A stretch of 64,000 bases of DNA, from assembly GCF_001659685.2 (NCBI RefSeq), contig NZ_LXYE02000001.1:62001-126000 (forward strand), given 5' to 3'. Of this stretch, positions 1 through 64,000 are shown piece by piece. The first letter of the stretch is position 1. Each line of letters begins with the position of its first letter. The stretch comes from Labilibacter marinus (GTDB lineage Bacteria > Bacteroidota > Bacteroidia > Bacteroidales > Marinilabiliaceae). Made by a program: the position numbers and the translations under genes. Below the pieces are notes generated by a model. That model searched no databases, was not told the origin of the DNA, and saw nothing but the letters and a program-made list of their open reading frames with translations.

Positions 1-699
1 GTAGTTGTCTTTGAGTTCCACAGTTCTTTTAAAACCACTGCTGTTCATCTCCAGTGGTTTCAGTACATTATCTCTGATATACGCAAAACATGGCACGCCA
101 GACACCTCTTCAACAATAAGCCCCAATAAAGCATAGCCTTGATTGCTATAGTTAATAATTTGTCCTGAAGGCCTTATTTGCAATGGTTTTTGTTCTTTTA
201 AATACTGAGCTAAAGGAGCGACATCTTTTTCAGCCCGTACTGCCGTGCCTGTAATCAAATTGTCCAAACCCGATGTATGCAATAAAAGCTGCCTTACGGT
301 TATTGAGTCGTTGAATTTGTACTTTAATTGGAAGCTTTTGAGGTAACGATTAACATCCTTATCCAGCTCCAGCTTTCCTTCCTCAATCAATTGCATGGTT
401 GCTGTTGCTACAAATGTTTTTGAAATGGAGCCCACACCAAATATAGAATGGTGAGCATCTACCGCAGTTTTCGATTCAATTTCGCTTACACCATAACCAT
501 TAAGGTGACGAATGGAGTCGTCTTTTATTAATACAATGGTTGCCCCTACAATATTTAAAGAGTCAATACCTTTTGTCAGCTTTGAATCGATCCATGCACT
601 TAAAGCTTCTGTTTGGAGATTTTCAGTTTGAGAATACACTAGGTTTCTATTTAAAAAGAAAGAGCCTAGCATTAAAAATGTAATGATTAAATGTTTCAT
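1..699 (-). CDS. Serine hydrolase, beta-lactamase (class C/PBP-like) family, 3' part cut by window edge
   Basis: The frame is open from ATG at 699 to base 1, giving 233 codons, so the C-terminal part lies outside the window. The first ~23 residues form a signal peptide (MKHLIITFLMLGSFFL), so the product is exported. About residue 92 there is an SxxK motif (GSISKTF) that in this family holds the nucleophilic Ser and general base Lys. Further on, NYSNQGY supplies the YxN motif. The third motif (HxG/KTG) would lie beyond the edge. Related proteins are esterases, D-aminopeptidases or penicillin-binding-like hydrolases; which one cannot be told here, and resistance activity should not be assumed. 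The start is chosen because signal peptide and motifs follow it directly. The leader (700-1050) is exceptional: repeats fold over the start codon. Confidence 0.88.
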   Translation of the reverse strand, partial: MKHLIITFLMLGSFFLNRNLVYSQTENLQTEALSAWIDSKLTKGIDSLNIVGATIVLIKDDSIRHLNGYGVSEIESKTAVDAHHSIFGVGSISKTFVATATMQLIEEGKLELDKDVNRYLKSFQLKYKFNDSITVRQLLLHTSGLDNLITGTAVRAEKDVAPLAQYLKEQKPLQIRPSGQIINYSNQGYALLGLIVEEVSGVPCFAYIRDNVLKPLEMNSSGFKRTVELKDNY

Positions 700-887
700 C
701 TGTTTAAATTTATTTTTCAATGGTCAGATGGAACTCCCAAATAAATTTAATCATCCTCCTGTGTGTAAATTGGATAATCAAATTTGCATGGTCGTTTCAT
801 GTGTTTAAAATTTGATTTTTAATTGCCACATGGAACTCGCCAATTAAAACCTCTTCCTGTGAGAGAATATTGGCTCCTGACTCGTTT
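697..887 (-). repeat. Two imperfect tandem leader repeats, each able to form the same pseudoknot
   Basis: Unit 1 is about 697-797 and unit 2 about 798-887. Shared blocks are TGGAACTC, CTGTG and TCGTTTCATGTG (plus-strand reading). In unit 1 arm CATCTG (697-702) pairs with CAGATG (725-730), and an 11-nt arm (705-715) pairs perfectly with 739-749. In unit 2 CATGTG (798-803) pairs with CACATG (827-832), and TTTTAATTG (817-825) pairs with CAATTAAAA (841-849). In both units the arms interleave, which is H-type pseudoknot topology. Stem sequences differ between units but pairing is kept. On the minus-strand transcript this is the 5' leader of the serine hydrolase gene, and unit 1 pairs its ATG (CAGATG). 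I do not recognise it as a known riboswitch class. Confidence 0.75.
747..800 (-). other. Possible 17-residue leader peptide ORF
   Basis: An ATG in CACATGAAACG, the same context as the hydrolase start CAGATGAAAC, opens a frame reading MKRPCKFDYPIYTQEDD. It ends at a TAA that forms the first bases of the pseudoknot stem over the hydrolase start. AGGAGGAT lies at the end of this ORF, but too far from the hydrolase ATG for a normal ribosome site. It may be a regulatory leader peptide or only a vestige of the tandem duplication. Translation is not shown. Confidence 0.3.
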
Positions 888-890
888 CAT
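819..890 (-). other. Possible 23-residue leader peptide ORF
   Basis: A third CACATGAAACG context opens a frame for a short basic peptide beginning MKRVRSQYSL and ending VPCGN. It runs through one arm of the unit-2 pseudoknot, so ribosomes translating it would open that fold. It is preceded on the transcript by the hairpin at 895-949. As for its neighbour, it could be a leader peptide or a duplicated relic of the gene start. Confidence 0.3.
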
Positions 891-894
891 GTGT

Positions 895-949
895 CTATTT
901 TTCTCTGGTTAATTACTTCTGCCAAAGTATATGAGGCAGAGAGAAATAG
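895..949 (-). promoter_or_regulatory. Hairpin at the head of the structured leader
   Basis: Arms 895-907 and 937-949 pair over 13 bp with one G.U pair, enclosing about 29 nt. It ends two bases before the CACATG of the first leader start. A second, outer pair of 10-nt complementary segments lies at 856-865 and 987-996 and could form an alternative long-range fold. No Rho-independent terminator run of T follows on either strand. Confidence 0.5.
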
Positions 950-1079
950 CAATGTCGAATCCAGTTCTAAACAGGTTGTTTGTCGACTCTCACAGGGTTT
1001 TGATGCGTTTTTAAGCGTAACGCAGAAAATGAAGTTTTCTTGCAGAGACTAATTAACAGATTTTAAAGGCCTATCAATG

Positions 1080-1490
1080 TCAGGAAGAGAGTTGTTTTTT
1101 ATTAATCGCCTTAATGGCAATAAAGCAAAATAGCAACGAAAACGAATAAATAAGTAGTCCATAAATGGTAACAATCATAGAAACGCTTATGCCATCAAAT
1201 ACCAATTCAGGTTCAGGCTTTATTCCACTTTCGGTAATAATTTCACTTTGAAGGAACATTGAATAAAGTCCAAGCATCGAACCGCATATTCCGAATACGA
1301 GCGTAAACAAGCCCATAATTTTCCCATATCCAAGTCTGCGAATTACTTTTTCGCTGCTTACTTTTTTAGAATAATGTGCAAGTACAAAATGATATATTAA
1401 CCAAGCAGTCGTAATTATTAATAAAATGGTTAGCATGACCATAAATTCAATACCTCCCAAGTAAAATAATTCTTTTATCTGTTTAAGCAT
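1080..1490 (-). CDS. Small MotA/TolQ/ExbB proton-channel-like membrane protein
   Basis: The 136-residue product starts MLKQIKELFYLGG and shows three hydrophobic segments: about residues 14-35 (FMVMLTILLIITTAWLIYHF), 56-75 and 100-125. The layout and the G-rich second helix (GICGSMLGLYSMF) match short ExbB/TolQ relatives common in Bacteroidota. An upstream in-frame ATG at 1538 would add 16 polar residues; I prefer 1490 because family members begin with the MLKQ-LGG stretch. No ExbD partner is next to it, and it is divergent from the LytTR gene at 1634, which may control it. Role beyond a membrane channel-type protein is unknown. Confidence 0.72.
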   Translation of the reverse strand: MLKQIKELFYLGGIEFMVMLTILLIITTAWLIYHFVLAHYSKKVSSEKVIRRLGYGKIMGLFTLVFGICGSMLGLYSMFLQSEIITESGIKPEPELVFDGISVSMIVTIYGLLIYSFSLLFCFIAIKAINKKQLSS

Positions 1491-1633
1491 ATCTATATTA
1501 TTGTAATTCTTTAATGAAAAATGCCAAGGTTGAATCAACTTCTTTACGTTTTGCTCATCGATTCTAAACAGTTTTCTTTATAATTGCCCCGAAATTAGAG
1601 CAAAATATTAAACAATGAAACGATAAGGTAAAC

Positions 1634-2431
1634 ATGTTTAAACAGATCAATAAAAAATTTAAAAAAATACATTATCATATCGCTTACTGCATTTTTGTTC
1701 TATTTGTTTTATTATTTGTATTTCGGTCTGCATGGGTTAACCTTAAATTGCTATTTTTCTATATCGGTTTATTCTTGCCCATTGTTTTAGCTACTTCCTA
1801 TTTCTTTAATTATGTAATTGTACCCAACTATTATCTTACCAGAAGGTATGCAAGGTTTATATTTTATACTTTTTGTACAGCCGTTATTTCATGGTATCTC
1901 GAAATATTAGTATTGGTATTTGCCTATGTAACGCTGGCAAAATTTAGTTACATAACTCCAAATTCAGTTCAGGTAGCTCGGGTACCTATAGTCCTGTACA
2001 TGTTAGTTTTTGTAGGATCCTTTTTATTCATGATGAAACAAATCATTGAAAAAGGCCAGGTAATTAATAAACTGGAAATTGAAAAAGAGAAAACTAAAAA
2101 GTCATTTCTTGAAATAATGTCTAATCGTAAGATGATTAAAATTCCTTATGATGAAATTATTTATATCGAAAGTTTATCCGACTACATTAAGGTAACTACA
2201 ATAAATAATGAGATTAAGAGTAAAGAAAAAATAAGCAAACTATCAGAAAAATTACCTGATATTTTTTTAAGAATTCATCGTTCGTTTATTATCAACACCG
2301 ACAGAATTAAAGAACGCTCTTTGGAGCAGGTTTTAGTTGATGGCTATCAATTAAATATTGGTAGAAGCTATAGAAAAGATGTTAAAGAAGTATTGAATTC
2401 CAGAGATACAACAACTACCGCCAATAAATAG
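1634..2431 (+). CDS. Membrane-anchored LytTR-family transcriptional regulator
   Basis: The 265-residue protein has four predicted membrane helices in its first ~145 residues, a short coiled linker (KLEIEKEKTKKSFLEIM), and a C-terminal LytTR DNA-binding domain from about 165 to 258. Recognisable LytTR features are the ISLE-like YIESLSDYIKV, the LPDIFLRIHRSFIIN core and IGRSYRKDV near the end. There is no receiver domain, so the membrane part probably senses the signal directly, as in other Bacteroidota LytTR proteins. It is divergent from the ExbB-like gene ending at 1080, and the ~140-bp spacer could carry both promoters. The target genes are not identified. Confidence 0.88.
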   Translation: MFKQINKKFKKIHYHIAYCIFVLFVLLFVFRSAWVNLKLLFFYIGLFLPIVLATSYFFNYVIVPNYYLTRRYARFIFYTFCTAVISWYLEILVLVFAYVTLAKFSYITPNSVQVARVPIVLYMLVFVGSFLFMMKQIIEKGQVINKLEIEKEKTKKSFLEIMSNRKMIKIPYDEIIYIESLSDYIKVTTINNEIKSKEKISKLSEKLPDIFLRIHRSFIINTDRIKERSLEQVLVDGYQLNIGRSYRKDVKEVLNSRDTTTTANK

Positions 2432-2573
2432 AGTATATAGGTAGTTGGCACGCCCCAGCGATGAGTTTCGGTTGAAGTTTATTCCACTCAACAGGTTTGG
2501 TATATTCTTGCCAAATGTTACCACCAAGCTTAGGGAAAATCATCATATATAATAGCAACATTAGGTCATTCAT
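2415..2573 (-). other. Short unrecognised reading frame, possible gene relic
   Basis: This minus-strand frame of 52 codons begins MNDLMLLLYMMIFPKLGG and continues with a Trp-, Lys- and Pro-containing stretch (NIWQEYTKPVEW, then NKLQPKL). It overlaps the LytTR 3' end by 17 bp. The composition looks protein-like rather than random, but no family is recognised. It may be the remnant of a longer gene or a small protein. The rest of 2432-2731 shows no gene. Confidence 0.25.
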
Positions 2574-2731
2574 AGTCTGTGAATTATTAGGGTTTTAATT
2601 GAAATCAAAGAACTATGAAATTGCTCCATTTGACGCTGGGTAATTGACTTTAGAAAATGCAATAGTACTTGGGAGTTGTCCTACTATCAATTGTATTTAA
2701 ACTAATTAATTAAAGGTATACTGCCTAAAAA

Positions 2732-3688
2732 TCAAAACTCCTGATAAACAGGAATAACTTCGAGTCCTTTGTCTGTCAATTCTTTTTTAACCTTGCTAAA
2801 TTCGCGGGTAAAGCCCAGTAAGTAACCACCGCCACCCGAGCCACAAAGCTTAAGCAGATAACGATTGTTAGAAATACCATCTTCCCAATGTTTTAAAAAC
2901 TCATCAGGAATCATCTCCTTTAAATATTGCAGTTGAAATTTAGAAAGCTGCTTTAGGCTTTTGTAAAAATTATTTAAATCGCCAGCCAGTAAAGAGCTAA
3001 TGCATTTATTAGTGGTGGGTATTAAATCGTTTTTTATACGTTCTATATAAGTAGGGTTCAAGCATTTTTTCATAAACAAGTCCACCAAGGGAGCTGTTTT
3101 ACCAACCTGCCTGGTGTTCACAATAAAAACGGCATCATCCGATTGTATGTTTTCGCGCGAAATACCTATGGAAGAAATATTCTTTTGGTCCTTGATAAAA
3201 AGCGGATGTTTCAAATAACAAATCAAAGGGTCAATACCTGAGCTTTTACCATGAAAATAGGATTCTAAGCGTGAGAAAATAGATTTTAATTGTTGTGTTT
3301 CTTCACTCGCAAGCCCTGCTTTTGCATGGATGCGCTGTATACCATATTGCTTGTATATAGCGGCTACCAAAGCACCGCTACTACCTAATCCGTATCCCTC
3401 AGGAATGGTCGATTCAAAATATAAACCTTTATCAATATCAGCTAAAAGCTTTTCTGTATCAATAATGTCAGGCGTATTTTCTTTTAAGTAGGTGGCAAAT
3501 TGTTTTAGGTGCTCATTAGAGTGTTTGGCGTAATCTAAATCGGTATATCCCGACGAATTAATAAAACCCAACGAACCGTTAAAGTGAGAGTACGGAATAG
3601 TTAATCCGTTAGAATCAAATAGTATAGAGTACTCTCCAAATAAAAGAACCTTGGAGTAAAAAGTGCTGTTTTTTTTGTTAAAAGACAT
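2732..3688 (-). CDS. mvk: Mevalonate kinase (GHMP kinase)
   Basis: This 318-residue GHMP-superfamily kinase would phosphorylate mevalonate to 5-phosphomevalonate with ATP in the cytoplasm. The N-terminus KVLLFGEYSILFDSNGL is the GHMP opening (GE-Y). The phosphate-binding loop PEGYGLGSSGALVAA lies near residue 96, HGKSSGIDPLICY (about 146-158) supplies the substrate-pocket Asp region, and KLCGSGGGGYLLGF near 280 is the third GHMP motif. It is the last gene of a four-gene minus-strand mevalonate operon, 74 nt after the decarboxylase. Choice of mevalonate rather than another small alcohol rests on the HGKSSGID motif and this context. Confidence 0.88.
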   Translation of the reverse strand: MSFNKKNSTFYSKVLLFGEYSILFDSNGLTIPYSHFNGSLGFINSSGYTDLDYAKHSNEHLKQFATYLKENTPDIIDTEKLLADIDKGLYFESTIPEGYGLGSSGALVAAIYKQYGIQRIHAKAGLASEETQQLKSIFSRLESYFHGKSSGIDPLICYLKHPLFIKDQKNISSIGISRENIQSDDAVFIVNTRQVGKTAPLVDLFMKKCLNPTYIERIKNDLIPTTNKCISSLLAGDLNNFYKSLKQLSKFQLQYLKEMIPDEFLKHWEDGISNNRYLLKLCGSGGGGYLLGFTREFSKVKKELTDKGLEVIPVYQEF

Positions 3689-3762
3689 GCCTTATTTCAT
3701 CTGTTTAAAAATTAACAAAACCCTTATAACTGGTGCAAATTTCAATCAAACTCTTGTGTGAC

Positions 3763-4836
3763 TTAACTTTTTGCTCCGGCCACGCCGGTTTCGTTAGGGC
3801 CAAAACCCAATTCATCATTAATTACCACATTATTGCTGCAGTACTTGGCCAAACTATTTTCAATAAACTCTTCAATTTCCTTTTTGTTCGATAAAGGATA
3901 TAATACATGAATATTTGGCCCCGCATCAATGGTAAAACAGATATTTACGTTTTTTTGTTCTCTAAATTCTCTGATTAGTTGAACAATCTTTAAGGAGTTG
4001 GGATGTAACAAGGTATAACCAGGCGTAGAGCTCATCATTAAACCGTGCAAGCTTAAAGCTTCCGATTCGGTGATTTCTATAAACTTTGCCCAATTGCCTT
4101 TTTTCAATACATCTAGCAAAGCATTGGTATTTTGCTTTGCTTGTTCAATTCTTCCTGCTTGGTACGGATGATTTTTCATTAATTGATGTCCCACAGTACT
4201 GCTAATGCTTTTTTTATCTGAACTCACAATCAGTATCGAGTCCTGAATATTTTTAAAGTCATCATGCACTTGATCGTCTATATTAATGGCGTATTCATCA
4301 TCGCTGTTGGGTAAAGAAGAAGTTCCCCAAGTATTCCATCCACCATAAACAGAACGGCAAGCACTACCTGAACCCAAACGAGCTATGTTTGAAACGGTGT
4401 TTATTCCTAATTCTTCACCCGTAATTTGAAAGTGTACTTTGGCCAAACAAAGCGCTAATGCACTATAGCTACTGGCTGATGAGGCAATGCCCGAAGAATG
4501 TGGAAATGTATTTTCACTATTTATTTGGAGTTTGTACTCGTTTAACCAAGGTAAGGTATCCATTATTCTATCGAAAAATACCTGTAGTTTTTTCTCAAAG
4601 TCAGGATTGTTTTTGCCTTCAAAAGCAAAGCTAAAATCCAGAGTGTTGTTTCCCTTGGTATATTGATAGGCTACCGAAGTATGCGTAACAGCATTTTTAA
4701 GTGTAAAACTAATGGATGGATTTACAGGAATTTGAATGCCTGTTTTACCCCAATATTTTACAATGGCTATGTTAGACGGGCTTTGATAATTAACCTGTCC
4801 GCTTTTACTCAAATATGTTTGCTCTTTGTTATTCAT
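3763..4836 (-). CDS. mvaD: Diphosphomevalonate decarboxylase
   Basis: The 357-residue protein matches the ATP-dependent decarboxylase that makes isopentenyl diphosphate. Diagnostic motifs are SPSNIAIVKYWGKTG near residue 20, the ATP loop HSSGIASSASSYSALAL near 113-129, ARLGSGSACRSVYGGW near 153-168, and FTIDAGPNIHVLYP near 302 carrying the catalytic Asp. Length is slightly above the usual ~320-340. It lies between the two GHMP kinases of the operon. The final GPNETG-AG tail is normal for bacterial members. The family is clear. Confidence 0.93.
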   Translation of the reverse strand: MNNKEQTYLSKSGQVNYQSPSNIAIVKYWGKTGIQIPVNPSISFTLKNAVTHTSVAYQYTKGNNTLDFSFAFEGKNNPDFEKKLQVFFDRIMDTLPWLNEYKLQINSENTFPHSSGIASSASSYSALALCLAKVHFQITGEELGINTVSNIARLGSGSACRSVYGGWNTWGTSSLPNSDDEYAINIDDQVHDDFKNIQDSILIVSSDKKSISSTVGHQLMKNHPYQAGRIEQAKQNTNALLDVLKKGNWAKFIEITESEALSLHGLMMSSTPGYTLLHPNSLKIVQLIREFREQKNVNICFTIDAGPNIHVLYPLSNKKEIEEFIENSLAKYCSNNVVINDELGFGPNETGVAGAKS

Positions 4837-4869
4837 TTATTCATAAACTACACGAGCTAAGGGATTTGT

Positions 4870-5820
4870 TTAACATTCCATACAAGGGTTGTTGAGTACC
4901 AAATTATCATAGTCAAAAATCACTTTTAAATCTTTGCCATGAAAGTAGTTTAGCACATACTCTTTGGGTTGACTTGTTACTGCCATCACAAAATCTCCGC
5001 CCCAAGCTCCTAATGATTTGATAGAACCATCAAAGTCGCTAAAATGTTCTTGTTTTACGGTCTTTTTTCCAATCACTCGGCCAACAATATCTTCGTGTTC
5101 GTTAATGAGTTCCTGAAACTCAGCAATATCATTACAAACTGTTAGGTAAGTAGAGATCGCACTTATTCTATTTATATCTTCTTTATCTACCTTCTTTTTA
5201 TGAAAACCTCTAATGGCGGACTTCGAGCTTTGTTTGTTTCCTCTATATATAAAGTAAATATTTTCCTTAAACTTAGGGTCAAAGTTGATTTCTACGCTGC
5301 GAGGTTTGTCATTAATTAAAAGGAAAAAAATAGGCATTTGGTGTGATGCATTGGCAATATCGTATCCCGATCCTTTAAAAGTCTCTTGTAAAAGTTGGTA
5401 GGGGTCTATCTCTAAATATCGTGCTAAATTGTATACTAAAGTAGAGCTGCTTCCTAATCCCCATTCAGGTAAAAACTCTAAATGCGTAATTATCTTTTTA
5501 CCCATCAGGTCTTTAATATTCAGCTTGCTGTGTTTTATACCTGCACGTACAATTTTTTGTAACTGTTTAGCAAAACCTTCGTCCGAACAGCTGGTAATAG
5601 TTAATCTATCATTAAAAATAACGGAGTTCCAGTTGCCTTCAATATGTGTGGCTTCCCACGTTAAATGATTATTGTTGGATTCAAATACTTCAAAACTCTG
5701 TCCAATTTTTAAGGGTACTGATAAAGCTTTTGCTCCTTTTAAAACCAGGTATTCACCCGAAATCATCAGTTTTCCGTTTCCTCTTGAAGAAAAAACAGGG
5801 ACTTGCTCTTGTTTTTGCAT
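4870..5820 (-). CDS. GYDIA-family GHMP kinase, probable phosphomevalonate kinase
   Basis: The 316-residue GHMP kinase carries GNGKLMISGEYLVLKGAKAL at the N-terminus, the ATP loop EWGLGSSSTLVYNL near residue 127, and GSGYDIANA near 151, the signature that names the Bacteroidota GYDIA family. LGAWGGDFVMA near 270 is the C-terminal GHMP motif. It sits between HMG-CoA reductase and diphosphomevalonate decarboxylase, and the phosphomevalonate kinase step is otherwise missing from this operon, so that is the inferred activity. The enzyme is far from classical phosphomevalonate kinases, and the substrate is not proven by sequence. Gaps to its neighbours are 33 and 56 nt. Confidence 0.85.
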   Translation of the reverse strand: MQKQEQVPVFSSRGNGKLMISGEYLVLKGAKALSVPLKIGQSFEVFESNNNHLTWEATHIEGNWNSVIFNDRLTITSCSDEGFAKQLQKIVRAGIKHSKLNIKDLMGKKIITHLEFLPEWGLGSSSTLVYNLARYLEIDPYQLLQETFKGSGYDIANASHQMPIFFLLINDKPRSVEINFDPKFKENIYFIYRGNKQSSKSAIRGFHKKKVDKEDINRISAISTYLTVCNDIAEFQELINEHEDIVGRVIGKKTVKQEHFSDFDGSIKSLGAWGGDFVMAVTSQPKEYVLNYFHGKDLKVIFDYDNLVLNNPCMEC

Positions 5821-5876
5821 AAAGACTAGTTACCGATTCAACTAAAGTTAAATAATTAGTTTGCCAGGATTAATAC

Positions 5877-7166
5877 TCATTCGTTATTTCTTAATAGTTC
5901 AAGGTAAGATTTAACAGCAGAGTGACTAATTACATGTGTACCGAAGTGATCAATAGCCATGCCAATTTCTTCTGATGTAGCATTAAATGTAGATAAAATA
6001 TTTGACAGATGCATTTTCATATGACCTTTTTGAATGCCTGATGTAACTAACGCTGCAATAGCCGAAAAATTGTTGGCCATACCTGCTGCTGCAATAATTT
6101 GCATTAATTCTGTGGCGGAAGGATTACCCAACAAACGCAAAGAGAGGCCCGCTAGTGGATGTAATTTTGTAAGTCCACCAACGGTTCCAAGTGCTAAAGG
6201 AATAGTTAGTGTATATTTAAATTCATTTTCTGTTAGTTTCACTTTAGTTAAGGATGAATATTGTCCCGATTGTGCAGCATAGGCATGCACACCTGCTTCA
6301 ATTGCTCTAAAATCGTTACCAGTGGCCAGTACAACTGCATCAATACCATTCATAATACCCTTATTGTGCGTAACAGCGCGAGATGAATTATGCTGAGCCA
6401 ATAAAACTGCTTTTTTAAATCGTTGGGCAAATTCATCTGGTGTATAATCGCCCGAATAGGCTTTTAAGTCTTCTATAGCACAAGATAAAGTACACTCAAC
6501 GATACAATCAGGTGTATAGTTAGATAAAATCGCCATGTTCACTTCTGCTTCTGCACCCTTCGACTTTAAATAGTTGCAAAGTGCTTCACCCATTTTCTCC
6601 AGACAAGAATTAATAAAGTTAGCACCCATCGAATCCACGGTTTCAAAACTAACCATCAAACAGTAGGTTTCTTTATCCACAAGAGGTTCTTGATTCAGCT
6701 TCATCGTATGAATTCCGCCACCTCTTTGCTCCATACTGTGTGAAATTTCAGTAATGCTAGACAGTAGGTGTTCTTTTATATCAGTCAGTTCTTCAAGAAG
6801 TTTAATATATCCAAAATCGGTCGTGAAAAATAACTGCCCAACTTTAAGTGTTGATATTACTTTAGTCTGAAATCCACCTCTGTTACTCCAAAATTTAGCC
6901 GCTTTTGAAGCTGCTGCCACCACCGAACTTTCTTCAATAGTCATTGGAATAGCATATTCTTTACCATTAATAACAAAGCCTGGGGCAACGCCATAAGGCA
7001 TGTAAAAGTTACTTAAGGTATTCTCCGAAAATTGGTTGTATATTTCTTGTAGTTCTGAGTGCTGATGGTGCTCAAGAGTGTCTTTAAACGACTGTGGTAA
7101 TTTAAATTCCTCGAGTAAAACATCTATTTTTTCTTTCTGCGAAAGCTTTGAAAAACCTTTAATCAT
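5877..7166 (-). CDS. mvaA: Hydroxymethylglutaryl-CoA reductase, class II (bacterial) type
   Basis: The 429-residue enzyme reduces HMG-CoA to mevalonate, the committed step of this isoprenoid route. Class II features are IPMTIEESSVVAAASKAAKFW near residues 73-93 with the catalytic Glu, THNKGIMNGIDAVVLATGND near 268-287 with the Lys and Asp, and a late His-containing helix. The sequence is of the soluble bacterial class, with no membrane anchor. Although class II enzymes are often labelled degradative, the downstream kinases and decarboxylase show a biosynthetic role here. It is the first operon gene; a box resembling TAnnTTTG (TACCCTTG, minus strand 7189-7196) lies 22 nt upstream. HMG-CoA synthase is not in the window. 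Confidence 0.93.
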   Translation of the reverse strand: MIKGFSKLSQKEKIDVLLEEFKLPQSFKDTLEHHQHSELQEIYNQFSENTLSNFYMPYGVAPGFVINGKEYAIPMTIEESSVVAAASKAAKFWSNRGGFQTKVISTLKVGQLFFTTDFGYIKLLEELTDIKEHLLSSITEISHSMEQRGGGIHTMKLNQEPLVDKETYCLMVSFETVDSMGANFINSCLEKMGEALCNYLKSKGAEAEVNMAILSNYTPDCIVECTLSCAIEDLKAYSGDYTPDEFAQRFKKAVLLAQHNSSRAVTHNKGIMNGIDAVVLATGNDFRAIEAGVHAYAAQSGQYSSLTKVKLTENEFKYTLTIPLALGTVGGLTKLHPLAGLSLRLLGNPSATELMQIIAAAGMANNFSAIAALVTSGIQKGHMKMHLSNILSTFNATSEEIGMAIDHFGTHVISHSAVKSYLELLRNNE

Positions 7167-7188
7167 AAGTGTAATTGTTATCGGTATG

Positions 7189-7196
7189 CAAGGGTA
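7189..7196 (-). promoter_or_regulatory. Candidate -7 box of the mevalonate operon
   Basis: Minus-strand TACCCTTG differs from the Bacteroidota TAnnTTTG consensus at one base and lies 22 nt before the HMG-CoA reductase ATG. No clear -33 TTTG was found at the right spacing. Confidence 0.35.
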
Positions 7197-7370
7197 AACT
7201 GTAAAAATAAAGAATTGTTTAAAATCATATAATGATAAGTGGCATGTTGAGTATTCAAGATTAAAATGTCATGTTTTGTCGATATAAGTAACCGTAAATT
7301 TTACGCGTTAAATGTAAAGCCCCCCCTTTATTGTGTATAAAATTGATTCTATAAACTAAGGGTTTCTTTA

Positions 7371-7378
7371 TACTTTTG
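7371..7378 (+). promoter_or_regulatory. -7 promoter box (TACTTTTG) of the sulfatase cluster
   Basis: TACTTTTG fits the Bacteroidota consensus TAnnTTTG exactly and lies 40 nt before the first sulfatase ATG, giving a leader of roughly 35 nt. The -33 element is not clear. Confidence 0.55.
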
Positions 7379-7418
7379 GTAAGGATAAATATTACACGAT
7401 ATTCAAAAACTATATACA

Positions 7419-8831
7419 ATGAAACAATTTCTATTACTGCTGCTTATTGCAGTTCCTTTTTTATCAGTTCAAGCCAAGAAAAAGAAAACACCTAATGTAT
7501 TAATTATATTATCCGACGACCAAGGTTGGGGTGATGTTGGTTTTAATGGCTGTACCGATATTCCAACACCTAATTTAGATGCCTTAGCGGCGGATGGGGT
7601 TATTTGTTCGCAAGGATATGCATCACATCCATACTGTAGCCCTAGTAGAGCGGGTTTACTTTCTGGTAGATACCAACATCGTTTTGGTCATGAGTGTAAC
7701 TTGCCTTACACCACAGCTAAAGCAGATGACGGATTGCCGTTGGATGAATTAATGATGTCGGAGTTGTTTAAAGAGGAAGGTTTTAAAACCTGTGCAATTG
7801 GTAAATGGCATTTAGGAGATTCTATAGCCTACTGGCCAAACAAAAGAGGTTTTGAAGATTGGTACGGCTTCTGGGGAGGCGGAATGAGCTACTGGGGAGA
7901 TACAGGAAAAGGAAGAGGACCTATGGGAGGTGTTCTTAGAGATGGAGAACCAGTACCTATGTCGGAAATTACTTATTTAACCGATAACTTTTCGGAAGAA
8001 GCAGTGGATTATATTGATGAGTACAGTAAAGAGGATAAGCCATTTTTCATGTATTTGGCCTATAATGCACCGCATTCACCCATTCATGCTACAAAACAAT
8101 ATACCGATATGGTAAGTCATATTGAAGATGGATACCGAGCGGCTTATGCGGCTATGGTAGTAGGCATGGATGTAGGCGTAGGTAAAGTGATTCAAAAACT
8201 AAAAGATGCTGGCGAGTATGAGAATACTATCATCTTTTATTATAGCGATAATGGAGCAGCGACTAACGGAGCAAGTAGCGAACCTTATAGAGGTCATAAA
8301 GGAATGCTTTTTGAAGGAGGTATCCGTGTTCCTTTCTGTGTAACCTGGAAAGGCAAGATTGAAGGTGGAAAGGTTTATGATAAAGCAGTATCCGCTTTAG
8401 ATATTTTTCCAACAGCCTTAGCTGCAACCGATGTTAAATGTCCAAAGGGTAAAAACCTAGATGGTGTAAACCTAATGCCATTTTTAAATGGAGAGAATCA
8501 AGCTTCTCCGCATGAAACTTTATTTTGGAGATATTCTGATGGAGCAGGTTATGCTGTATTAAGAGGCAAATATAAAATGGTGATGTCTGGTTTTAAAAAC
8601 AACGACTTCTTTTTGTTTGATATTGAAAAAGACCCATTTGAGCATACTAATATTGCTAGCGAAAACCCAGCAAAACTAGCTGAACTGAAAAAGGCTTACC
8701 AAGAGTGGAACAAAGGAACAGTTCCTGGTTTATGGGAAGATCCACATGCAGCAAATATCTATAAAGAAGTAAATAAGCGCGAATCTTTTATCAAGAAAGC
8801 CACATCTGGCGAAGGGAAGAATCAGAAGTAG
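7419..8831 (+). CDS. Exported S1-family sulfatase (arylsulfatase type)
   Basis: The 470-residue protein has a signal peptide (MKQFLLLLLIAVPFLSVQA) and an S1 sulfatase fold. Calcium ligands are in ILSDDQGWGD (Asp33, Asp34). The formylglycine site is C73-S-P-S-R77, in the CxPSR form matured by the anaerobic or aerobic sulfatase-modifying enzymes. GKWHLG near 128-133 and YYSDNGA near 276 complete the active site. It would remove sulfate esters from a carbohydrate in the periplasm or at the surface. It opens a plus-strand cluster with a second sulfatase, a GH2 protein and a DUF5060 hydrolase, so the substrate is probably a sulfated (likely algal) polysaccharide; the exact S1 subfamily cannot be assigned by eye. 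Confidence 0.92.
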   Translation: MKQFLLLLLIAVPFLSVQAKKKKTPNVLIILSDDQGWGDVGFNGCTDIPTPNLDALAADGVICSQGYASHPYCSPSRAGLLSGRYQHRFGHECNLPYTTAKADDGLPLDELMMSELFKEEGFKTCAIGKWHLGDSIAYWPNKRGFEDWYGFWGGGMSYWGDTGKGRGPMGGVLRDGEPVPMSEITYLTDNFSEEAVDYIDEYSKEDKPFFMYLAYNAPHSPIHATKQYTDMVSHIEDGYRAAYAAMVVGMDVGVGKVIQKLKDAGEYENTIIFYYSDNGAATNGASSEPYRGHKGMLFEGGIRVPFCVTWKGKIEGGKVYDKAVSALDIFPTALAATDVKCPKGKNLDGVNLMPFLNGENQASPHETLFWRYSDGAGYAVLRGKYKMVMSGFKNNDFFLFDIEKDPFEHTNIASENPAKLAELKKAYQEWNKGTVPGLWEDPHAANIYKEVNKRESFIKKATSGEGKNQK

Positions 8832-8979
8832 AGAGGTGGCATTCTAAAGTGCGCAGATAACACCAAAGGGGAAAAGGCAATAGCCCAGAGCAATGTTCTG
8901 GGTTAATAATAATCTCAATCATTACGAGGATTGAAATTATAAATATGCTAACACCTATTAAAAGTTTAAAATCATCATA

Positions 8980-10644
8980 ATGAAACTAAAATTATTAATA
9001 CCAGTCCTATTTTTACTAATTGGGTTGGTAGTAAAAGCACAGGATAGACCAAATGTTATCTTTATTCTTACGGATGACCAACAATATGGTCTTTTAGGTT
9101 GTGAAGGAAATGAAATTGTAAAGACTCCTAATATTGATAAGTTGGCGAGCGAAGGAGTTCGTTTTAGCAATGCGCATATTACAAGTGCTATTTGTACACC
9201 AAGTCGTATCTCTATCTTGTTGAGTCAGTTTGAGCGTAAGCACGGTGTAAACTTTAATTCAGGAACTAGTGTTTCGCCAGAGGCTTGGGCTAAATCATAC
9301 CCTGTTATCATGAAAGATAATGGTTATTACACAGGATATGTGGGTAAAAATCACTCACCAATTGGTGAGGGTGGTTACCAAAGTGGCCTGATGGAGAAGT
9401 CGTTTGATTATTGGTATGCAGGTCATGGCCATCTATCATTTTACCCTAAAAAGCGTCATAAAATATTTAAAGGAGCGAAGTACGATACGCAGGTGGAGAT
9501 TATTGGCGAAGGTGTAGATGATTTCTTTAGTAATGAACACCGAATGGAAGGAGCCTTGCATTTTATTAACGAAAGGCCAGATGATAAACCATTCTGCTTA
9601 AGCATCTGCTTAAACTTACCTCATGGTTCAAGTACAGGTACCATGAAGCAATTGCCAACAGATTCTGTTATCTATCGCGATTTATACAGAGATCAGGAGA
9701 TTGCAATGCCTGAAGATTATGTGGCTAAAGCTGATATTAAAGAACCTAAGTTACCTATTGAAATACATCGCGCATACGACAGACAAGCTGGTTATAACTA
9801 TGTAGATAACGAAAAGGATAACAAAGAGCGTTATATTCGTCAGATGCAGGCCATGACTGGTATTGATGGATTATTTGGCAACCTAAGAAAGACATTAAAA
9901 GAAAAAGGTTTAGATAAAAACACCATCATCTTTTATACATCTGACCATGGTTTATTTATGGGTGAGCAAGGATTAGGCGGAAAGGCTTTGTGTTATGAGA
10001 AAACCACAAAAGTGCCTATGGTTGTTTACAATCCTTTTGATAAAAAGAAGCACAGAGGTAAAGTTAGCGATGAGTTAGTTCAGTCCATTGACGTAGCGGC
10101 AACGATGTTGAGTTATGCAGGAATAGAGCAACCAGAAGAGTTTCAAGGAAAAGACCTTTCCATGGTATTAAAAGGAGAACAAGAGTCTGTTCGCGAATAT
10201 CTTTATACCGAGAATTTATGGTCTACACAGTTTGGCAACCCTCGTTGCGAGTCCATTCAGGACAAGGAGTGGAAGTATATTCGTTATTACAAAAACGAAA
10301 ATTTATCAGCTTCATATAAAATTAAAGCGGCTAAAAGCTTAGGATTAAATGTAAATAAGATGTTGTATTCGGTTCATGATCCTGATATCGCTTTGTATCG
10401 CTCGTTTGTTGAAGGTCCTTTAAATGGAGAGGAAGCTGTTTATGAGGAATTATATAATCTAAAAAATGATCCGAATGAGGTAAATAACCTAGCAGGTGAC
10501 GAAAGGTATAGCGAAGTTTTAAATCAACTGAAGGATGAATGGAAAGTGGCTATAAAAGAAGCTCGCGGAACAGGAAACCCGAAAGTATTGCGTTACACTG
10601 CAGATTCAATGATGGAGAAGTATGGATATGTAAAGAATGAATAA
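8980..10644 (+). CDS. Exported S1-family sulfatase, second type
   Basis: This 554-residue sulfatase carries a signal peptide ending near LVVKAQ, calcium Asps in ILTDDQQYG (Asp32, Asp33) and the formylglycine motif C72-T-P-S-R76. In place of the common GKWH it has VGKNHSPIGE (Lys123, His125), and YTSDHGLFMGEQG near 323-335 supplies the metal-binding Asp-His pair. It is clearly not a duplicate of the preceding sulfatase: length and the GKNH/SDHG motifs put it in a different S1 subfamily, close to iduronate-sulfatase or choline-sulfatase-like groups. The pair may attack different sulfate positions on one polymer. It is 148 bp downstream of the first sulfatase; that spacer holds a small hairpin (8884-8902) with no T-run. 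Confidence 0.9.
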   Translation: MKLKLLIPVLFLLIGLVVKAQDRPNVIFILTDDQQYGLLGCEGNEIVKTPNIDKLASEGVRFSNAHITSAICTPSRISILLSQFERKHGVNFNSGTSVSPEAWAKSYPVIMKDNGYYTGYVGKNHSPIGEGGYQSGLMEKSFDYWYAGHGHLSFYPKKRHKIFKGAKYDTQVEIIGEGVDDFFSNEHRMEGALHFINERPDDKPFCLSICLNLPHGSSTGTMKQLPTDSVIYRDLYRDQEIAMPEDYVAKADIKEPKLPIEIHRAYDRQAGYNYVDNEKDNKERYIRQMQAMTGIDGLFGNLRKTLKEKGLDKNTIIFYTSDHGLFMGEQGLGGKALCYEKTTKVPMVVYNPFDKKKHRGKVSDELVQSIDVAATMLSYAGIEQPEEFQGKDLSMVLKGEQESVREYLYTENLWSTQFGNPRCESIQDKEWKYIRYYKNENLSASYKIKAAKSLGLNVNKMLYSVHDPDIALYRSFVEGPLNGEEAVYEELYNLKNDPNEVNNLAGDERYSEVLNQLKDEWKVAIKEARGTGNPKVLRYTADSMMEKYGYVKNE

Positions 10645-10680
10645 TATTATTTGCCCGATAGAAAAAATAAATGATGAATT

Positions 10681-10727
10681 AAAAGCAATTATATATGTCT
10701 GGAAAGGTGTATGTAGTTGCTTTTTTT
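10681..10727 (+). terminator. Rho-independent terminator after the second sulfatase
   Basis: A 16-bp stem (10681-10696 with 10709-10724, three G.U pairs) is followed by a T-run ending at 10727. It separates the sulfatases from the GH2 gene, which suggests a separate promoter for the latter. Confidence 0.65.
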
Positions 10728-10864
10728 AATTTAATATGGTAATTAACGGTTAAGTAATTTTATTTAACCTCAAATTCTACTAATTATCCCCCTTTATAAA
10801 ATTACTTTCTCTCCTTACTTTACCTTAAATAACATAATTTAGCTTGTAGTTTTAACACCTTAAA

Positions 10865-13789
10865 ATGATTACAATGCTAAAAATGAATCTACTGCTCGCA
10901 TTAGTTGTTGCAGTTACTTGTGTATTTGCAAAAAACAAACAATTACCTGATGGATATCCCGATTCCAATCGAAGTAAACAATGTATAAACACCGCTTGGA
11001 AATTTCATTTAGGCGATCCTGAGTCTAATTTCTACGAAAATACTTTTGATGATAGCCAATGGGAGATAGTAAGTGTGCCGCATACTTTATCGCCAACATC
11101 ATTAACTCTGGATTTTTGTAAGGATGGAAAAGATCAGCCTACCTTTCAACGTAATGTAGGTTGGTATCGTAAGGATATTAAAGTAACATCTGATGCAAAT
11201 AAAATAGTAATACTTGAATTTGAAGGAGCACATCAGGTAACTGATTTATGGGTGAGCGGAAAGCATGTTGGACAATTTGCCGTAACGGGATACACACCTT
11301 TCCATTTCGACATTTCTGATTTTGTAAAAAGGGGAGAGGTCAATCAAGTGACCTTATTGGTAGATAACCGCAGAAATGAAAACCTACCTCCTGATGCAGG
11401 ACCGTTTGATTACGTTAAGTTTAGTGGATTATATCGTGATGTATATCTGGTAGAAACCGACAAAGTGCATATCACTTACAATTGGGAATCTATTCGTTCA
11501 GGTATTACTATTACCACCCCAAGTGTTGACCCTGTCAATATGAATGCTACTATCAACATTATTGCTGAAGTTAGAAATGAAGAGAAAATAGCTAAGACAT
11601 GTAAGGTGATAAACCGAATTGTTAATGACGAGGGCATTGTGGTTCTTAAATTAGTTTCTGAGCAATTGATACCTGCAAAAAGCGCTATGGAGTTTAACCA
11701 AGTAGGAGGTATTGAAGATGATTTACATTTGTGGGATACGGATAATCCTTACTTATATCGTGTAAATACCGAGGTATTGGTAGACGGAAAAAGTGTGGAT
11801 TGTGTAGAAAATAAATTAGGTGTTAGAAGCTTTAGATTAGATAACGAATTGGGTTTTATGCTGAACGGAAAACCAATCGATCTCATTGGTTTTAATCGCC
11901 ATCAACATTATGGTTACCTTGGAGATGCGCTTCCTAATTCGCTGCATTATAAAGATATGTTGCAGTTTAAGCAGCTTGGTTTTAATGTGATGCGCACCGC
12001 GCACTATCCGCACGACGATGCCATTATGGAGGCGTGTGATGAGTTAGGTATTCTAGTTTACGAAGAGGCCCCTACCTGGATCACGATGAATAATACGCCT
12101 TTATGGTTCGAGAATCTGGAAAAGTCTGCCAGAATTATGGTTCGTAATCATCGTAACCATCCATCTATTGTTATTTGGGGTGCTGGTATTAACCACAGAG
12201 GTTATGTGCCACAGGTACATTATGCCATTAAGCAAGAAGATCCAAATCGTTTAACCGCTTCGCAAGGGGCACGCTGGACGGGATGGCAAGCTTCTGGTTT
12301 AACCGATATCAATGCCAATATGTTGTACGGACCATTTATTTGGGATAGATCGGAAACCATGTTGGCTATGGAAGGTCACTCAGGACCTGCAACTGTAGCA
12401 GTGCACAAACGTGATCCAAAAATGACGGGAATTATTTCGTGGACAGCCCATGCTTATTATACTTTTCACCCAACTCATGCCAAATATAAAAGCATGAAGG
12501 ATAGAACCCGAAGTGGAAAAATGACCATCTTCCGTCAGCCAAAAACAGGCTTGCTTTGGTATCCATCTGAAATGAGAGACGAGCCATACTTGCATATTGA
12601 AGAAGATTGGAAAGCTGGTTTAAAAGAGCTAAACCTGTATAGTAATGCCGATGAGGTGGAGCTTTTTGTCAATGGCAAATCATACATGAAACAGAAACCT
12701 TCTTCAGATACCACTTATTTAGGTTTAGATCATCCTCCTTACTTATTTAAGATTAAGAATTTTGAAGCTGGAGAATTAAAAGCAGTAGGTTATGTGGATG
12801 GTAAGGAATATGTAAGCCAAACGATTCGTACTCCGGAAAAAGCACGTCAACTCAAAATTATTTTAGATAATGAAGGGCGTCAATTCGAAGCAGATGGTTC
12901 GGATATTTTGGTGGCCTATGCGCGCGTTTTAGATAAAAACGGAACATGGGTGAAGGATTCCATTGGTGAGGTGACTTTCTCTATTTCTGGTCCTGCTAAA
13001 ATTTATGGAGATGATGCCAATATTAATGCCAACCCAATGTTTATTGAAACAGGGGAAGCGCCAGTGCTTATCCAAGCTGGTACAACTCCGGGTACAATTA
13101 AGCTAACTGCCAAAAGTAAGGGCTTAAAGTCAGCAACTGTTAGTTTTAGCACTGTGGCTAAAGAAAATGATATGGTGATAGCGAATGCTAAACCTATCTA
13201 TGACTTTGAAAAAATAAGAGTTGATATGGGTGCTCCTGATCAATTGATTCAGTTTGGTTGGACACCTTGGAGCTCTGAAGATAATCAGCCATCTACTATA
13301 AAATTAGATGCCTTCGGAGGTATTGATGCTAGCGTAAAAGCTAATTCAAGCAATGGAGTATTGCGTTGGTTAGGTGAGATGAACGTCATTGGTAAATATG
13401 GTTTTGCTTACGGCGAAGGTGTTATCGGGATTGATGAAAAAGGAATAAACCTTGAATTTGCAAAGCTTCCTAAGGGAACCTATAAATTAACTACTTGGCA
13501 TCATGCACCGCGTACGAATACCGATTTAATGGATACGAATGTTGATAAGATGAAGAAACTTCAAATTCATAAATTACCGTATGCTTCGGAAATTGCTATT
13601 TTGGTAGATGGCCAAGAGGTTTCTCCTGTAAAAACAACAGAAGGTAAAGAAATGCAGTTTGCTCCTGTTGCCACTGCCGAAACAATTCTTATTTCAGATG
13701 GAGTAAATCCGGTAAAAGTGACTTTTAAAGATGCTAAAACCAATAAAGGAATTTGGTTAAATGCGTTTGAGTTAAGCGAATGGAAATAG
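10865..13789 (+). CDS. Large exported GH2-family protein with altered catalytic site
   Basis: The 974-residue protein has a signal peptide, then a GH2 sugar-binding beta-sandwich (~40-200), an Ig-like domain (~200-325), the GH2 TIM barrel (~326-560, with GFNRHQHYG and NVMRTAHYPHDD), a DUF4982-like Ig segment with ELFVNGKS (~580-660), another Ig-like domain and a malectin-like carbohydrate-binding C-terminus (~800-974). The family motif normally ending in Asn-Glu (acid/base) reads HPSIVIWGAGINHRG, so Asn443 or His444 replaces the Glu. Glu503 in AMEGHSG could be the nucleophile. It may be a beta-galactosidase or uronidase relative with a changed mechanism or specificity, or a non-catalytic binder. 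Cluster context points to a sulfated glycan. Confidence 0.88.
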   Translation: MITMLKMNLLLALVVAVTCVFAKNKQLPDGYPDSNRSKQCINTAWKFHLGDPESNFYENTFDDSQWEIVSVPHTLSPTSLTLDFCKDGKDQPTFQRNVGWYRKDIKVTSDANKIVILEFEGAHQVTDLWVSGKHVGQFAVTGYTPFHFDISDFVKRGEVNQVTLLVDNRRNENLPPDAGPFDYVKFSGLYRDVYLVETDKVHITYNWESIRSGITITTPSVDPVNMNATINIIAEVRNEEKIAKTCKVINRIVNDEGIVVLKLVSEQLIPAKSAMEFNQVGGIEDDLHLWDTDNPYLYRVNTEVLVDGKSVDCVENKLGVRSFRLDNELGFMLNGKPIDLIGFNRHQHYGYLGDALPNSLHYKDMLQFKQLGFNVMRTAHYPHDDAIMEACDELGILVYEEAPTWITMNNTPLWFENLEKSARIMVRNHRNHPSIVIWGAGINHRGYVPQVHYAIKQEDPNRLTASQGARWTGWQASGLTDINANMLYGPFIWDRSETMLAMEGHSGPATVAVHKRDPKMTGIISWTAHAYYTFHPTHAKYKSMKDRTRSGKMTIFRQPKTGLLWYPSEMRDEPYLHIEEDWKAGLKELNLYSNADEVELFVNGKSYMKQKPSSDTTYLGLDHPPYLFKIKNFEAGELKAVGYVDGKEYVSQTIRTPEKARQLKIILDNEGRQFEADGSDILVAYARVLDKNGTWVKDSIGEVTFSISGPAKIYGDDANINANPMFIETGEAPVLIQAGTTPGTIKLTAKSKGLKSATVSFSTVAKENDMVIANAKPIYDFEKIRVDMGAPDQLIQFGWTPWSSEDNQPSTIKLDAFGGIDASVKANSSNGVLRWLGEMNVIGKYGFAYGEGVIGIDEKGINLEFAKLPKGTYKLTTWHHAPRTNTDLMDTNVDKMKKLQIHKLPYASEIAILVDGQEVSPVKTTEGKEMQFAPVATAETILISDGVNPVKVTFKDAKTNKGIWLNAFELSEWK

Positions 13790-13816
13790 GATATTCATAA
13801 CTGAATTGAAAAATAC

Positions 13817-13850
13817 AAAGGGTGCAATTGGCGAAAATTGTACCCTTTTA
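13817..13850 (+). terminator. Terminator after the GH2 gene
   Basis: Arms 13817-13829 and 13836-13848 form a 13-bp stem with one G.U pair, followed by a short T-run. It ends the GH2 transcript just before the promoter of the next gene. Confidence 0.65.
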
Positions 13851-13892
13851 TGGTTAAATCCTACAATAGTGTAAAAAATAGTAAAGTTTGAT

Positions 13893-13923
13893 TTTGAATA
13901 CAAAATACAGAAATGTAGATTTG
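13893..13923 (+). promoter_or_regulatory. Complete Bacteroidota promoter for the DUF5060 hydrolase
   Basis: TTTG (13893-13896), a 19-bp spacer and TAGATTTG (13916-13923) match the -33/-7 consensus fully. The ATG follows 22 nt after the -7 box, so the leader is very short. This gene therefore has its own promoter even though it lies in a cluster. Confidence 0.72.
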
Positions 13924-13945
13924 TAAAAACATTAAAAATATAAAT

Positions 13946-15559
13946 ATGAAGCAAATAAGAATCGTAACGTTATTGCTTGCTTTGGTTTTAGCATTTAACG
14001 TTAACGCTGAAATTAAACAAGTAAGCAGTAAGGCTAAATCTGCAAGTATTAACAAATGGGAAGTGATTGATATTAGTTTTAAAGGAAAAGCCAAGTCTCC
14101 TTTTACAACTGACTTTTATGCTACATTCACTTCTCCTACAGGGAAAACACAAAAAGTACCTGGTTTTTATAATGGAGGTAGCGAGTGGTTACTTCGTTTC
14201 TCTGGTTCGGAAGCTGGAGAGTGGATTTATACCACCACTTCGGAAGTTTCATCTTTAAATAGTAAAAAAGGAAAAGTAACTATCCTTGATAAAGCAAGTG
14301 AAGGAGAAAAAGGAGGAATCATCATTCCAGAAAAAGATAATCGTCATTTTTATTATGAAGATGGATCACCATATTTTTTAATGGCCTTTGAGTGCGATTG
14401 GTTATATGCATTGGATTACCATAACAAAGAGGGTTTACCAAAATCGGAACACCTATTAAACCTTTTACAGCAGAATGGCTTAAACCAAGTGGTGATGAAT
14501 GTTTTTTCCTACGATGTGAGTTGGAAAAAAGACGAGTTATTAGCTAAACATCCAGAGCATGAGTTTGGTGGTCCAAAGGATATATTTCCATTTTTAGGCA
14601 ACAACGAAAATCCTGATTATTCAGCTTTAAATGTTGAATTCTTTAAAAAGTTCGATCGTACCATTGAACTAATGCAAGAAAAAGGAATTGTTTCTCACTT
14701 AATGGTTTACGTGTGGAATAAGTTAGTGGCGTGGCCAGATATGTATTCGGATGCAGACAATATGTATTACGACTATGTGGTAAAACGTTATGGTGCTTTC
14801 CCAAATATTATGTGGGATGTTTCTAAAGAAGCTTTGTTCTATGGCCGTGCTGATGATGAGTATATTCTTGAACGTTTAGAGCGTTTCAGAAAAGCTAATT
14901 ACTTCAATCGTTTGGTAACTGTTCACGATTATGGGTTTTGTAAGCGTCATCCTGAATCAGTGGATTATATTTCGCGCCAAGATTGGACTTACGCACTTTA
15001 TACCAATATGCTTAACGACTTTAATAAGTATAAAGGTAAGCCTGTTTTTAATATTGAGCATGGAGGATATGAAGAATCGCCGTATGTGGTTTTTCCTGGA
15101 AGTTATATTAATGCAGAGCAATGTTTAAAGCGTAACTACCAATGTGCTTTTGCAGGAGTTTATTCTACTTACTATTGGCAAGGAACTTCATGGAATGCCT
15201 TAATTTATAATCCGTTTGAGCAAGAAGATGGATTCTATAAACCCAAGTTTGAGTACTTTAAGCACATAACGCAATTGTTTACTGATTATCCTTTTAAAGA
15301 TTACAAGCCTGTGCCTTGGCATAATCAGGCAGGTTATTGTATGCAACACAAAGAGAAGGAAGAGTATTTAAATTACGTTCCAAAAGAGACTTATCAATAT
15401 CGCAAAGAATATATGTTTAAAGATAAAAAGCCAGTTTATTTTAAATGGTTTAATACTTTAACGGGCGAGTATTCTGAGGAGTTTAAGTACGACAAAAAGA
15501 AAGAATTTATTAGTCCATGGTATGGCAAGGCAGATGCTGTTTTAATTACTTGGAAGTAG
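13946..15559 (+). CDS. Exported DUF5060/DUF4038-type glycoside hydrolase
   Basis: The 537-residue protein has a signal peptide (MKQIRIVTLLLALVLAFNVNA), a DUF5060 beta-sandwich (~25-120, with NGGSEWLLRFSGSEAGEW), and an apiosidase-like (alpha/beta)8 barrel of the DUF4038/GH140 kind. The barrel opens with RHFYYEDGSPYFLMAFECDW. Likely catalytic acids are Glu in WDVSKEALF (~295) and Glu in NIEHGGYEE (~370). A short beta-rich C-terminal domain with WYGKADAVL resembles the collagen-binding-like module seen in these enzymes. It probably cleaves a glycosidic bond in the sulfated polysaccharide attacked by the neighbouring sulfatases; the exact linkage cannot be deduced. Confidence 0.85.
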   Translation: MKQIRIVTLLLALVLAFNVNAEIKQVSSKAKSASINKWEVIDISFKGKAKSPFTTDFYATFTSPTGKTQKVPGFYNGGSEWLLRFSGSEAGEWIYTTTSEVSSLNSKKGKVTILDKASEGEKGGIIIPEKDNRHFYYEDGSPYFLMAFECDWLYALDYHNKEGLPKSEHLLNLLQQNGLNQVVMNVFSYDVSWKKDELLAKHPEHEFGGPKDIFPFLGNNENPDYSALNVEFFKKFDRTIELMQEKGIVSHLMVYVWNKLVAWPDMYSDADNMYYDYVVKRYGAFPNIMWDVSKEALFYGRADDEYILERLERFRKANYFNRLVTVHDYGFCKRHPESVDYISRQDWTYALYTNMLNDFNKYKGKPVFNIEHGGYEESPYVVFPGSYINAEQCLKRNYQCAFAGVYSTYYWQGTSWNALIYNPFEQEDGFYKPKFEYFKHITQLFTDYPFKDYKPVPWHNQAGYCMQHKEKEEYLNYVPKETYQYRKEYMFKDKKPVYFKWFNTLTGEYSEEFKYDKKKEFISPWYGKADAVLITWK

Positions 15560-15580
15560 TTTTTATCGAATGAAATATAG

Positions 15581-15612
15581 AAAGTCGAGGTAATGATATC
15601 ACGACTTTTTTT
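15581..15612 (+). terminator. Terminator ending the polysaccharide cluster
   Basis: AAAGTCG (15581-15587) pairs with CGACTTT (15602-15608), followed by seven T residues (15606-15612). Confidence 0.7.
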
Positions 15613-15692
15613 GACCGTTTTTTAATAAAAGACTAACTAGTCCGAATTAAAGTTGTAACTTGAGAGGAGTCTAATTTTAAAAACTTATAACA

Positions 15693-16124
15693 ATGACAAC
15701 AGTAAATATCTATCTGACTTTTGATGGTAATTGTGAAGAAGCTTTTAATTACTACAAAACTGTTTTTGGAGGTGATTTTGAAATGGTGAGTCGCTTTAAA
15801 GAAATGCCTCCAATGGATAATTGTCCTGAAGTGTCGGCTGAAGATGCCGAAAAAATAATGCACATTACCTTACCTATTGGTGGAGATACGGTTATTATGG
15901 GTAACGACACAGGAGGAGAGTGGGCTACCAATTATAAAGCAGGTAATAATTTTTCCATTTCAATTTCTACCGATAGCCAAGAGAAGGCCGATGACTTTTT
16001 TGCTAAGCTATCTAAAGGTTCGGTTGTAATGCCAATGGATAAAACCTTCTGGGGCTCGTATTTTGGTATGTGTGTCGATCAATTCGGAATTACATGGATG
16101 GTGGGTTGTGAGTTAGAGGAATAG
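15693..16124 (+). CDS. VOC-superfamily (PhnB/glyoxalase-like) protein
   Basis: The 143-residue protein begins TTVNIYLTFDGNCEEAFNYY, the usual opening of PhnB-like vicinal-oxygen-chelate proteins, and ends with FGITWMVGCE, the typical last strand. The core MHITLPIGGDTVIMGND and FWGSYFGMCVDQFG are also family features. These cytoplasmic dimers bind metals or small molecules, but no reaction is established for most of them. It stands alone between two terminators, with no functional link to its neighbours. Confidence 0.88.
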   Translation: MTTVNIYLTFDGNCEEAFNYYKTVFGGDFEMVSRFKEMPPMDNCPEVSAEDAEKIMHITLPIGGDTVIMGNDTGGEWATNYKAGNNFSISISTDSQEKADDFFAKLSKGSVVMPMDKTFWGSYFGMCVDQFGITWMVGCELEE

Positions 16125-16150
16125 CTTAAATAATACTATCATATTTTTTT

Positions 16151-16198
16151 TAATGTCTAAAACTTAATCTTTCGTGAATTAGGTTTTAGACATTTTAT
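16151..16198 (+). terminator. Terminator after the VOC gene
   Basis: A perfect 12-bp stem (16152-16163 with 16183-16194), extendable inward by TTAAT/AATTAG, is followed by T-rich sequence. T-rich sequence on the other side also allows action on the opposite strand. Confidence 0.75.
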
Positions 16199-16258
16199 TT
16201 TTAGCATTTATTAAGACCTTTTTAATACTTGCTAACGCTGCAAATCTCTTAAATAAAT

Positions 16259-16266
16259 TACATTTG
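16259..16266 (+). promoter_or_regulatory. -7 promoter box (TACATTTG)
   Basis: The sequence matches TAnnTTTG exactly and lies 16 nt before the ATG at 16283. It is the main reason to treat the small frame that follows as a real gene. Confidence 0.55.
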
Positions 16267-16282
16267 TGCCGTATTATTCAAT

Positions 16283-16600
16283 ATGAGCAATTTCTATATT
16301 CACTTTATTGTCGCGCTGCTTTGGTTTATCAATGCGTATAATCCAAATGCAAAAGATACTTTTCTTCAGGAAGAGGAGAGTGGGTATTGTTTCGTGTTGA
16401 GTGATTCTTCTACCTCCGCAGATATTGATTTTTTTGATGTGGAAGAAGATGAAGAAGAAAACGTTGATAAATATTCGACACTTCATCCTACACAAGTTTA
16501 TAGTTCCTATTTTATCCCCCAAACAGATTTTAAAAATAGGAATCCATATTTCATTCATTTTATTCTTTTCGAGACGGATACTTCACCACCGTTAGTTTAA
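16283..16600 (+). CDS. Small exported protein of unknown function with acidic patch
   Basis: This 105-residue frame is not recognised. It begins with a hydrophobic segment (NFYIHFIVALLWFINA) that could be a signal peptide or anchor. An acidic run (DFFDVEEDEEENVD) follows near residues 49-62, then an aromatic C-terminal half (YSSYFIPQTDFKNRNPYF) ending FETDTSPPLV. A perfect TACATTTG box 16 nt upstream supports expression. A minus-strand frame over the same DNA lacks such support. It lies before nhaD and might be co-transcribed, although 136 bp separate them. Confidence 0.5.
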   Translation: MSNFYIHFIVALLWFINAYNPNAKDTFLQEEESGYCFVLSDSSTSADIDFFDVEEDEEENVDKYSTLHPTQVYSSYFIPQTDFKNRNPYFIHFILFETDTSPPLV

Positions 16601-16736
16601 AAATCCCCGGTATTATTTTATTTAAGCTATGCAGATATTCTTCTGTATGGACATTTTATATGTTTTAGAATAGCGTAGATCGGATCCATTTTTAGGTGGA
16701 CTCATTTTCTGTGGTACTTCGTTATTTGCTCCAGTT

Positions 16737-18143
16737 ATGCTGGTTTTATTATATTTTTCAATCATGTTTTTATTAATGTTTGCAGTATTTGTGCTAGGAT
16801 ATGGATTTATTGTATTTGAGCATATCAATCATATTAACAAGGCGGCTATTGCGCTTTTAATAGGCTCCTTAACCTGGGCTATTTATGCTTTAGGTGCTGA
16901 GAATATACTAAGCTTAGGTTACAGTACTTCCTGGCAAAATTTCACTTCTTCATCAGAAGGTTTAAGCTCTGTGCGTGAGTTTATCACCCATCATGAACTG
17001 TACCATCATCTGGCCGAAATTTCTTCTATACTCTTTTTTTTAATGGGGGCAATGACCATCGTTGACCTCGTAGATAAATACCAAGGTTTTAGAATTATCA
17101 CGAGTAAAATAAATAGTTCGAGTGCTGTAAAACTGTTGTGGATCATCAGTGCACTTACTTTTTTTATGTCCGCAGTGTTGGATAATCTTACCACTACTAT
17201 TGTTATTATTACAGTGTTACGAAAGCTCTTAACTCAGAAAGATAACCGCTGGATTTTTGCAAGTATGGTAGTTGTTTCAGCTAATGCAGGAGGGGCGTGG
17301 TCTCCCATTGGTGATGTAACCACTATTATGCTTTGGATAGGCGGACAAGTTACGGCGGCGCATATAATTACATCGGTTTTTTTACCTAGCTTGGTGAATG
17401 CCGTGGTAGCAACGGCTTTATTTTCGCTATTAATAAAAGGACAAACCATTAGGCCTGTTTTGCCAGAGGATGAAACCCGAGAATTTACGACCTACAAGGA
17501 AAGAGTGTTTATGCTGGTAGTGGGCACGCTTGCGCTGATTTCGGTTCCCATCTTTAAAACCATTACACATCTGCCTCCTTTTTTAGGGATGCTATTAGGT
17601 TTGTCTGTTTTATGGATTATGACGGATCGTTATCTTAAAAACCGTTCGGCAGAAGATAAACGTACCTTAACCGTAACTGCCGTTATTAAAACCATTGATA
17701 TACCTACCGTACTTTTCTTTTTAGGGATTTTAAGTGCTGTAGCAGCATTACAATCTGCAGGGCATCTCGACCTTATGGCCCATTTTATGGATGATAAACT
17801 GAAAAATGTTTATGCCATTAATATGATTATAGGGGTAGTTTCAGCAATTGTTGATAATGTACCTTTGGTGGCGGCATCAATGGGAATGTATCAAACTGCA
17901 GCGGCAGAGTCGGTTGGCTATGTTTCTAATTTTATTCAGGATGGTAATTTTTGGTCGTTTTTAGCCTACTGTGCAGGTACGGGCGGAAGTATATTAATCA
18001 TTGGTTCAGCCGCGGGTGTAGCTGCAATGGGTTTAGAAAAGATAGACTTTATGTGGTACCTGAAAAAGGTGAGCCTTATTGCATTGCTGGGTTATTTGGC
18101 AGGTGCGCTTACCTATTATCTTCAAACCTTATTGTTTGTTTAA
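16737..18143 (+). CDS. nhaD: NhaD-type Na+/H+ antiporter
   Basis: The 468-residue integral membrane protein has about 12 hydrophobic segments and matches the NhaD/ion-transporter superfamily. Conserved stretches are HHLAEISSILFFLMGAMTIVD, SAVLDNLTTTIVIITVLRK and SANAGGAWSPIGDVTTIMLW, plus the inverted-repeat copy IVDNVPLVAASMGMY and GTGGSILIIGSAAGVAAM. It exchanges Na+ for H+ across the inner membrane. It lies 9 nt before trkH, so the two ion-homeostasis genes form an operon, fitting a marine lifestyle. The same frame stays open upstream of the ATG to a TAG at 16671 and beyond that to an ATG at 16629, so the exact N-terminus is uncertain. Confidence 0.92.
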   Translation: MLVLLYFSIMFLLMFAVFVLGYGFIVFEHINHINKAAIALLIGSLTWAIYALGAENILSLGYSTSWQNFTSSSEGLSSVREFITHHELYHHLAEISSILFFLMGAMTIVDLVDKYQGFRIITSKINSSSAVKLLWIISALTFFMSAVLDNLTTTIVIITVLRKLLTQKDNRWIFASMVVVSANAGGAWSPIGDVTTIMLWIGGQVTAAHIITSVFLPSLVNAVVATALFSLLIKGQTIRPVLPEDETREFTTYKERVFMLVVGTLALISVPIFKTITHLPPFLGMLLGLSVLWIMTDRYLKNRSAEDKRTLTVTAVIKTIDIPTVLFFLGILSAVAALQSAGHLDLMAHFMDDKLKNVYAINMIIGVVSAIVDNVPLVAASMGMYQTAAAESVGYVSNFIQDGNFWSFLAYCAGTGGSILIIGSAAGVAAMGLEKIDFMWYLKKVSLIALLGYLAGALTYYLQTLLFV

Positions 18144-18152
18144 ATAGTACCC

Positions 18153-19601
18153 ATGTTAGATAAAAGATTTATACTAAGTGCTTTTGGATTGGCACTGGTA
18201 TTCGAGAGCCTTTTTATGCTTATCTGTGCAGGCGTTTCCGTTTTATATGGCGAGGCGGATACGCATACTTTTATAAGTTCTTTTGTCATTACCTTTTTAA
18301 CCGGAGGAATATGCTGGTGGTTCAATCATCGTAAAGAAAAAGAACAGCTAAAGCGAGAAAGCTTTATTGTTGTTACTGCTGTTTGGGTAGTCATGTCTTT
18401 ATTTGGTGCTTTGCCTTACCTATTAAGTGGTGCCATCAATAATTTTACAGATGCTTTTTTCGAAACAATATCTGGATTTACCACAACAGGTGCTTCTGTT
18501 ATCAATGATATTGAGGCCTTATCGCATGGTATTTTATTTTGGAGAAGTACAACTCACTTAATAGGAGGTATGGGAATTATTGTGTTGGCAGTGGCCATAC
18601 TTCCGTATTTTGGTTTTGGAGGAATGCAGTTGTTTAGTGCCGAATCTGCAGGAGTTGTCAACGAAAAGTTGCATCCTAAAATTACCCGAACTGCCAAAAG
18701 TTTATGGGGAATTTATGTTTTGCTTGTGGCTTTAGAAACCATATTCTTGCTCATTGGCGGCATGCCCTTATTTGATGCCTTGTGCCATAGTTTTGGCACG
18801 TTGGCTTCGGGTGGTTTTTCAACAAAAAATGATAGTGTAGCGGGATACTCACCATACATTCAATATGTACTGGTTGTATTTATGATTTTTGCTGGAACCA
18901 ACTTTTCCTTGTTTTATTTTTTAGGAAAGGGGAATTGGCGCAAACTGCTATGTAATGCAGAATTTAAGATTTACTTGAGTATCATCCTTATTACCTCTCT
19001 TATTATAACAGCATCATTGTGTATTATTGATCATGCTCCAGTAGAGCAATCTTTTCGCGCTGCACTTTTTCAGGTGAGTAGTATAATTACGAGTACTGGT
19101 TTCGTTTCTGCCGATTATAGCCTTTGGCATCCTTATCTGGTTTTTCTTATTTTTTTACTGATGTTTAGCGGAGCTTGCGTAGGAAGCACCTCTGGAGGAA
19201 TTAAGTTATTCAGACATATGATTCTGTTTAAAAATATCCGTATCGAGTTTAAAAAGATGACGCACACACATGCTGTTATTCCGCTTAAAATTGGCAAAAA
19301 GTCGGTTTCGAGCGAGGTGGTTTATAAGGTGCTTGCATTTTTAGTTTTATACATGGTAATATGTGCTATCGGAACGTTTCTGCTCACATTTGTTGGTATG
19401 AGTATTGATTCTGCAGCGGGAGCAGTGGCCACATCGATGGGAGGTATTGGTCCGGGTTTGGGTTCAGTAGGACCTGTAAATAATTTTTTGCATGTACCGC
19501 ATAGCGGAAAATGGATTTTATCCTTCCTGATGCTTTTGGGGCGCTTAGAGTTATTCTCGGTGTTAATATTGTTTTCGCCTAACTTTTGGAGGCATCAATA
19601 A
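18153..19601 (+). CDS. trkH: TrkH-family potassium uptake channel subunit
   Basis: The 482-residue membrane protein has the four-repeat M1-P-M2 architecture of Trk/Ktr K+ channels. Pore-loop filters are visible as SGFTTTGASV, GTLASGGFST, SSIITSTGFVSADY and TSMGGIGPGLGSVGP, and THLIGGMGIIVLAVAILP is highly typical. K+ enters through it, gated in the family by a cytoplasmic NAD/ATP-binding TrkA/KtrA protein that is not encoded here. Translation probably follows that of nhaD (9-nt gap). Na+ export and K+ import together suggest salt adaptation. Confidence 0.93.
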   Translation: MLDKRFILSAFGLALVFESLFMLICAGVSVLYGEADTHTFISSFVITFLTGGICWWFNHRKEKEQLKRESFIVVTAVWVVMSLFGALPYLLSGAINNFTDAFFETISGFTTTGASVINDIEALSHGILFWRSTTHLIGGMGIIVLAVAILPYFGFGGMQLFSAESAGVVNEKLHPKITRTAKSLWGIYVLLVALETIFLLIGGMPLFDALCHSFGTLASGGFSTKNDSVAGYSPYIQYVLVVFMIFAGTNFSLFYFLGKGNWRKLLCNAEFKIYLSIILITSLIITASLCIIDHAPVEQSFRAALFQVSSIITSTGFVSADYSLWHPYLVFLIFLLMFSGACVGSTSGGIKLFRHMILFKNIRIEFKKMTHTHAVIPLKIGKKSVSSEVVYKVLAFLVLYMVICAIGTFLLTFVGMSIDSAAGAVATSMGGIGPGLGSVGPVNNFLHVPHSGKWILSFLMLLGRLELFSVLILFSPNFWRHQ

Positions 19602-19636
19602 TCTTTCAGTATATTGGCTCGCAAAAAAATACGATC

Positions 19637-20401
19637 ATGAAAATAATATCTTGGAACGTGAACGGTATTAGAGCCGTGGCCAAAAAAGACTTTTTTGCCG
19701 ATTTTGAAAAGATGAATGCGGATATTTTGTGTTTGCAGGAGACAAAAGCACAAGATGATCAGGTAGCTGAAACATTGGCATCTCTAGAAGGTTACCATAT
19801 CTATTCCAATTCGGCTGAGAAAAAGGGCTATTCGGGTACAGCCATTATCTCAAAAACGGAACCTATCAGTGTAAATAAAGATATGGGTATTGATGAGCAT
19901 GATACAGAAGGCAGAGTATTGGCTTTAGAGTATGAGAAGTTTTACTTGGTGAATGTGTATGTGCCTAATTCGGGAAGTGCATTAAAACGCCTTGATTATC
20001 GTCAGGATTGGGATAAAGCTTTTTTCGATTTCTTAAAGAATTTAGAGAAAGAGAAGCCTGTATTGGTTTGTGGCGATTTTAACGTGGCGCATACTGAAAT
20101 TGATTTAGCTCGACCAAAACCTAATTACAATAAGTCGGCAGGTTTTATGCAAGAAGAAATTGATGGTATGGATCGTTTTACTCAAGGTGGCTTAAAGGAT
20201 ACTTTCCGTCATTTTTACCCAGAGCAAAAAGATACTTATTCTTGGTGGAGTTACAGGGCAGGAGCGCGTGGTAAAAACGTAGGCTGGAGAATCGATTATT
20301 TTTTAGCCAGCGAAAGCTTCCTTCCATCACTTAAAGATGCTTTTATCCTTAACGATGTAATGGGATCGGATCATTGCCCGGTTGGGATAGAGTTGAAGTA
20401 A
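19637..20401 (+). CDS. xth: Exodeoxyribonuclease III (AP endonuclease, Xth family)
   Basis: The 254-residue enzyme starts MKIISWNVNGIRA, the canonical N-terminus, which is why I reject the ATG at 19586 inside trkH. Active-site motifs are LQETKAQDD (Glu metal ligand), NVYVPNSG, VCGDFNVAHTEIDLA, YSWWSYRAGARGKNVGWRIDYF and the final GSDHCPVGIEL. It cleaves DNA at abasic sites and trims 3' ends in base-excision repair. It follows trkH by 35 nt and may share its transcript, though the functions are unrelated. Confidence 0.94.
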   Translation: MKIISWNVNGIRAVAKKDFFADFEKMNADILCLQETKAQDDQVAETLASLEGYHIYSNSAEKKGYSGTAIISKTEPISVNKDMGIDEHDTEGRVLALEYEKFYLVNVYVPNSGSALKRLDYRQDWDKAFFDFLKNLEKEKPVLVCGDFNVAHTEIDLARPKPNYNKSAGFMQEEIDGMDRFTQGGLKDTFRHFYPEQKDTYSWWSYRAGARGKNVGWRIDYFLASESFLPSLKDAFILNDVMGSDHCPVGIELK

Positions 20402-20430
20402 GATGAGTCCTAATTTTTAATCAAACCTAT

Positions 20431-21387
20431 ATGCAAAGTATTATTGAGACACTTATAAATATGCCTGGGCCATGGTTTTTATTATGGTTTGGTTTATATG
20501 CTATAGCTATTATTTTAGCAGTTTCAAGCTTAATAAAAAATAATGATCCAACAAGTAAGCTTGAAATTCCAGAACCTACCAGTTTAGATGCTTTAGATAT
20601 TGCTATTTTGCGAAAAGGAGTGCGAGGGGCAATTGTACATTCTATTTTTAATTTATGGAGAAAGAAAGTAATACAGATTAATGGGAAGTTTCTTTCAATG
20701 CAAACAATTAACCCCAATGCCAAAGGATTAAACAAAGTAGAGGAGGCAATCTGTAAACTTTCAGAAAAACCATTATTGTTTAAAAATATTCTTCAAAAGA
20801 AGACAATGCCATCTTTGGAAGTGCTAATTGAAGAGAATAAAAAACAGTTGGAAAAGAAGAAATTAACGCCTAATGATGATCTGAAGAAATGGGTGGAAAG
20901 ATGGTTTACATTGGGAATCTTGCTAATTTATATTCCTGGAAGTTTAAAATTATTTTTAGGTATATCTAGAGACAAACCAGTATTGTTTTTGGTACTATTA
21001 TTAATTGTAATTGGATTTATTGCTGTATTAATTATACGACCCAATAAAGTTAGAATTACTACACTAGGGAGAAAATTTATTGAACGTTGTAAAGATCGTT
21101 TTGAATGGATAAAAACTTCTACAGAAGGAGAAGCTTTGTTGGAGCAAGATAATCTTTTATATGGAGTTGCTGCTTTTGGTGTAGCAGCAATAGCAACAGG
21201 TGGATTAATGGGTGTTATTGAAGATCCGGCTGCCTTTGATAAAAAAGCTACTGCGATGACAGCTGGTTTTGGTTGTGCTAGCTGTGGAGGAGGATGTACT
21301 TCAAGTGGATGTTCTGGGGGCGGTGGATGTTCAAGTGGATGTGGAGGTGGCGGCTGTGGTGGTGGTTGCGGAGGTTGCGGAGGTTGA
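20431..21387 (+). CDS. TIGR04222-like membrane protein with Cys/Gly-rich C-terminal tail
   Basis: The 318-residue protein has one membrane helix near residues 12-34, a cytoplasmic region with LDALDIAILRKGVRGAIVHS and TTLGRKFIERC that resembles the TIGR04222 domain, two more helices near 158-205, and a fourth near 245-262. It ends in an extreme low-complexity tail from about residue 278: nine Cys separated by 2-5 Gly/Ser residues. Cys/Gly tails of this sort are a hallmark of the family; function is unknown. The next gene, a radical SAM/SPASM enzyme, starts 1 nt after the stop, so the two are almost certainly co-translated. The tail could be a substrate for that enzyme or a metal-binding segment; this is inference. 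Confidence 0.8.
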   Translation: MQSIIETLINMPGPWFLLWFGLYAIAIILAVSSLIKNNDPTSKLEIPEPTSLDALDIAILRKGVRGAIVHSIFNLWRKKVIQINGKFLSMQTINPNAKGLNKVEEAICKLSEKPLLFKNILQKKTMPSLEVLIEENKKQLEKKKLTPNDDLKKWVERWFTLGILLIYIPGSLKLFLGISRDKPVLFLVLLLIVIGFIAVLIIRPNKVRITTLGRKFIERCKDRFEWIKTSTEGEALLEQDNLLYGVAAFGVAAIATGGLMGVIEDPAAFDKKATAMTAGFGCASCGGGCTSSGCSGGGGCSSGCGGGGCGGGCGGCGG

Positions 21388-21388
21388 T

Positions 21389-22429
21389 ATGATGGAGCAA
21401 CTTCCCGCAGATATTACTTTTCAATGGCATATTACCGATCAGTGTAATTTTAGATGTAGCCATTGTTATCAGGATTCTTACACAGAACCAGGAGCTTCCT
21501 ATGAAGATCAATTGCTTATTCTTGAAAAGCTGAGTGCTTTTGTGTTGGCCTGTAAAAAAGTACATGGTAAGGTTAGGGCACATATCAATTTTACAGGAGG
21601 AGAACCTTTTGTAAGAAAGGACTTTTTAAAGTTGCTTAAAGCGACTAAAGCCAAAAGGTTATTTTCGTTTGCTATACTTTCAAATGGTTATCTTTTGAGT
21701 GATGAGGGATTAAGTGAACTAAAACGATTGGGTCCAAGGTTTATTCAAATAAGCTTAGAAGGTGGACGAAAAACCAATGATAGAATAAGAGGCAAAGGGA
21801 GCTATACTAAGATTATATCTGCAATTCGTACTTATCGGAAATTTAAGATTCCTGTAATGCTTTCCTTTACTGCAAATGCTGTCAATTATAACGAGTTTGG
21901 TAAGGTGGTTAAAGTTGGCCGGAAGTATGGAGCTTTTAAAGTCTGGACAGATAGGTATTTGCCCAGTAACGATTCAGATGAATTATGCCTAAGTACAAGC
22001 CAAGTGCGTGAGTTCTTTGAAATAATAAAAAAAGAACAACATAAAAGTAAGTACTATTTCTTCTCAAAAACTCAAGTGTCGGCTAATCGGGCACTTCAAT
22101 TTTTAGTTTCGGGCGGCCATCCATACCGATGTTCGGCAGGAAGAACTTTATTGGCTATTTTACCTCAAGGAGATATTATGCCTTGCAGACGTCTGCCCAT
22201 CACCGTTGGAAATATCTTAAAAGAAGATTTAGTACAGCTTTATTTGAATAACGATATCTTAAAAGATATTCGGAAGCCTGAAGTAGATGAAGCGTGTACT
22301 GCTTGTTATTATAAAAACAGTTGCGCAGGTGGTTTAAAGTGTTTGTCTTACGCTAAAAGCAACAACTACAAGCTAAAAGATCCTAATTGTTGGATTGCAA
22401 ATAAGGTGCAAGAAAGCAGGACGGTATAG
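21389..22429 (+). CDS. Radical SAM/SPASM-domain protein paired with the Cys/Gly-tailed protein
   Basis: The product is 346 residues from the ATG at 21389 (345 from 21392). The CX3CX2C motif for the SAM-binding [4Fe-4S] cluster is C19-NFR-C23-SH-C26, and NFTGGEPF near 69 is the GGE SAM-binding motif. A C-terminal SPASM region contains HPYRCSAGR, IMPCRRLP, VGNI, CTACYYKNSCAGG and a last Cys in DPNCW, enough for auxiliary clusters. SPASM enzymes mostly modify peptides or proteins. Upstream extension of the frame only reads the Gly/Cys tail of the previous gene out of frame and is artefactual. The partner suggests a modification of that tail; no separate precursor peptide gene is seen nearby. Confidence 0.88.
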   Translation: MMEQLPADITFQWHITDQCNFRCSHCYQDSYTEPGASYEDQLLILEKLSAFVLACKKVHGKVRAHINFTGGEPFVRKDFLKLLKATKAKRLFSFAILSNGYLLSDEGLSELKRLGPRFIQISLEGGRKTNDRIRGKGSYTKIISAIRTYRKFKIPVMLSFTANAVNYNEFGKVVKVGRKYGAFKVWTDRYLPSNDSDELCLSTSQVREFFEIIKKEQHKSKYYFFSKTQVSANRALQFLVSGGHPYRCSAGRTLLAILPQGDIMPCRRLPITVGNILKEDLVQLYLNNDILKDIRKPEVDEACTACYYKNSCAGGLKCLSYAKSNNYKLKDPNCWIANKVQESRTV

Positions 22430-22513
22430 TAAATGAGGCCCTCTTTTTACAGTGAAACTTAATGCTCTGTGATATTTTCTCCAAAGACTACCTTTTTTTC
22501 TTCGATGCTTTAG

Positions 22514-22767
22514 AAAAAAGCTTAAACGGTCAAATAAAATAGCTCCGATGTTTAAATAAATAGCTTAAGGTTTTAAGCAAATAACTTAAAGCTTTAAGAA
22601 AATTTCAGAAAGTATTGAGCAAAAACATTAGCAATTGTAGCAATTATCTAAAGGCATGTAGTTGTATTGCTTCAACCTTTAAGTAAAAAGCTGAAGGATT
22701 GAAGCGCTTTGCTAAGTAATTGCAGAAAAATGCTGAGGAACCGGAGCTAATTTCTTGAGCTGATATG
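22514..22767. repeat. Degenerate 21-bp-period tandem array, 12 units
   Basis: Reading the spacer after the radical SAM gene, a core resembling AGCTT or TGCTG recurs at 22519, 22541, 22562, 22583, 22604, 22625, 22646, 22668, 22689, 22710, 22731 and 22752: ten steps of 21 bp or multiples and two units of 22. A unit is an A-rich 5-6 nt followed by GCTTAAGG, a short spacer and TTTAAG. Most units contain an inverted repeat, for example GCTTAA-GGTT-TTAAGC, the palindrome CTTAAAGCTTTAAG, and GCTGAAGGATTGAAGC. All three forward frames hold stops, so it is not coding on the plus strand. The period equals two helical turns or seven codons. No spacer-repeat organisation of CRISPR type is present. Confidence 0.7.
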
Positions 22768-22791
22768 TAAAATATATGAGGCTTGTTGTAA

Positions 22792-23358
22792 TTACCAGAT
22801 TGACTCGAAATATTTAAATGATTGCTCAAAGTCCTTAGTGACAAAGATATTGCTGCAATTTATTTCTCCGTTCTTAAATTCAACAAATATTCGATAAAAA
22901 CCTTCTTCATAATCTGTTGTATTAAGCATTATAGACTTACCTGAAATGTCAAAAGTAGTAAAAGCGGCTTTGTCTAGTTTTGTATTATTGAATGAAGCCT
23001 GACTCAATAAGTCTGTAAAGTCAATGTTTTTATGTGCATTGGAAGGTTCAGCTTTAATCATCCATGTTTTTACAATTTCAATGTCAGCATTAATGGAGAT
23101 AAAATCATCACAAGGATTAGGGTATGTTCTTAGGCCTGAATAATCGTTGCTAATAATTCCTGACTCAGTATTCAACTTTTCTTTTACTTCGGAATAAACA
23201 TTAGGATTACCATAAACTGCTAAGACACTTTGTTCATTGTCTGATGTATATATGCCCGTAACAATATTCAATTGTTCAGGTGTTGAAGGAGTGTCATCTT
23301 TAGAACAAGCTTGTAAAAAATAGCAGCAAACTATTAATAAGGTAAATGACTTAATCAT
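22792..23358 (-). CDS. Lipoprotein with T9SS-sorting-like C-terminal domain, unknown function
   Basis: The 188-residue protein has a lipoprotein signal (TLLIVCCYFLQAC, lipidated Cys at 18) followed by a Ser/Asp/Thr linker. About residues 77-100 contain LRTYPNPCDDFISI, and the C-terminal strand region reads EEGFYRIFVEFKNGEINCSNIFV. This YPNP plus GxYxIxV-type ending strongly resembles the type A sorting domain of the type IX secretion system, although the protein already carries a lipobox and extends past the usual last strand. Most likely it is a surface or periplasmic lipoprotein with a related beta-sandwich. Its 3' end abuts the 21-bp array; the upstream spacer contains a LytTR relic. Confidence 0.65.
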   Translation of the reverse strand: MIKSFTLLIVCCYFLQACSKDDTPSTPEQLNIVTGIYTSDNEQSVLAVYGNPNVYSEVKEKLNTESGIISNDYSGLRTYPNPCDDFISINADIEIVKTWMIKAEPSNAHKNIDFTDLLSQASFNNTKLDKAAFTTFDISGKSIMLNTTDYEEGFYRIFVEFKNGEINCSNIFVTKDFEQSFKYFESIW

Positions 23359-23402
23359 GTTTAGAAATTATATGGTTAAAATATGACTGCGAATATAAAA
23401 CT

Positions 23403-23609
23403 TTAATTATTATTTATTCTTTTGTCTATCTCTTTTTTATAGCTTGCTCCAATCGGTACTTTGGTATTATTTAAATGTATTAAATTACCTTCCACACTTT
23501 CTAATTTCATAAAGTTAATGGCATGACTTTTATGTGTTCGTATAAAGTTAGATGAAGGAAGTTTTTTTAATAGATTCTGAATCGCTACTATCGATGAAAA
23601 AAACGATTC
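23403..23609 (-). pseudogene. 5'-truncated LytTR DNA-binding domain relic
   Basis: Directly after the dipeptidase stop, and in the same frame, 68 codons encode the second half of a LytTR domain: LLKKLPSSNFIRTHKSHAIN, then KLESVEGNLIHL and NTKVPIGASYKKEI, ending at TAA (23403-23405). The LPSSNFIRTHKS core and the IGASYKKEI end are diagnostic. There is no start codon in a sensible place and no upstream half, so this is a deleted gene fragment fused behind the dipeptidase by rearrangement. Confidence 0.72.
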
Positions 23610-24806
23610 CTATTCTCTAAGCTTCTCCACCTCTTTAAACACCCTTAAAAAGTTACCACCCCATATTTTATGGATATCTTCTTCAGAATAACCTCTGGCT
23701 ATTAATTCTTCAGTAATTTTTGGGAAGTCAGCTACCGATTGGCAATCTGCTAATCCGCCGCCGCCATCAAAGTCCGATCCAATGCCAACGTAATCCACCC
23801 CAACCAATTTTACCACATGGTCAATATGGTCAACGGCATCTTTAATTGTAGGGAGTACCTGAGGCCATTTTTCTTCAATCTGATGCCATTCTGCCCAAGC
23901 AGCTTTACGTTCATCATCATTCTTAAATTGGTAGTTATTGTATTTTAGTCGAAGTTCTTCTTTCTTCAGATAGTTTGTAGAAGTGGTATCGGCAGGGCGA
24001 ATATAATCACCCAAAATACAAATTTGAATAACACCATTGTTTTTGGCCAAAGCTTTAATCATTTCATCACTCATGTTTCTAGGATGATCGCATTCGGTGC
24101 GCACGCTAGAATGAGAAGCAATAACCGGAGCATTACTAATTTCGAGAACATCAAAAAATGATTTATCAGAAATGTGGGAAACATCCACAATCATTCCAAG
24201 GCGGTTCATTTCTTTAATTACATAGCTACCAAATTCACTCACACCATTGTGTTCGGCTCCTTTTTTATCCGTAGATGAATCGCAAATATCATTATTCGCC
24301 GTATGGCATAATGTTAAGTAACGGATGCCTTGTTTGTAGAACTCCTCAACTCGGTTAATATCTTTGGCTATTGGAAAACCATTTTCCATGCCTAAATAAA
24401 TGGCCTTTTTATTTTTACGGATGGCTTTGTTTAAATCATTACTACTTAATGTGAGTTGAGCTGTTATTTTATTTGCTTTTAGGCTGGCTTTGGTCGAGTC
24501 TATCATTTGATAAGCCAAATCGTAGGCTTCTTTGTAGTTTTCTGGAGTTCGTTCTTTTTGCCCCGTAAATACCGCAAAAAAGATGGCATCTAAACCACCT
24601 TCTTCCATTCTAGGAATATCCACTCTACTCGAAGGAGCTTCGTGCGAAACACTAATATCAAATCCTTTATTCACAAATTTCATGGGTGTATCGCAATGTG
24701 TGTCTATAGTTATTGCACTTTCGTGAATAGTTTGTACTGACTTGTTAGTGCCTTTGGGTGTTGATATTAGCGTAAAAACTGCAAGAATAAGTTGAATAGA
24801 ATACAT
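23610..24806 (-). CDS. Membrane dipeptidase, peptidase family M19
   Basis: The 398-residue enzyme belongs to the renal-dipeptidase family of binuclear zinc hydrolases. Zinc ligands are visible in TIDTHCDTPMKF (HxD), GMENGFPIAKD (Glu), SHISDKSFFDV and ASHSSVRTECDHPRNMSD (His), with a final GIGSDFDGGGG (Asp) typical of M19. The N-terminus MYSIQLILAVFTLISTPKG looks like a signal peptide. I place the start at 24806 rather than the ATG at 24854, because a perfect TATATTTG box lies between them. It would hydrolyse dipeptides in the periplasm. There is no evident link to neighbouring genes. Confidence 0.92.
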   Translation of the reverse strand: MYSIQLILAVFTLISTPKGTNKSVQTIHESAITIDTHCDTPMKFVNKGFDISVSHEAPSSRVDIPRMEEGGLDAIFFAVFTGQKERTPENYKEAYDLAYQMIDSTKASLKANKITAQLTLSSNDLNKAIRKNKKAIYLGMENGFPIAKDINRVEEFYKQGIRYLTLCHTANNDICDSSTDKKGAEHNGVSEFGSYVIKEMNRLGMIVDVSHISDKSFFDVLEISNAPVIASHSSVRTECDHPRNMSDEMIKALAKNNGVIQICILGDYIRPADTTSTNYLKKEELRLKYNNYQFKNDDERKAAWAEWHQIEEKWPQVLPTIKDAVDHIDHVVKLVGVDYVGIGSDFDGGGGLADCQSVADFPKITEELIARGYSEEDIHKIWGGNFLRVFKEVEKLRE

Positions 24807-24831
24807 GTTTTCTTTTTTGATGATTGGACTG

Positions 24832-24839
24832 CAAATATA
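24832..24839 (-). promoter_or_regulatory. -7 promoter box (TATATTTG) of the dipeptidase gene
   Basis: The minus-strand box fits TAnnTTTG exactly and lies 25 nt before the ATG at 24806. Its position inside the longer frame decides the downstream start. Confidence 0.6.
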
Positions 24840-24945
24840 AGATATTCTAATCAATGGCTATTGTTGCTATTCAATGGCAAAATGAAGAGTTCTATCCATC
24901 TAACTTAAATGGTCAAATTGTGTGCGAAAGTTCAATTCTATAATA

Positions 24946-24998
24946 ATAGTATACCACTATTTGGTGGAGTTAATAAATATTCCCTACATATTTGTAGG
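24946..24998. promoter_or_regulatory. Two inverted repeats, candidate operators of modABC
   Basis: ATAGT-N5-ACTAT occupies 24946-24960 and CCTACA-TATT-TGTAGG occupies 24983-24998. Both are symmetric and lie 54-106 bp upstream of the modA -7 box. Such placement suits a repressor or activator responding to molybdate, but neither resembles the E. coli ModE site, and no modE gene is in the window. Confidence 0.4.
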
Positions 24999-25051
24999 AT
25001 AACAAAAAGAATGAAAAAGTATAACCTTCATAAAACCATATTTATAAGTCT

Positions 25052-25059
25052 TATGTTTG
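25052..25059 (+). promoter_or_regulatory. -7 promoter box (TATGTTTG) of modABC
   Basis: An exact TAnnTTTG match 32 nt before the ATG at 25092. Confidence 0.55.
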
Positions 25060-25091
25060 TAGAATGGCATAATCATAGTTAGTTATTGAGC

Positions 25092-25868
25092 ATGATGATT
25101 AAAGTGAAATTGATGAAAGGAGTTATCTATACTATTATAGCAATTGTGATTTGTTCGTGCACCAATACGGTTAAGCAGGACAATTTGAGCATTTTTGTAG
25201 CAGCTAGTTTAACCAATGTGATGAATGAATTGGTGGACTCATTTAGAGTGAATAATCAGGTAAAGGTGAACCTTAATTATGCATCATCAGGAATTTTAGC
25301 TAGACAGATTACACAAGGAGCAACATGCGATATTTATATTTCGGCCAATGAAAAATGGATGGATTATGTGCAGGAAAGTAAAATGATATTGGATAGTTCA
25401 AGAATTTCACCTGTTTCAAATCATCTGGTTTTAATTAGTCCTAAAGGAGAAGAATTGCCAGCTATTAGAATTGATCAGCTACCTAGTAAGCTAAAAGGAA
25501 GACTTTCTATGGGAGATCCCAATCATGTTCCTGCGGGAACCTACGCTTTTGAAGTGCTGAATAATTTAGGTGTTTATACACAATTGGAAAATCGCGTTTT
25601 ACCAGCTAAAGATGTTCGAGGTGCTTTAATGGCTGTAGAAATGGGAGAGTGCTCTTATGGAATTGTATATTATACAGATGCCTTAAAATCGGAGAAAGTA
25701 GATGTATTGCTAAGTATAGAGGATAGTTTACATAGTGCGATTGATTATCATATGGCCATGATAAAAAATAACGAACAAGCACAATGTTTATGGGCATTTT
25801 ATTATTTTTTGGAAACAGAAAAGGCACGATTGATTTGGGAAAAGAATGGTTTTATTGTAAAAAAATAA
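25092..25868 (+). CDS. modA: Molybdate ABC transporter, substrate-binding lipoprotein
   Basis: About 258 residues with a lipoprotein signal (VIYTIIAIVICSC). The mature part shows the ModA pattern: LSIFVAASLTNVMNELVDSF, NYASSGILARQITQGATCDI, SANEKWMDYV and the hinge MGDPNHVPAGTYAFEVL. The residues binding the oxyanion lie in AASL and SSG. ATG at 25092 is used in place of TTG 25086; ATG at 25113 (MKGVIYT) is equally possible. It is tethered in the periplasm (or to the outer leaflet) and passes molybdate or tungstate to ModB. The modB gene follows after 3 nt. Confidence 0.92.
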   Translation: MMIKVKLMKGVIYTIIAIVICSCTNTVKQDNLSIFVAASLTNVMNELVDSFRVNNQVKVNLNYASSGILARQITQGATCDIYISANEKWMDYVQESKMILDSSRISPVSNHLVLISPKGEELPAIRIDQLPSKLKGRLSMGDPNHVPAGTYAFEVLNNLGVYTQLENRVLPAKDVRGALMAVEMGECSYGIVYYTDALKSEKVDVLLSIEDSLHSAIDYHMAMIKNNEQAQCLWAFYYFLETEKARLIWEKNGFIVKK

Positions 25869-25871
25869 TAA

Positions 25872-26597
25872 ATGTATAGTATTGATTATAACGCCATATG
25901 GTTATCACTTAAAGTTGCGGTTTACACCTCAGTTATCGCACTGCCTTTGGCTGTTGTAATAGGTTATATATTGGCCAGAAAAGAGTTTAAAGGGAAAATT
26001 TTGTTAGAAGCCATTCTACATTTACCTATGGTAATGCCTCCCGTTACAACGGGATATTTATTACTTATTGTATTTGGAGTAAATGGTTTTATAGGCAAAT
26101 GGCTGTTTGAGTTAACTGGTATTAAGCTGGCATTTTCATTTGCAGCCGCTGTGATTGCTTCGGTGGTGGTTTCCTTTCCTTTAATCATTCGCTCGGTAAA
26201 AGTAGCCATGGAAATGGTGGATGCTAATTTAGAAGAAGCTTCAAAATCGTTAGGTGCGTCTCCAGTTCAAACCTTTATTAATATCACTTTACCTTTGGCC
26301 TGGCCAGGTATACTAGGTGGTTTTGTGTTGGCTTTTGCACGTAGTCTTGGCGAATTTGGTGCTACCATTACTTTTGCAGGAAACATTGCAGGCGAAACAC
26401 GAACCTTACCATTGGCCATCTATTCTAAAATGCAAGTGCCAGGACAGGAATCAGAAACCTTTATCCTGGTCGCTTTTTCGGTGGGAATATCTCTAGTGGC
26501 CATTGTTTTATCAGAGTATTTTTATCGAAAGAAGAAAAAACAGGCTGGAAGCTCCGGAACGATTAAATCATCATTAAAGAAATACCCATTTAAATGA
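25872..26597 (+). CDS. modB: Molybdate ABC transporter permease
   Basis: The 241-residue inner membrane permease has about five or six hydrophobic segments. The family-defining loop EEASKSLGASPVQTFINITL, with the EAA...G motif that contacts the ATPase, is at about 118-137. LPMVMPPVTTGYLLLIVFG and ARSLGEFGATITFAGN are typical ModB stretches. It overlaps modC by 4 nt (ATGA), so the two are translationally coupled. Confidence 0.94.
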   Translation: MYSIDYNAIWLSLKVAVYTSVIALPLAVVIGYILARKEFKGKILLEAILHLPMVMPPVTTGYLLLIVFGVNGFIGKWLFELTGIKLAFSFAAAVIASVVVSFPLIIRSVKVAMEMVDANLEEASKSLGASPVQTFINITLPLAWPGILGGFVLAFARSLGEFGATITFAGNIAGETRTLPLAIYSKMQVPGQESETFILVAFSVGISLVAIVLSEYFYRKKKKQAGSSGTIKSSLKKYPFK

Positions 26598-27694
26598 GTA
26601 GCGATTTACATATACAAGCTTCGTTGGAATTACCAGGTTTCTCTTTTGAGGTAAACGAGGTGTTTTCAAGTGGAATAACTGGTTTATTCGGACATAGTGG
26701 CGCTGGTAAATCTACTTTTTTGCAATGTATTAGCGGAGTTGTAAGTCCACATCAGGGCGAAATTTCTATTGGTGAGCACAAACTGTTTTCTTCCAGTAAA
26801 GGCATAAATGTACCCACATATAAACGAAAGGTGGGATATGTTTTTCAGGATGGAAGATTGTTTCCACATTATACAGTTGAGAAAAACTTAAAATACGGTA
26901 CTCGCTTTGTCAAGGATAAAAAAGGTAAAGTGGATTTTAATCAGGTAGTAGAGATGCTTGAGATAAGCAACTTGCTACATAAAAAGCCTTCAGATATTTC
27001 AGGAGGAGAGCGTCAACGTGTGGCCATTGGTAGGGCTTTGTTAACATCGCCAGAGGTGTTGCTGCTGGATGAGCCTTTTAGTGCTTTGGATCAGAAATTA
27101 CGTAAGCAAGTCATTCCTTTTATCTCAAAAGTAGCTGAATTCTTGGATATACCAGTTCTACTTGTAAGTCACGATTTACCTGATATTCTTAAACTAACCG
27201 ATAGACTATGTTTGGTAAAAGGCGGGAATGTAATTTCGCATGGTAACTATGAAGATTTAATTCTGGATACAAGTTTATTTAATATTTTGCCTGTTTCAGA
27301 GACTTTAAATGTGATTAAGTTAGAGGTTAAACATATTAGTCAGGAAGATGGTATTATAACGCTTAATGGATTTGGAGCCAATCGTAAACTAAATATCTTA
27401 CTGGAGACCGAAACTAGGAAGTACAAAAAAGGAGACCTTGCGAAGGTGTTTTTAAAGCCTGATGATATTATCCTTTCTAGCAAACTGGTTGAAGATATTT
27501 CTTTTAGAAATTCACTCAAGGGCTCCATCGTAAAAGTAATATTCGATGAAGCTCGTGTATTAGTGGTGGTGGATTGTGGTTTTATTATTTTAGCCGAGGT
27601 CAGCAAGGCATCCTTTATACAAATGGGACTGTATAACGGACAAGTTATTTACTGTAATTTTAAAACCTTGGCTTTGGATTCAATGCGTATTTAA
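26594..27694 (+). CDS. modC: Molybdate ABC transporter ATP-binding protein
   Basis: The 366-residue ATPase has Walker A GHSGAGKST (~33-41), Q-loop YVFQDGRLFPHYTV, ABC signature SGGERQRVAIGRAL, Walker B VLLLDEPFSALD and switch His in LLVSHDLPD. The region after ~240 is a ModC-type C-terminal domain (TOBE/Mop-like, with YKKGDLAKVFLKPDDIILS) that senses oxyanion and regulates transport. It energises ModB at the cytoplasmic face. Its 3' end overlaps the convergent PAS gene by 15 bp. Complete modABC implies molybdoenzymes elsewhere in the genome. Confidence 0.94.
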   Translation: MSSDLHIQASLELPGFSFEVNEVFSSGITGLFGHSGAGKSTFLQCISGVVSPHQGEISIGEHKLFSSSKGINVPTYKRKVGYVFQDGRLFPHYTVEKNLKYGTRFVKDKKGKVDFNQVVEMLEISNLLHKKPSDISGGERQRVAIGRALLTSPEVLLLDEPFSALDQKLRKQVIPFISKVAEFLDIPVLLVSHDLPDILKLTDRLCLVKGGNVISHGNYEDLILDTSLFNILPVSETLNVIKLEVKHISQEDGIITLNGFGANRKLNILLETETRKYKKGDLAKVFLKPDDIILSSKLVEDISFRNSLKGSIVKVIFDEARVLVVVDCGFIILAEVSKASFIQMGLYNGQVIYCNFKTLALDSMRI

Positions 27695-28174
27695 AGCCTC
27701 CTTCTCTTGAGTTTTGTCGTAGGGTAAGCTCTCCAAAACCATAATTATATATTTTTCGGTTTCAAAAGGAAATAACCTAGTTGAGTACTGAAGTTTGATA
27801 TTTATTTTCTCACCAGATTCGTTATAAAAAGGTCTTTCAATTTTCTTGAATTGAGTAACTGAGTCGTTTATGTAAGATGATAAAGCACTAATTCTTAATT
27901 CACAGTCTCTGCATTTTGTAGTTGAGCCGCACTCTGTTTGTTCATCAACTTGATGCGCACACCCAATGGCCTCTCCGCATTTTATAAACTTAAGGTCGGA
28001 TTGTCTGGAGAGTGGAAATAGAGTTTTTATGGCGTCATTAAATGATACCAACTCCATTTTGTTGTTAAGTAGTAAAACACAGCTGTTAATGTTATCTAAG
28101 ATAATGTTTAAGAATTCACTTGAACCTTTTAGAAAACTAAAGGATACATTCGTTGATGTCGTTAAATTTTCCAT
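27680..28174 (-). CDS. Stand-alone PAS-like protein with five-Cys insert
   Basis: The 164-residue protein starts with a helix and a PAS-like segment (ILDNINSCVLLLNNKMELVSFNDAI), followed by an insert with five Cys: C66, C72, C82, C88 and C91, spaced x5, x9, x5, x2, and an Arg two residues after the last. That GC...CG...CxxCxxR pattern occurs in PAS domains of some anaerobe histidine kinases and may bind a metal or Fe-S centre. The rest completes a PAS beta-sheet. No kinase, cyclase or DNA-binding output domain is present, so it must act through a partner. It converges on modC, which suggests (weakly) redox or molybdenum-related sensing. Confidence 0.7.
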   Translation of the reverse strand: MENLTTSTNVSFSFLKGSSEFLNIILDNINSCVLLLNNKMELVSFNDAIKTLFPLSRQSDLKFIKCGEAIGCAHQVDEQTECGSTTKCRDCELRISALSSYINDSVTQFKKIERPFYNESGEKINIKLQYSTRLFPFETEKYIIMVLESLPYDKTQEKEALNTH

Positions 28175-28298
28175 TTTGTTTGTGATTTGGTTTACATATT
28201 CAAGTTACTTAAATAAAATAACAAGCACAAGTGCTTAAGGTGCAGATGTAATATTTCCAATCGGCATAAATTATTTTTTATGTAAGTGCTTAATTCGC

Positions 28299-28306
28299 TA
28301 TCTTTC
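28299..28306 (+). promoter_or_regulatory. Candidate -7 box (TATCTTTC) of the Omp85-type gene
   Basis: One mismatch from TAnnTTTG, placed 11 nt before ATG 28317 and 26 nt before ATG 28332, which favours the second start. Confidence 0.4.
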
Positions 28307-28316
28307 GTGCACTTTA

Positions 28317-29483
28317 ATGATAAAGCTAAATATGACCTTAAGAATAAAAAGAGTTTTTGTTGTGTGCTGTATTTTAGTGCTTGTAGTAATTGCATCACAA
28401 GTATATGCTTCAGATAAGGATTCTACTTCTATCAACCCCATTAAAAACTTTACGTTTAATCCATATATTGCTCCTTCATATTCTCCTGAACTAGAGTTGT
28501 TAGTTACAGCAGGAGGTTTGGCCACCTTTAATTTACAACCAGGTAACCTAGATTTAGGAAGATCAAATGTGCCTTTTTCTATTGGTTATAGCACCAATGG
28601 TTCCTTTGCTATCTCTTTTCTTCCGTACCTGTATTTAAAAGATGATAAATATAGAATTGCAACCGAATTTTACTTTAGAAACATGCCTGATAATTATTGG
28701 GGTGTTGGTTATCAAGCTGGAGAGAGAGAATCGGAAACGGGAGTTACAACCGCCTACCATCGTAATTGGTGGTCTGTTTCAGGGAGTGTAATTCGTCAAG
28801 TGTCAGATGGTTTTTTTGTGGGAGTAACATACGATGTGAATGAAACTAAAGCTTCAGATTTAAATGATTATATGAAGAATGATCCATACATCATTAGTTA
28901 TGGAACTAATGTGTTAAATGTTGGATTGGGGCTTACTGTACAATTAGACACTAGAGATAATCCACAGAATGCTTATGAGGGGTATTTGTTGAGTTTAGCC
29001 ATAACGGGGTATGATAAGTTTTTTAAAGTATCGGGAAATAGTTATACCAAAATGACTTTGGATGCGCGTAAGTACTTTCCTGTGGCTGAAAGAAAGACTG
29101 TTGCTATGCAGATGAAAAGTGTTTTTGCAGATGGTAATGTTCCTTGGTCTGAGATGCCTCAGTTGGGCTCTATGTACGACCTTCGAGGTTACCAATTAGG
29201 CCGATTTAGAGATAAGTCTATTTTGTTCGGTATTGCCGAATATCGACATATGTTTAAACGAAGAAAGGTCAATAAAAAAGGTAACTACGAAAGTCCATTT
29301 GGTTTTGTGGCTTGGTGCGGAGCAGGTTCTTTAGCTAAAGATTATCACGAAATGGATAATTGGTTACTAAGTGTTGGAGCAGGTATTCGATTCGAAATAC
29401 AACCGCGACTAAATGTGCGTATGGACTATGGAATGGGTAAAGACAACAATGCTGTTTATATTTCAATTAACGAAGCCTTTTAA
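28317..29483 (+). CDS. Omp85/BamA-family beta-barrel outer membrane protein without POTRA domains
   Basis: The 388-residue protein has a signal peptide (RVFVVCCILVLVVIASQVYA), and the rest consists of amphipathic beta strands typical of a bacterial surface antigen (Bac_surface_Ag) barrel. The conserved LRGYQLGRFRDKS near 290 corresponds to the (V/I)RG(F/Y) motif of lid loop 6, and the chain ends in Phe as outer membrane proteins do. There is no room for POTRA repeats between signal and barrel, so this is a small Omp85 relative, not BamA itself. The start could be ATG 28332 (MTLRIKRVF), which fits the promoter box better. Its role is unknown; patatin-like or assembly partners are not seen nearby. 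Confidence 0.82.
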   Translation: MIKLNMTLRIKRVFVVCCILVLVVIASQVYASDKDSTSINPIKNFTFNPYIAPSYSPELELLVTAGGLATFNLQPGNLDLGRSNVPFSIGYSTNGSFAISFLPYLYLKDDKYRIATEFYFRNMPDNYWGVGYQAGERESETGVTTAYHRNWWSVSGSVIRQVSDGFFVGVTYDVNETKASDLNDYMKNDPYIISYGTNVLNVGLGLTVQLDTRDNPQNAYEGYLLSLAITGYDKFFKVSGNSYTKMTLDARKYFPVAERKTVAMQMKSVFADGNVPWSEMPQLGSMYDLRGYQLGRFRDKSILFGIAEYRHMFKRRKVNKKGNYESPFGFVAWCGAGSLAKDYHEMDNWLLSVGAGIRFEIQPRLNVRMDYGMGKDNNAVYISINEAF

Positions 29484-29489
29484 GCATTA

Positions 29490-29529
29490 AGTAACAAGCT
29501 GGCGGTGGGTTTACATCCAACTTGCTACT
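29490..29529. terminator. Hairpin between convergent Omp85 and GH13 genes
   Basis: Arms 29490-29502 and 29517-29529 pair over 13 positions with two mismatches. There is no strong T-run, but the place between convergent genes suggests a bidirectional terminator. Confidence 0.35.
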
Positions 29530-29544
29530 TGGAGCTGACATAAA

Positions 29545-31317
29545 CTAATCAGCCAGCTCCATTAAAACTACTCCATTTTTCACCTCGAATGTTACTTCGG
29601 AATCCTTTACTATCGATATCTCTTGAGTATAATAGTTTCTTAGTTTGGTTCCTTCGGAGAAAAAATCTGCAATATCAAAAGTTTGCCTTGGGTTTTCTGA
29701 TAATCCTATGATGATTTTATCTATAGTATTTTCTCCTGTGTATGTTCTTCCATAGGTGAGGGAACTAAGTTGTGACTGATATCCGGCTCCAACAGCTATG
29801 TGCTTTTTTCTATAGTGCCCTATCGTTTGCCAATGTTTTAATACTGCTGTATTTGTGTTGTTCCAGTCATAATCCCCTCTATATCCATGTGTGGGGTCTG
29901 AGGCCTTATTCAGCACTTCCTCTCTGGCTACTTCATCGCCATAAAATATCTGAACTGCCCCCGGGCTAAGTAATAGCGCTGTGCCATTGTTAAGCATTTC
30001 GTTTGGTTTAGTATCTCTTTTGTAGGTGTTGTTTAAAAAGCTGAGCGTATTCCAGCCTTTCTGTTTACTGAAACAATCGGAATAATCTTGCCATACTTCT
30101 CCAATACTGTCTAGTTTATATTTTTTTGGAAAAGTAAAATTTACTATGGACTTAAAACCTAATTCGGCATATTTTTCATGATAAGAATAATCAGCACCCC
30201 AAATATCACCTGTCATCCAAAAGTCATCTGCCCATTGTGTGCATATATGCTCAGGATGATTACTTCTCCATTTTACTAATGCCTCATTACATTTTTTATG
30301 GAGCAACTCCCAGCTGTCATCGTCTACATTCTCCAGAACATCACATCTAAATCCATCAATGCCAAATTCTTCAACCCATGAAGCTAACCAGTTGGTCAAG
30401 TGCTCTGAAACAGGTGCTTGAAGGTTTTTTCGATATTTTATGGCAGATGGATTAACCCAAGCGTTATAATATCCACCATCGGTTTTCCATTTGTTTTTCA
30501 TAACAGGTGGTAAACTAACATTCGTAGAGCTCTCTGTCCTATAGTCAGGAAGGCCAAAAATACTCTCAGTGAGTAAATTTTGATCAACTTCATGTTTAGA
30601 TCGTATCCAATTATTGCCCCACCATTTGTTCCAACTCGAACTATCTCTATCTTCAAAATGAGAAAGATACTCGTAAGCATTATAGTGGGCTTTATCGGTA
30701 TTGTTATTTAATCCAGAGGTATGGGCTGCAGCTTCCTCTTCTGAAATTTTTACTCCACCAAAATTATACTGAACGGCATCTAATAAGGTATGATAACCTG
30801 GGTGATTGATGCCTGCGTCCATCATAATTCTGATGTCTTTAGCATGCGCCAAATCAACAAAAGCCCTCATTTCATTAATGGTTCCAAAATTTTTATCCAT
30901 CTGCGTAAAATCAAAAGGATAATAACCATGATAAGCATAATGCGGAAAGTCGTTAGTGCTTCCACCGCCTACCCATCCATGAATTTGTTCGTAAACGCCA
31001 GTTATCCAAATTACATTAATACCTAGCTGTTCAAAGTATCCTTCTTGCAGTTTCTGAGTAAGACCAGCTAGATCACCACCATGGAAAGTAGCCACATTTT
31101 TTGTTGGCGTGCCGTAATCATTTATTCTGCCATAATTGCTATCGTTACTGGTATCTCCGTTTAAAAACCTATCTATATAAACAAAATATACAGTGGCGTT
31201 TTTCCAAGAGAATTGGCCTGTGTTAACTTTTTTATTTTCTGATAAATGGCATGAGTTTAATAGTGCTAGAAAAAGAATAATTAGGATTGCTTTAATGGGG
31301 TTTAAGTTGGTGTTCAT
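29545..31317 (-). CDS. GH13 (MalS-like) lipoprotein with altered catalytic residues
   Basis: The 590-residue protein has a lipoprotein signal (FLALLNSC, Cys23) and an alpha-amylase-type barrel. GH13 regions I (RIMMDAGINHPG) and II (GFRCDVLEN, nucleophile Asp326) are intact and most like periplasmic alpha-amylase MalS. In region III the acid/base Glu of FWMTGE is Asp371 (FWMTGDIWG), and region IV, usually His-Asp, reads FLNNTYKRD. A C-terminal beta-domain follows. It is either an alpha-glucan hydrolase with unusual kinetics or a binding protein. It starts in a TAATG overlap with the upstream gene and is the last of a GH97 > six-hairpin > GH13 operon. Confidence 0.85.
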   Translation of the reverse strand: MNTNLNPIKAILIILFLALLNSCHLSENKKVNTGQFSWKNATVYFVYIDRFLNGDTSNDSNYGRINDYGTPTKNVATFHGGDLAGLTQKLQEGYFEQLGINVIWITGVYEQIHGWVGGGSTNDFPHYAYHGYYPFDFTQMDKNFGTINEMRAFVDLAHAKDIRIMMDAGINHPGYHTLLDAVQYNFGGVKISEEEAAAHTSGLNNNTDKAHYNAYEYLSHFEDRDSSSWNKWWGNNWIRSKHEVDQNLLTESIFGLPDYRTESSTNVSLPPVMKNKWKTDGGYYNAWVNPSAIKYRKNLQAPVSEHLTNWLASWVEEFGIDGFRCDVLENVDDDSWELLHKKCNEALVKWRSNHPEHICTQWADDFWMTGDIWGADYSYHEKYAELGFKSIVNFTFPKKYKLDSIGEVWQDYSDCFSKQKGWNTLSFLNNTYKRDTKPNEMLNNGTALLLSPGAVQIFYGDEVAREEVLNKASDPTHGYRGDYDWNNTNTAVLKHWQTIGHYRKKHIAVGAGYQSQLSSLTYGRTYTGENTIDKIIIGLSENPRQTFDIADFFSEGTKLRNYYTQEISIVKDSEVTFEVKNGVVLMELAD

Positions 31318-33968
31318 TATTTGTTTAGTTTTTTTAATATCATGTTGGTTAATAAGGCCTTGTTCTCTACTATATTCATGTTTTCATTTTCTGCCTCAAA
31401 TGAAATTTTAAACGAATTATTGCCTTTCTTTAATTCAGTTTTAATTACATTGGTTTCGCCAATGCTAGCCCACTCGTTAATTCCTCTTTGCGGCATGACT
31501 ATTGGAGCTTTCTTATTGTCATTTACCCATAAAGTTCTGATGGCGCATTTGTTATCCGTATTCCAAGGTCCATTTCCGTTGGTGTATTCAAACAGTATAC
31601 TATACATTCCTTCTTGAGGAACTTTAACCGTCCAATCAATTGTTTTATTCTTTGTTTTTGAAATTTCAATGGCATTATCAGGAAATGATGCAGTGCTGAT
31701 AGTTTTATCCTTAACAAACTGTTTAAGGTTGGTTTTAATTTCATTACCAATATAAATGGGCTCGCTAATGAATGAGTTTTTACCAGCTGCATCTATTGCA
31801 ATAACCCCATACTCTCCGTTCTTTTTATCTGTATTGTAGCTAAAGTTTGAAGTAGTATTAACTAATTCTCCATCTTTATAGATATCATACGAACTTGCAT
31901 CCTTCACAGGTTTCCAGGTTAGAGTTGAACCTTCAATATTAATTTCAGGAGTATGTAGATGAAAACTATTACCAACCATGTTAATGCGTCCATCGTTCTT
32001 CTGATTAGACATGGTTATCTCAATATGATGTTCTCCTTCTCCAATTAACGAAACAGCATGTTCGTTTTGCAATTGACCATCAACTTTAAACTCCGTAATT
32101 TTATTACCAAACCCACTTATGCTAATCTCAAATTGTTTATTTCTAATTTTCAGATTTGATAGTTGTAGCTTACCTTGGTATGATTCTGGTATAAAGGGTG
32201 AAAATTGCATGTTATTTTCAGGAGTAAACTTTATCCCAAACAGCACTTTATAAACCATGCCTAAATTTCCTGCTACACTCCATAACTGCCTATCAGAATT
32301 TAATGCAGTAATAAAGTCTCCATTATCTGCAACCATATTTTCTTTGTTCGTTAAAAATAGGGCGCTTGCTCTATAAAGGGAACTTAAGCCATGTTCTAAG
32401 GCTGTTTCGTTTTCTGCTTTAGCAGAGGCCATATTCCAATAGGCTTGTACAAAAGGCCAAATGCCATTGTTATGGTAAGCGCGTATATCTGGTATCTGCG
32501 GATAAACGCAAGGGGTACCCCATGTAGCAATAGGTGTATTTTCAATGACGGATAATGATTTTTCATCGGCTACATTGAATAAAACGGAAAAAGCTTCTCC
32601 TAAGGATTCTGATTTATCTGAAATGTATTCGGCATTGCGACCATAAATAAATTGCGCATAATAGCCTTTGTCGTTGAGCCAAAAGTGTTGGTTGATCGAA
32701 CGTTTCAGTTCCTTTGCCCAAAGTTTATATTTGTCTGCTTCTTCATTTAACTGGCGAATTGTTGCCATTTGCGATAATATATCCAAGGCCTTGTAATGAA
32801 CCATGTTGGTTCCTAAATTCATTGAATTGAAGATGTCCACATTATCCAGCCATGCAGGATATGTTTGTACTCTCCAATCTAAAAATGATGACTCACCACG
32901 ATATAAACCATTGGCACTATTGTATACTACCTTTCGATCATCTTCAATGGTGTTTTTAATGACTTTGTAGCAGTATTCTAACCAGTCTTTATCTCCAGTG
33001 ATCAGGTACACTTCCCAAGCAGCAATAGCCCATGTGGTTCTATCTGATGATACAGGCCAAGCTCCACCCGAACCTGTATCTTGAATAATTCGGTTTCTTT
33101 TTACTTTCTTTAATAAAGACACCCTGGCTCTTTCTACGTCAGCTATGCCCATTCCAAGATCGATGGCGTAACTCACATCACGTGTCCAAACGCCAGCCCA
33201 TTTAGCTCCAGTTCTAAAAGTACCATCCGCTTCACTCAGTAACGCTGTTTCCTCCAAAGCCATATTATACAAGGCCTGCAACAGAGCATTGTCAGTTTTT
33301 AAGTTAGGATATGCAGATATATCTTCAGATAGTTTCCAACTTGGTTTTATAAATCGATCAGGATCGTGTGTGTTTATATTTAATGTCAACTTGTAAATAT
33401 GATCACCATCCTTATCTTCTAGCATTACATCGCCAGGTAAATTTTCAAAGTCGAAACTTAAGGGGGTGACATTTCCAGCCACAAAAACACCTTTAAAGTC
33501 AGCCTTGTATATTTTGTCGCCATTTAAATCTTCATAAAAACCATCTTCTTCAAAGGCTTTAAAAACATGACGCATATCCAACTGAACTGTCAATGGTGTA
33601 TTTATTTCTAAAGCTTCATTTAAACCAGCATTTTCATCTTTAAACTGTTTGCCAAATGTAATAATAGGCGTAGTGTAATTTCCATTTTCAGGTTTAACAA
33701 CAATCTGATGATTCGTTGCAAACGGCAATTCGTTGTCCTTTTGGTTGATGCTAAACTTAAGTTCAATGGTTCTTTTTCTGGCTTCATTGGCAGAGCTTAA
33801 GTAATTACTGGTCATTGAACCATCAGGAAGAACCTGAGCAGTATATTCTCCTTGAACAACTTTGTTGGTGTAAACGCTAAAATCTTTATTCTGATATAAC
33901 ATTTGAGATTCGTTTTTACATCCTATTAATGCAACTAAAAGGGCTAAGAAAGCTATGGCTTGTTTCAT
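31317..33968 (-). CDS. Six-hairpin (alpha/alpha)6 glycosidase lipoprotein, MGH1/GH63-like
   Basis: The 883-residue protein has a lipobox (LLVALIGC), an N-terminal beta-sandwich (~20-215), and an (alpha/alpha)6 toroid (~225-610) with GAKWAGVWTRDVSYAIDLG, DTGSGGAWPVSSDRTTWAI and NNGIWPFVQAYW, features shared by trehalase/GH63/debranching-type families. After ~650 come a fibronectin-like domain (TLTWKPVKDASSYDIYKDGE) and a C-terminal carbohydrate-binding-like sandwich (~745-883). It probably acts on an alpha-linked oligosaccharide in the periplasm alongside GH97 and GH13. The exact CAZy family is uncertain. It begins 27 nt after GH97 and overlaps the GH13 start by 1 nt. Confidence 0.82.
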   Translation of the reverse strand: MKQAIAFLALLVALIGCKNESQMLYQNKDFSVYTNKVVQGEYTAQVLPDGSMTSNYLSSANEARKRTIELKFSINQKDNELPFATNHQIVVKPENGNYTTPIITFGKQFKDENAGLNEALEINTPLTVQLDMRHVFKAFEEDGFYEDLNGDKIYKADFKGVFVAGNVTPLSFDFENLPGDVMLEDKDGDHIYKLTLNINTHDPDRFIKPSWKLSEDISAYPNLKTDNALLQALYNMALEETALLSEADGTFRTGAKWAGVWTRDVSYAIDLGMGIADVERARVSLLKKVKRNRIIQDTGSGGAWPVSSDRTTWAIAAWEVYLITGDKDWLEYCYKVIKNTIEDDRKVVYNSANGLYRGESSFLDWRVQTYPAWLDNVDIFNSMNLGTNMVHYKALDILSQMATIRQLNEEADKYKLWAKELKRSINQHFWLNDKGYYAQFIYGRNAEYISDKSESLGEAFSVLFNVADEKSLSVIENTPIATWGTPCVYPQIPDIRAYHNNGIWPFVQAYWNMASAKAENETALEHGLSSLYRASALFLTNKENMVADNGDFITALNSDRQLWSVAGNLGMVYKVLFGIKFTPENNMQFSPFIPESYQGKLQLSNLKIRNKQFEISISGFGNKITEFKVDGQLQNEHAVSLIGEGEHHIEITMSNQKNDGRINMVGNSFHLHTPEINIEGSTLTWKPVKDASSYDIYKDGELVNTTSNFSYNTDKKNGEYGVIAIDAAGKNSFISEPIYIGNEIKTNLKQFVKDKTISTASFPDNAIEISKTKNKTIDWTVKVPQEGMYSILFEYTNGNGPWNTDNKCAIRTLWVNDNKKAPIVMPQRGINEWASIGETNVIKTELKKGNNSFKISFEAENENMNIVENKALLTNMILKKLNK

Positions 33969-33995
33969 AATATGACTGTTTTCTTTAAGTGAGAC

Positions 33996-35969
33996 TTATT
34001 CTGCTATAAATTCGATGGCGCAGCCACCTCCAGACGCGAGTTGTATTTGAATAGATTCTTTAGCAGATACTGCTTTTTGATATATTTTATGATCGTAAGG
34101 ATTGTTCTCCCAATGGGCTTCTTTACCATCTTGATATATGATGGCTTGATATGTTTTTCCCTCTTCTAAAAAGTCCAAAGTAATTTCGAACTCTCGGCCT
34201 TCTTCATTGGTAATAGAACCTAAATACCAATTGCTGCTTTTTCTGTCTTTTCGTGCTATGGTGAAGTATTCGCCAATCTCTGCATTAAGCACTTTTGAAT
34301 ACTCCCAATCAACAGGAACAGATTTGATAAACTCAAACATTTCTGGATGTCGCTTATAGTGTTTAGGTAAATCACAGGCCATTTGCACAGGAGAATATAT
34401 AGTTACATACAATGCTAATTGTTTAGCCAGCGTGGTTGATACTCTGCTAGGGAACCCAGGCTCTCTGTATTCTTCGTAGGTCATTTGAAAAGCTCCTGGC
34501 GTAAAATCAGTTGGTCCAGCTAGTCCTCGTGTAAAAGGAATGATGGTAGTGTGATTTGGAGGGTTTGAAGGATTTGCCCAAGCATTGTATTCTTGTCCAC
34601 GAACACCTTCACGTGATAGAAAATTGGGGTAAGTTCTTCGTAAACCGGTTGCTTTAATGGGCTCATGAGCAACCACTGCTACTTTGTTTTTTGCAGCCAG
34701 CTCAAGGGCGCGTTGATAATGGTTGACCATCCATTGTCCATGATGATATTGACCATTGTCTATTTTGCCTACATATCCTGTTTTAACTGCTTTTATACCT
34801 AAGTCACCGTAAAACTCAAACGCTTCTTTCATCTGAGGTTCGTATTCGTATGCAACTTTACCGCCTGTTTCATGGTGACCAATGATGGTCATATTATTGT
34901 CCTTGGCATACTGTTGTACTTTTTCAATATCAAAGTCGGGGTATGCTTTAGTAAAATTCCAATTGCTCCAGGTTTCCCACCCTAGGTTCCACCCTTCAAT
35001 TAACAAACCCCTAAAACCATTTGCCGAAGCAAAGTCAATCATTTCCATGGCATATTCTGTGGTAGCTCCGTGGTTCGCTCCTGCATGCCAGGTTTTAGTA
35101 TTCAGATGCATGTCCCACCAAATTCCCATATAGCGCATAGGTTCAATCCAGTCAGTTTGCTCTAGCTTATTAGGTTCGTTGAGGTTTAAAACCATGTCCG
35201 ATTCTATTAAATCGCCTGCATTGTTGCCCGTAATAATCACGCGCCATGGGGATTTTAGAGTTTTTTCGGACTTCACCTTAATGCCATCTGGCCACGGTAC
35301 AAGGTCGCAATCAAATCCTTCACCATTGTTTTTAAGTGTCATTGAAGCGTAATCAACTAAAGCAGCTTCGTGTATAGAAATGTGTTTACCACTTTTAAAC
35401 TTGGCCGTTATTGGAGTATGAGCAGTATCAATTTTTGCCAGTTTGGTTTGGTTATATAATAACTCATAGCTATCGTAATCCGCATGTATCCACCAATAGT
35501 CTCCTTTTTGAGCCATATTAAACTGAGATAGTTCTTGTGTTAAATGGAGGCTATCAAGCTTTTGTTCAGGAACTATGTATCTGTACGCTACTCCATCATT
35601 AAAGGCTTTGAAATGAATTTCAACTATATGTTTGCCCGATTTGGCTTCTAAACTTAAAAAGTGATGATTATCTTTTATTATTTTGTTCTCTCCCCATATG
35701 GTTTCCCAGCTTGAGTTATTGTAAGTTTCAGAGATGACGCTTAATTTGTCGAAAGTACTTAAATCAACTTCTTCAAAAATTAAACCAAGTCTGGAAGGAG
35801 AAATCAGTTGCTCCCCATCTTTGCTTACGGTATAGCTTAGTTTTCCGTTGTTAAAAAAAATGTCAACTTGATTGCTAGTATCTGGCGATGATAATGAATA
35901 ACGATTGTTCGATTGACAAGCGCTCAGTATAAGCAATAATAAAATGGATACAAAGGATAGTAGTTTCAT
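33996..35969 (-). CDS. GH97 alpha-glucosidase (SusB-type, inverting group)
   Basis: The 657-residue lipoprotein (SILLLLILSAC) has the three-part GH97 architecture: N-terminal super-beta-sandwich, central TIM barrel from ~275 (RYMGIWWDMHLNTKTW, RGLLIEGWNLGWETW) and C-terminal sandwich. AVVAHEPIKATGLRRTYPN and REGVRGQEYNAW hold the catalytic/base Glu residues known from SusB. At the place where retaining GH97 enzymes have an Asp nucleophile, this one reads KTGYVG, which fits the inverting alpha-glucosidase subgroup. Calcium-binding Glu residues are in these motifs. It heads the alpha-glucan operon; SusC, SusD and SusR homologues are not in the window. Confidence 0.93.
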   Translation of the reverse strand: MKLLSFVSILLLLILSACQSNNRYSLSSPDTSNQVDIFFNNGKLSYTVSKDGEQLISPSRLGLIFEEVDLSTFDKLSVISETYNNSSWETIWGENKIIKDNHHFLSLEAKSGKHIVEIHFKAFNDGVAYRYIVPEQKLDSLHLTQELSQFNMAQKGDYWWIHADYDSYELLYNQTKLAKIDTAHTPITAKFKSGKHISIHEAALVDYASMTLKNNGEGFDCDLVPWPDGIKVKSEKTLKSPWRVIITGNNAGDLIESDMVLNLNEPNKLEQTDWIEPMRYMGIWWDMHLNTKTWHAGANHGATTEYAMEMIDFASANGFRGLLIEGWNLGWETWSNWNFTKAYPDFDIEKVQQYAKDNNMTIIGHHETGGKVAYEYEPQMKEAFEFYGDLGIKAVKTGYVGKIDNGQYHHGQWMVNHYQRALELAAKNKVAVVAHEPIKATGLRRTYPNFLSREGVRGQEYNAWANPSNPPNHTTIIPFTRGLAGPTDFTPGAFQMTYEEYREPGFPSRVSTTLAKQLALYVTIYSPVQMACDLPKHYKRHPEMFEFIKSVPVDWEYSKVLNAEIGEYFTIARKDRKSSNWYLGSITNEEGREFEITLDFLEEGKTYQAIIYQDGKEAHWENNPYDHKIYQKAVSAKESIQIQLASGGGCAIEFIAE

Positions 35970-36006
35970 GCGTAATTTATCTTGAAGTGGATATTTATCA
36001 ATACAT

Positions 36007-36014
36007 CAAATAAA
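36007..36014 (-). promoter_or_regulatory. Candidate -7 box of the alpha-glucan operon
   Basis: Minus-strand TTTATTTG differs from TAnnTTTG at one base and lies 38 nt before the GH97 ATG. The remainder of the 317-bp spacer 35970-36286 shows no gene or clear structure. Confidence 0.35.
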
Positions 36015-36286
36015 AATGAAATTTCACCTTTTTAATAAATGTATAAAAAAAATATAGAATAATAAAAGTGAATTGTATTGTAAGTTAGGTAGATATGTCC
36101 GTAGCTGTAGATTTTAATATAGATGCTATAAAGACGAGTTGGTGCATTTTTAGGCTTGATTTTAAATAAGGTGTGATGTAGTTAGTATGTGAGAGCCACT
36201 TTAGTATTAACTTTGAGGTCTATGTTATATGTTGAATAAAAGTTGAAGATGACTTCACCCAATTTTTATCATTAAGTAAAAAGTCA

Positions 36287-37762
36287 ATGAATCAAAATAA
36301 ACTAAAACCCATCATGTTTGTGGGTACCTGTTCAGATGCTGGTAAAAGTATGGTTAATGCAGGTTTTTGCAGAGTGTTTCAGCAAGATGGATATCATCCA
36401 GCTCCATACAAGGCACAAAATATGTCTTTAAATAGTTATGCTACGCCAGATGGATTGGAATTAGGTAGAGCGCAGGCCGTTCAAGCAGAAGCTTGTAAGT
36501 TAGAACCTGAGGTAGATATGAATCCAGTTTTATTAAAACCAACAGGTGAGCTTAAATCGCAGATTGTTTTGTTAGGGAAGCCTGTGGGTGACCAATCTGC
36601 GTATGAATATTTTCAAGAAAATGATAGGGTTGAGCTATTTGATGCAGCTTATGATTCTTTTCAAAAGCTAGATAAAAAATATAGTCCCATTGTTATGGAA
36701 GGGGCAGGAAGTATTTCTGAACTTAATTTAAAGAAAAGAGACATCACTAATATGCGAATGGCTTTGAGGGCAGGAGCTGATGTTTATCTTATTTCGGATA
36801 TAGATAGAGGTGGAATTTTTGGAAGTGTATATGGAACCATTGCGCTATTAACCCCAGAAGAGAAAGCCGCTGTTAAAGGAATTATAGTAAATAAGTTTAG
36901 AGGAGACGCTCGTTTATTTCAGGAGGGAAAAACTATTTTGGAAGAGATTACTGGGGTAAAAGTGGTTGGTGTTTTGCCATATTTTCAAGATTTATATATT
37001 GAAGAGGAGGATTCAGTTAGTTTAATTAATAAAAGAACACATGCTGTTTCGGGTAAGGTAAATGTGGCCATTGTAAAGCTAGCGCAATTATCCAATTTTA
37101 CTGATTTTAATGCCTTATCCATGCATCCTGAGGTTAATTTATATTATACCTTGGATAAGTTTGAATTAAGAAATGCAGATATAATAATAATACCAGGTTC
37201 TAAAAATACAATTTCCGATTTAAACACTTTAAGAGAGTTAGGTATAGATAAGGAAATCCACGGCGCTTATAAAGCAGGTAAAACGGTCATTGGTATTTGT
37301 GGAGGTTATCAAATGATGGGAGAGTCCATTCAGGATCCGCATGGAGTAGAAGGGGAGCAAAAGCAGATTGAAGGATTAGGACTGTTGCCCGTTGAAACCA
37401 TCATGGAAAAGAATAAAGTAACTGAGCAAGGTGCTTTCTATTTTAGAGGAAGTCAGGAGTTGTGCGAAGGTTACGAAATTCATATGGGTAAAACCATTTC
37501 TACGAACGCTGAGTATGAAGCAGTAAACGTACTTTCGGATGGAAGTAGCGATGGTTGCTGGAAGAATGAAAATTGTTGGGGTTCGTACTTTCATGGTATT
37601 TTAGATAATCAAGTTGTCATTAATGAGATACTAAAAAAGTTTAATGCATCGATAACTGATTTTAATTACAAAAGGTTTAAGGAAGAAAACTACGATAAAT
37701 TAGCTGAACACATTCGCGAGTATATGGATATGGAGTATATATATGCTTCTCTAAAACGCTAA
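36287..37762 (+). CDS. cobQ: Cobyric acid synthase
   Basis: The 491-residue enzyme amidates adenosylcobyrinic a,c-diamide at four side chains with glutamine and ATP. The N-terminal P-loop-like domain has FVGTCSDAGKSMVNAGFCR and APYKAQNMSLNSY. The C-terminal class I glutamine amidotransferase domain carries the nucleophile Cys in VIGICGGYQMMG (~335) and the His in CWGSYFHGIL. Length is normal. It is isolated from other cobalamin genes except cobT at 44 kb; no convincing cobalamin riboswitch precedes it. Confidence 0.95.
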   Translation: MNQNKLKPIMFVGTCSDAGKSMVNAGFCRVFQQDGYHPAPYKAQNMSLNSYATPDGLELGRAQAVQAEACKLEPEVDMNPVLLKPTGELKSQIVLLGKPVGDQSAYEYFQENDRVELFDAAYDSFQKLDKKYSPIVMEGAGSISELNLKKRDITNMRMALRAGADVYLISDIDRGGIFGSVYGTIALLTPEEKAAVKGIIVNKFRGDARLFQEGKTILEEITGVKVVGVLPYFQDLYIEEEDSVSLINKRTHAVSGKVNVAIVKLAQLSNFTDFNALSMHPEVNLYYTLDKFELRNADIIIIPGSKNTISDLNTLRELGIDKEIHGAYKAGKTVIGICGGYQMMGESIQDPHGVEGEQKQIEGLGLLPVETIMEKNKVTEQGAFYFRGSQELCEGYEIHMGKTISTNAEYEAVNVLSDGSSDGCWKNENCWGSYFHGILDNQVVINEILKKFNASITDFNYKRFKEENYDKLAEHIREYMDMEYIYASLKR

Positions 37763-38011
37763 TATGCTTTTAAATTGTAAGTAAATATTTCAGGATGAAA
37801 TTTATTTTATTGAAGTTGTCAATATTAATGGTGTATGAAGTATGATTTCAATTTGAAACATTACATTTGTCGCTTTCAATGATGCTTATCATGTAACTAT
37901 TTTTAGTGTGGGTTTTTATCATTGTAAATTATTGTAATTTAGACAGAAGCAATTTTGTGGGAAAAATATTATAAATTGCTAAAAGTCATGATTTAGGTAT
38001 GTTGAAATATT

Positions 38012-38019
38012 TAATTTTG
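38012..38019 (+). promoter_or_regulatory. -7 promoter box (TAATTTTG) of gdhA
   Basis: Exact TAnnTTTG match 32 nt before the gdhA ATG. No TTTG at the expected upstream spacing. Confidence 0.5.
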
Positions 38020-38051
38020 ATTCAAAACAAACACAATTTAAAAGTATTGCC

Positions 38052-39389
38052 ATGGATGCAAAAATAAAAGAGTTCATAGATGGTGTTAGGATGAAAAATA
38101 CGGGAGAAGATGAGTTTTTACAAGCTGTTGAAGAAGTGGTTGAAACAGTTTGGGATTTTTATCGCGAAAATCCGCACTATCAAAAGGCAAAGATTCTTGA
38201 ACGCATGACGGAACCAGAACGTGTTATCATGTTTAGAGTGCCATGGGTAGATGATAGTGGAGAAGTACAAGTTAATCGAGGATATAGAGTAGAGTTTAAT
38301 AGTGCCATTGGACCATATAAAGGTGGACTTCGTTTTCACCCCAGTGTAACATTAAGTGGATTGAAGTTTCTAGGATTTGAGCAAACTTTCAAAAATAGCT
38401 TAACCAGTCTTCCTATGGGAGGTGGTAAAGGAGGTTCCGATTTTAACCCTAAAGGTAAATCTGACAACGAAATTATGCGTTTCTGCCAGGCTTTCATGAG
38501 TGAACTTTATCGTCATATTGGTCCTAATACTGATGTTCCAGCTGGAGATATTGGTGTAGGTGGACGTGAAATAGGCTATTTATTTGGTCAGTATAAGAAA
38601 TTGAAGAATGAGTTTACTGGCGTTCTTACAGGTAAAGGACAGGAGTTTGGGGGGAGTTTAATTCGTCCTGAAGCAACTGGTTTTGGTGCTATATACTTTG
38701 TGCGTGAGATGCTGGCTTTAAAAGGCGATTCTTTAAAAGGTAAAACTATTGCGCTTTCTGGCTTTGGAAATGTAGCCTGGGGGGCAGCCATTAAAGCAGT
38801 TGAGTTAGGTGGTAAAGTAGTTACTTTATCAGGACCTGATGGTTATATTTATGATCCAGAAGGAGTGTCAGAGGATAAAATAGAATTCTTATTAGAATTA
38901 AGAGCATCTAATCAAGATATTATTCAACCATATGCCGAAAGATATGGAGTTGAGTTTTTCGAAGGTAAAAAACCTTGGGAACAGAAAGTGGATATTGCTA
39001 TTCCGTGTGCTATTCAAAATGAGTTGAACGAAGAGGATTGTAAAACGCTTATTGCTAATGGTTGTGAGTTAATTGCTGAGGCTTCTAATATGGGTTGTAC
39101 TGCTGATGCTGCATTCCTGGCCACAGAAAAAATTGCTTTTGCACCAGGTAAAGCGGTAAATGCTGGAGGTGTAGCTGTTTCGGGTTTAGAGATGAGTCAA
39201 AATAGTATGCGATTAAATTGGAATGAGCAAGAGGTGGATCAGCGATTAAATGATATCATGAATAATATTCATAAAGTTTGTGTTCAGTATGGAACCGAGC
39301 TCAATGGGAAAATAAATTATATCAAAGGAGCTAATGTAGGTGGTTTTGTAAAAGTAGCAGATGCCATGATTGCTCAAGGAGTTGTATAA
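38052..39389 (+). CDS. gdhA: Glutamate dehydrogenase, hexameric type (first paralogue)
   Basis: The 445-residue enzyme interconverts glutamate with 2-oxoglutarate and ammonia. Substrate-domain motifs are GPYKGGLRFHPSV, PMGGGKGGSDFNPKGKS (catalytic Lys) and PAGDIGVGGREIGYL; the Rossmann motif is SGFGNVAWG. After the second Rossmann strand the sequence reads TLSGPDGYI, without the acidic residue seen in the second paralogue (TMSDSDGYI), so coenzyme preference may differ. Length and pattern are those of the ~450-residue bacterial enzymes. A promoter box precedes and a terminator follows, so it is a single-gene unit. Confidence 0.95.
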   Translation: MDAKIKEFIDGVRMKNTGEDEFLQAVEEVVETVWDFYRENPHYQKAKILERMTEPERVIMFRVPWVDDSGEVQVNRGYRVEFNSAIGPYKGGLRFHPSVTLSGLKFLGFEQTFKNSLTSLPMGGGKGGSDFNPKGKSDNEIMRFCQAFMSELYRHIGPNTDVPAGDIGVGGREIGYLFGQYKKLKNEFTGVLTGKGQEFGGSLIRPEATGFGAIYFVREMLALKGDSLKGKTIALSGFGNVAWGAAIKAVELGGKVVTLSGPDGYIYDPEGVSEDKIEFLLELRASNQDIIQPYAERYGVEFFEGKKPWEQKVDIAIPCAIQNELNEEDCKTLIANGCELIAEASNMGCTADAAFLATEKIAFAPGKAVNAGGVAVSGLEMSQNSMRLNWNEQEVDQRLNDIMNNIHKVCVQYGTELNGKINYIKGANVGGFVKVADAMIAQGVV

Positions 39390-39419
39390 ATTTACTTAGA
39401 ATATAATTATACATAGTAC

Positions 39420-39458
39420 AAAACCTTGAGTAGATGATATCTCTATTCAAGGTTTTTT
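39420..39458 (+). terminator. Terminator after gdhA
   Basis: AAAACCTTGA (39420-39429) pairs with TCAAGGTTTT (39447-39456), followed by further T residues. Confidence 0.78.
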
Positions 39459-39545
39459 CATTAAAAAAACTTAAATGCCAGAGTCTGTTTAAAATTCAAG
39501 AGGCTTATTTATTAGCTTTGAGTTTTAAATATTTAGATTAAGAAA

Positions 39546-40319
39546 ATGTCGATAATTGATACGCACTCCCATATATATTCAGAACAATTTGATGAGGATA
39601 GGGATGAGATGATTCACAGAGCTTTTGAGGCTGGAGTTGAATATATATTAATGCCCAATGTTGATGTGGAGTCAATAGATGCCATGTTAGCTATAGAGGA
39701 TAAATATCCAACGCAATGTATTTCTATGATGGGCTTGCATCCTACTTCCGTAGACGAAAAATACCAAGAGCAGTTAAAAATCATGAGGTCATGGTTTGAT
39801 AAGAGACGTTTTTGTGCTGTAGGCGAAATCGGGATCGATTTATATTGGGATAAAACATTTTTATCGGAACAAATTAAGGCATTTAAAACTCAAATACAGT
39901 GGGCTATTGATTTGGATTTACCGATAGTAATTCATGCAAGAGACGCCTTTGATGAAATATTTGAGGTGTTAGATAATATGGATATTACAGGGCTAACGGG
40001 AGTGTTTCATAGCTTTACTGGTAATATTGAACAAGCGAAAAAGGTACTTTCGTATGGGTGTTTTAAGATGAGCATAAATGGAGTGGTAACCTTTAAAAAC
40101 TCAGGATTAGGAAAAGTAGTGGAGCAATTGAGTATTCAAGATTTGGTGTTGGAAACGGATGCACCTTATTTAACGCCAACTCCTTTTAGAGGAAAAAGGA
40201 ATGAACCTGCCTATACTGATCTAGTATCAAAAAAGCTGGCAGAACTATTTAATATGTCTCAAGATGAGGTAAATTCAATTACATCAGCATCTGCAAAAAG
40301 CTTATTTAAATTAAAGTAA
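39546..40319 (+). CDS. tatD: TatD-family metal-dependent DNase/hydrolase
   Basis: The 257-residue TIM-barrel protein carries the TatD metal-binding motifs: DTHSHIYSEQF (HxH), GEIGIDLYWD (Glu), PIVIHARDAFDE (His), GVFHSFTGN (His) and VLETDAPYLTP (Asp). These enzymes act as 3'-5' DNA exonucleases or deoxyribonucleases in repair and degradation. The gene is 19 nt upstream of the asparaginase gene; the tatD-ansA pairing is recurrent in Bacteroidota as far as I recall. Confidence 0.94.
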   Translation: MSIIDTHSHIYSEQFDEDRDEMIHRAFEAGVEYILMPNVDVESIDAMLAIEDKYPTQCISMMGLHPTSVDEKYQEQLKIMRSWFDKRRFCAVGEIGIDLYWDKTFLSEQIKAFKTQIQWAIDLDLPIVIHARDAFDEIFEVLDNMDITGLTGVFHSFTGNIEQAKKVLSYGCFKMSINGVVTFKNSGLGKVVEQLSIQDLVLETDAPYLTPTPFRGKRNEPAYTDLVSKKLAELFNMSQDEVNSITSASAKSLFKLK

Positions 40320-40324
40320 TAATT

Positions 40325-40341
40325 AGGAGGGGAAGATTTTG
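40325..40341 (+). promoter_or_regulatory. Strong ribosome-binding site with TTG start
   Basis: AGGAGG (40325-40330), extended by GG, is 8 nt before TTG 40339, followed by the family N-terminus KRKVLIIYTGGTIG. There is no ATG that keeps this N-terminus. A good Shine-Dalgarno site is unusual in this window. Confidence 0.72.
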
Positions 40342-41364
40342 AAACGAAAAGTACTTATAATCTATACGGGTGGAACCATCGGAATGGCCAACGACCCAGA
40401 AACTAACTCACTTGTGCCCTTTGATTTTTCGATGATTGAGGAGAAAGTGCCTGAGTTGAGACGTTTTGATTTTGAGGTAGATAGTACATCTTTTAATCCA
40501 ATAGTAGATTCTTCTGATATGAATCCTGAAATATGGGTTAAAATCGGTACGATTATTGAAGAGAGATATGCAGTGTACGATGGCTTTGTGGTACTACACG
40601 GAACGGATACTATGTCGTATACGGCCAGTGCTTTAAGCTTTATGTTTCAAAACTTGAGTAAGCCAGTTGTTTTTACGGGTAGTCAGTTGCCTTTAAGCAC
40701 TATTCGTACGGATGGAAAAGAAAACCTAATTACAGCGTTAGATATTGCCTCTACCTATCAGGATGGAGTGGCTATGGTACCAGAGGTTTGTATCTTCTTT
40801 CAGGATAAATTATTTAGAGCTAACCGAACCACCAAATATAACGCGGAACACTTTAGAGCATTCCGATCAGATAATTATCCACCATTAGCAGAGGTGGGCA
40901 TACATATAAAATATAACGACCCGTATATACAAAAGACCAAAGAGGGAACAGTGTTTTCTGTAAGTAAGAACATGGATAACAATGTTGGACTTTTGAAATT
41001 ATATCCAGGTATGAATTATGCTTTTTTAGAAACGATGTTAACAACACCAGGACTTAAAGCATTGGTTTTAGAAACCTTCGGTTCGGGGAACGCACCTACC
41101 GATAAACGTTTTTTGGGTATCATTGAAAAAGCAGTTCAAAATGGGCTCATTATTTTAAATGTTACGCAGTGTTTAGCAGGAAGTGTTGCCATGGGAAGGT
41201 ACGAAACTGGCATTCATTTGCTTGAAATGGGTGTTTTTAGTGGTGGAGATATAACTACTGAAGCAGCACTAACAAAGCTTATGTATCTGTTAGGTAATGC
41301 AATAAATACTGAGGAAGTGAAGATATGTTTAAATAAATCACTAAAAGGGGAAATCTATATTTAA
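40339..41364 (+). CDS. ansA: Type I (cytoplasmic) L-asparaginase
   Basis: The 341-residue enzyme hydrolyses asparagine to aspartate and ammonia. Catalytic motifs are YTGGTIGM (first Thr), VLHGTDTMSYTASAL (second Thr-Asp pair) and RTDGKENL (Lys). FTGSQLPLSTIRTDG is typical. The lack of a signal peptide indicates type I. It starts with TTG, read as Met, because the conserved KRKVLIIYTGG immediately follows and an AGGAGG site lies 8 nt upstream. It is probably co-transcribed with tatD. Confidence 0.93.
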   Translation: MKRKVLIIYTGGTIGMANDPETNSLVPFDFSMIEEKVPELRRFDFEVDSTSFNPIVDSSDMNPEIWVKIGTIIEERYAVYDGFVVLHGTDTMSYTASALSFMFQNLSKPVVFTGSQLPLSTIRTDGKENLITALDIASTYQDGVAMVPEVCIFFQDKLFRANRTTKYNAEHFRAFRSDNYPPLAEVGIHIKYNDPYIQKTKEGTVFSVSKNMDNNVGLLKLYPGMNYAFLETMLTTPGLKALVLETFGSGNAPTDKRFLGIIEKAVQNGLIILNVTQCLAGSVAMGRYETGIHLLEMGVFSGGDITTEAALTKLMYLLGNAINTEEVKICLNKSLKGEIYI

Positions 41365-41368
41365 ACAG

Positions 41369-41397
41369 TTTGTATTTCCTGATTTTTTTGTATTTTG
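41369..41397 (+). promoter_or_regulatory. Promoter of the exbB operon
   Basis: TTTG (41369-41372), 18 bp, then TATTTTG (41391-41397), a one-base-short form of TAnnTTTG. The predicted leader is about 110 nt, AT-rich, with no evident structure. Confidence 0.5.
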
Positions 41398-41517
41398 CAC
41401 ACCTGAAAATCTAAGAATTTCAATTATTAACTTGTTTATTGCTTTAAAAAGGGAATTAATAGCAATTAAACTTATAGTATTAACAAACTAATACAAATCA
41501 AAAAATTTTTACAGACT

Positions 41518-42336
41518 ATGAAAAAGCTATTTGCGTTTTTTGCAGTTTTTGCGATGATGACTCTTGGAGCATCAACCATTTATGCTCAGAATGATGCTGG
41601 TGAACCAGCAGAAGGTGATTCAACAACAGTTGAAGAAGTTGTAGAAACAGAAACTGTTGTAGAAGAAGTTGCAGCAGACGAAACAGAAGCTGAAGCTCCT
41701 AAGGGAATTCACAAACAAATCAAAGCTAAGTTTATTGAAGGTGGTGCAGCTTTCATGAGCTTTGTACTTTTAGCATTAATCTTTGGATTGGCTTTATGTA
41801 TTGAAAGAATCATTTATTTGAATCTTGCATCAACCAACACAAAGAAATTACTTCAAGCAATTGAAGATGCGTTAAACGAAGGTGGTGTTGAAGCTGCTAA
41901 GGAAGTGTGTCGTAACACAAGAGGTCCTGTTGCTTCTATCTTTTACCAAGGTTTAGACCGTATCGACGAAGGTATCGAAGTAGTTGAAAAATCAGTTGTA
42001 GCTTATGGCTCAGTTCAAATGGGTCTTTTAGAAAAAGGTTTAACTTGGATTTCTTTATTTATTGCTCTTGCTCCTATGCTTGGGTTTATGGGTACAGTAA
42101 TCGGTATGATCGACGCTTTTGATAAGATTCAGGCTATGGGTGATATCTCAGCAACTGCAGTAGCAGGAGGTATTAAAGTAGCACTTATTACTACTGTATC
42201 TGGTTTGATCGTTGCTATCATCCTACAAGTATTTTACAACTACATCGTTTCTAAAATTGATGGTATTGTAAATACAATGGAAGATGCTTCTATCTCTCTA
42301 TTAGATATCTTAGTAAAATACAACATGAAAAAATAA
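41518..42336 (+). CDS. exbB: ExbB/TolQ-type proton channel with acidic N-terminal extension
   Basis: The 272-residue protein begins with a signal-like helix (FAFFAVFAMMTLGASTIYAQ) and an acidic, Ala/Glu/Val-rich linker (~24-62). It then shows three membrane helices: ~78-97, ~168-200 (SLFIALAPMLGFMGTVIGMIDAF) and ~218-240 (GIKVALITTVSGLIVAIIL). The LGFMGTV and TTVSGL stretches are the MotA/TolQ/ExbB signature. It channels protons to drive TonB-dependent outer membrane transport together with the two ExbD proteins below. tonB itself is not in the window. This is the first gene of a four-gene operon. Confidence 0.93.
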   Translation: MKKLFAFFAVFAMMTLGASTIYAQNDAGEPAEGDSTTVEEVVETETVVEEVAADETEAEAPKGIHKQIKAKFIEGGAAFMSFVLLALIFGLALCIERIIYLNLASTNTKKLLQAIEDALNEGGVEAAKEVCRNTRGPVASIFYQGLDRIDEGIEVVEKSVVAYGSVQMGLLEKGLTWISLFIALAPMLGFMGTVIGMIDAFDKIQAMGDISATAVAGGIKVALITTVSGLIVAIILQVFYNYIVSKIDGIVNTMEDASISLLDILVKYNMKK

Positions 42337-42343
42337 TTAGAAC

Positions 42344-42790
42344 ATGACTAAGCTTACAAAAATATTAAGTTTCGTACTATATGCTTTGTTAGCTGTAACA
42401 GTGGTGTTAACAATTATGTATTTTACGGGAGGAGAAATTCCTGGAGAAACATATGAAACACCAGTTTACACTGACTTATTTTTGAACTGGGCTAAATTTC
42501 TAGTAGTAGCTACTGCTGGTATTACTGTTTTGTTCGAAATCGTTAATGTAGTATTGAATCCAAAAAATGCGATGAGAAGCCTTATTTCAATTGCTGTTTT
42601 AATAGTAATTGCATTAGTTTCTTATAGCCTTGCAGACGCTACGCCTTTAGCTTTAGGTGGATACGAAGGAGAGGATAATGTTCCTTCGATGCTTAAATTA
42701 GCAGGTGCTTTCTTATATGGTACTTATGTACTTTTAGGAATTGTAGTTGTTGCTATCTTAGGTACTGAGGTCTCAAGAATTTTTAAATAA
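42344..42790 (+). CDS. Unknown four-helix membrane protein of the ExbB-ExbD operon
   Basis: The 148-residue protein has four hydrophobic helices (about 8-27, 47-67, 78-98 and 119-142), with loops carrying GGEIPGETYETP and GGYEGEDNVPS. No domain is recognised. It lies 7 nt after exbB and 17 nt before exbD, so it belongs to the transcript. Many Bacteroidota have a protein of this size at this position, which points to an accessory subunit of the energising complex; that is inference from position. Confidence 0.75.
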   Translation: MTKLTKILSFVLYALLAVTVVLTIMYFTGGEIPGETYETPVYTDLFLNWAKFLVVATAGITVLFEIVNVVLNPKNAMRSLISIAVLIVIALVSYSLADATPLALGGYEGEDNVPSMLKLAGAFLYGTYVLLGIVVVAILGTEVSRIFK

Positions 42791-42807
42791 TTAATAAATA
42801 GTTATTT

Positions 42808-43380
42808 ATGGGAAAAAGAGATGTACAAGAGGTGAATGCTGGGTCTATGGCCGATATTGCATTCCTTCTACTCATATTCTTCCTTGTAACTACTACCATG
42901 GATACGGATACAGGTTTGGCAAGACGTTTGCCTCCTCCTGTTGAACAAGTTGATCCAGATACCCCACCAGTAAAGGAACGAAATGTATTTTCCGTTCTTT
43001 TGAACAGTAAAAATCAATTGTTGGTGGAAGGTAAACCAATGAGGGTAGAAGAGCTCAAGGATGCTACTAAAGAATTTATATTAAATGAAAATAATGCAGA
43101 TAATTTACCAGAGTTTAAGGAAACAGAAGTTCCTTTGTTTGGTTTTATCCCAGTTTCAAAAGGTATAATTTCTTTACAGAATGATAATGGAACTCAATAT
43201 CAACAGTATTTGATGGTTCAAAATGAACTTCAAAGAGCGTATAATGAGTTGAGAAATGAATTGTCTCGTAGAAAATTCCGCAAGGATTATGAAGAGCTTG
43301 AAGATGAAGAAAAGAAAGCGATTCGTACAATTTATCCTCAAAGAATTTCAGAGGCAGAACCTAAAAATATTGGTAAATAA
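42808..43380 (+). CDS. exbD: ExbD/TolR-family protein (first copy)
   Basis: The 190-residue protein has a short basic N-terminus, one membrane helix (~12-32, SMADIAFLLLIFFLVTTTMD) with the conserved Asp that takes part in proton translocation, and a periplasmic domain with RLPPPVEQ and KNQLLVEGKPM. The periplasmic part has a long Gln/Arg/Glu-rich helical insert (~120-175), larger than in classical ExbD. It would pair with ExbB and the shorter second ExbD. Confidence 0.92.
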   Translation: MGKRDVQEVNAGSMADIAFLLLIFFLVTTTMDTDTGLARRLPPPVEQVDPDTPPVKERNVFSVLLNSKNQLLVEGKPMRVEELKDATKEFILNENNADNLPEFKETEVPLFGFIPVSKGIISLQNDNGTQYQQYLMVQNELQRAYNELRNELSRRKFRKDYEELEDEEKKAIRTIYPQRISEAEPKNIGK

Positions 43381-43385
43381 ATATT

Positions 43386-43856
43386 ATGGCAAAGTTTAGA
43401 AAGAAAAAAGGTGATGGACAAACAGCCATCAATACAGCTTCTTTGCCTGATATCGTATTTATGCTTTTATTCTTTTTTATGGTATCAACTACTATGAAAG
43501 AGGTTACAATGAAAGTTAGTATTCAGGCTCCTGAAGCAACTGAATTAGCTAAATTAGAGAAAAAGAGTTTGGTAACTTATATTTATGTAGGTGTTCCAAC
43601 TCGTCAGTATCAAGGAATGTTTGGTACAGAGCCTCGAGTTCAGTTAAATGATGCATTTGCTACAGTAGAAGATATTCAAAGTTATATTGCGCAAGAGCGT
43701 GATGCAATGAAAGAAAATGATCGTCCTAAGATGACCACTTCTATCAAAGCGGATTTTGATTGTCCAATGGGTATTATTACCGATATTAAACAGGCATTGC
43801 GTAAAGCTCAAGCGCTAAAAATTAATTATTCAGCGCGTCAAAAATCAGAATACTAG
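43386..43856 (+). CDS. exbD: ExbD/TolR-family protein (second copy)
   Basis: The 156-residue paralogue has the same plan: basic N-terminus, helix NTASLPDIVFMLLFFFMVST with conserved Asp, then a periplasmic domain (~45-150) ending with MGIITDIKQALRKAQALKIN. It starts 5 nt after the first exbD stop and is followed by a strong terminator, closing the operon. Two different ExbD subunits may form a heterodimer in the ExbB pore. Confidence 0.92.
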   Translation: MAKFRKKKGDGQTAINTASLPDIVFMLLFFFMVSTTMKEVTMKVSIQAPEATELAKLEKKSLVTYIYVGVPTRQYQGMFGTEPRVQLNDAFATVEDIQSYIAQERDAMKENDRPKMTTSIKADFDCPMGIITDIKQALRKAQALKINYSARQKSEY

Positions 43857-43877
43857 AATTAGTTAGTATACTTATAT

Positions 43878-43909
43878 AAAAAAAGGGAATCGAAAGATTC
43901 CCTTTTTTT
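43878..43909 (+). terminator. Strong terminator of the exbB-exbD operon
   Basis: A 14-bp perfect stem (43878-43891 with 43896-43909) around the tetraloop GAAA, A-run on one side and T-run on the other, so it can work in both directions. Confidence 0.88.
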
Positions 43910-43971
43910 GTTTTACATACTTATCGCAAAATGAAGCAATGACGAATTACCTGTTTTTAATAATCTCTTCA

Positions 43972-45030
43972 TTATACTACACTTGTTCCAGTGTCAGTAG
44001 TATCTGTAATTCCTGCTTCATCAAAACTAGTCATGTCATTAATCATTTTTATGGCCCCTTCAATTATGGGGTAAGCTATGGCTGCACCGGTACCTTCTCC
44101 AAGGCGTAGGTCTAAATTTAAGACAGGATCTGCCTGTAAGTATTCCATCATTAACGCATGTCCTCCTTCTTTTGAATGATGAGAATGAATAACATATTCC
44201 ATTATTGTTGGATTAATGGCTTGTGCAGCCAAGAGAGCTGAAGTAATAATAAAGCCATCATTTAAAATAAGCATTTTTAATTCGGCTGCTTGTAGCATGC
44301 CTCCTGCTATTGTAGCTATTTCTAAACCACCAAAATAAGCTAATATCTCAAATGGATCTGCAATATCTGGTTTTGTAGATACGGCTTTTTCTAATGTCGC
44401 TAATTTCTTTTTTACACCTTCCGCATTATGACCACTGCCAGGGCCAACACATTTATCTAAAGGAATATTGCAATATAAACTCATTAAAATAGAAGCAGGC
44501 GAAGTGTTTCCAATGCCCATTTCGCCAAAACCAATCACATTACACCCTTTCTCGTGTAAATTGCGCACAAGTTTAGCGCCATTTTCTATTGCCTTATTGC
44601 ACTCTTCAGTTGTCATCGCAGGCTCTTTGGCAAAATTACCACTTCCGTTTTTCACCTTGCAGTTTACAATAGAATCATAAGTGCTTAAATCATAATTTAC
44701 GCCAGCGTCAACTATAGTTGTTTCAATATTATAAAAGCTTGAAAATAGACCAATTCCTCCTCCTTGTTTAGAGAAGTTAATCATTTGTTGCCAAGTTATC
44801 TCTTGGGGATTAGGATTTACGCCCTCTTCACAAATGCCGTGATCTGCTCCTACCACTACAATATGAGGTTTTGCTAGTTTCGGACTTGTGGTTTCTTGTA
44901 TGCGACAAATTTGATAAGCAATTTTTTCTAGCTGGCCTAGTGAACCGAGAGGTTTAGTTTTATTATCTAGTTTATGTTTTATTTTTTCATTTAGTTCGTT
45001 AGATAGGGGAACTATATTGAAGTTTGTCAT
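43972..45030 (-). CDS. cobT: Nicotinate-nucleotide-dimethylbenzimidazole phosphoribosyltransferase
   Basis: The 352-residue enzyme activates the lower ligand of cobalamin by forming alpha-ribazole phosphate. Typical motifs are KTKPLGSLGQLEKIAYQI, VVVGADHGICEEGVNPNPQE, GFGEMGIGNTSPAS, GPGSGHNAEGV and the C-terminal LRLGEGTGAA, whose Glu is the likely catalytic base. I use ATG 45030 rather than ATG 45054, because the promoter-like box CATATTTG (minus, 45052-45059) overlaps the latter and the family begins near the second. With cobQ 6 kb away, it shows that cobamide completion or salvage is encoded. Confidence 0.93.
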   Translation of the reverse strand: MTNFNIVPLSNELNEKIKHKLDNKTKPLGSLGQLEKIAYQICRIQETTSPKLAKPHIVVVGADHGICEEGVNPNPQEITWQQMINFSKQGGGIGLFSSFYNIETTIVDAGVNYDLSTYDSIVNCKVKNGSGNFAKEPAMTTEECNKAIENGAKLVRNLHEKGCNVIGFGEMGIGNTSPASILMSLYCNIPLDKCVGPGSGHNAEGVKKKLATLEKAVSTKPDIADPFEILAYFGGLEIATIAGGMLQAAELKMLILNDGFIITSALLAAQAINPTIMEYVIHSHHSKEGGHALMMEYLQADPVLNLDLRLGEGTGAAIAYPIIEGAIKMINDMTSFDEAGITDTTDTGTSVV

Positions 45031-45051
45031 TATACCTGTTTTTATTTGGTA

Positions 45052-45059
45052 CAAATATG
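45052..45059 (-). promoter_or_regulatory. Candidate -7 box (CATATTTG) of cobT
   Basis: One mismatch from TAnnTTTG, 21 nt before ATG 45030. The 13-nt stretch CATATTTGTACCA here recurs exactly upstream of the hybrid kinase gene (51508-51520). Confidence 0.4.
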
Positions 45060-45157
45060 ACTAAAAAAGTAAAATGAATAATATAATTACAGCCTATTCT
45101 TTACTTAAGTTGCCCTCTAAATATGATTATAGCACTCATATATGATTTATTTACTTA

Positions 45158-46510
45158 TTATACCGCTCCTTGATCTAACATTGTATCCGCCACTTTAACA
45201 AATCCACCAATGTTAGCACCATCCATATAATTCACAAAACCACCTGGCTTTGTGCCATACTTAGCACATGTTTGGTGTATATGTTTCATAATCTTTTTCA
45301 ATTGAGCATCTACCTCTTTTCTTGTCCATGTAATGCGCATCGAATCTTGACTCATTTCAAAGCCAGAAACGGCTACACCTCCTGCGTTTGCAGCTTTTCC
45401 TGGGCCGTATAAAATTTGATTATCAATAAAGATATCTATAGCATCTGGAGTACATGGCATATTAGCTCCCTCTGATACGCAAATACAGCCATTCTTTATC
45501 AATTGTTCTGCTTCATCTTTATTCATTTCATTTTGTGTAGCACAAGGCAGAGCAATTTGTCCTTTTTCAGCCCAAGGACGAGCTTTTGGGTGAAAAAGAA
45601 TTTTAAATTTTTCAGCATATTCTTTTATTCTACCTCTGTGCTTGTTTTTTAAATTCATTATAAATTTAAGCTTCTTAGCATCAATACCCTCTTTGTCTAG
45701 TATATATCCATCACTATCCGACATTGTAAGGACTTTACCTCCTAATTCAATCACTTTTTCTGCGGCAAACTGAGCTACATTACCCGAACCCGAGATAAGA
45801 ACTTCCTTTCCTTTAATACTATCGCCTTTGGTTTTTAACATTTCTTCGGCGAAGTAAACGTTCCCATAACCAGTAGCTTCAGGCCTAATTAAACTTCCTC
45901 CCCAGTTAATTCCTTTTCCGGTGAGTACACCTGTAAATTCATTTTTAATCCGTTTATACTGACCAAAAAGAAAACCGATTTCTCTACCGCCAACACCAAT
46001 ATCTCCAGCAGGTATATCTGTGTTTTGACCAATGTGTCGATATAGTTCAGTCATAAAGCTTTGGCAAAACCTCATAACCTCATTTTCTGATTTGCCTTTA
46101 GGGTCAAAGTCAGAACCACCTTTACCACCACCTAGAGGTAAAGTGGTTAAGCTATTTTTAAACACTTGTTCAAAAGCTAAAAATTTTAAAATCCCCAAGT
46201 TAACACTAGGGTGAAAACGAAGGCCTCCCTTATAAGGGCCGATGGCACTGTTCATTTCTATGCGAAAGCCACGATTAATAACAATTTTACCCACATCATT
46301 TAACCAAGGAACTCTGAATATGATAATTCTTTCAGGTTCTATTATTCTATCGATAATGCCACTGTTTATATAATGAGGATTTTCTTCCAGATAATCACTG
46401 ATTGAAGTGAGTACTTCTAAAACGGCCTGGTGGAATTCAGGTTGTGCAGGGTTCTTTTCTATTAAGCGAGCCATGAAATGCTCAACGTAATTATTGGGTG
46501 AAGATTTCAT
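45158..46510 (-). CDS. Glutamate dehydrogenase, hexameric type (second paralogue)
   Basis: The 450-residue protein aligns throughout with the enzyme at 38 kb: GPYKGGLRFHPSVN, PLGGGKGGSDFDPKGKS with the catalytic Lys, PAGDIGVGGREIGFL and ALPCATQNEM. The Rossmann motif is SGSGNVAQF, followed by TMSDSDGYI, with an acidic residue where the other copy has Gly-Pro. The divergence is large enough to rule out a recent duplication. Two such enzymes in Bacteroidota often differ in coenzyme (NADPH or NADH) and in response to ammonia; which is which cannot be settled by eye. Confidence 0.94.
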   Translation of the reverse strand: MKSSPNNYVEHFMARLIEKNPAQPEFHQAVLEVLTSISDYLEENPHYINSGIIDRIIEPERIIIFRVPWLNDVGKIVINRGFRIEMNSAIGPYKGGLRFHPSVNLGILKFLAFEQVFKNSLTTLPLGGGKGGSDFDPKGKSENEVMRFCQSFMTELYRHIGQNTDIPAGDIGVGGREIGFLFGQYKRIKNEFTGVLTGKGINWGGSLIRPEATGYGNVYFAEEMLKTKGDSIKGKEVLISGSGNVAQFAAEKVIELGGKVLTMSDSDGYILDKEGIDAKKLKFIMNLKNKHRGRIKEYAEKFKILFHPKARPWAEKGQIALPCATQNEMNKDEAEQLIKNGCICVSEGANMPCTPDAIDIFIDNQILYGPGKAANAGGVAVSGFEMSQDSMRITWTRKEVDAQLKKIMKHIHQTCAKYGTKPGGFVNYMDGANIGGFVKVADTMLDQGAV

Positions 46511-46724
46511 AATGCGTGATTTAGGAATTAAAACATTGCTGTAATAAAAGTTAAGAATTTATCTTCAATCTAACCTAGTAATTGTAGGTTAATGTGTTTA
46601 AAGTAAATGTATAATTGATGTAAGTATAAAAGTGGTTTATGTAAGGTGTTATTTGTCAATATTTGAATCTAATATTTAAGTAACTTTACATTATAGGTGT
46701 GATAAGAATGATTTAATTTGTTTT

Positions 46725-49673
46725 ATGATGGACTTCTCAAATATATTTACGCAAACAGCATTTGATAAATTAATGCAAAAGCGGATACAATCTATCTTAT
46801 TAATTTCGAGTAGTTACGATGCATTTTTACTAGAGGAAGATGGAAGGATTGAAGAGCAAATATTTAACGAATATGTGGCATTAAATCTTAGGTATCCGCC
46901 ACGTTTTATACAAGTGACCACAGCTGAAGAGGCTTTGTCGATATTGCAATCAGAGCCCATAGATTTAATTATTTCAATGCTCAGTGTAGGAGGGATGGAT
47001 CCATTCAACTTATCGAAGAATGTAAAACTGGAATTCCCTAACATACCAATTGTTGTATTAACACCTTTTTCTAGAGAGGTGAGTTTAAAGTTAAGTAGTG
47101 AAGATACTAGTGCTATTGATTATGTGTTCTGTTGGTTAGGTAATGCAGATATTCTTGTGGCAATTATAAAATTGATTGAGGATGAGATGAATGCCGAACA
47201 TGATATTTTAGCGGTGGGTGTTCAATGTATTATTTTGGTGGAAGATTCAATTCGTTATTATTCGAGTTATTTACCTATTATTTATCGTATAGTTTTTAAC
47301 CAGAGTAAAAAGTTTATGAAGGAAGGGCTGAACGAGCACCAGAAGATGATGCGTATGCGTGGCCGACCGAAAATATTACTAGCCAGAAATTACGAAGAGG
47401 CTTTGGATATTTATCAGAAATACAAGGCCAATGCCTTGGGGGTTATTTCAGATGTGTCTTTTAATAGAGGCGATGTAAAGGATAATAATGCTGGGATAGA
47501 ATTGGCGCAGACGGTTAAAAAGGATGATAAGTATATGCCTTTTCTATTGCAATCGTCAGACATAAATGTGGCGCAAACAGCCAAAGAAATACGGGTAGGT
47601 TTTTTATATAAATATTCAAAAAGCCTTTTACAGGAGCTGAAACAATTCTTAAAGGTGAATCTGGCTTTTGGCGACTTTATTTTTATTGACCCGAAAACAA
47701 CTAAAGAGGTAGGAAGAGTAAGCGACTTGAAAGAGCTGCAAGAAAAGTTGTTTGAATTACCTGATGATTCTTTACGATACCATTTTCAACGCGACCATGT
47801 TTCAAAGTGGCTTAAAGCTAGAGCTCTGTTTCCTATAGCAGATGTGTTGAAGAATTTACGTGTTGAGGATTTTAAGAGTTTAGATGCCTCCAAGCATTTT
47901 TTGCATAGTACGATTGTAAATTTCAGGATTTCAAAAAATAAAGGAGTGATAGCTACTTTTGAACCTAGTAGGTATGATAAATTCGTGAAATTTGCACGGC
48001 TAGGAGAAGGATCTATTGGTGGTAAGGCACGGGGGCTAGCTTTTTTAAATACTATTATAAATAAAAACGCTGATCAGCTTAACTTTGAAGGCGTAGAGGT
48101 GACTATTCCAAGAACAGTGGTTATTGGGACCGATATCTTTGAGCTTTTTATGGAGTCTAACAATTTGTATGAAATAGCTTTGTCTGAAGCATCTGATGAA
48201 GAAATTTTAGATCGTTTTGTTAAAGCGAAACTCCCGCATCGTTCCAATCATTATTTAAGACAATTTATATCCGTTATCAGTAACCCGATTGCCATAAGGT
48301 CGTCAAGCGTTTTGGAGGATAGCCATTATCAGCCATTTGCAGGTGTCTATTCTACTTATATGGTTTCTAACACTGATGATGTAGAGGTGGTTATGAAACA
48401 AATTGGAGATGCTGTTAAGTGCGTTTATGCATCGGTATATTATAAATCGAGCAAGGCATATATGCAGGCCACCATGAATATCATTGACGAAGAAAGAATG
48501 GGTATTGTTCTTCAAGAAGTGGTAGGTCAGCAGCATGGTAATAAATTTTACCCAACCATTTCGGGAGTAGCACGTTCGGTAAATTTTTATCCTATAGCAC
48601 CAGAAAAAGCTGAAGATGGAATTGTAAATGTGGCACTTGGCTTGGGGAAACAAATTGTAGATGGCGGTGTGTCATTGCGCTTTTCTCCTAGCTATCCGCA
48701 AAAGGCATTACAGTTATCTACCCCTGAAATGACGATTAAGGATACCCAGAAAAAGTTTTTTGCCTTAGATATGGATAACGAAAATTTTGTACCTAATGTG
48801 AATGATGCAATAAACCTTTTAAAACTGGATATAAAGGCTGCAAAAGAAGATGGATCCTTAAGATGGTTGGGGTCTGTTTATGATTATCAAAATCAAATAA
48901 TTCGTGATGGAATTATGGCTAAAGGATTGCCCTTAGTTACCTTCTCCAATATTTTAAAACATGATGTTTTTCCATTGGCTCAGGTGGTTAAAAAAGTGAT
49001 GGAAATAGGTCAGAATGAGATGAACCAACCAGTGGAGGTAGAGTTTGCTGTTGATCTTCAAAATCCAGATGGTAATCCAATCTTTTACCCTTTACAGATC
49101 AGGCCCATTGTTGAGGGAGAGGAAAACTTGAAGGATAACTTAGAAGAACTAATTCCTGAGGAGCAAATGGTTTATTCCAAATCATCTTTAGGTAATGGCA
49201 TAATTGATGATATATATGACCTTGTATTGGTTAAATCAAAAGATTTTTCTCCTGCAAATATGATTAAAATGGTTCCTAATATTGAAAAAGTTAACGATGC
49301 TTTGCTGGCCGAGGATAGGAACTATATTTTGATAGGTCCAGGCAGATGGGGGTCTCAAGATCCTTGGTTAGGTATTCCTGTTAAGTGGCCTCAAATATCG
49401 GGAGCAAGGCTTATTGTAGAAACAGCTTTAGATGGTTTTTGCATGGATCCAAGCCAAGGCACCCATTTCTTTCAGAATTTAACATCTTTACGCGTAGGTT
49501 ACATGACAGTTAATCCTGTAACAGGAAATGGTTATTATAACGAGAACTATCTATTGTCTCAAGAAATTATATACGAAGATGAATGGATTTTACATGTCAG
49601 ATTTAAACACCCAGCAGTAATAAAGCTGGATGGCAAAAACGGTATCGGAGCGGTTGGTATTCCAGAAAACTAA
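46725..49673 (+). CDS. Receiver-receiver-PEP/pyruvate-binding fusion protein
   Basis: The 982-residue cytoplasmic protein contains two receiver-like domains and a PPDK/PEP-synthase ATP-grasp domain. In the first receiver (~22-150) the phospho-acceptor position reads LIISM85LSVGG, so Asp is lost; the second (~165-310) keeps Asp243 (VISDVSF) and a Lys in LYKYS. A linker (~315-425) follows. PPDK_N motifs begin at ~427: GEGSIGGKARGLAFL, AIRSSSVLEDSHYQPFAGVY and FYPLQIRPIV. The swivelling phospho-His domain (TSHAA) and the TIM barrel of true PEP synthase are missing; instead there is an unknown ~170-residue C-terminus with LIGPGRWGSQDPW. A signalling or regulated phosphotransfer role is likely. 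It ends 4 nt inside the convergent kinase gene. Confidence 0.85.
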   Translation: MMDFSNIFTQTAFDKLMQKRIQSILLISSSYDAFLLEEDGRIEEQIFNEYVALNLRYPPRFIQVTTAEEALSILQSEPIDLIISMLSVGGMDPFNLSKNVKLEFPNIPIVVLTPFSREVSLKLSSEDTSAIDYVFCWLGNADILVAIIKLIEDEMNAEHDILAVGVQCIILVEDSIRYYSSYLPIIYRIVFNQSKKFMKEGLNEHQKMMRMRGRPKILLARNYEEALDIYQKYKANALGVISDVSFNRGDVKDNNAGIELAQTVKKDDKYMPFLLQSSDINVAQTAKEIRVGFLYKYSKSLLQELKQFLKVNLAFGDFIFIDPKTTKEVGRVSDLKELQEKLFELPDDSLRYHFQRDHVSKWLKARALFPIADVLKNLRVEDFKSLDASKHFLHSTIVNFRISKNKGVIATFEPSRYDKFVKFARLGEGSIGGKARGLAFLNTIINKNADQLNFEGVEVTIPRTVVIGTDIFELFMESNNLYEIALSEASDEEILDRFVKAKLPHRSNHYLRQFISVISNPIAIRSSSVLEDSHYQPFAGVYSTYMVSNTDDVEVVMKQIGDAVKCVYASVYYKSSKAYMQATMNIIDEERMGIVLQEVVGQQHGNKFYPTISGVARSVNFYPIAPEKAEDGIVNVALGLGKQIVDGGVSLRFSPSYPQKALQLSTPEMTIKDTQKKFFALDMDNENFVPNVNDAINLLKLDIKAAKEDGSLRWLGSVYDYQNQIIRDGIMAKGLPLVTFSNILKHDVFPLAQVVKKVMEIGQNEMNQPVEVEFAVDLQNPDGNPIFYPLQIRPIVEGEENLKDNLEELIPEEQMVYSKSSLGNGIIDDIYDLVLVKSKDFSPANMIKMVPNIEKVNDALLAEDRNYILIGPGRWGSQDPWLGIPVKWPQISGARLIVETALDGFCMDPSQGTHFFQNLTSLRVGYMTVNPVTGNGYYNENYLLSQEIIYEDEWILHVRFKHPAVIKLDGKNGIGAVGIPEN

Positions 49674-51415
49674 CTTAAGTGATGTTTAATTTTTCCAATT
49701 AAATCTTCAGGCTGAAATGGTTTACTGATATAATCATCCATACCACTGGCCATACAACGTTCTTTATCTTCAGGAAATGCGTTAGCTGTTACGGCAATAA
49801 TTGGTGTATGCGTATTGGTACTTTTCTCAATTTCTCTAATTTTTTGAGTTGCCTTAAAGCCATCCATAATTGGCATTTGAACATCCATCAAGATCAAATC
49901 GTATTTAGCTTTTCCAAATTTATCAAGTGCCTCTTTTCCATTGTAAGCAACCTCAATTTTTCTCACTTCGTTTTTAATATATAAAATAATGATTTGCTGG
50001 TTGCTAAAGTTGTCTTCAACCAATAATATATTAGCATCCTTCATGTCAACAGAAGGTTTATAAAACGACTCGCTAATTGGTGATTTTTCACGAATATTCT
50101 GAACAGAGAAACTTTCGGTATTCTCCATAAAGGTTATTCCAAATTCAAATGTAGTTTCATCTCTACCTATATTAATAGATAATGAATGATTGTCCTGCTC
50201 AATTAATTTTTGAGTTAACCCCAGCTCTAGAAATTGTATATATTTTGATGTGTTAAGTCTTATGATATCATTGTTATATAAAGACTCTTCGGATTTATAT
50301 TCTTTGGGGAATGGGATTTTGCCGTAACTCGTTAATTTAAATAAAAGTTCAATTGTACCAGGCATATTATTAGCTCTGGATACTTCAATATTAATTTGCT
50401 TAGTTTCCGAAATATTATACTTAGCTATGCTATTTAAAATATTCAGGAATACTTGCTTCGTTTTTATAGCATTTCCTGTCATGGTAGACGGAATATCAGC
50501 AGAGAATGAAAGGCTAAACTTCTGTTTGCTATTATTCTCTGAGAATAAACGGATTGTATTGTTTAAAGTAGAATATAGGTTGAAGCTAATTTTTTCCTCT
50601 TGAATTGGATTTAACCCCATTTTCTGGTTAGAAACCATATTAGAAACTACACTCACCAAATTATTTGCAGAAGCGTGTATCGTGTTGATGTAATCACGTT
50701 GATCGTCCGTCAGATTAGTTTTGCCCAATATGTCTAATATACCAGTGATATTACTAAGCGGCGTTCTAATTTGTCTTGATAAGTTAGAAATCTCTTCCTC
50801 TTGCGATGATTTACTATTTTGGGAGTTAATCATGGCTCTTTCTTTTGTAAGCATTACCTCTGCAAAAATAAATTTAAGTGCATAAGCAAGAATAAAAGAG
50901 AAGATAAAGTAAATTGAGATCAGTATTTGTAAATTAAAAGTATATGATTGGGCATTAGGAATGATATCGCTTAGTAGCAGGAAATCAAGTAGTATAAAAA
51001 AGAATACCCCCACGGAATACCAAGTTCCTTTTTGTCTTCCTAATAGGTTAATTGCAATAAAAGGAAAACTGCCTAGCCAAATAATATTAACACCGGTAGA
51101 TCCGCCAAATACAATGAAAAAAACAAAAGTTATTAATACAAATGAAAATAGTATCTCTTTGTAGTATTTAGCGTTTGACCTTCTTCCAGTGTATAAATAA
51201 TTAAATGCAAAAAGTACACTAAAAAACAATAAAGGTCCTGCAAAAAATAAATTTTCTTCAAGCAAAGAAACAATACCTTCAACAAAGACGATTACAAATA
51301 AAAAGAAGTTTAAGACATTAGTTAATAGTAATGTAGTTTTTGTTTCAACTTCAAGTTTTTCATCTTGGTCAAAGGCAAAAAGTAATATCAATTTATTAAT
51401 AAACTTCATATTCAA
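49670..51415 (-). CDS. Hybrid histidine kinase-like protein with degenerate kinase core and intact receiver
   Basis: The 581-residue protein has about six membrane helices (~28-185), a HisKA-like region, a HATPase-like region and a C-terminal receiver (~460-581). The H-box reads NLSRQIRTPLSNITG: the His of the usual SHEIRTPL is Arg214. The ATPase region keeps an N-box-like NILNSIAKYN but lacks recognisable DxGxG and GxGL boxes. The receiver is complete: VEDN, acceptor Asp511 in LILMDVQMP, and Lys in YISKPF. It therefore cannot autophosphorylate in the normal way and probably receives phosphate from, or scaffolds, another kinase. It converges on the receiver/PEP-binding fusion gene, overlapping by 4 nt. 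Confidence 0.85.
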   Translation of the reverse strand: MNMKFINKLILLFAFDQDEKLEVETKTTLLLTNVLNFFLFVIVFVEGIVSLLEENLFFAGPLLFFSVLFAFNYLYTGRRSNAKYYKEILFSFVLITFVFFIVFGGSTGVNIIWLGSFPFIAINLLGRQKGTWYSVGVFFFILLDFLLLSDIIPNAQSYTFNLQILISIYFIFSFILAYALKFIFAEVMLTKERAMINSQNSKSSQEEEISNLSRQIRTPLSNITGILDILGKTNLTDDQRDYINTIHASANNLVSVVSNMVSNQKMGLNPIQEEKISFNLYSTLNNTIRLFSENNSKQKFSLSFSADIPSTMTGNAIKTKQVFLNILNSIAKYNISETKQINIEVSRANNMPGTIELLFKLTSYGKIPFPKEYKSEESLYNNDIIRLNTSKYIQFLELGLTQKLIEQDNHSLSINIGRDETTFEFGITFMENTESFSVQNIREKSPISESFYKPSVDMKDANILLVEDNFSNQQIIILYIKNEVRKIEVAYNGKEALDKFGKAKYDLILMDVQMPIMDGFKATQKIREIEKSTNTHTPIIAVTANAFPEDKERCMASGMDDYISKPFQPEDLIGKIKHHLS

Positions 51416-51512
51416 TTATGCTAGTATTCTATATTATAGTATAAGACTTTTTCCAAAGCTTTATATTTTTTATGTATAAAGCTACTCATCGTTGTTTGTC
51501 TTAGTTCTGGTA

Positions 51513-51520
51513 CAAATATG
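51513..51520 (-). promoter_or_regulatory. Candidate -7 box (CATATTTG) of the hybrid kinase gene
   Basis: One mismatch from TAnnTTTG, about 98 nt before the ATG, in a 13-nt block identical to the one before cobT. Confidence 0.35.
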
Positions 51521-51721
51521 GCATTAAAATGATAAAATACGATTGAAAATTTAAAAGTATTATAAATTTATGATAAAAACGTATTGAATTATTTTCAATT
51601 ATAATTACGTTACATTAAGTAATTGATTAAAAGCAAAAAATGTAAACTGTAATGTCAGAATAGTGTATTCGTTTTCTTATCTTGTTGTAACAATAATCAG
51701 GAATTCTCGTTATCTAAAAAG

Positions 51722-51751
51722 TTTGTAATACACTCTAATTATATAACTTTA
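51722..51751 (+). promoter_or_regulatory. Candidate promoter of the secreted protein gene
   Basis: TTTG (51722-51725), 18 bp, then TAACTTTA (51744-51751), one mismatch from TAnnTTTG. The ATG follows after about 90 nt. Apart from this and the opposing box, the 426-bp spacer 51416-51841 is plain AT-rich DNA with no gene seen. Confidence 0.45.
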
Positions 51752-51841
51752 ATTAGGGTGATTTGTTTAATAGTCTAATTTTCAATTAAGGACTGTAATA
51801 TATGGTTCTTTATTATTTAAGTATAACAATCAACTGACAAT

Positions 51842-52690
51842 ATGAAAAAGGTAGTTTTAAATTTATTATTATTAATGATGGTAACAGCTGTAAGTGCTGA
51901 AAAAAGTTTGCCATCAGCTCAGGATTATAAGGATTTTTTAAATACGAAAACCTATGTCGTATTAGATGAAAATCCCATGTCCGATTTCAATTTTATGATT
52001 AAAAAAGTGATGCCTCGTATATGGGAATTAACAGAGTATGAGGTAATATCACATGCCGAGTTTGATGAAAAGAGACGTGATCCTTCTTATTCATTTATTG
52101 TAACATCAACGGTTACTTTTGATAAGGATAAAACAAAAGCTAGGTATACTTTTGTGAGTTTGTTAATGGGTAAGGACGTTTATTCTATTACCGACATGCC
52201 TGATTTATGTTCTATACCTCTTTCCTATTTACGAGTTGAGGACGACAGTTATGCATATAAGATGGAAGGTTTTATTCGATTTATTCAAGATCATGTAAAA
52301 CTTGTCAACCAAAATCCTAAAATGATTAGTCCTAATATGTTTAAGTATTATAATAAAAACATTAAAGGATTGAGTAATAAAAAACTATACGTTGTTAAAG
52401 AGGATTTAGCACCTGATGCGAATACTATTGCAAAAATTCATAAATATTATCCGTATACTGTAGAAATTGTTACGCAAGAAGAGATAGCGAAAGCGATAAA
52501 AGATAAGGATCCTGATGTTGTGTTTTTGCACAAGGTAGGGCCTGAAGGAACAAGGTATAAAGCTAGATGTTATAAGATTATAATTGGTGCGGCCGATTCT
52601 CAGTTTTATTATTTCGATTGGCATATGGTGAGTGTGAAAAATAGAGATGGTCTTTTACAAAAAGACTTTAAAGCCATGGGGAAAGAATAG
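51842..52690 (+). CDS. Secreted protein of unknown function
   Basis: The 282-residue product has a clear signal peptide (MKKVVLNLLLLMMVTAVSAE). I do not recognise a domain. Visible features are a mixed alpha/beta composition, a segment LTEYEVISHAEFDEKRRDPSY, a repeat-like second half in which TVEIVTQEEIAKAIKDKDPD echoes that segment, and a basic C-terminus. The two echoing segments (each with a V-I/V-x-x-E/A-E-I/F helix followed by R/K-D-P) suggest an internally duplicated fold. It is followed by a strong terminator and stands alone. Periplasmic or surface location is likely. Confidence 0.75.
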   Translation: MKKVVLNLLLLMMVTAVSAEKSLPSAQDYKDFLNTKTYVVLDENPMSDFNFMIKKVMPRIWELTEYEVISHAEFDEKRRDPSYSFIVTSTVTFDKDKTKARYTFVSLLMGKDVYSITDMPDLCSIPLSYLRVEDDSYAYKMEGFIRFIQDHVKLVNQNPKMISPNMFKYYNKNIKGLSNKKLYVVKEDLAPDANTIAKIHKYYPYTVEIVTQEEIAKAIKDKDPDVVFLHKVGPEGTRYKARCYKIIIGAADSQFYYFDWHMVSVKNRDGLLQKDFKAMGKE

Positions 52691-52709
52691 ATTTAAACTA
52701 AATATTTCG

Positions 52710-52742
52710 AACCCTGCTAATTAGTTTTAGCAGGGTTTTTTT
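52710..52742 (+). terminator. Terminator after the secreted protein gene
   Basis: An 11-bp stem (52710-52720 with 52727-52737) is followed by a T-run to 52742. Confidence 0.85.
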
Positions 52743-52773
52743 GTGCTTGTTTTTTATACACCGTAATTTATAA

Positions 52774-52781
52774 TAAATTTG
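52774..52781 (+). promoter_or_regulatory. -7 promoter box (TAAATTTG) of ettA
   Basis: Exact TAnnTTTG match 36 nt before the ettA ATG; a TTG lies 24 bp upstream of the box, a little farther than usual. Confidence 0.58.
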
Positions 52782-52817
52782 CGCATCAAAAATAAATAAC
52801 AACATATTAAAGCAGTT

Positions 52818-54503
52818 ATGTCTGACGATAAAAAGATAATTTTTTCAATGGTTGGGGTAAGCAAAGTTGTGCCACCTCAAAAAAAAATATTAAATAATAT
52901 TTACCTGTCGTTTTTTTACGGTGCTAAAATCGGTATTATCGGTTTAAATGGTTCTGGTAAATCTACCTTAATGAAAATCATTGCTGGTGTAGATAAAAAT
53001 TTTCAAGGCGAGGTGGTTTCATCCCAAGGTTATTCTGTAGGATACCTAGAGCAGGAGCCTGTATTAGACGAAGAGAAAACAGTAAAACAGGTTGTTGAAG
53101 AAGGAGTGCAAGAGGTGGTTGATGTGCTAAATGCATACAATAAAGTAAATGAGCGTTTTGCAGATCCTGATGTATTGGAAGATCCAGATAAAATGGATGC
53201 TTTAATGAAGGAGCAAACAACGCTACAGGAAAAAATCGATCAATATGATGCTTGGAATCTTGATACCAAGCTAGAAAGAGCCATGGATGCATTACGTTGT
53301 CCTGAGGAGGATAAATTGGTTAAGTATTTATCTGGAGGAGAGAGAAGAAGAGTTGCTCTTTGTCGTTTATTATTAAAAGAGCCAGATGTGTTATTACTAG
53401 ATGAGCCTACCAACCACTTGGATGCAGAATCGGTTCAATGGCTAGAAATGCACTTGCAGCAATATAAAGGAACAGTGATCTCAATTACCCATGACCGTTA
53501 CTTCTTGGATAATGTAGCAGGTTGGATTTTGGAACTTGATAGAGGTGAAGGTATTCCTTGGAAAGGAAATTACTCATCTTGGCTTGATCAAAAAACCAAG
53601 CGTATGCAGCAGGAAGAAAAGTCTGCTTCAAAACGTAGAAAAACATTAGAGCGAGAGTTGGAATGGGTTAAAATGGCTCCTAAAGCAAGACAGGCTAAGT
53701 CAAAAGCACGTTTATCGGCATATGATAAATTAATGGATGAGGATGTAAAGCAAAAAGAAGAAAAGCTAGAGATTTTCATTCCTAATGGTCCTCGACTAGG
53801 AGATAAAGTAATAGAAGCGCATCAAGTAGCTAAAGGATTTGATGATCGTTTGCTATTTGACGATTTAGAGTTTGTTTTGCCTAAAAATGGTATTGTAGGC
53901 GTAATTGGACCTAATGGTGCTGGTAAAACCACTCTGTTTAGGATGATTATGGAAAAAGAGGGTGTCGATAAAGGAACCTTTGAGGTGGGAGAGACTGTGA
54001 AAATTGCATACGTCGACCAAAGTCATGAAGCTATTGACCCTGAGAAATCAATTTTCCAGGTAATTGCGGATGGCCAGGAAACTATAAAAGTAGGCGGGCG
54101 TGAGTTGAATGCTAGGGCTTTTATTAGCAGGTTTAATTTTGCAGGAGGTGATCAAGAAAAGAAATGTGGTGTTTTATCGGGTGGTGAAAGAAATCGTTTG
54201 CATCTGGCCATGACTCTAAAGGAAGAAGCTAATGTACTGTTGTTAGATGAGCCAACCAATGATATTGACGTAAACACCCTACGTGCTCTAGAAGAAGGTT
54301 TAGATGATTTTGCTGGTTGTGCAGTAGTTATTTCTCACGATAGATGGTTTTTAGATCGTGTGGCAACGCATATTTTAGCCTTTGAAGGAGATTCTGGTGT
54401 ATATTACTTTGAAGGATCTTTTAGTGAATATGAAGAGAATAAAAAGCGTAGACTAGGAGATGTAACTCCTAAAAGAATTAGATATAAAAAACTAATGAAA
54501 TAA
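52818..54503 (+). CDS. ettA: Energy-dependent translational throttle protein EttA (ABC-F)
   Basis: The 561-residue soluble protein has two ABC domains: Walker A GLNGSGKST (~43) and GPNGAGKTT (~368), signatures LSGGERRRVALCRLL and LSGGERNRLHLAM, Walker B LLLDEPTNHLD and LLLDEPTNDID. The inter-domain linker is basic and helical (KTKRMQQEEKSASKRRKTLERELEW, shown here in part: KRRKTLERELEW), as needed to reach the ribosomal P-site tRNA. It has no membrane domain. EttA gates ribosomes entering elongation according to ATP/ADP level. The start is preceded by a promoter and the end by a terminator. Confidence 0.93.
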   Translation: MSDDKKIIFSMVGVSKVVPPQKKILNNIYLSFFYGAKIGIIGLNGSGKSTLMKIIAGVDKNFQGEVVSSQGYSVGYLEQEPVLDEEKTVKQVVEEGVQEVVDVLNAYNKVNERFADPDVLEDPDKMDALMKEQTTLQEKIDQYDAWNLDTKLERAMDALRCPEEDKLVKYLSGGERRRVALCRLLLKEPDVLLLDEPTNHLDAESVQWLEMHLQQYKGTVISITHDRYFLDNVAGWILELDRGEGIPWKGNYSSWLDQKTKRMQQEEKSASKRRKTLERELEWVKMAPKARQAKSKARLSAYDKLMDEDVKQKEEKLEIFIPNGPRLGDKVIEAHQVAKGFDDRLLFDDLEFVLPKNGIVGVIGPNGAGKTTLFRMIMEKEGVDKGTFEVGETVKIAYVDQSHEAIDPEKSIFQVIADGQETIKVGGRELNARAFISRFNFAGGDQEKKCGVLSGGERNRLHLAMTLKEEANVLLLDEPTNDIDVNTLRALEEGLDDFAGCAVVISHDRWFLDRVATHILAFEGDSGVYYFEGSFSEYEENKKRRLGDVTPKRIRYKKLMK

Positions 54504-54516
54504 GTAATTATTAATG

Positions 54517-54544
54517 AATGGCTGCCTTGGTGCAGCCATTTTTT
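54517..54544. terminator. Terminator between ettA and the receiver-cyclase gene
   Basis: AATGGCTGC (54517-54525) pairs with GCAGCCATT (54532-54540) and is followed by T residues. It lies just outside the convergent cyclase stop and may serve both genes. Confidence 0.75.
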
Positions 54545-54546
54545 AT

Positions 54547-55653
54547 TTAATACAAATCGAAATTTGAATATATATTTGATAACTCTATGTCTGAGTATAT
54601 ATTCATGACATGGTAAATATCAATTTCATTCATTCCTTTTAAGCTTACCTTTCCTTGCTCTTCATAAATAAAACCATCGTTTGTAAGTTCGTAGGTTGAA
54701 CTACTAACGGCAATATTCATCGGCGAACAATGACTTTGAATCCTAGAAGCAGTATTTACATTTTCTCCAAATACGTCAAAAAGGTAATTATCTATACCAA
54801 TTAAACTTCCTACTATTTCGCCACTAGTTATACCTGTTGTAATTTCCCATTTTATGGAGTTTATCATATTTCTTTCAAAAATAAACTGTCTAAACTCTAT
54901 GGCTGCATGAATAAGGTTTACCGCATGATTAGGATTTTCTTCAGGTAGTCCTGATACCGCTAAATAGGCATCACCAATGGTTTTTATTCTGGTACAGTTA
55001 TGTTTCTTTATGATTTTATCAAACGCAGAAAAGATTTCATTCAGCTCATTAATCAACCTTTTGGGCGACATGGTTGAGGTTTTTTTTGTAAAACCTACTA
55101 AGTCTGTAAACATGACCGATGCTGATTTATAGCGTTTGGGTTTAGATGTTCCGGTTTCTTTTATCTCCTGTACAATTTTAGGGGGCAATAAACCATTTAG
55201 AATGTTTTCAACTTTCTGTTGTTCTTTTTTAAGTTCCTCTTGCTTTCTGTGCAGTTCTTTAAATGATTTGGTTAATGCTAATACTGACTTAACACGGGCC
55301 ACCAGTTCAGTTGAATCAATAGGTTTTTTGATGTAGTCAATAGCTCCAGCATCAAGCGCTTTTTTTACATTAATGGCATCAGAAAATCCTGAGGATATAA
55401 TAACAGGGATATCTTTAATAGAGTCCTTTTTCTTAATTAATTTCAAAGCTTCAATACCGTTCATTTTTGGCATTTCCCAATCCATTATGATTAAATCGGG
55501 TGCAACTTGTTGAGCTATTTTGCAGGCATCTCGGCCATTTGAGGCTTTTAAATAAAGAAAGTCTTGATCGATGGTGTCTAAGTACGAAATAATAATATCC
55601 ATTATAATATCCATATCATCAACCAGCAATATTTTCAATGGAGTGGAGCTCAT
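54547..55653 (-). CDS. Receiver-class III adenylate cyclase (first of a tandem pair)
   Basis: The 368-residue protein has an N-terminal receiver (~7-125) with acidic pair VDDMD, acceptor Asp in LIIMDWEMP and Lys in YIKKPID, a coiled-coil linker (SFKELHRKQEELKKEQQKVE), and a class III cyclase domain (~170-345). Metal-binding Asps are in MFTDLVGFTKK and IKTIGDAYLAV. The Lys in RIKTIGDAY and Asp in LFDVFGENVN select adenine, so cAMP is the predicted product. There is no DNA-binding or membrane part. It begins 12 nt after its paralogue stops, so both are translated from one message. A cognate kinase is not adjacent unless it is at 49.7 kb. Confidence 0.9.
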   Translation of the reverse strand: MSSTPLKILLVDDMDIIMDIIISYLDTIDQDFLYLKASNGRDACKIAQQVAPDLIIMDWEMPKMNGIEALKLIKKKDSIKDIPVIISSGFSDAINVKKALDAGAIDYIKKPIDSTELVARVKSVLALTKSFKELHRKQEELKKEQQKVENILNGLLPPKIVQEIKETGTSKPKRYKSASVMFTDLVGFTKKTSTMSPKRLINELNEIFSAFDKIIKKHNCTRIKTIGDAYLAVSGLPEENPNHAVNLIHAAIEFRQFIFERNMINSIKWEITTGITSGEIVGSLIGIDNYLFDVFGENVNTASRIQSHCSPMNIAVSSSTYELTNDGFIYEEQGKVSLKGMNEIDIYHVMNIYSDIELSNIYSNFDLY

Positions 55654-55665
55654 TTCTTATTTGTT

Positions 55666-56799
55666 TTAAATAGCAATTTCTGATGGATAGCTAAAGTTAT
55701 CCTGTAAACTTTGACTTATAGTTTCATAATCAGATAATGTGCTAGATTTTATTTTTGATTTTATATAGTACATGCTTTTAACTCCCACCCCTTTAATATC
55801 ATTAGGTAGTCGTTCAATAAATCTAAAAGAATTTCGTGTTTTTAAGTACGTATTCTTACCTACATTTATTTGGTTAGGCTCACAGTTTTTTTCCATTCTC
55901 GAAGCTACATTAACTGTGTCCCCAAATACATCAAACAAAAAGTTACTTGTACCAAGTACACTTCCAATAACCTCTCCCGAGTTAATGCCAATTTTAGCAT
56001 CCCACTTTACAGGGTTTATTTGATTGCGTTCAATTAAAAAGTCTCTTACCTCAATAGCTGCATTTATCAAGTTCTGCGCATGATCCTTATTTGGATTAGG
56101 GATGCCAGATACAGCTAGGTATCCATCGCCCATTGTTTTAATTCTTGTACAATGATGTTTTTTTATGATGGCATCAAAGGATGAAAAAATGCTAGTTAAT
56201 TCATCAATTAGTATTTTAGGAGAAAGTTTGGTGGATTTTTTGGTAAAGTCTACTAAATCAATGAATAATACAGAAGCGTCTCTGTATTTTTTGGGTTTTG
56301 ACTCACCTGTTGAGGTAAGTTCATTTATTATTTCTTTAGGTAATAAACCAGATAAAACTTCACTAATCCTATTTTCACCTTCGCTAATTAAATGCGCTTG
56401 TTTATCTAACTTTTGAATAGAACTAGAAAGGGTTAAGCCTGTTCTAACTCGGGCGAATAATTCAATGGTTTTAAAAGGTTTATGAATGAAGTCTAAAGCT
56501 CCTGCGGCTAATATTTCTTTAATCGAATTGTTTTCGGCTTCTTGTAAACTAATCAGTATAGGGGTGTTCCAATTTTTATTAGATTCCTTTATCTGATTGA
56601 TTTTGTCAATTAACTGAGGAGATGAGAACAAGCAGTCTACTAATATTAAGTTGTAAACAGAAGCATCCAGTTCCATTTGTGAATCATGGCATGATTTGGT
56701 TATGATCAACCAGTTTTCATCAAACTCTAAAAGTCTACCTTTTATAATTTGCTGACTGATTTTGTCGTCTCCAATAATAAGTATTTTTACTGCGCTCAT
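55666..56799 (-). CDS. Receiver-class III adenylate cyclase (second of a tandem pair)
   Basis: The 377-residue paralogue keeps the same plan: receiver with IGDDK, acceptor Asp in LILVDCLFSS and Lys in FIHKPFK; linker; cyclase domain with FIDLVDFTKK, IKTMGDGYLAVSG and LFDVFGDTVNVASR. The adenine-selecting Lys and Asp are present. The receiver is more divergent around the acceptor than in the downstream copy, so the inputs may differ. ATG 56799 (MSAVKILIIGDD) is chosen: the receiver strand starts directly there, whereas the longer frame from 56937 adds 46 residues of no recognised domain that cross the opposing promoter region. Confidence 0.88.
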   Translation of the reverse strand: MSAVKILIIGDDKISQQIIKGRLLEFDENWLIITKSCHDSQMELDASVYNLILVDCLFSSPQLIDKINQIKESNKNWNTPILISLQEAENNSIKEILAAGALDFIHKPFKTIELFARVRTGLTLSSSIQKLDKQAHLISEGENRISEVLSGLLPKEIINELTSTGESKPKKYRDASVLFIDLVDFTKKSTKLSPKILIDELTSIFSSFDAIIKKHHCTRIKTMGDGYLAVSGIPNPNKDHAQNLINAAIEVRDFLIERNQINPVKWDAKIGINSGEVIGSVLGTSNFLFDVFGDTVNVASRMEKNCEPNQINVGKNTYLKTRNSFRFIERLPNDIKGVGVKSMYYIKSKIKSSTLSDYETISQSLQDNFSYPSEIAI

Positions 56800-56865
56800 T
56801 CTTTCCCAAATAAATAGCTTTTCTTGCGCTTTACAAGATATTGTAATCAGCTTGTTTCCATTTTG

Positions 56866-56873
56866 TATATTTG
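56866..56873 (+). promoter_or_regulatory. -7 promoter box (TATATTTG), probably for the cupin gene
   Basis: Exact TAnnTTTG match; TTG at 56841-56843 is 22 bp upstream. The distance to the cupin start is about 190 nt, which is long for this genome. Confidence 0.42.
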
Positions 56874-57065
56874 TACTGTGCTTTACTGAATACTGTTTGG
56901 TTTTAATGGCGAATACTCCAATTTTATATACAGGCAACTGCTTTTATAGGATTAATTTTTCAACAAGAAATTATTGCTTGTTAAAATGGGTAATTGGCGT
57001 TGAAAAAACATCTAAGTAGAATGTTTAATGAGGTACATGTTTTCGATCACATTTATAATGTTACA

Positions 57066-57536
57066 ATGAAACTAATTGAATTAGAAAAGTTAGATGAGCT
57101 AACTAGTGATGCTCAGAAAAATGATAGAAAAAGAAAGAATTTTAATTTTCATGATGTTGATGATGATCCCGTTCAAAGAATGTTAAATGCATTTGAACCT
57201 GGTACATATGTGCACCCGCATACACATACCAATCCAGATAAGCGTGAGGTTTTTATTGTGTTAAGAGGAAGACTTTTGGTTCTTTTTTTTAATGATAAGG
57301 GTGAAATAAGTCGACATGTAATATTGGATGCTGAAAAGGGAGTTTTTGGTGTTGAGATTGCGGCAGGAGACTGGCACACCGCAACGGGACTAGAAAAAGG
57401 AACGGTGGTTTATGAAATAAAAGATGGTCCGTATATTCAGGTTGAAGATAAAAACTTTGCAAAATGGGCTCCCAAAGAAGGATCAGAGGAGGCACCTTTA
57501 ATTATAGAGCGTTGGTTAAAAGAGTTAAATCTTTAA
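57066..57536 (+). CDS. WbuC-family cupin-fold metalloprotein
   Basis: The 156-residue product from ATG 57066 begins MKLIELEKLDELTSDA, as WbuC proteins do, and continues with RKNFNFHDVDDDPVQRMLN. Metal-binding residues are in YVHPHTHTNPDKREVFIVLRG (His-x-His and Glu) and later DWHTATG. WbuC relatives occur in O-antigen and cell-surface gene sets, but their reaction is not established. Upstream in-frame ATG 57021 (MFNEVHVFDHIY) or TTG 56994 would add up to 24 residues; I prefer the family-conserved start. The neighbours give no clear clue to its job. Confidence 0.85.
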   Translation: MKLIELEKLDELTSDAQKNDRKRKNFNFHDVDDDPVQRMLNAFEPGTYVHPHTHTNPDKREVFIVLRGRLLVLFFNDKGEISRHVILDAEKGVFGVEIAAGDWHTATGLEKGTVVYEIKDGPYIQVEDKNFAKWAPKEGSEEAPLIIERWLKELNL

Positions 57537-57538
57537 GC

Positions 57539-57576
57539 GAAAACATATCCATAATGAAAGGCTCGGATATGTTTTC
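57539..57576. terminator. Perfect 12-bp hairpin between cupin and PLDc_N-type genes
   Basis: Arms 57539-57550 and 57565-57576 pair perfectly, with A-rich and T-rich flanks, between two convergent genes. It is a likely bidirectional terminator. Confidence 0.62.
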
Positions 57577-57585
57577 TTATACTGT

Positions 57586-57759
57586 TTATTTTTGTTTAAC
57601 TGTAAGGTAATATACTATAGCAGCGATGATACTAAAGAAAAATCCAAATACAATCCATAAGACTTTCTTTCCAGTAGACATACTCTTTTGGTTGGTAACA
57701 ACGTCATAAACAAGCCAAACAAAGGCAGCTAAAGCAACGAGGTAAATTAAATTTGACAT
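57586..57759 (-). CDS. 57-residue PLDc_N-type membrane protein
   Basis: A short gene that is easy to miss. It starts MSNLIYLVALAAFVWLVYDV, has a polar turn (TNQKSMSTGKK), then a second helix (VLWIVFGFFFSIIAAIVYYL) and a basic end (TVKQK). Two helices with a Trp-containing xWLVYD / KxLWIVFG pattern match the phospholipase-D N-terminal-like small membrane family (PLDc_N), which occurs alone in many Bacteroidota. No catalytic function is implied. It lies between the cupin hairpin and the hisS promoter, transcribed toward the cupin gene. Confidence 0.75.
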   Translation of the reverse strand: MSNLIYLVALAAFVWLVYDVVTNQKSMSTGKKVLWIVFGFFFSIIAAIVYYLTVKQK

Positions 57760-57906
57760 AATTAAATATTTAAGTTTATAATGCCTGAATATACAATGAT
57801 TTGTTCAAAATACTAAATAGGAGCCGGGTATTGAATTTATCCTTGAAAGAAGAAGTTGAACTGTAATATTGTGGTAGGTGCTTTCATTAAGTTTAAAATA
57901 AATGAA

Positions 57907-57914
57907 TAACTTTG
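57907..57914 (+). promoter_or_regulatory. -7 promoter box (TAACTTTG) of hisS
   Basis: Exact TAnnTTTG match, 27 nt before ATG 57942. It overlaps the TTG 57912 that a longer reading frame would use, so that start is excluded. Confidence 0.68.
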
Positions 57915-57941
57915 CGCCTCAATTATAAAAAAAGTAGAAGC

Positions 57942-59303
57942 ATGGCTCAAAAACCCTCTATACCCAAAGGAACTCGTGATTTTTCACCAGTAGAAATGGC
58001 AAAGCGTAATTATATTTTTGATAGCATTAAATCGGTGTTTTTAAAGTATGGTTATCAACCCATTGAAACGCCTGCTATGGAAAACCTATCTACGCTGATG
58101 GGTAAGTATGGTGAGGAAGGTGATAAGTTGCTTTTTAAAATTCTTAATTCGGGCGATTTTTTAGCTAAAGCGGATGAGCAGTTATTAGCAGATAAAAACT
58201 CAGTTAAAACAACCACCCAAATTTCAGAGAAAGGCTTGCGTTACGATTTAACCGTTCCTTTTGCTCGCTTTGTGGTGCAACATCAAAATGAAATATCATT
58301 TCCTTTTAAGCGATATCAGATACAACCTGTATGGCGTGCAGATAGACCTCAAAAAGGACGCTACAGAGAGTTTTATCAATGCGATGTGGATGTAGTTGGG
58401 TCAGATTCGTTGATGAACGAAGTGGAATTGATTCAAATTGTAGATGATGTTTATAAGGCGCTGAATATAAATGTGCTTGTTAAAATGAACAATCGTAAGA
58501 TTTTAACAGGAATTGCCGAAATTATTGGGGAAGCGGATAAAATTATTGACATCACTGTAGCTATTGATAAGCTGGATAAAATAGGATTGGATAAGGTTAA
58601 TGAAGAACTTATCTCTAAAGGGATTCCTCAGGAAGCTGTAGATAAACTTCAGCCTATTATTAATTTATCAGGTACAACGGAGGAAAAAATCAATACGTTA
58701 AAAACTGTATTAGCACCTTCAGAAATAGGAATGAAAGGTGTTGAGGAAATGGAAACAGTTTTTTCATATTTAAATAGTTTAGAAGTTGAAACAGAGGTGG
58801 AGTTGGATTTAACCTTAGCCAGAGGTTTGAACTACTATACAGGTGCTATTTTTGAAGTTAAAGCGCTGGATGTTCAAATTGGAAGTATTACTGGTGGAGG
58901 AAGATATGATGATTTAACAGGTATTTTTGGTTTAAAGAATGTATCTGGAGTTGGTATTTCGTTTGGGGCGGATCGTATTTATGATGTGATGAATCAGTTG
59001 AATTTATATCCTAAGGAATCTATTGCTTCTACGCAGCTTCTATTTATCAACTTTGGCGAAAAAGAAGCGTTGTATTCTTTAAAAGCGTTAAAACAGATTC
59101 GTCAAGCAGGTATTAAAGCTGAGCTTTATCCTGATAATGCTAAGATGAAAAAGCAAATGACTTACGCCAATAAAAAAGAAATTTTATTTGTGGCAATGGC
59201 AGGTGAAGATGAAATGAATCAAGGTAAACTTACCTTAAAAAATATGACTACGGGGGAACAGCAATTAGTTACCGTAGATGAGCTGATTAATATCATCGGC
59301 TAA
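57942..59303 (+). CDS. hisS: Histidine-tRNA ligase
   Basis: The 453-residue class II synthetase begins [16 protein letters not shown], as expected. Motif 2 is seen in [15 protein letters not shown], the His-specific loop in [14 protein letters not shown], and motif 3 in [14 protein letters not shown]. The C-terminal anticodon-binding domain (~355-453) includes [20 protein letters not shown]. It charges tRNA-His. An insertion between motifs 2 and 3 makes it longer than the E. coli enzyme, as in other Bacteroidota. A promoter and a terminator flank it. Confidence 0.95.
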
Positions 59304-59324
59304 AAGAAAGATTTTATCTAGTTT

Positions 59325-59359
59325 GCACGAGTTAATCATGTATTAGCTCGTGCTTTTTT
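59325..59359 (+). terminator. Terminator after hisS
   Basis: GCACGAG (59325-59331) pairs with CTCGTGC (59347-59353), followed by six T residues. Confidence 0.85.
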
Positions 59360-59475
59360 ATGGGTAGAGTTTTTAAAAATAACGAAATAAACATACTGTC
59401 CTTTGGAGGTGACATTCGCTTCCCTTGAGTTCTATTTTTTGATTTGCACTATTGTTAAACTCAGAAAATCATAAA

Positions 59476-60981
59476 ATGGAACAAATACATTATATATCTC
59501 CAGCACCATTAACATTCGAAAAGCTTGATGACTTATTAAGTCAAGATATTAAGGTTAAATTATCAGAAGAGGCTACACAACTTATACAGCGTTGTAAAGA
59601 TTATTTGGATAACTATTTAGTGCAGCATGATGGACCCGTATATGGAATTAATACAGGTTTTGGAGCGTTACATAATCGTTCTATCTCAAAAGAAGATTTA
59701 AGTAAGTTACAGGAGAATCTATTAAAGAGCCATGCTTGTGGGGCAGGAAAAGAAGTGCCTAAGCAAGTGGTTAAGTTGATGTTGCTTTTAAAAGCTCATG
59801 CCCTAAGCCAAGGGAAATCTGGAGTGCAGGTACTAACTGTTCAACGCTTGCTCGATTTCTATAATAACGATATTTACCCTATTGTATTAGAACAAGGTTC
59901 ACTGGGAGCTTCTGGCGATTTGGCTCCATTAGCCCATTTATTTTTGCCTTTAATTGGTTTTGGAGAGGTTTATTATAAAGGTAAAAAAGTATCTGCACAG
60001 AGCATGCTTAAACAAGAAGGTTGGCACCCAATTAAGTTGGAAGCAAAAGAAGGACTAGCTCTATTAAATGGAACGCAGTTTATGAGTTCTCATGCTATTT
60101 ATACTTTGTTAAAAGCGTTTCAGCTATCGAAATATGCAGATGTTATTGCCGCTTTATCTATAGATGCTTTTAACGGAAGGTTGGATCCGTTTAAAGAACA
60201 ATTGCATACTATACGACCGCATGCAGGACAAATTGAGACTGCTCGTAATATATGTTCCTTATTAAAAGGAAGTGAAATAATAAGTCAAGAGAATAAGCAA
60301 GTTCAGGACCCTTATTCATTTAGGTGTGTTCCCCAAGTGCACGGTGCAATAAAAGATGCAATAAACTATGTGGCAGGAGTAGTTTATACGGAAATAAATT
60401 CAGTTACAGATAATCCCATTGTTTTTCCAGATGAAGAAATGATTTTATCTGGAGGTAATTTTCATGGTGAACCATTGGCATTAGCTATGGACTTTCTGAG
60501 TATTGCCATGGCAGAGATAGGTAGTATTTCAGAAAGACGTACCTACCGATTAATCTCGGGAGAAAGAGGCCTTCCAGAATTTTTGGTTGCTAATCCAGGC
60601 TTAAATTCCGGCTTTATGATACCGCAATATGCAGCAGCCTCTATAGTAAGTTTAAATAAACAAATGGCCACACCTTCATCTGTAGATTCTATACCTTCTT
60701 CCAACGAGCAAGAGGATCATGTAAGTATGGGGGGTAACGCTGCTACTAAGGCATTAAAAATTGCCATCAATGTAGAACGAGTTATAGCTATTGAATTATA
60801 TAATGCGGCTCAGGCCATTGAATTTAGAAGGCCTTTAAAAACATCAACTTATCTTGAATCTTTTTTGGCTGAGTTTAGAAAATCCGTTCCTTTTGTTACT
60901 GAGGATATCATCATGTATAAAGAAATGGAAGCCGCGGTTGAATTTCTACAGAGTGGTCAGTTTGATGAGTTTAATTCATAA
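59476..60981 (+). CDS. hutH: Histidine ammonia-lyase
   Basis: The 501-residue enzyme deaminates histidine to urocanate. The Ala145-Ser146-Gly147 triad in GSLGASGDLAPLAH forms the MIO electrophile, and YGINTGFGAL carries the catalytic Tyr. GTQFMSSHAIYTL, QDPYSFRCVPQVHG and TDNPIVF are further family motifs. ATG 59476 (MEQIHYISPA) is used rather than TTG 59452. Other hut genes are absent from the window, so the pathway must continue elsewhere. Being next to hisS may be chance. A terminator begins immediately at its stop. Confidence 0.93.
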   Translation: MEQIHYISPAPLTFEKLDDLLSQDIKVKLSEEATQLIQRCKDYLDNYLVQHDGPVYGINTGFGALHNRSISKEDLSKLQENLLKSHACGAGKEVPKQVVKLMLLLKAHALSQGKSGVQVLTVQRLLDFYNNDIYPIVLEQGSLGASGDLAPLAHLFLPLIGFGEVYYKGKKVSAQSMLKQEGWHPIKLEAKEGLALLNGTQFMSSHAIYTLLKAFQLSKYADVIAALSIDAFNGRLDPFKEQLHTIRPHAGQIETARNICSLLKGSEIISQENKQVQDPYSFRCVPQVHGAIKDAINYVAGVVYTEINSVTDNPIVFPDEEMILSGGNFHGEPLALAMDFLSIAMAEIGSISERRTYRLISGERGLPEFLVANPGLNSGFMIPQYAAASIVSLNKQMATPSSVDSIPSSNEQEDHVSMGGNAATKALKIAINVERVIAIELYNAAQAIEFRRPLKTSTYLESFLAEFRKSVPFVTEDIIMYKEMEAAVEFLQSGQFDEFNS

Positions 60982-60985
60982 AAAA

Positions 60986-61015
60986 AAGCCCCAATGATTC
61001 CAGTCCTTGGGGCTT
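60986..61015. terminator. Bidirectional terminator after hutH
   Basis: AAGCCCCAA (60986-60994) pairs with TTGGGGCTT (61007-61015), with an A-run before it. It separates the convergent hutH and stress operon. Confidence 0.82.
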
Positions 61016-61032
61016 CTTAGTATATGGTTGTT

Positions 61033-61515
61033 TTACTTTCGTTGAAAGTTTCTGTTCGAAGGGTTGATGTCTCTAGAACCTTGCCCTTTAATTTGTTTTA
61101 AAAGAAATGTTTTAAACTGATTTTCTACATTGTACAGTTTCATCAGTTTATCAATAGATAATACTTCTTTTAGTTTTGTGTGATATTCTTGTCCAAGAGT
61201 AGCTTCCTTTAGTCTAAATGCAATTAATTCATCTAATAATTGCGTTTTCTCATCTTCAGAATAGCTTTTCCAGTTCTGATATAGCTCTCGTGAAGCTGCC
61301 TTTTTGTCGTTATTAAGCTTTTCTTTTTTCCTAAAAAACTCATTGTATACTGGCCAGAATTCTTGTGCTTCGGCAGAGCTTAATTCAAGTCTATTGGTAA
61401 TAAATGCTACTTTTTGAGCTTTAATTCGTTCTAATTTTTCTTGTTTTGAGATTTGTCCCATCACAGAAAAACTAGCGATTAAAAATATGAGTGTTATAAA
61501 AAACTTATTCATCAT
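61033..61515 (-). CDS. Periplasmic Spy/CpxP-like protein
   Basis: The 160-residue protein has a signal peptide (FFITLIFLIASFSVMGQ) and is otherwise helical and charged. RLELSSAEAQEFWPVYNEF resembles the LTxxQ region of Spy/CpxP-type periplasmic chaperone or sensor proteins. It ends in a basic Ser/Asn tail. It lies 7 nt after the membrane protein gene of the ECF sigma operon; in Bacteroidota this sigma / small membrane / Spy-like order is common, and the protein probably reports or relieves envelope stress. No metal-binding motif is evident. Confidence 0.72.
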   Translation of the reverse strand: MMNKFFITLIFLIASFSVMGQISKQEKLERIKAQKVAFITNRLELSSAEAQEFWPVYNEFFRKKEKLNNDKKAASRELYQNWKSYSEDEKTQLLDELIAFRLKEATLGQEYHTKLKEVLSIDKLMKLYNVENQFKTFLLKQIKGQGSRDINPSNRNFQRK

Positions 61516-61522
61516 CGCTAAA

Positions 61523-61951
61523 TTAAAAAATTACAAGGCTTTCTACATCTTCAATGCTCAATCCTTCTAATATATTTTGGTTGGTTTCTAATTCTTCAAA
61601 TATAGGTGAATTATCCTCTTCTACTATAAAATCAATTATATCTGTTTCATTTAGTCTCGAAGCTAAAAAATCTAAGGATACTTCTTCTGTATTATAAGCT
61701 AAATTAGTATTCTTTGCCGTAAAATATGGTATGCTGTAATAAGCCATGGCAATAAATATCATCATCGCAGCCAACGAAAGCCATGGTTTCATCATGATAA
61801 GAATACTTTTCTTAGGCGTACTTTTTTCTTCGGCAATAATTTTATCCATCATTTTATCTTCAAACGAATCGAAGTAATTGTCAGGTACCTTAAAACCCGC
61901 CGAGGGTGCCTGCTTCTTTATGCTGTTTAATATGTTATTCTCTTCTTTCAT
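61523..61951 (-). CDS. Single-pass membrane protein, candidate anti-sigma factor
   Basis: The 142-residue protein has a cytoplasmic N-terminal part (~1-50) with FKVPDNYFDSFEDKMMDKI, one membrane helix (~54-74, WLSLAAMMIFIAMAYYSIPYF), and an acidic periplasmic part (~75-142). The VPDNYFDSFEDKM stretch is typical of small proteins encoded behind ECF sigma genes in Bacteroidota. A zinc-binding HxxxCxxC anti-sigma motif is not present. Position 115 nt after the sigma gene supports an anti-sigma role, but this is inferred. Confidence 0.68.
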   Translation of the reverse strand: MKEENNILNSIKKQAPSAGFKVPDNYFDSFEDKMMDKIIAEEKSTPKKSILIMMKPWLSLAAMMIFIAMAYYSIPYFTAKNTNLAYNTEEVSLDFLASRLNETDIIDFIVEEDNSPIFEELETNQNILEGLSIEDVESLVIF

Positions 61952-62066
61952 CTCATTTATTGTTACTAATAATTAATTGATGGATTCAGATTTATTAGTA
62001 TCGCTTGTTAGTTGTTTGATGCTCAAAAATACAAAAGGTTTAATGCTGAGCTGATATTATTTTACA

Positions 62067-62627
62067 TTATTCTATATTTTCCTTTAAAAAGGCTTCAATT
62101 TTTTTTGTTGCATGATGATAAGAAGCTTTTAAGGAGCCTATAGAAGTATCTGTTATTTCAGATATTTCCTGATATTTCATTTCTTCAAAATACTTCAAGT
62201 TAAAAATAATACGTTGCTTATCTGGTAATGTGGCAATAGCTTGTTGTAACTTAAGTTGTAAGTCGTTTCCATCGAAATATGGATCGCTTTTTAGGGCATC
62301 TCCATGGTTGTTGTCTTCATCATTAATGGAGTATTGACTTACCTTTTTCTTCTTCTTTAGTAAAGTTAGAGCTTCGTTGGTTGCAATACGATAAAGCCAA
62401 GTGTACAAAGCTGAGTTACCTTGGAAGCCTCCAAGGTTTTGCCAGATTTTAATAAAACAATTCTGAAGTGCGTCATCAGCATCATCATGTGTAACTACAA
62501 TTTTTCTAATGTGCCAATATAAGCGTTCCTTATATCTGGACATTATCAACCTAAAAGCATCCTGTTGTTTGCCTTCGGAATTAAATAGTTCAATTATTTC
62601 TATATCTGTAAGTTCCTGATCGACCAT
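62067..62627 (-). CDS. ECF-subfamily RNA polymerase sigma factor
   Basis: The 186-residue sigma-70 family protein has region 2 (~25-95, DDADDALQNCFIKIWQNL and YTWLYRIATNEALTLLKKKKK) and region 4 (~125-180, LPDKQRIIFNLKYFEEMKYQ, then EISEITDTSIGSLKASYHHA). Regions 1.1 and 3 are missing, which defines the ECF group. It heads the operon with the candidate anti-sigma factor and Spy-like protein and probably activates its own transcription in envelope stress. Its promoter in the 274-bp spacer to ychF was not identified. Confidence 0.93.
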   Translation of the reverse strand: MVDQELTDIEIIELFNSEGKQQDAFRLIMSRYKERLYWHIRKIVVTHDDADDALQNCFIKIWQNLGGFQGNSALYTWLYRIATNEALTLLKKKKKVSQYSINDEDNNHGDALKSDPYFDGNDLQLKLQQAIATLPDKQRIIFNLKYFEEMKYQEISEITDTSIGSLKASYHHATKKIEAFLKENIE

Positions 62628-62850
62628 TAATACATTTCAATAACCATCGTACCATTTGACGAAGATTGTATAAAAAGGTTTAATCTTTTAATTAAAATAT
62701 TTTGGTGAGATGTGTTGAATGTGCTTTTGTTGGTTGTAAATGAGGAGTATAGGTGTGAGGGTGTTTTAAAGAAATGATTATATGACTATGTTGTTCAAAC
62801 TTATAGAGGCAGATTATGAGTTTGTATTTTTACCAACCAAAAAATTGATG

Positions 62851-62858
62851 TACTTTTG
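62851..62858 (+). promoter_or_regulatory. -7 promoter box (TACTTTTG) of ychF
   Basis: Exact TAnnTTTG match 43 nt before the ychF ATG; the nearest upstream TTTG is 26 bp away, too far for a standard -33. Confidence 0.55.
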
Positions 62859-62901
62859 CACCACTTTTTGATAATCTAGTGACACTGAAATAAATATAAA
62901 A

Positions 62902-64000
62902 ATGGCATTACAATGTGGAATCGTAGGTTTACCCAATGTTGGTAAATCAACCTTATTTAATTGTTTATCAAACGCAAAGGCCCAATCGGCTAACTTTCCT
63001 TTCTGTACTATTGAGCCCAATGTTGGTGTTATAACAGTGCCAGATGATAGATTAATAAAATTAGAGGAATTGGTAAATCCTCAGCGAGTTTTACCTGCAA
63101 CGGTTGAAATCGTAGATATTGCGGGTTTAGTTAAAGGAGCCAGTAAAGGTGAGGGTTTAGGAAATAAATTTCTTTCTAATATTAGAGAAACCGATGCAAT
63201 TATTCATGTGCTTCGTTGTTTCGAAGATGATAATATTACGCACGTTGATGGATCGGTAAATCCTGTTAGAGATAAAGAGGTGATTGACCTTGAGTTGCAG
63301 CTAAAAGATCTTGAAACGGTTGATGCCAGATTACAAAAATCTGAGAAAGCAGCTAGAGCTTCTAACGATCCTGATATGAAAAAGCTGGTTGAGGTACTTC
63401 ATTTATATAAAGCAGCCTTAGAAGAAGGTAAATCTGCTCGTTCTGTTGAGTTATCTGAATCGCAAGAAAAGGTAGCGAAAGAATTATGGTTGTTAACAAA
63501 TAAGCCTATTTTATACGTTTGTAATGTGGATGAGGCATCTGTTATTGATGGAAACAATCATGTAGAAGCTGTAAAGGCAGTTGTTGCTGATGAAAATGCT
63601 GAAGTATTAATAATTGCTGCTCAGACAGAAGCTGATATTGCTGAGTTAGAATCGTTTGAAGAACGTCAGGAATTTTTAGAGGATATTGGATTGAATGAAT
63701 CAGGAGTAGCTAAATTAATTCGCTCAGCTTACAAGTTGTTAAATTTAGAGACTTACTTTACTGCAGGAGAAAAAGAGGTAAGAGCATGGACCTATCATAA
63801 AGGAGCTACTGCGCCGCAGGCTGCTGGGGTAATTCATACCGATTTCGAAAAAGGTTTTATTCGTGCAGAGGTTATTAAATATGACGACTACGTTAATTTA
63901 AAAACTGAAGTAGCTTGTAAAGAAGCTGGTAAAATGAATATTGAAGGGAAAGAATACATTGTTCAGGATGGAGATATCATGCATTTCAGATTTAATGTTT
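62902..64000 (+). CDS. ychF: Ribosome-binding ATPase YchF/OLA1, stop codon beyond the window
   Basis: The frame gives 366 residues and one extra base at the edge. The end, GDIMHFRFNV, is the usual YchF C-terminus, so only the stop codon is missing. The P-loop GLPNVGKST (~9-17) and switch region VDIAGLVKGASKGEGLGN (~73-90) are intact; NVDEA (~204-208) replaces the NKxD guanine-specificity motif, which gives ATP preference. A helical insert (~130-190) and C-terminal TGS domain (RAWTYHKGATAPQAAGVIHT) complete it. It is a conserved translation- and stress-linked ATPase. Confidence 0.95.
   Translation, partial: MALQCGIVGLPNVGKSTLFNCLSNAKAQSANFPFCTIEPNVGVITVPDDRLIKLEELVNPQRVLPATVEIVDIAGLVKGASKGEGLGNKFLSNIRETDAIIHVLRCFEDDNITHVDGSVNPVRDKEVIDLELQLKDLETVDARLQKSEKAARASNDPDMKKLVEVLHLYKAALEEGKSARSVELSESQEKVAKELWLLTNKPILYVCNVDEASVIDGNNHVEAVKAVVADENAEVLIIAAQTEADIAELESFEERQEFLEDIGLNESGVAKLIRSAYKLLNLETYFTAGEKEVRAWTYHKGATAPQAAGVIHTDFEKGFIRAEVIKYDDYVNLKTEVACKEAGKMNIEGKEYIVQDGDIMHFRFNV

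Follow-up and report, generated by a model that had tools for sequence, protein, structure and literature searches.

Two adjoining units on the minus strand, in front of a serine hydrolase gene of Labilibacter marinus, are very probably copies of a non-autonomous, structured mobile element of approximately 90-101 nt that inserts behind start codons. They lie at positions 697-887 of the window, that is, the whole stretch of 64,000 nucleotides analysed (positions 62,001 to 126,000 of contig NZ_LXYE02000001.1). Comparison of copies, orthologous loci and genomes establishes the dispersal of the element, its presence or absence at orthologous genes, a repeat site carrying zero, one or two elements, the ATG supplied anew on insertion and the covariation of three pairings, here called S2, S0 and S3. 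The starting point was the proposal of a duplicated leader whose interleaved stems form a pseudoknot and hide a start codon; that observation is real and part of something much larger, and it was misread in one of the two stems.

Layout of the array

Read along the minus strand, the region comprises a promoter-like box, an ATG (890-888), a 90-nt unit (887-798), a 101-nt unit (797-697) and the hydrolase gene (1-699, continuing beyond the window; serine hydrolase/beta-lactamase fold, PF00144, E 1.8e-41), so that the two related units announced by the original prediction are indeed present. Copy 1 (798-887) belongs to the short class, ends with its own ATG at 798-800 and is matched by the covariance model described below at G000:C1:62791-62896 (G000 being the genome of the window; E 5.8e-14). 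Copy 2 (697-797) belongs to the long class, scores 126.6 bits with the same model and has close relatives elsewhere in the genome, on G000:C17 and G000:C27. An ATG terminates both units, and that of copy 2 (697-699) would now serve as start codon of the hydrolase gene, the second codon of which is AAA. The ATG at 888-890, directly 5' of the left end AAACGA of copy 1, would be the ancestral start codon by analogy with an unfilled repeat and with orthologues of other genes discussed below; no element-free orthologue of the hydrolase gene itself was found. The array was not flagged by Tandem Repeats Finder.

The leader had been drawn as far as 949, which is too long: 888-890 is the putative ancestral start, and 895-949 holds a separate inverted repeat (CTATTTTTCTCTG/CAGAGAGAAATAG, 92%) outside the element and around the promoter-like box. 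The latter, TACTTTGG at 922-929 on the minus strand, resembles what we take to be the -7 consensus, TAnnTTTG, and, judged from its letters, it may be part of a native promoter upstream of the left ATG.

Anatomy and covariation of the element

Each unit consists, in this order, of the left end AAACGA, a hairpin, the motif GAGTTC, a guide CATNTG, an A/T-rich spacer and the right end CANATG, with two main length classes of approximately 90 and 101 nt. GAGTTC is conserved in both window units, as had been noted (731-736 in copy 2, 833-838 in copy 1). The short stem of the prediction corresponds to S2, the pairing of the guide with the right end: in copy 2, CATCTG at 725-730 pairs with CAGATG at 697-702, which contains the start codon, and in copy 1, CATGTG at 827-832 pairs with CACATG at 798-803, all on the minus strand. 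The ATG had been placed in this stem in the last unit, which is correct for that unit but holds for the other as well: the 3' arm contains an ATG in both, each unit ending in one.

In 6.6% of shuffles the last six bases of one copy find a perfect 6-bp partner, so the two units alone prove little, and it is the family that proves the short stem. A set of 70 non-redundant copies was assembled, 51 from loci of the same genome, genus and family and 19 more, mostly from other families, obtained from the 29 of 40 loci where extraction worked. S2 is perfect in 58 of the 70 copies as compared with 23.3 on permutation (maximum of 35 in 2000 permutations), and takes the forms CATCTG/CAGATG, CATGTG/CACATG, CATATG/CATATG, CATCCG/CGGATG, CATACG/CGTATG and CATGCG/CGCATG, so that the covariation includes the start codon. 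Extraction demanded ATGA and a GTTCCAT-like guide, copies with a right arm starting with GCC were discarded as mis-called, and where several ATGs were candidates the one that paired best was retained; before this last choice S2 was perfect in 89 of 120 copies versus 38.7 permuted. The sampling is biased toward the motif, since the model seeds and the extraction demanded parts of it. In 12 loci of the most distant genomes GAGTTC is mostly changed and S2 is perfect in 9.

The inner hairpin, S0, exceeds permutation over all copies (z 10.5) and within the long class (z 9.9), while short-class copies show no excess over chance (z 1.3); its wobble pairs, considered as a guide to the strand that folds, number 22 G-T versus 4 A-C, a preference for G-T that permuted pairs share. 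In copy 2 its 5' arm (772-785) forms 14 bp with its 3' arm (743-756) in the minimum-energy fold of the minus strand. The closing stem S3, predicted around a GA/GA mismatch between AAC-GA-CCA (789-796) and TGG-GA-GTT (732-739) of copy 2, reaches z 7.4 by permutation with three variable pairs, and would account for the conserved GAGTTC.

The long stem proposed to interleave with S2 fares differently. The pairings can be formed as written (701-715/739-753, 93%; TTTTAATTG/CAATTAAAA in the other unit), but they hardly exceed chance when real upstream arms are compared with the spacers of other copies within length classes (z 2.1 in the long class, n=31; z 1.5 in the short class, n=39). With both classes pooled, z rises to 3.6, above all 300 permutations, an excess put down to the difference between the length classes. 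The interleaved pseudoknot is unsupported, since long-stem arms swapped between copies score almost as well, and the H-type pseudoknot leader was rejected: S2 covaries, whereas the interleaved stem hardly does so within classes. In the 101-nt unit the bases of the long stem pair upstream instead, in the 14-bp hairpin 785-772/756-743 preferred by the energy model (z -3.3, with 0 of 200 shuffles equally stable), the 3' arm of which overlaps the long-stem arm originally placed at 739-749. The predicted fold of this unit, when nothing is forced, consists of S3 and S0 followed by S2, and the supported folds are the upstream hairpin (S3 with S0) and S2. Under the energy model the probability of S2 averages 0.50 over 51 copies, the value for copy 1 of the window being 0.00.

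Dispersal and copy number

In the genome of the window, a blastn search with positions 690-1000 gave 44 matches at E<=10 and 27 at E<0.01, self included, 2 of the 27 covering only the upstream stretch. A covariance model was built from 24 copies of this genome, its seeds being required to show at least 5 of the 6 S2 pairs and its structure being limited to those six pairs. With it the genome yields 52 matches at E<=1 and 39 at E<0.01, 2 of the latter antisense to stronger ones. A congener (G004) has at least 150 matches (150 of 150 scored candidates). Matches were found in 30 of 41 genomes of relatives at E<=0.1, the genome of the window counted, in 102 of 295 genomes of the order at E<=1e-4 with 12 candidates scored per genome, and in 24 of 395 genomes of a phylum sample with 9 candidates scored per genome. 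Three of 13 named genomes, which were reached through earlier loci, also match, namely Flavobacteriaceae bacterium R38 and two MAGs, one of Balneolales and one of Roseivirga. Forty-five loci with relatives of the hydrolase, none of them from a congener, served only as a route to named genomes. The original prediction was to be judged by a covariance-model search for relatives and by the state of their stems; homologues proved numerous across the order and thinly spread in the phylum, and the short stem is conserved in them. One copy and two exact patterns, used as queries against plasmids, phages and viral contigs, gave no match, records close to the genome of the window being perhaps absent from these collections.

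Several individual loci deserve mention. A nearly identical long-class element is found in genomes of three families (L359, L360 and L388 in G274, L375 in G141, L181 in G004), which suggests either horizontal transfer or strong constraint on the sequence. At least six same-strand copies occur within approximately 5.4 kb at L264 (G004:C3:2724500-2733500), two of them identical including their near flanks. A shrunken copy of approximately 65 nt at L343:4300-4364, from which most of the hairpin is gone, keeps a CATGCA/CGCATG pairing and lies at a gene start. Larger versions with the same ends and an internal gene were also considered, and the candidates at L343 and L344, matches of half length, proved to be shrunken copies. 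GC-rich palindromic pieces are nested in the element hairpins at L097, L297, L300, L304 and L308 (for instance CTGCCTGCCATCAGGCA in L097) and have the look of insertions of other repeats into the element.

Host genes, target site and direction of the event

The element is dispersed in front of unrelated genes, and the description of a leader of the serine hydrolase does not hold. The downstream families include CoA transferase, biotin carboxylase, Usp, flavodoxin-like and MacB-like proteins, among others; 7 of 10 downstream pieces matched a family at E<=0.001, 1 of the 7 scoring under the cut-off of its family. In the set of 70 copies the right-end ATG opens an open reading frame of at least 60 amino acids in 52, and 12 of the remaining 18 run into another unit, while an upstream in-frame reading frame of 60 codons before the left triplet occurs in none (the longest has 56). 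A second codon starting with AA is seen in all 32 distant copies and, within the set of 70, in 68 of 69, as compared with 14 of 46 long reading frames of the window, the first A being demanded by the extraction in the larger set; before mis-called ends were dropped the count was 106 of 120. The triplet to the left of the element is ATG in 26 of the 32 distant copies, in which it was unrestricted. From the left ATG short reading frames of 4-33 codons run, 48 of 51 with a stop within the stretch read and 3 of 51 open. A conserved peptide from this frame (MKRAM..SHTGE, MKRPCKF..) was considered; the lengths scatter and no conserved product is claimed. Division of the element lengths by three leaves remainders of 0, 2 and 1 in 63, 37 and 20 of 120 copies, some with mis-called ends.

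The exact unfilled site is known from one repeat type only, a 157-nt repeat of G004 (for example at L184 and L313-L342) with inverted ends TAGT.GCTGCAAGAAAA ... GTTTTCTTGCAA.GACTA and at least 40 unfilled copies. In each of 40 scored places the repeat continues across the junction without a break, and in all 26 readable repeat ends, from 30 loci, the unfilled junction reads GATAAG↓AAAGC or a one-base variant (the arrow marks the insertion point). At 12 other loci of G004 the repeat is filled, with AAACGA... directly after GATAAG: in 10 a single element ends CATATG↓AAAGC, and in 2 (L187 and L195) the CATATG of a first element is followed by a second element ending CATATG↓AAAGC. From the occurrence of zero, one and two elements at the same repeat site it follows that the element brings the final ATG with it and that the left triplet is part of the target. 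Both junctions share GAAA at the unfilled site, and up to 4 nt could be duplicated. The filled copies of the repeat may descend from one event and have spread thereafter with that repeat.

Orthologous genes give a similar picture. By eye, the element present at the carboxylase gene of G000 is found in 0 of 8 congeners, that at the gene of locus L097 in 1 of 7 other loci from 6 genomes, and that at the Usp gene in 3 of 6 others; at the CoA-transferase and amidohydrolase genes the element of G000 is absent from 3 and 1 other loci, respectively, some of which are perhaps paralogues. The left flank of the L097 element resembles the region upstream of element-free orthologues in 2 of 7 cases (scores 59 and 44 against shuffled maxima of 40 and 37), the remaining 5 of 7 not rising above shuffles. 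The aligned blocks stop 19 and 16 nt short of the left ATG and, in the orthologues, 21 and 26 nt short of their ATG, so that the left ATG occupies the expected place of the old start codon. By taking into account both the repeat and the orthologues, insertion at ATG↓AA with a new start codon supplied by the element would be the simplest reading.

Proposed mechanism and alternatives

According to the proposed mechanism, the element would insert immediately after the start codon, in genes with AA as the first two bases of the second codon. The old ATG would come to head a short reading frame, usually stopping inside the element, and the terminal ATG of the element would become the start codon, used as such by the ribosome, leaving the gene product unchanged. 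Each insertion recreates ATG↓AA, hence elements can stack in tandem. The element would move as a folded single strand, with the S3/S0 hairpin as recognition structure, S2, formed by the internal guide and the right end, placing the right-hand cut, and an enzyme acting in trans. The near-confinement of the sampled copies to start codons, as opposed to other ATGAA sites, is left unexplained by this mechanism.

With respect to S2, a role in mobility is favoured, control of translation is the doubtful alternative, and a role in both or in neither appears less likely still. The pairing decays along with the score of non-identical model matches: it is perfect in 74 of 82 at 80 bits or more, in 3 of 7 at 60-80 bits and in 1 of 10 at 40-60 bits, the bit score itself depending partly on S2. 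GAGTTC decays in step (75 of 82, 3 of 7 and 4 of 10), and of the 10 matches in the range of 40-60 bits 9 retain the right-end ATG while the guide drifts. Below 40 bits there are 8 matches, six of them antisense, and the two sense ones retain 6 and 1 of the 6 S2 pairs. The loss of S2 from degenerate copies is an indication in favour of a pairing needed while the element is mobile, over one kept up by the host gene.

That the copies are instead a cis-regulatory RNA family, a riboswitch-like or translational switch in which S2 masks the start codon and which spread passively by duplication, is improbable. S2 does include the start codon and covaries, the sampled copies lie mostly at gene starts, and the predicted probability that the ATG is unpaired averages 0.24 over 51 copies as compared with 0.40 with a swapped guide, from which it is possible that S2 lowers the accessibility of the start codon with an effect on translation. 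However, the downstream genes are unrelated, copies also sit inside a mostly unfilled repeat and not at a recognised gene, several orthologues lack the element, at least 150 copies occur in one genome, S2 is mostly lost in low-scoring copies, and a leader would not need a near-constant AA second codon. The original statement that no known riboswitch class is recognisable agrees with Rfam scans of window positions 1-2000 and 10 other loci, which gave no match at the gathering score and nothing relevant to a riboswitch or another known RNA family. As to chance pairing in A/T-rich sequence at a local duplication, the frequency of the shuffled 6-bp partner quoted above and the nearly chance-like behaviour of the long stem within classes would be compatible with it, but S2, S0 and S3 covary far beyond permutation in the 70 non-redundant copies and the family is order-wide, so that this explanation is refuted for S2, S3 and the long-class S0 and, as a whole, can practically be set aside.

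It is unlikely, though less so than a regulatory RNA, that the element is of the REP type and moved by a RAYT Y1 transposase, for example of the Bacteroidetes subclass 2.6, for which atypical flanking structures are described in PMC6006769. A hairpin with an internal guide pairing with the element end resembles the logic of IS200/IS605 and REP as outlined in PMC8266576 and PMC6006769, which makes Y1 transposases the first candidates to consider; Y1 genes of the YIHxNP type do occur in these genomes, element matches lie near two Y1 genes (L254 and L418), and weak matches (best 21.3 bits) are seen at some YIHxNP loci. Against this, significant matches were obtained at only 2 of 50 Y1 loci, the same L254 and L418, and are not arranged as the repeats of the Y1 gene itself: at L254 they lie on both sides of it, 0.7-1.5 kb off, two of them where other genes start, and at L418 they are confined to one side. 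A cognate Y1 transposase gene flanked by the element was found at none of these 50 loci, a subset of the Y1 genes found. Furthermore, the near-complete genomes G014 and G023 gave no Y1 hit, yet 33 and 30 element matches, whereas G010, G012 and G017 gave Y1 hits and no element match; the element shows no GTAG-like foot, and its guide is 3' of the hairpin and not 5'. The six YIHxNP loci read are surrounded, as judged by eye, by different palindromes. Genes of this type are located at L253, L256, L257, L259, L427, L435, L437 and L438, and those read adjoin other palindrome families; such loci are probably REP systems of their own.

Relation to known systems and significance

Like REP sequences and REPINs with their TnpA-REP (RAYT) transposase, as presented in PMC8266576 and PMC3733652, the element is short, palindromic, non-autonomous and present in high copy number. 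It differs in being 90-101 nt long instead of the 20-50 nt of REP, in having no GTAG or CGTC foot in the conserved alignment columns or the listed copies (by eye), in stacking head-to-tail, in inserting behind start codons and in that no cognate transposase was found. With IS200/IS605, in the account of PMC8266576, it shares a subterminal hairpin and an internal guide paired with an end of the element, but here the guide, of six bases, follows the hairpin on its 3' side, there is no transposase gene, and the end is an ATG that would become a start codon. The guide-end pairing is a single one, on the 3' side, and on inspection the variable base of the left flank does not follow the guide. Rickettsia palindromic elements (RPE), which PMC10969869 treats as small palindromic elements tolerated at genes, lie in frame within coding sequence, whereas the present element lies upstream of a resupplied start, which should leave the protein unchanged; in-frame translation of the RPE type is not seen, with lengths that are not all multiples of three and the stops after the left ATG counted above. 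MITEs (PMC10969869), BOX and RUP are likewise miniature non-autonomous repeats, and the element has the MITE traits of short length, high copy number and no coding capacity for a transposase; its ends, AAACGA and CANATG, are not mutual inverted repeats, in contrast to these, and its target is a start codon. The element is best filed as a small non-autonomous mobile repeat with a target and a harm-avoidance strategy unmatched in the literature searched. No description of it was found there, four element strings included among the queries, and one may be in print elsewhere.

Introns and inteins spare the genes that they enter by being removed, and in-frame palindromes do so by being translated. 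Replacement of the start codon would be another solution to harm avoidance, besides the in-frame palindrome exemplified by the RPE (PMC10969869), and would explain why the element is tolerated at so many genes. If this is true, the start sites and 5' untranslated regions of many genes consist of mobile-element sequence with an upstream reading frame per insertion, and some genomes may have at least 100 genes read from element-supplied starts behind such a short frame, with a bearing on start-site annotation and on translation control in Bacteroidia, the ribosomes of which are said to ignore Shine-Dalgarno sequences (PMC9976891). The arguments for and against a new class of mobile elements, defined by start-codon replacement at ATG↓AA, a guide paired with the element's own ATG end and an enzyme other than Y1, with translation rewired, are evenly balanced in our judgement, and its rank as a class of its own hinges on the enzyme. 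Both the target rule and the enzyme can be tested directly by means of the unfilled sites and the covarying guide.

Other features around the array

Positions 897-990 of the window are 73% identical to G000:C56:45146-45239, a stretch itself located 5' of an apparent second MotA/ExbB-like gene; the MotA/ExbB-like gene of the window occupies 1080-1538. Just upstream of the array, at 1031-1050, lies an end (GTTTTCTTGCAGAGACTAA) that appears, by eye, to be related to the 157-nt repeat of G004. Further along, at 2732-5820, three adjoining minus-strand open reading frames resemble, also by eye, the kinases and decarboxylase of the mevalonate pathway.
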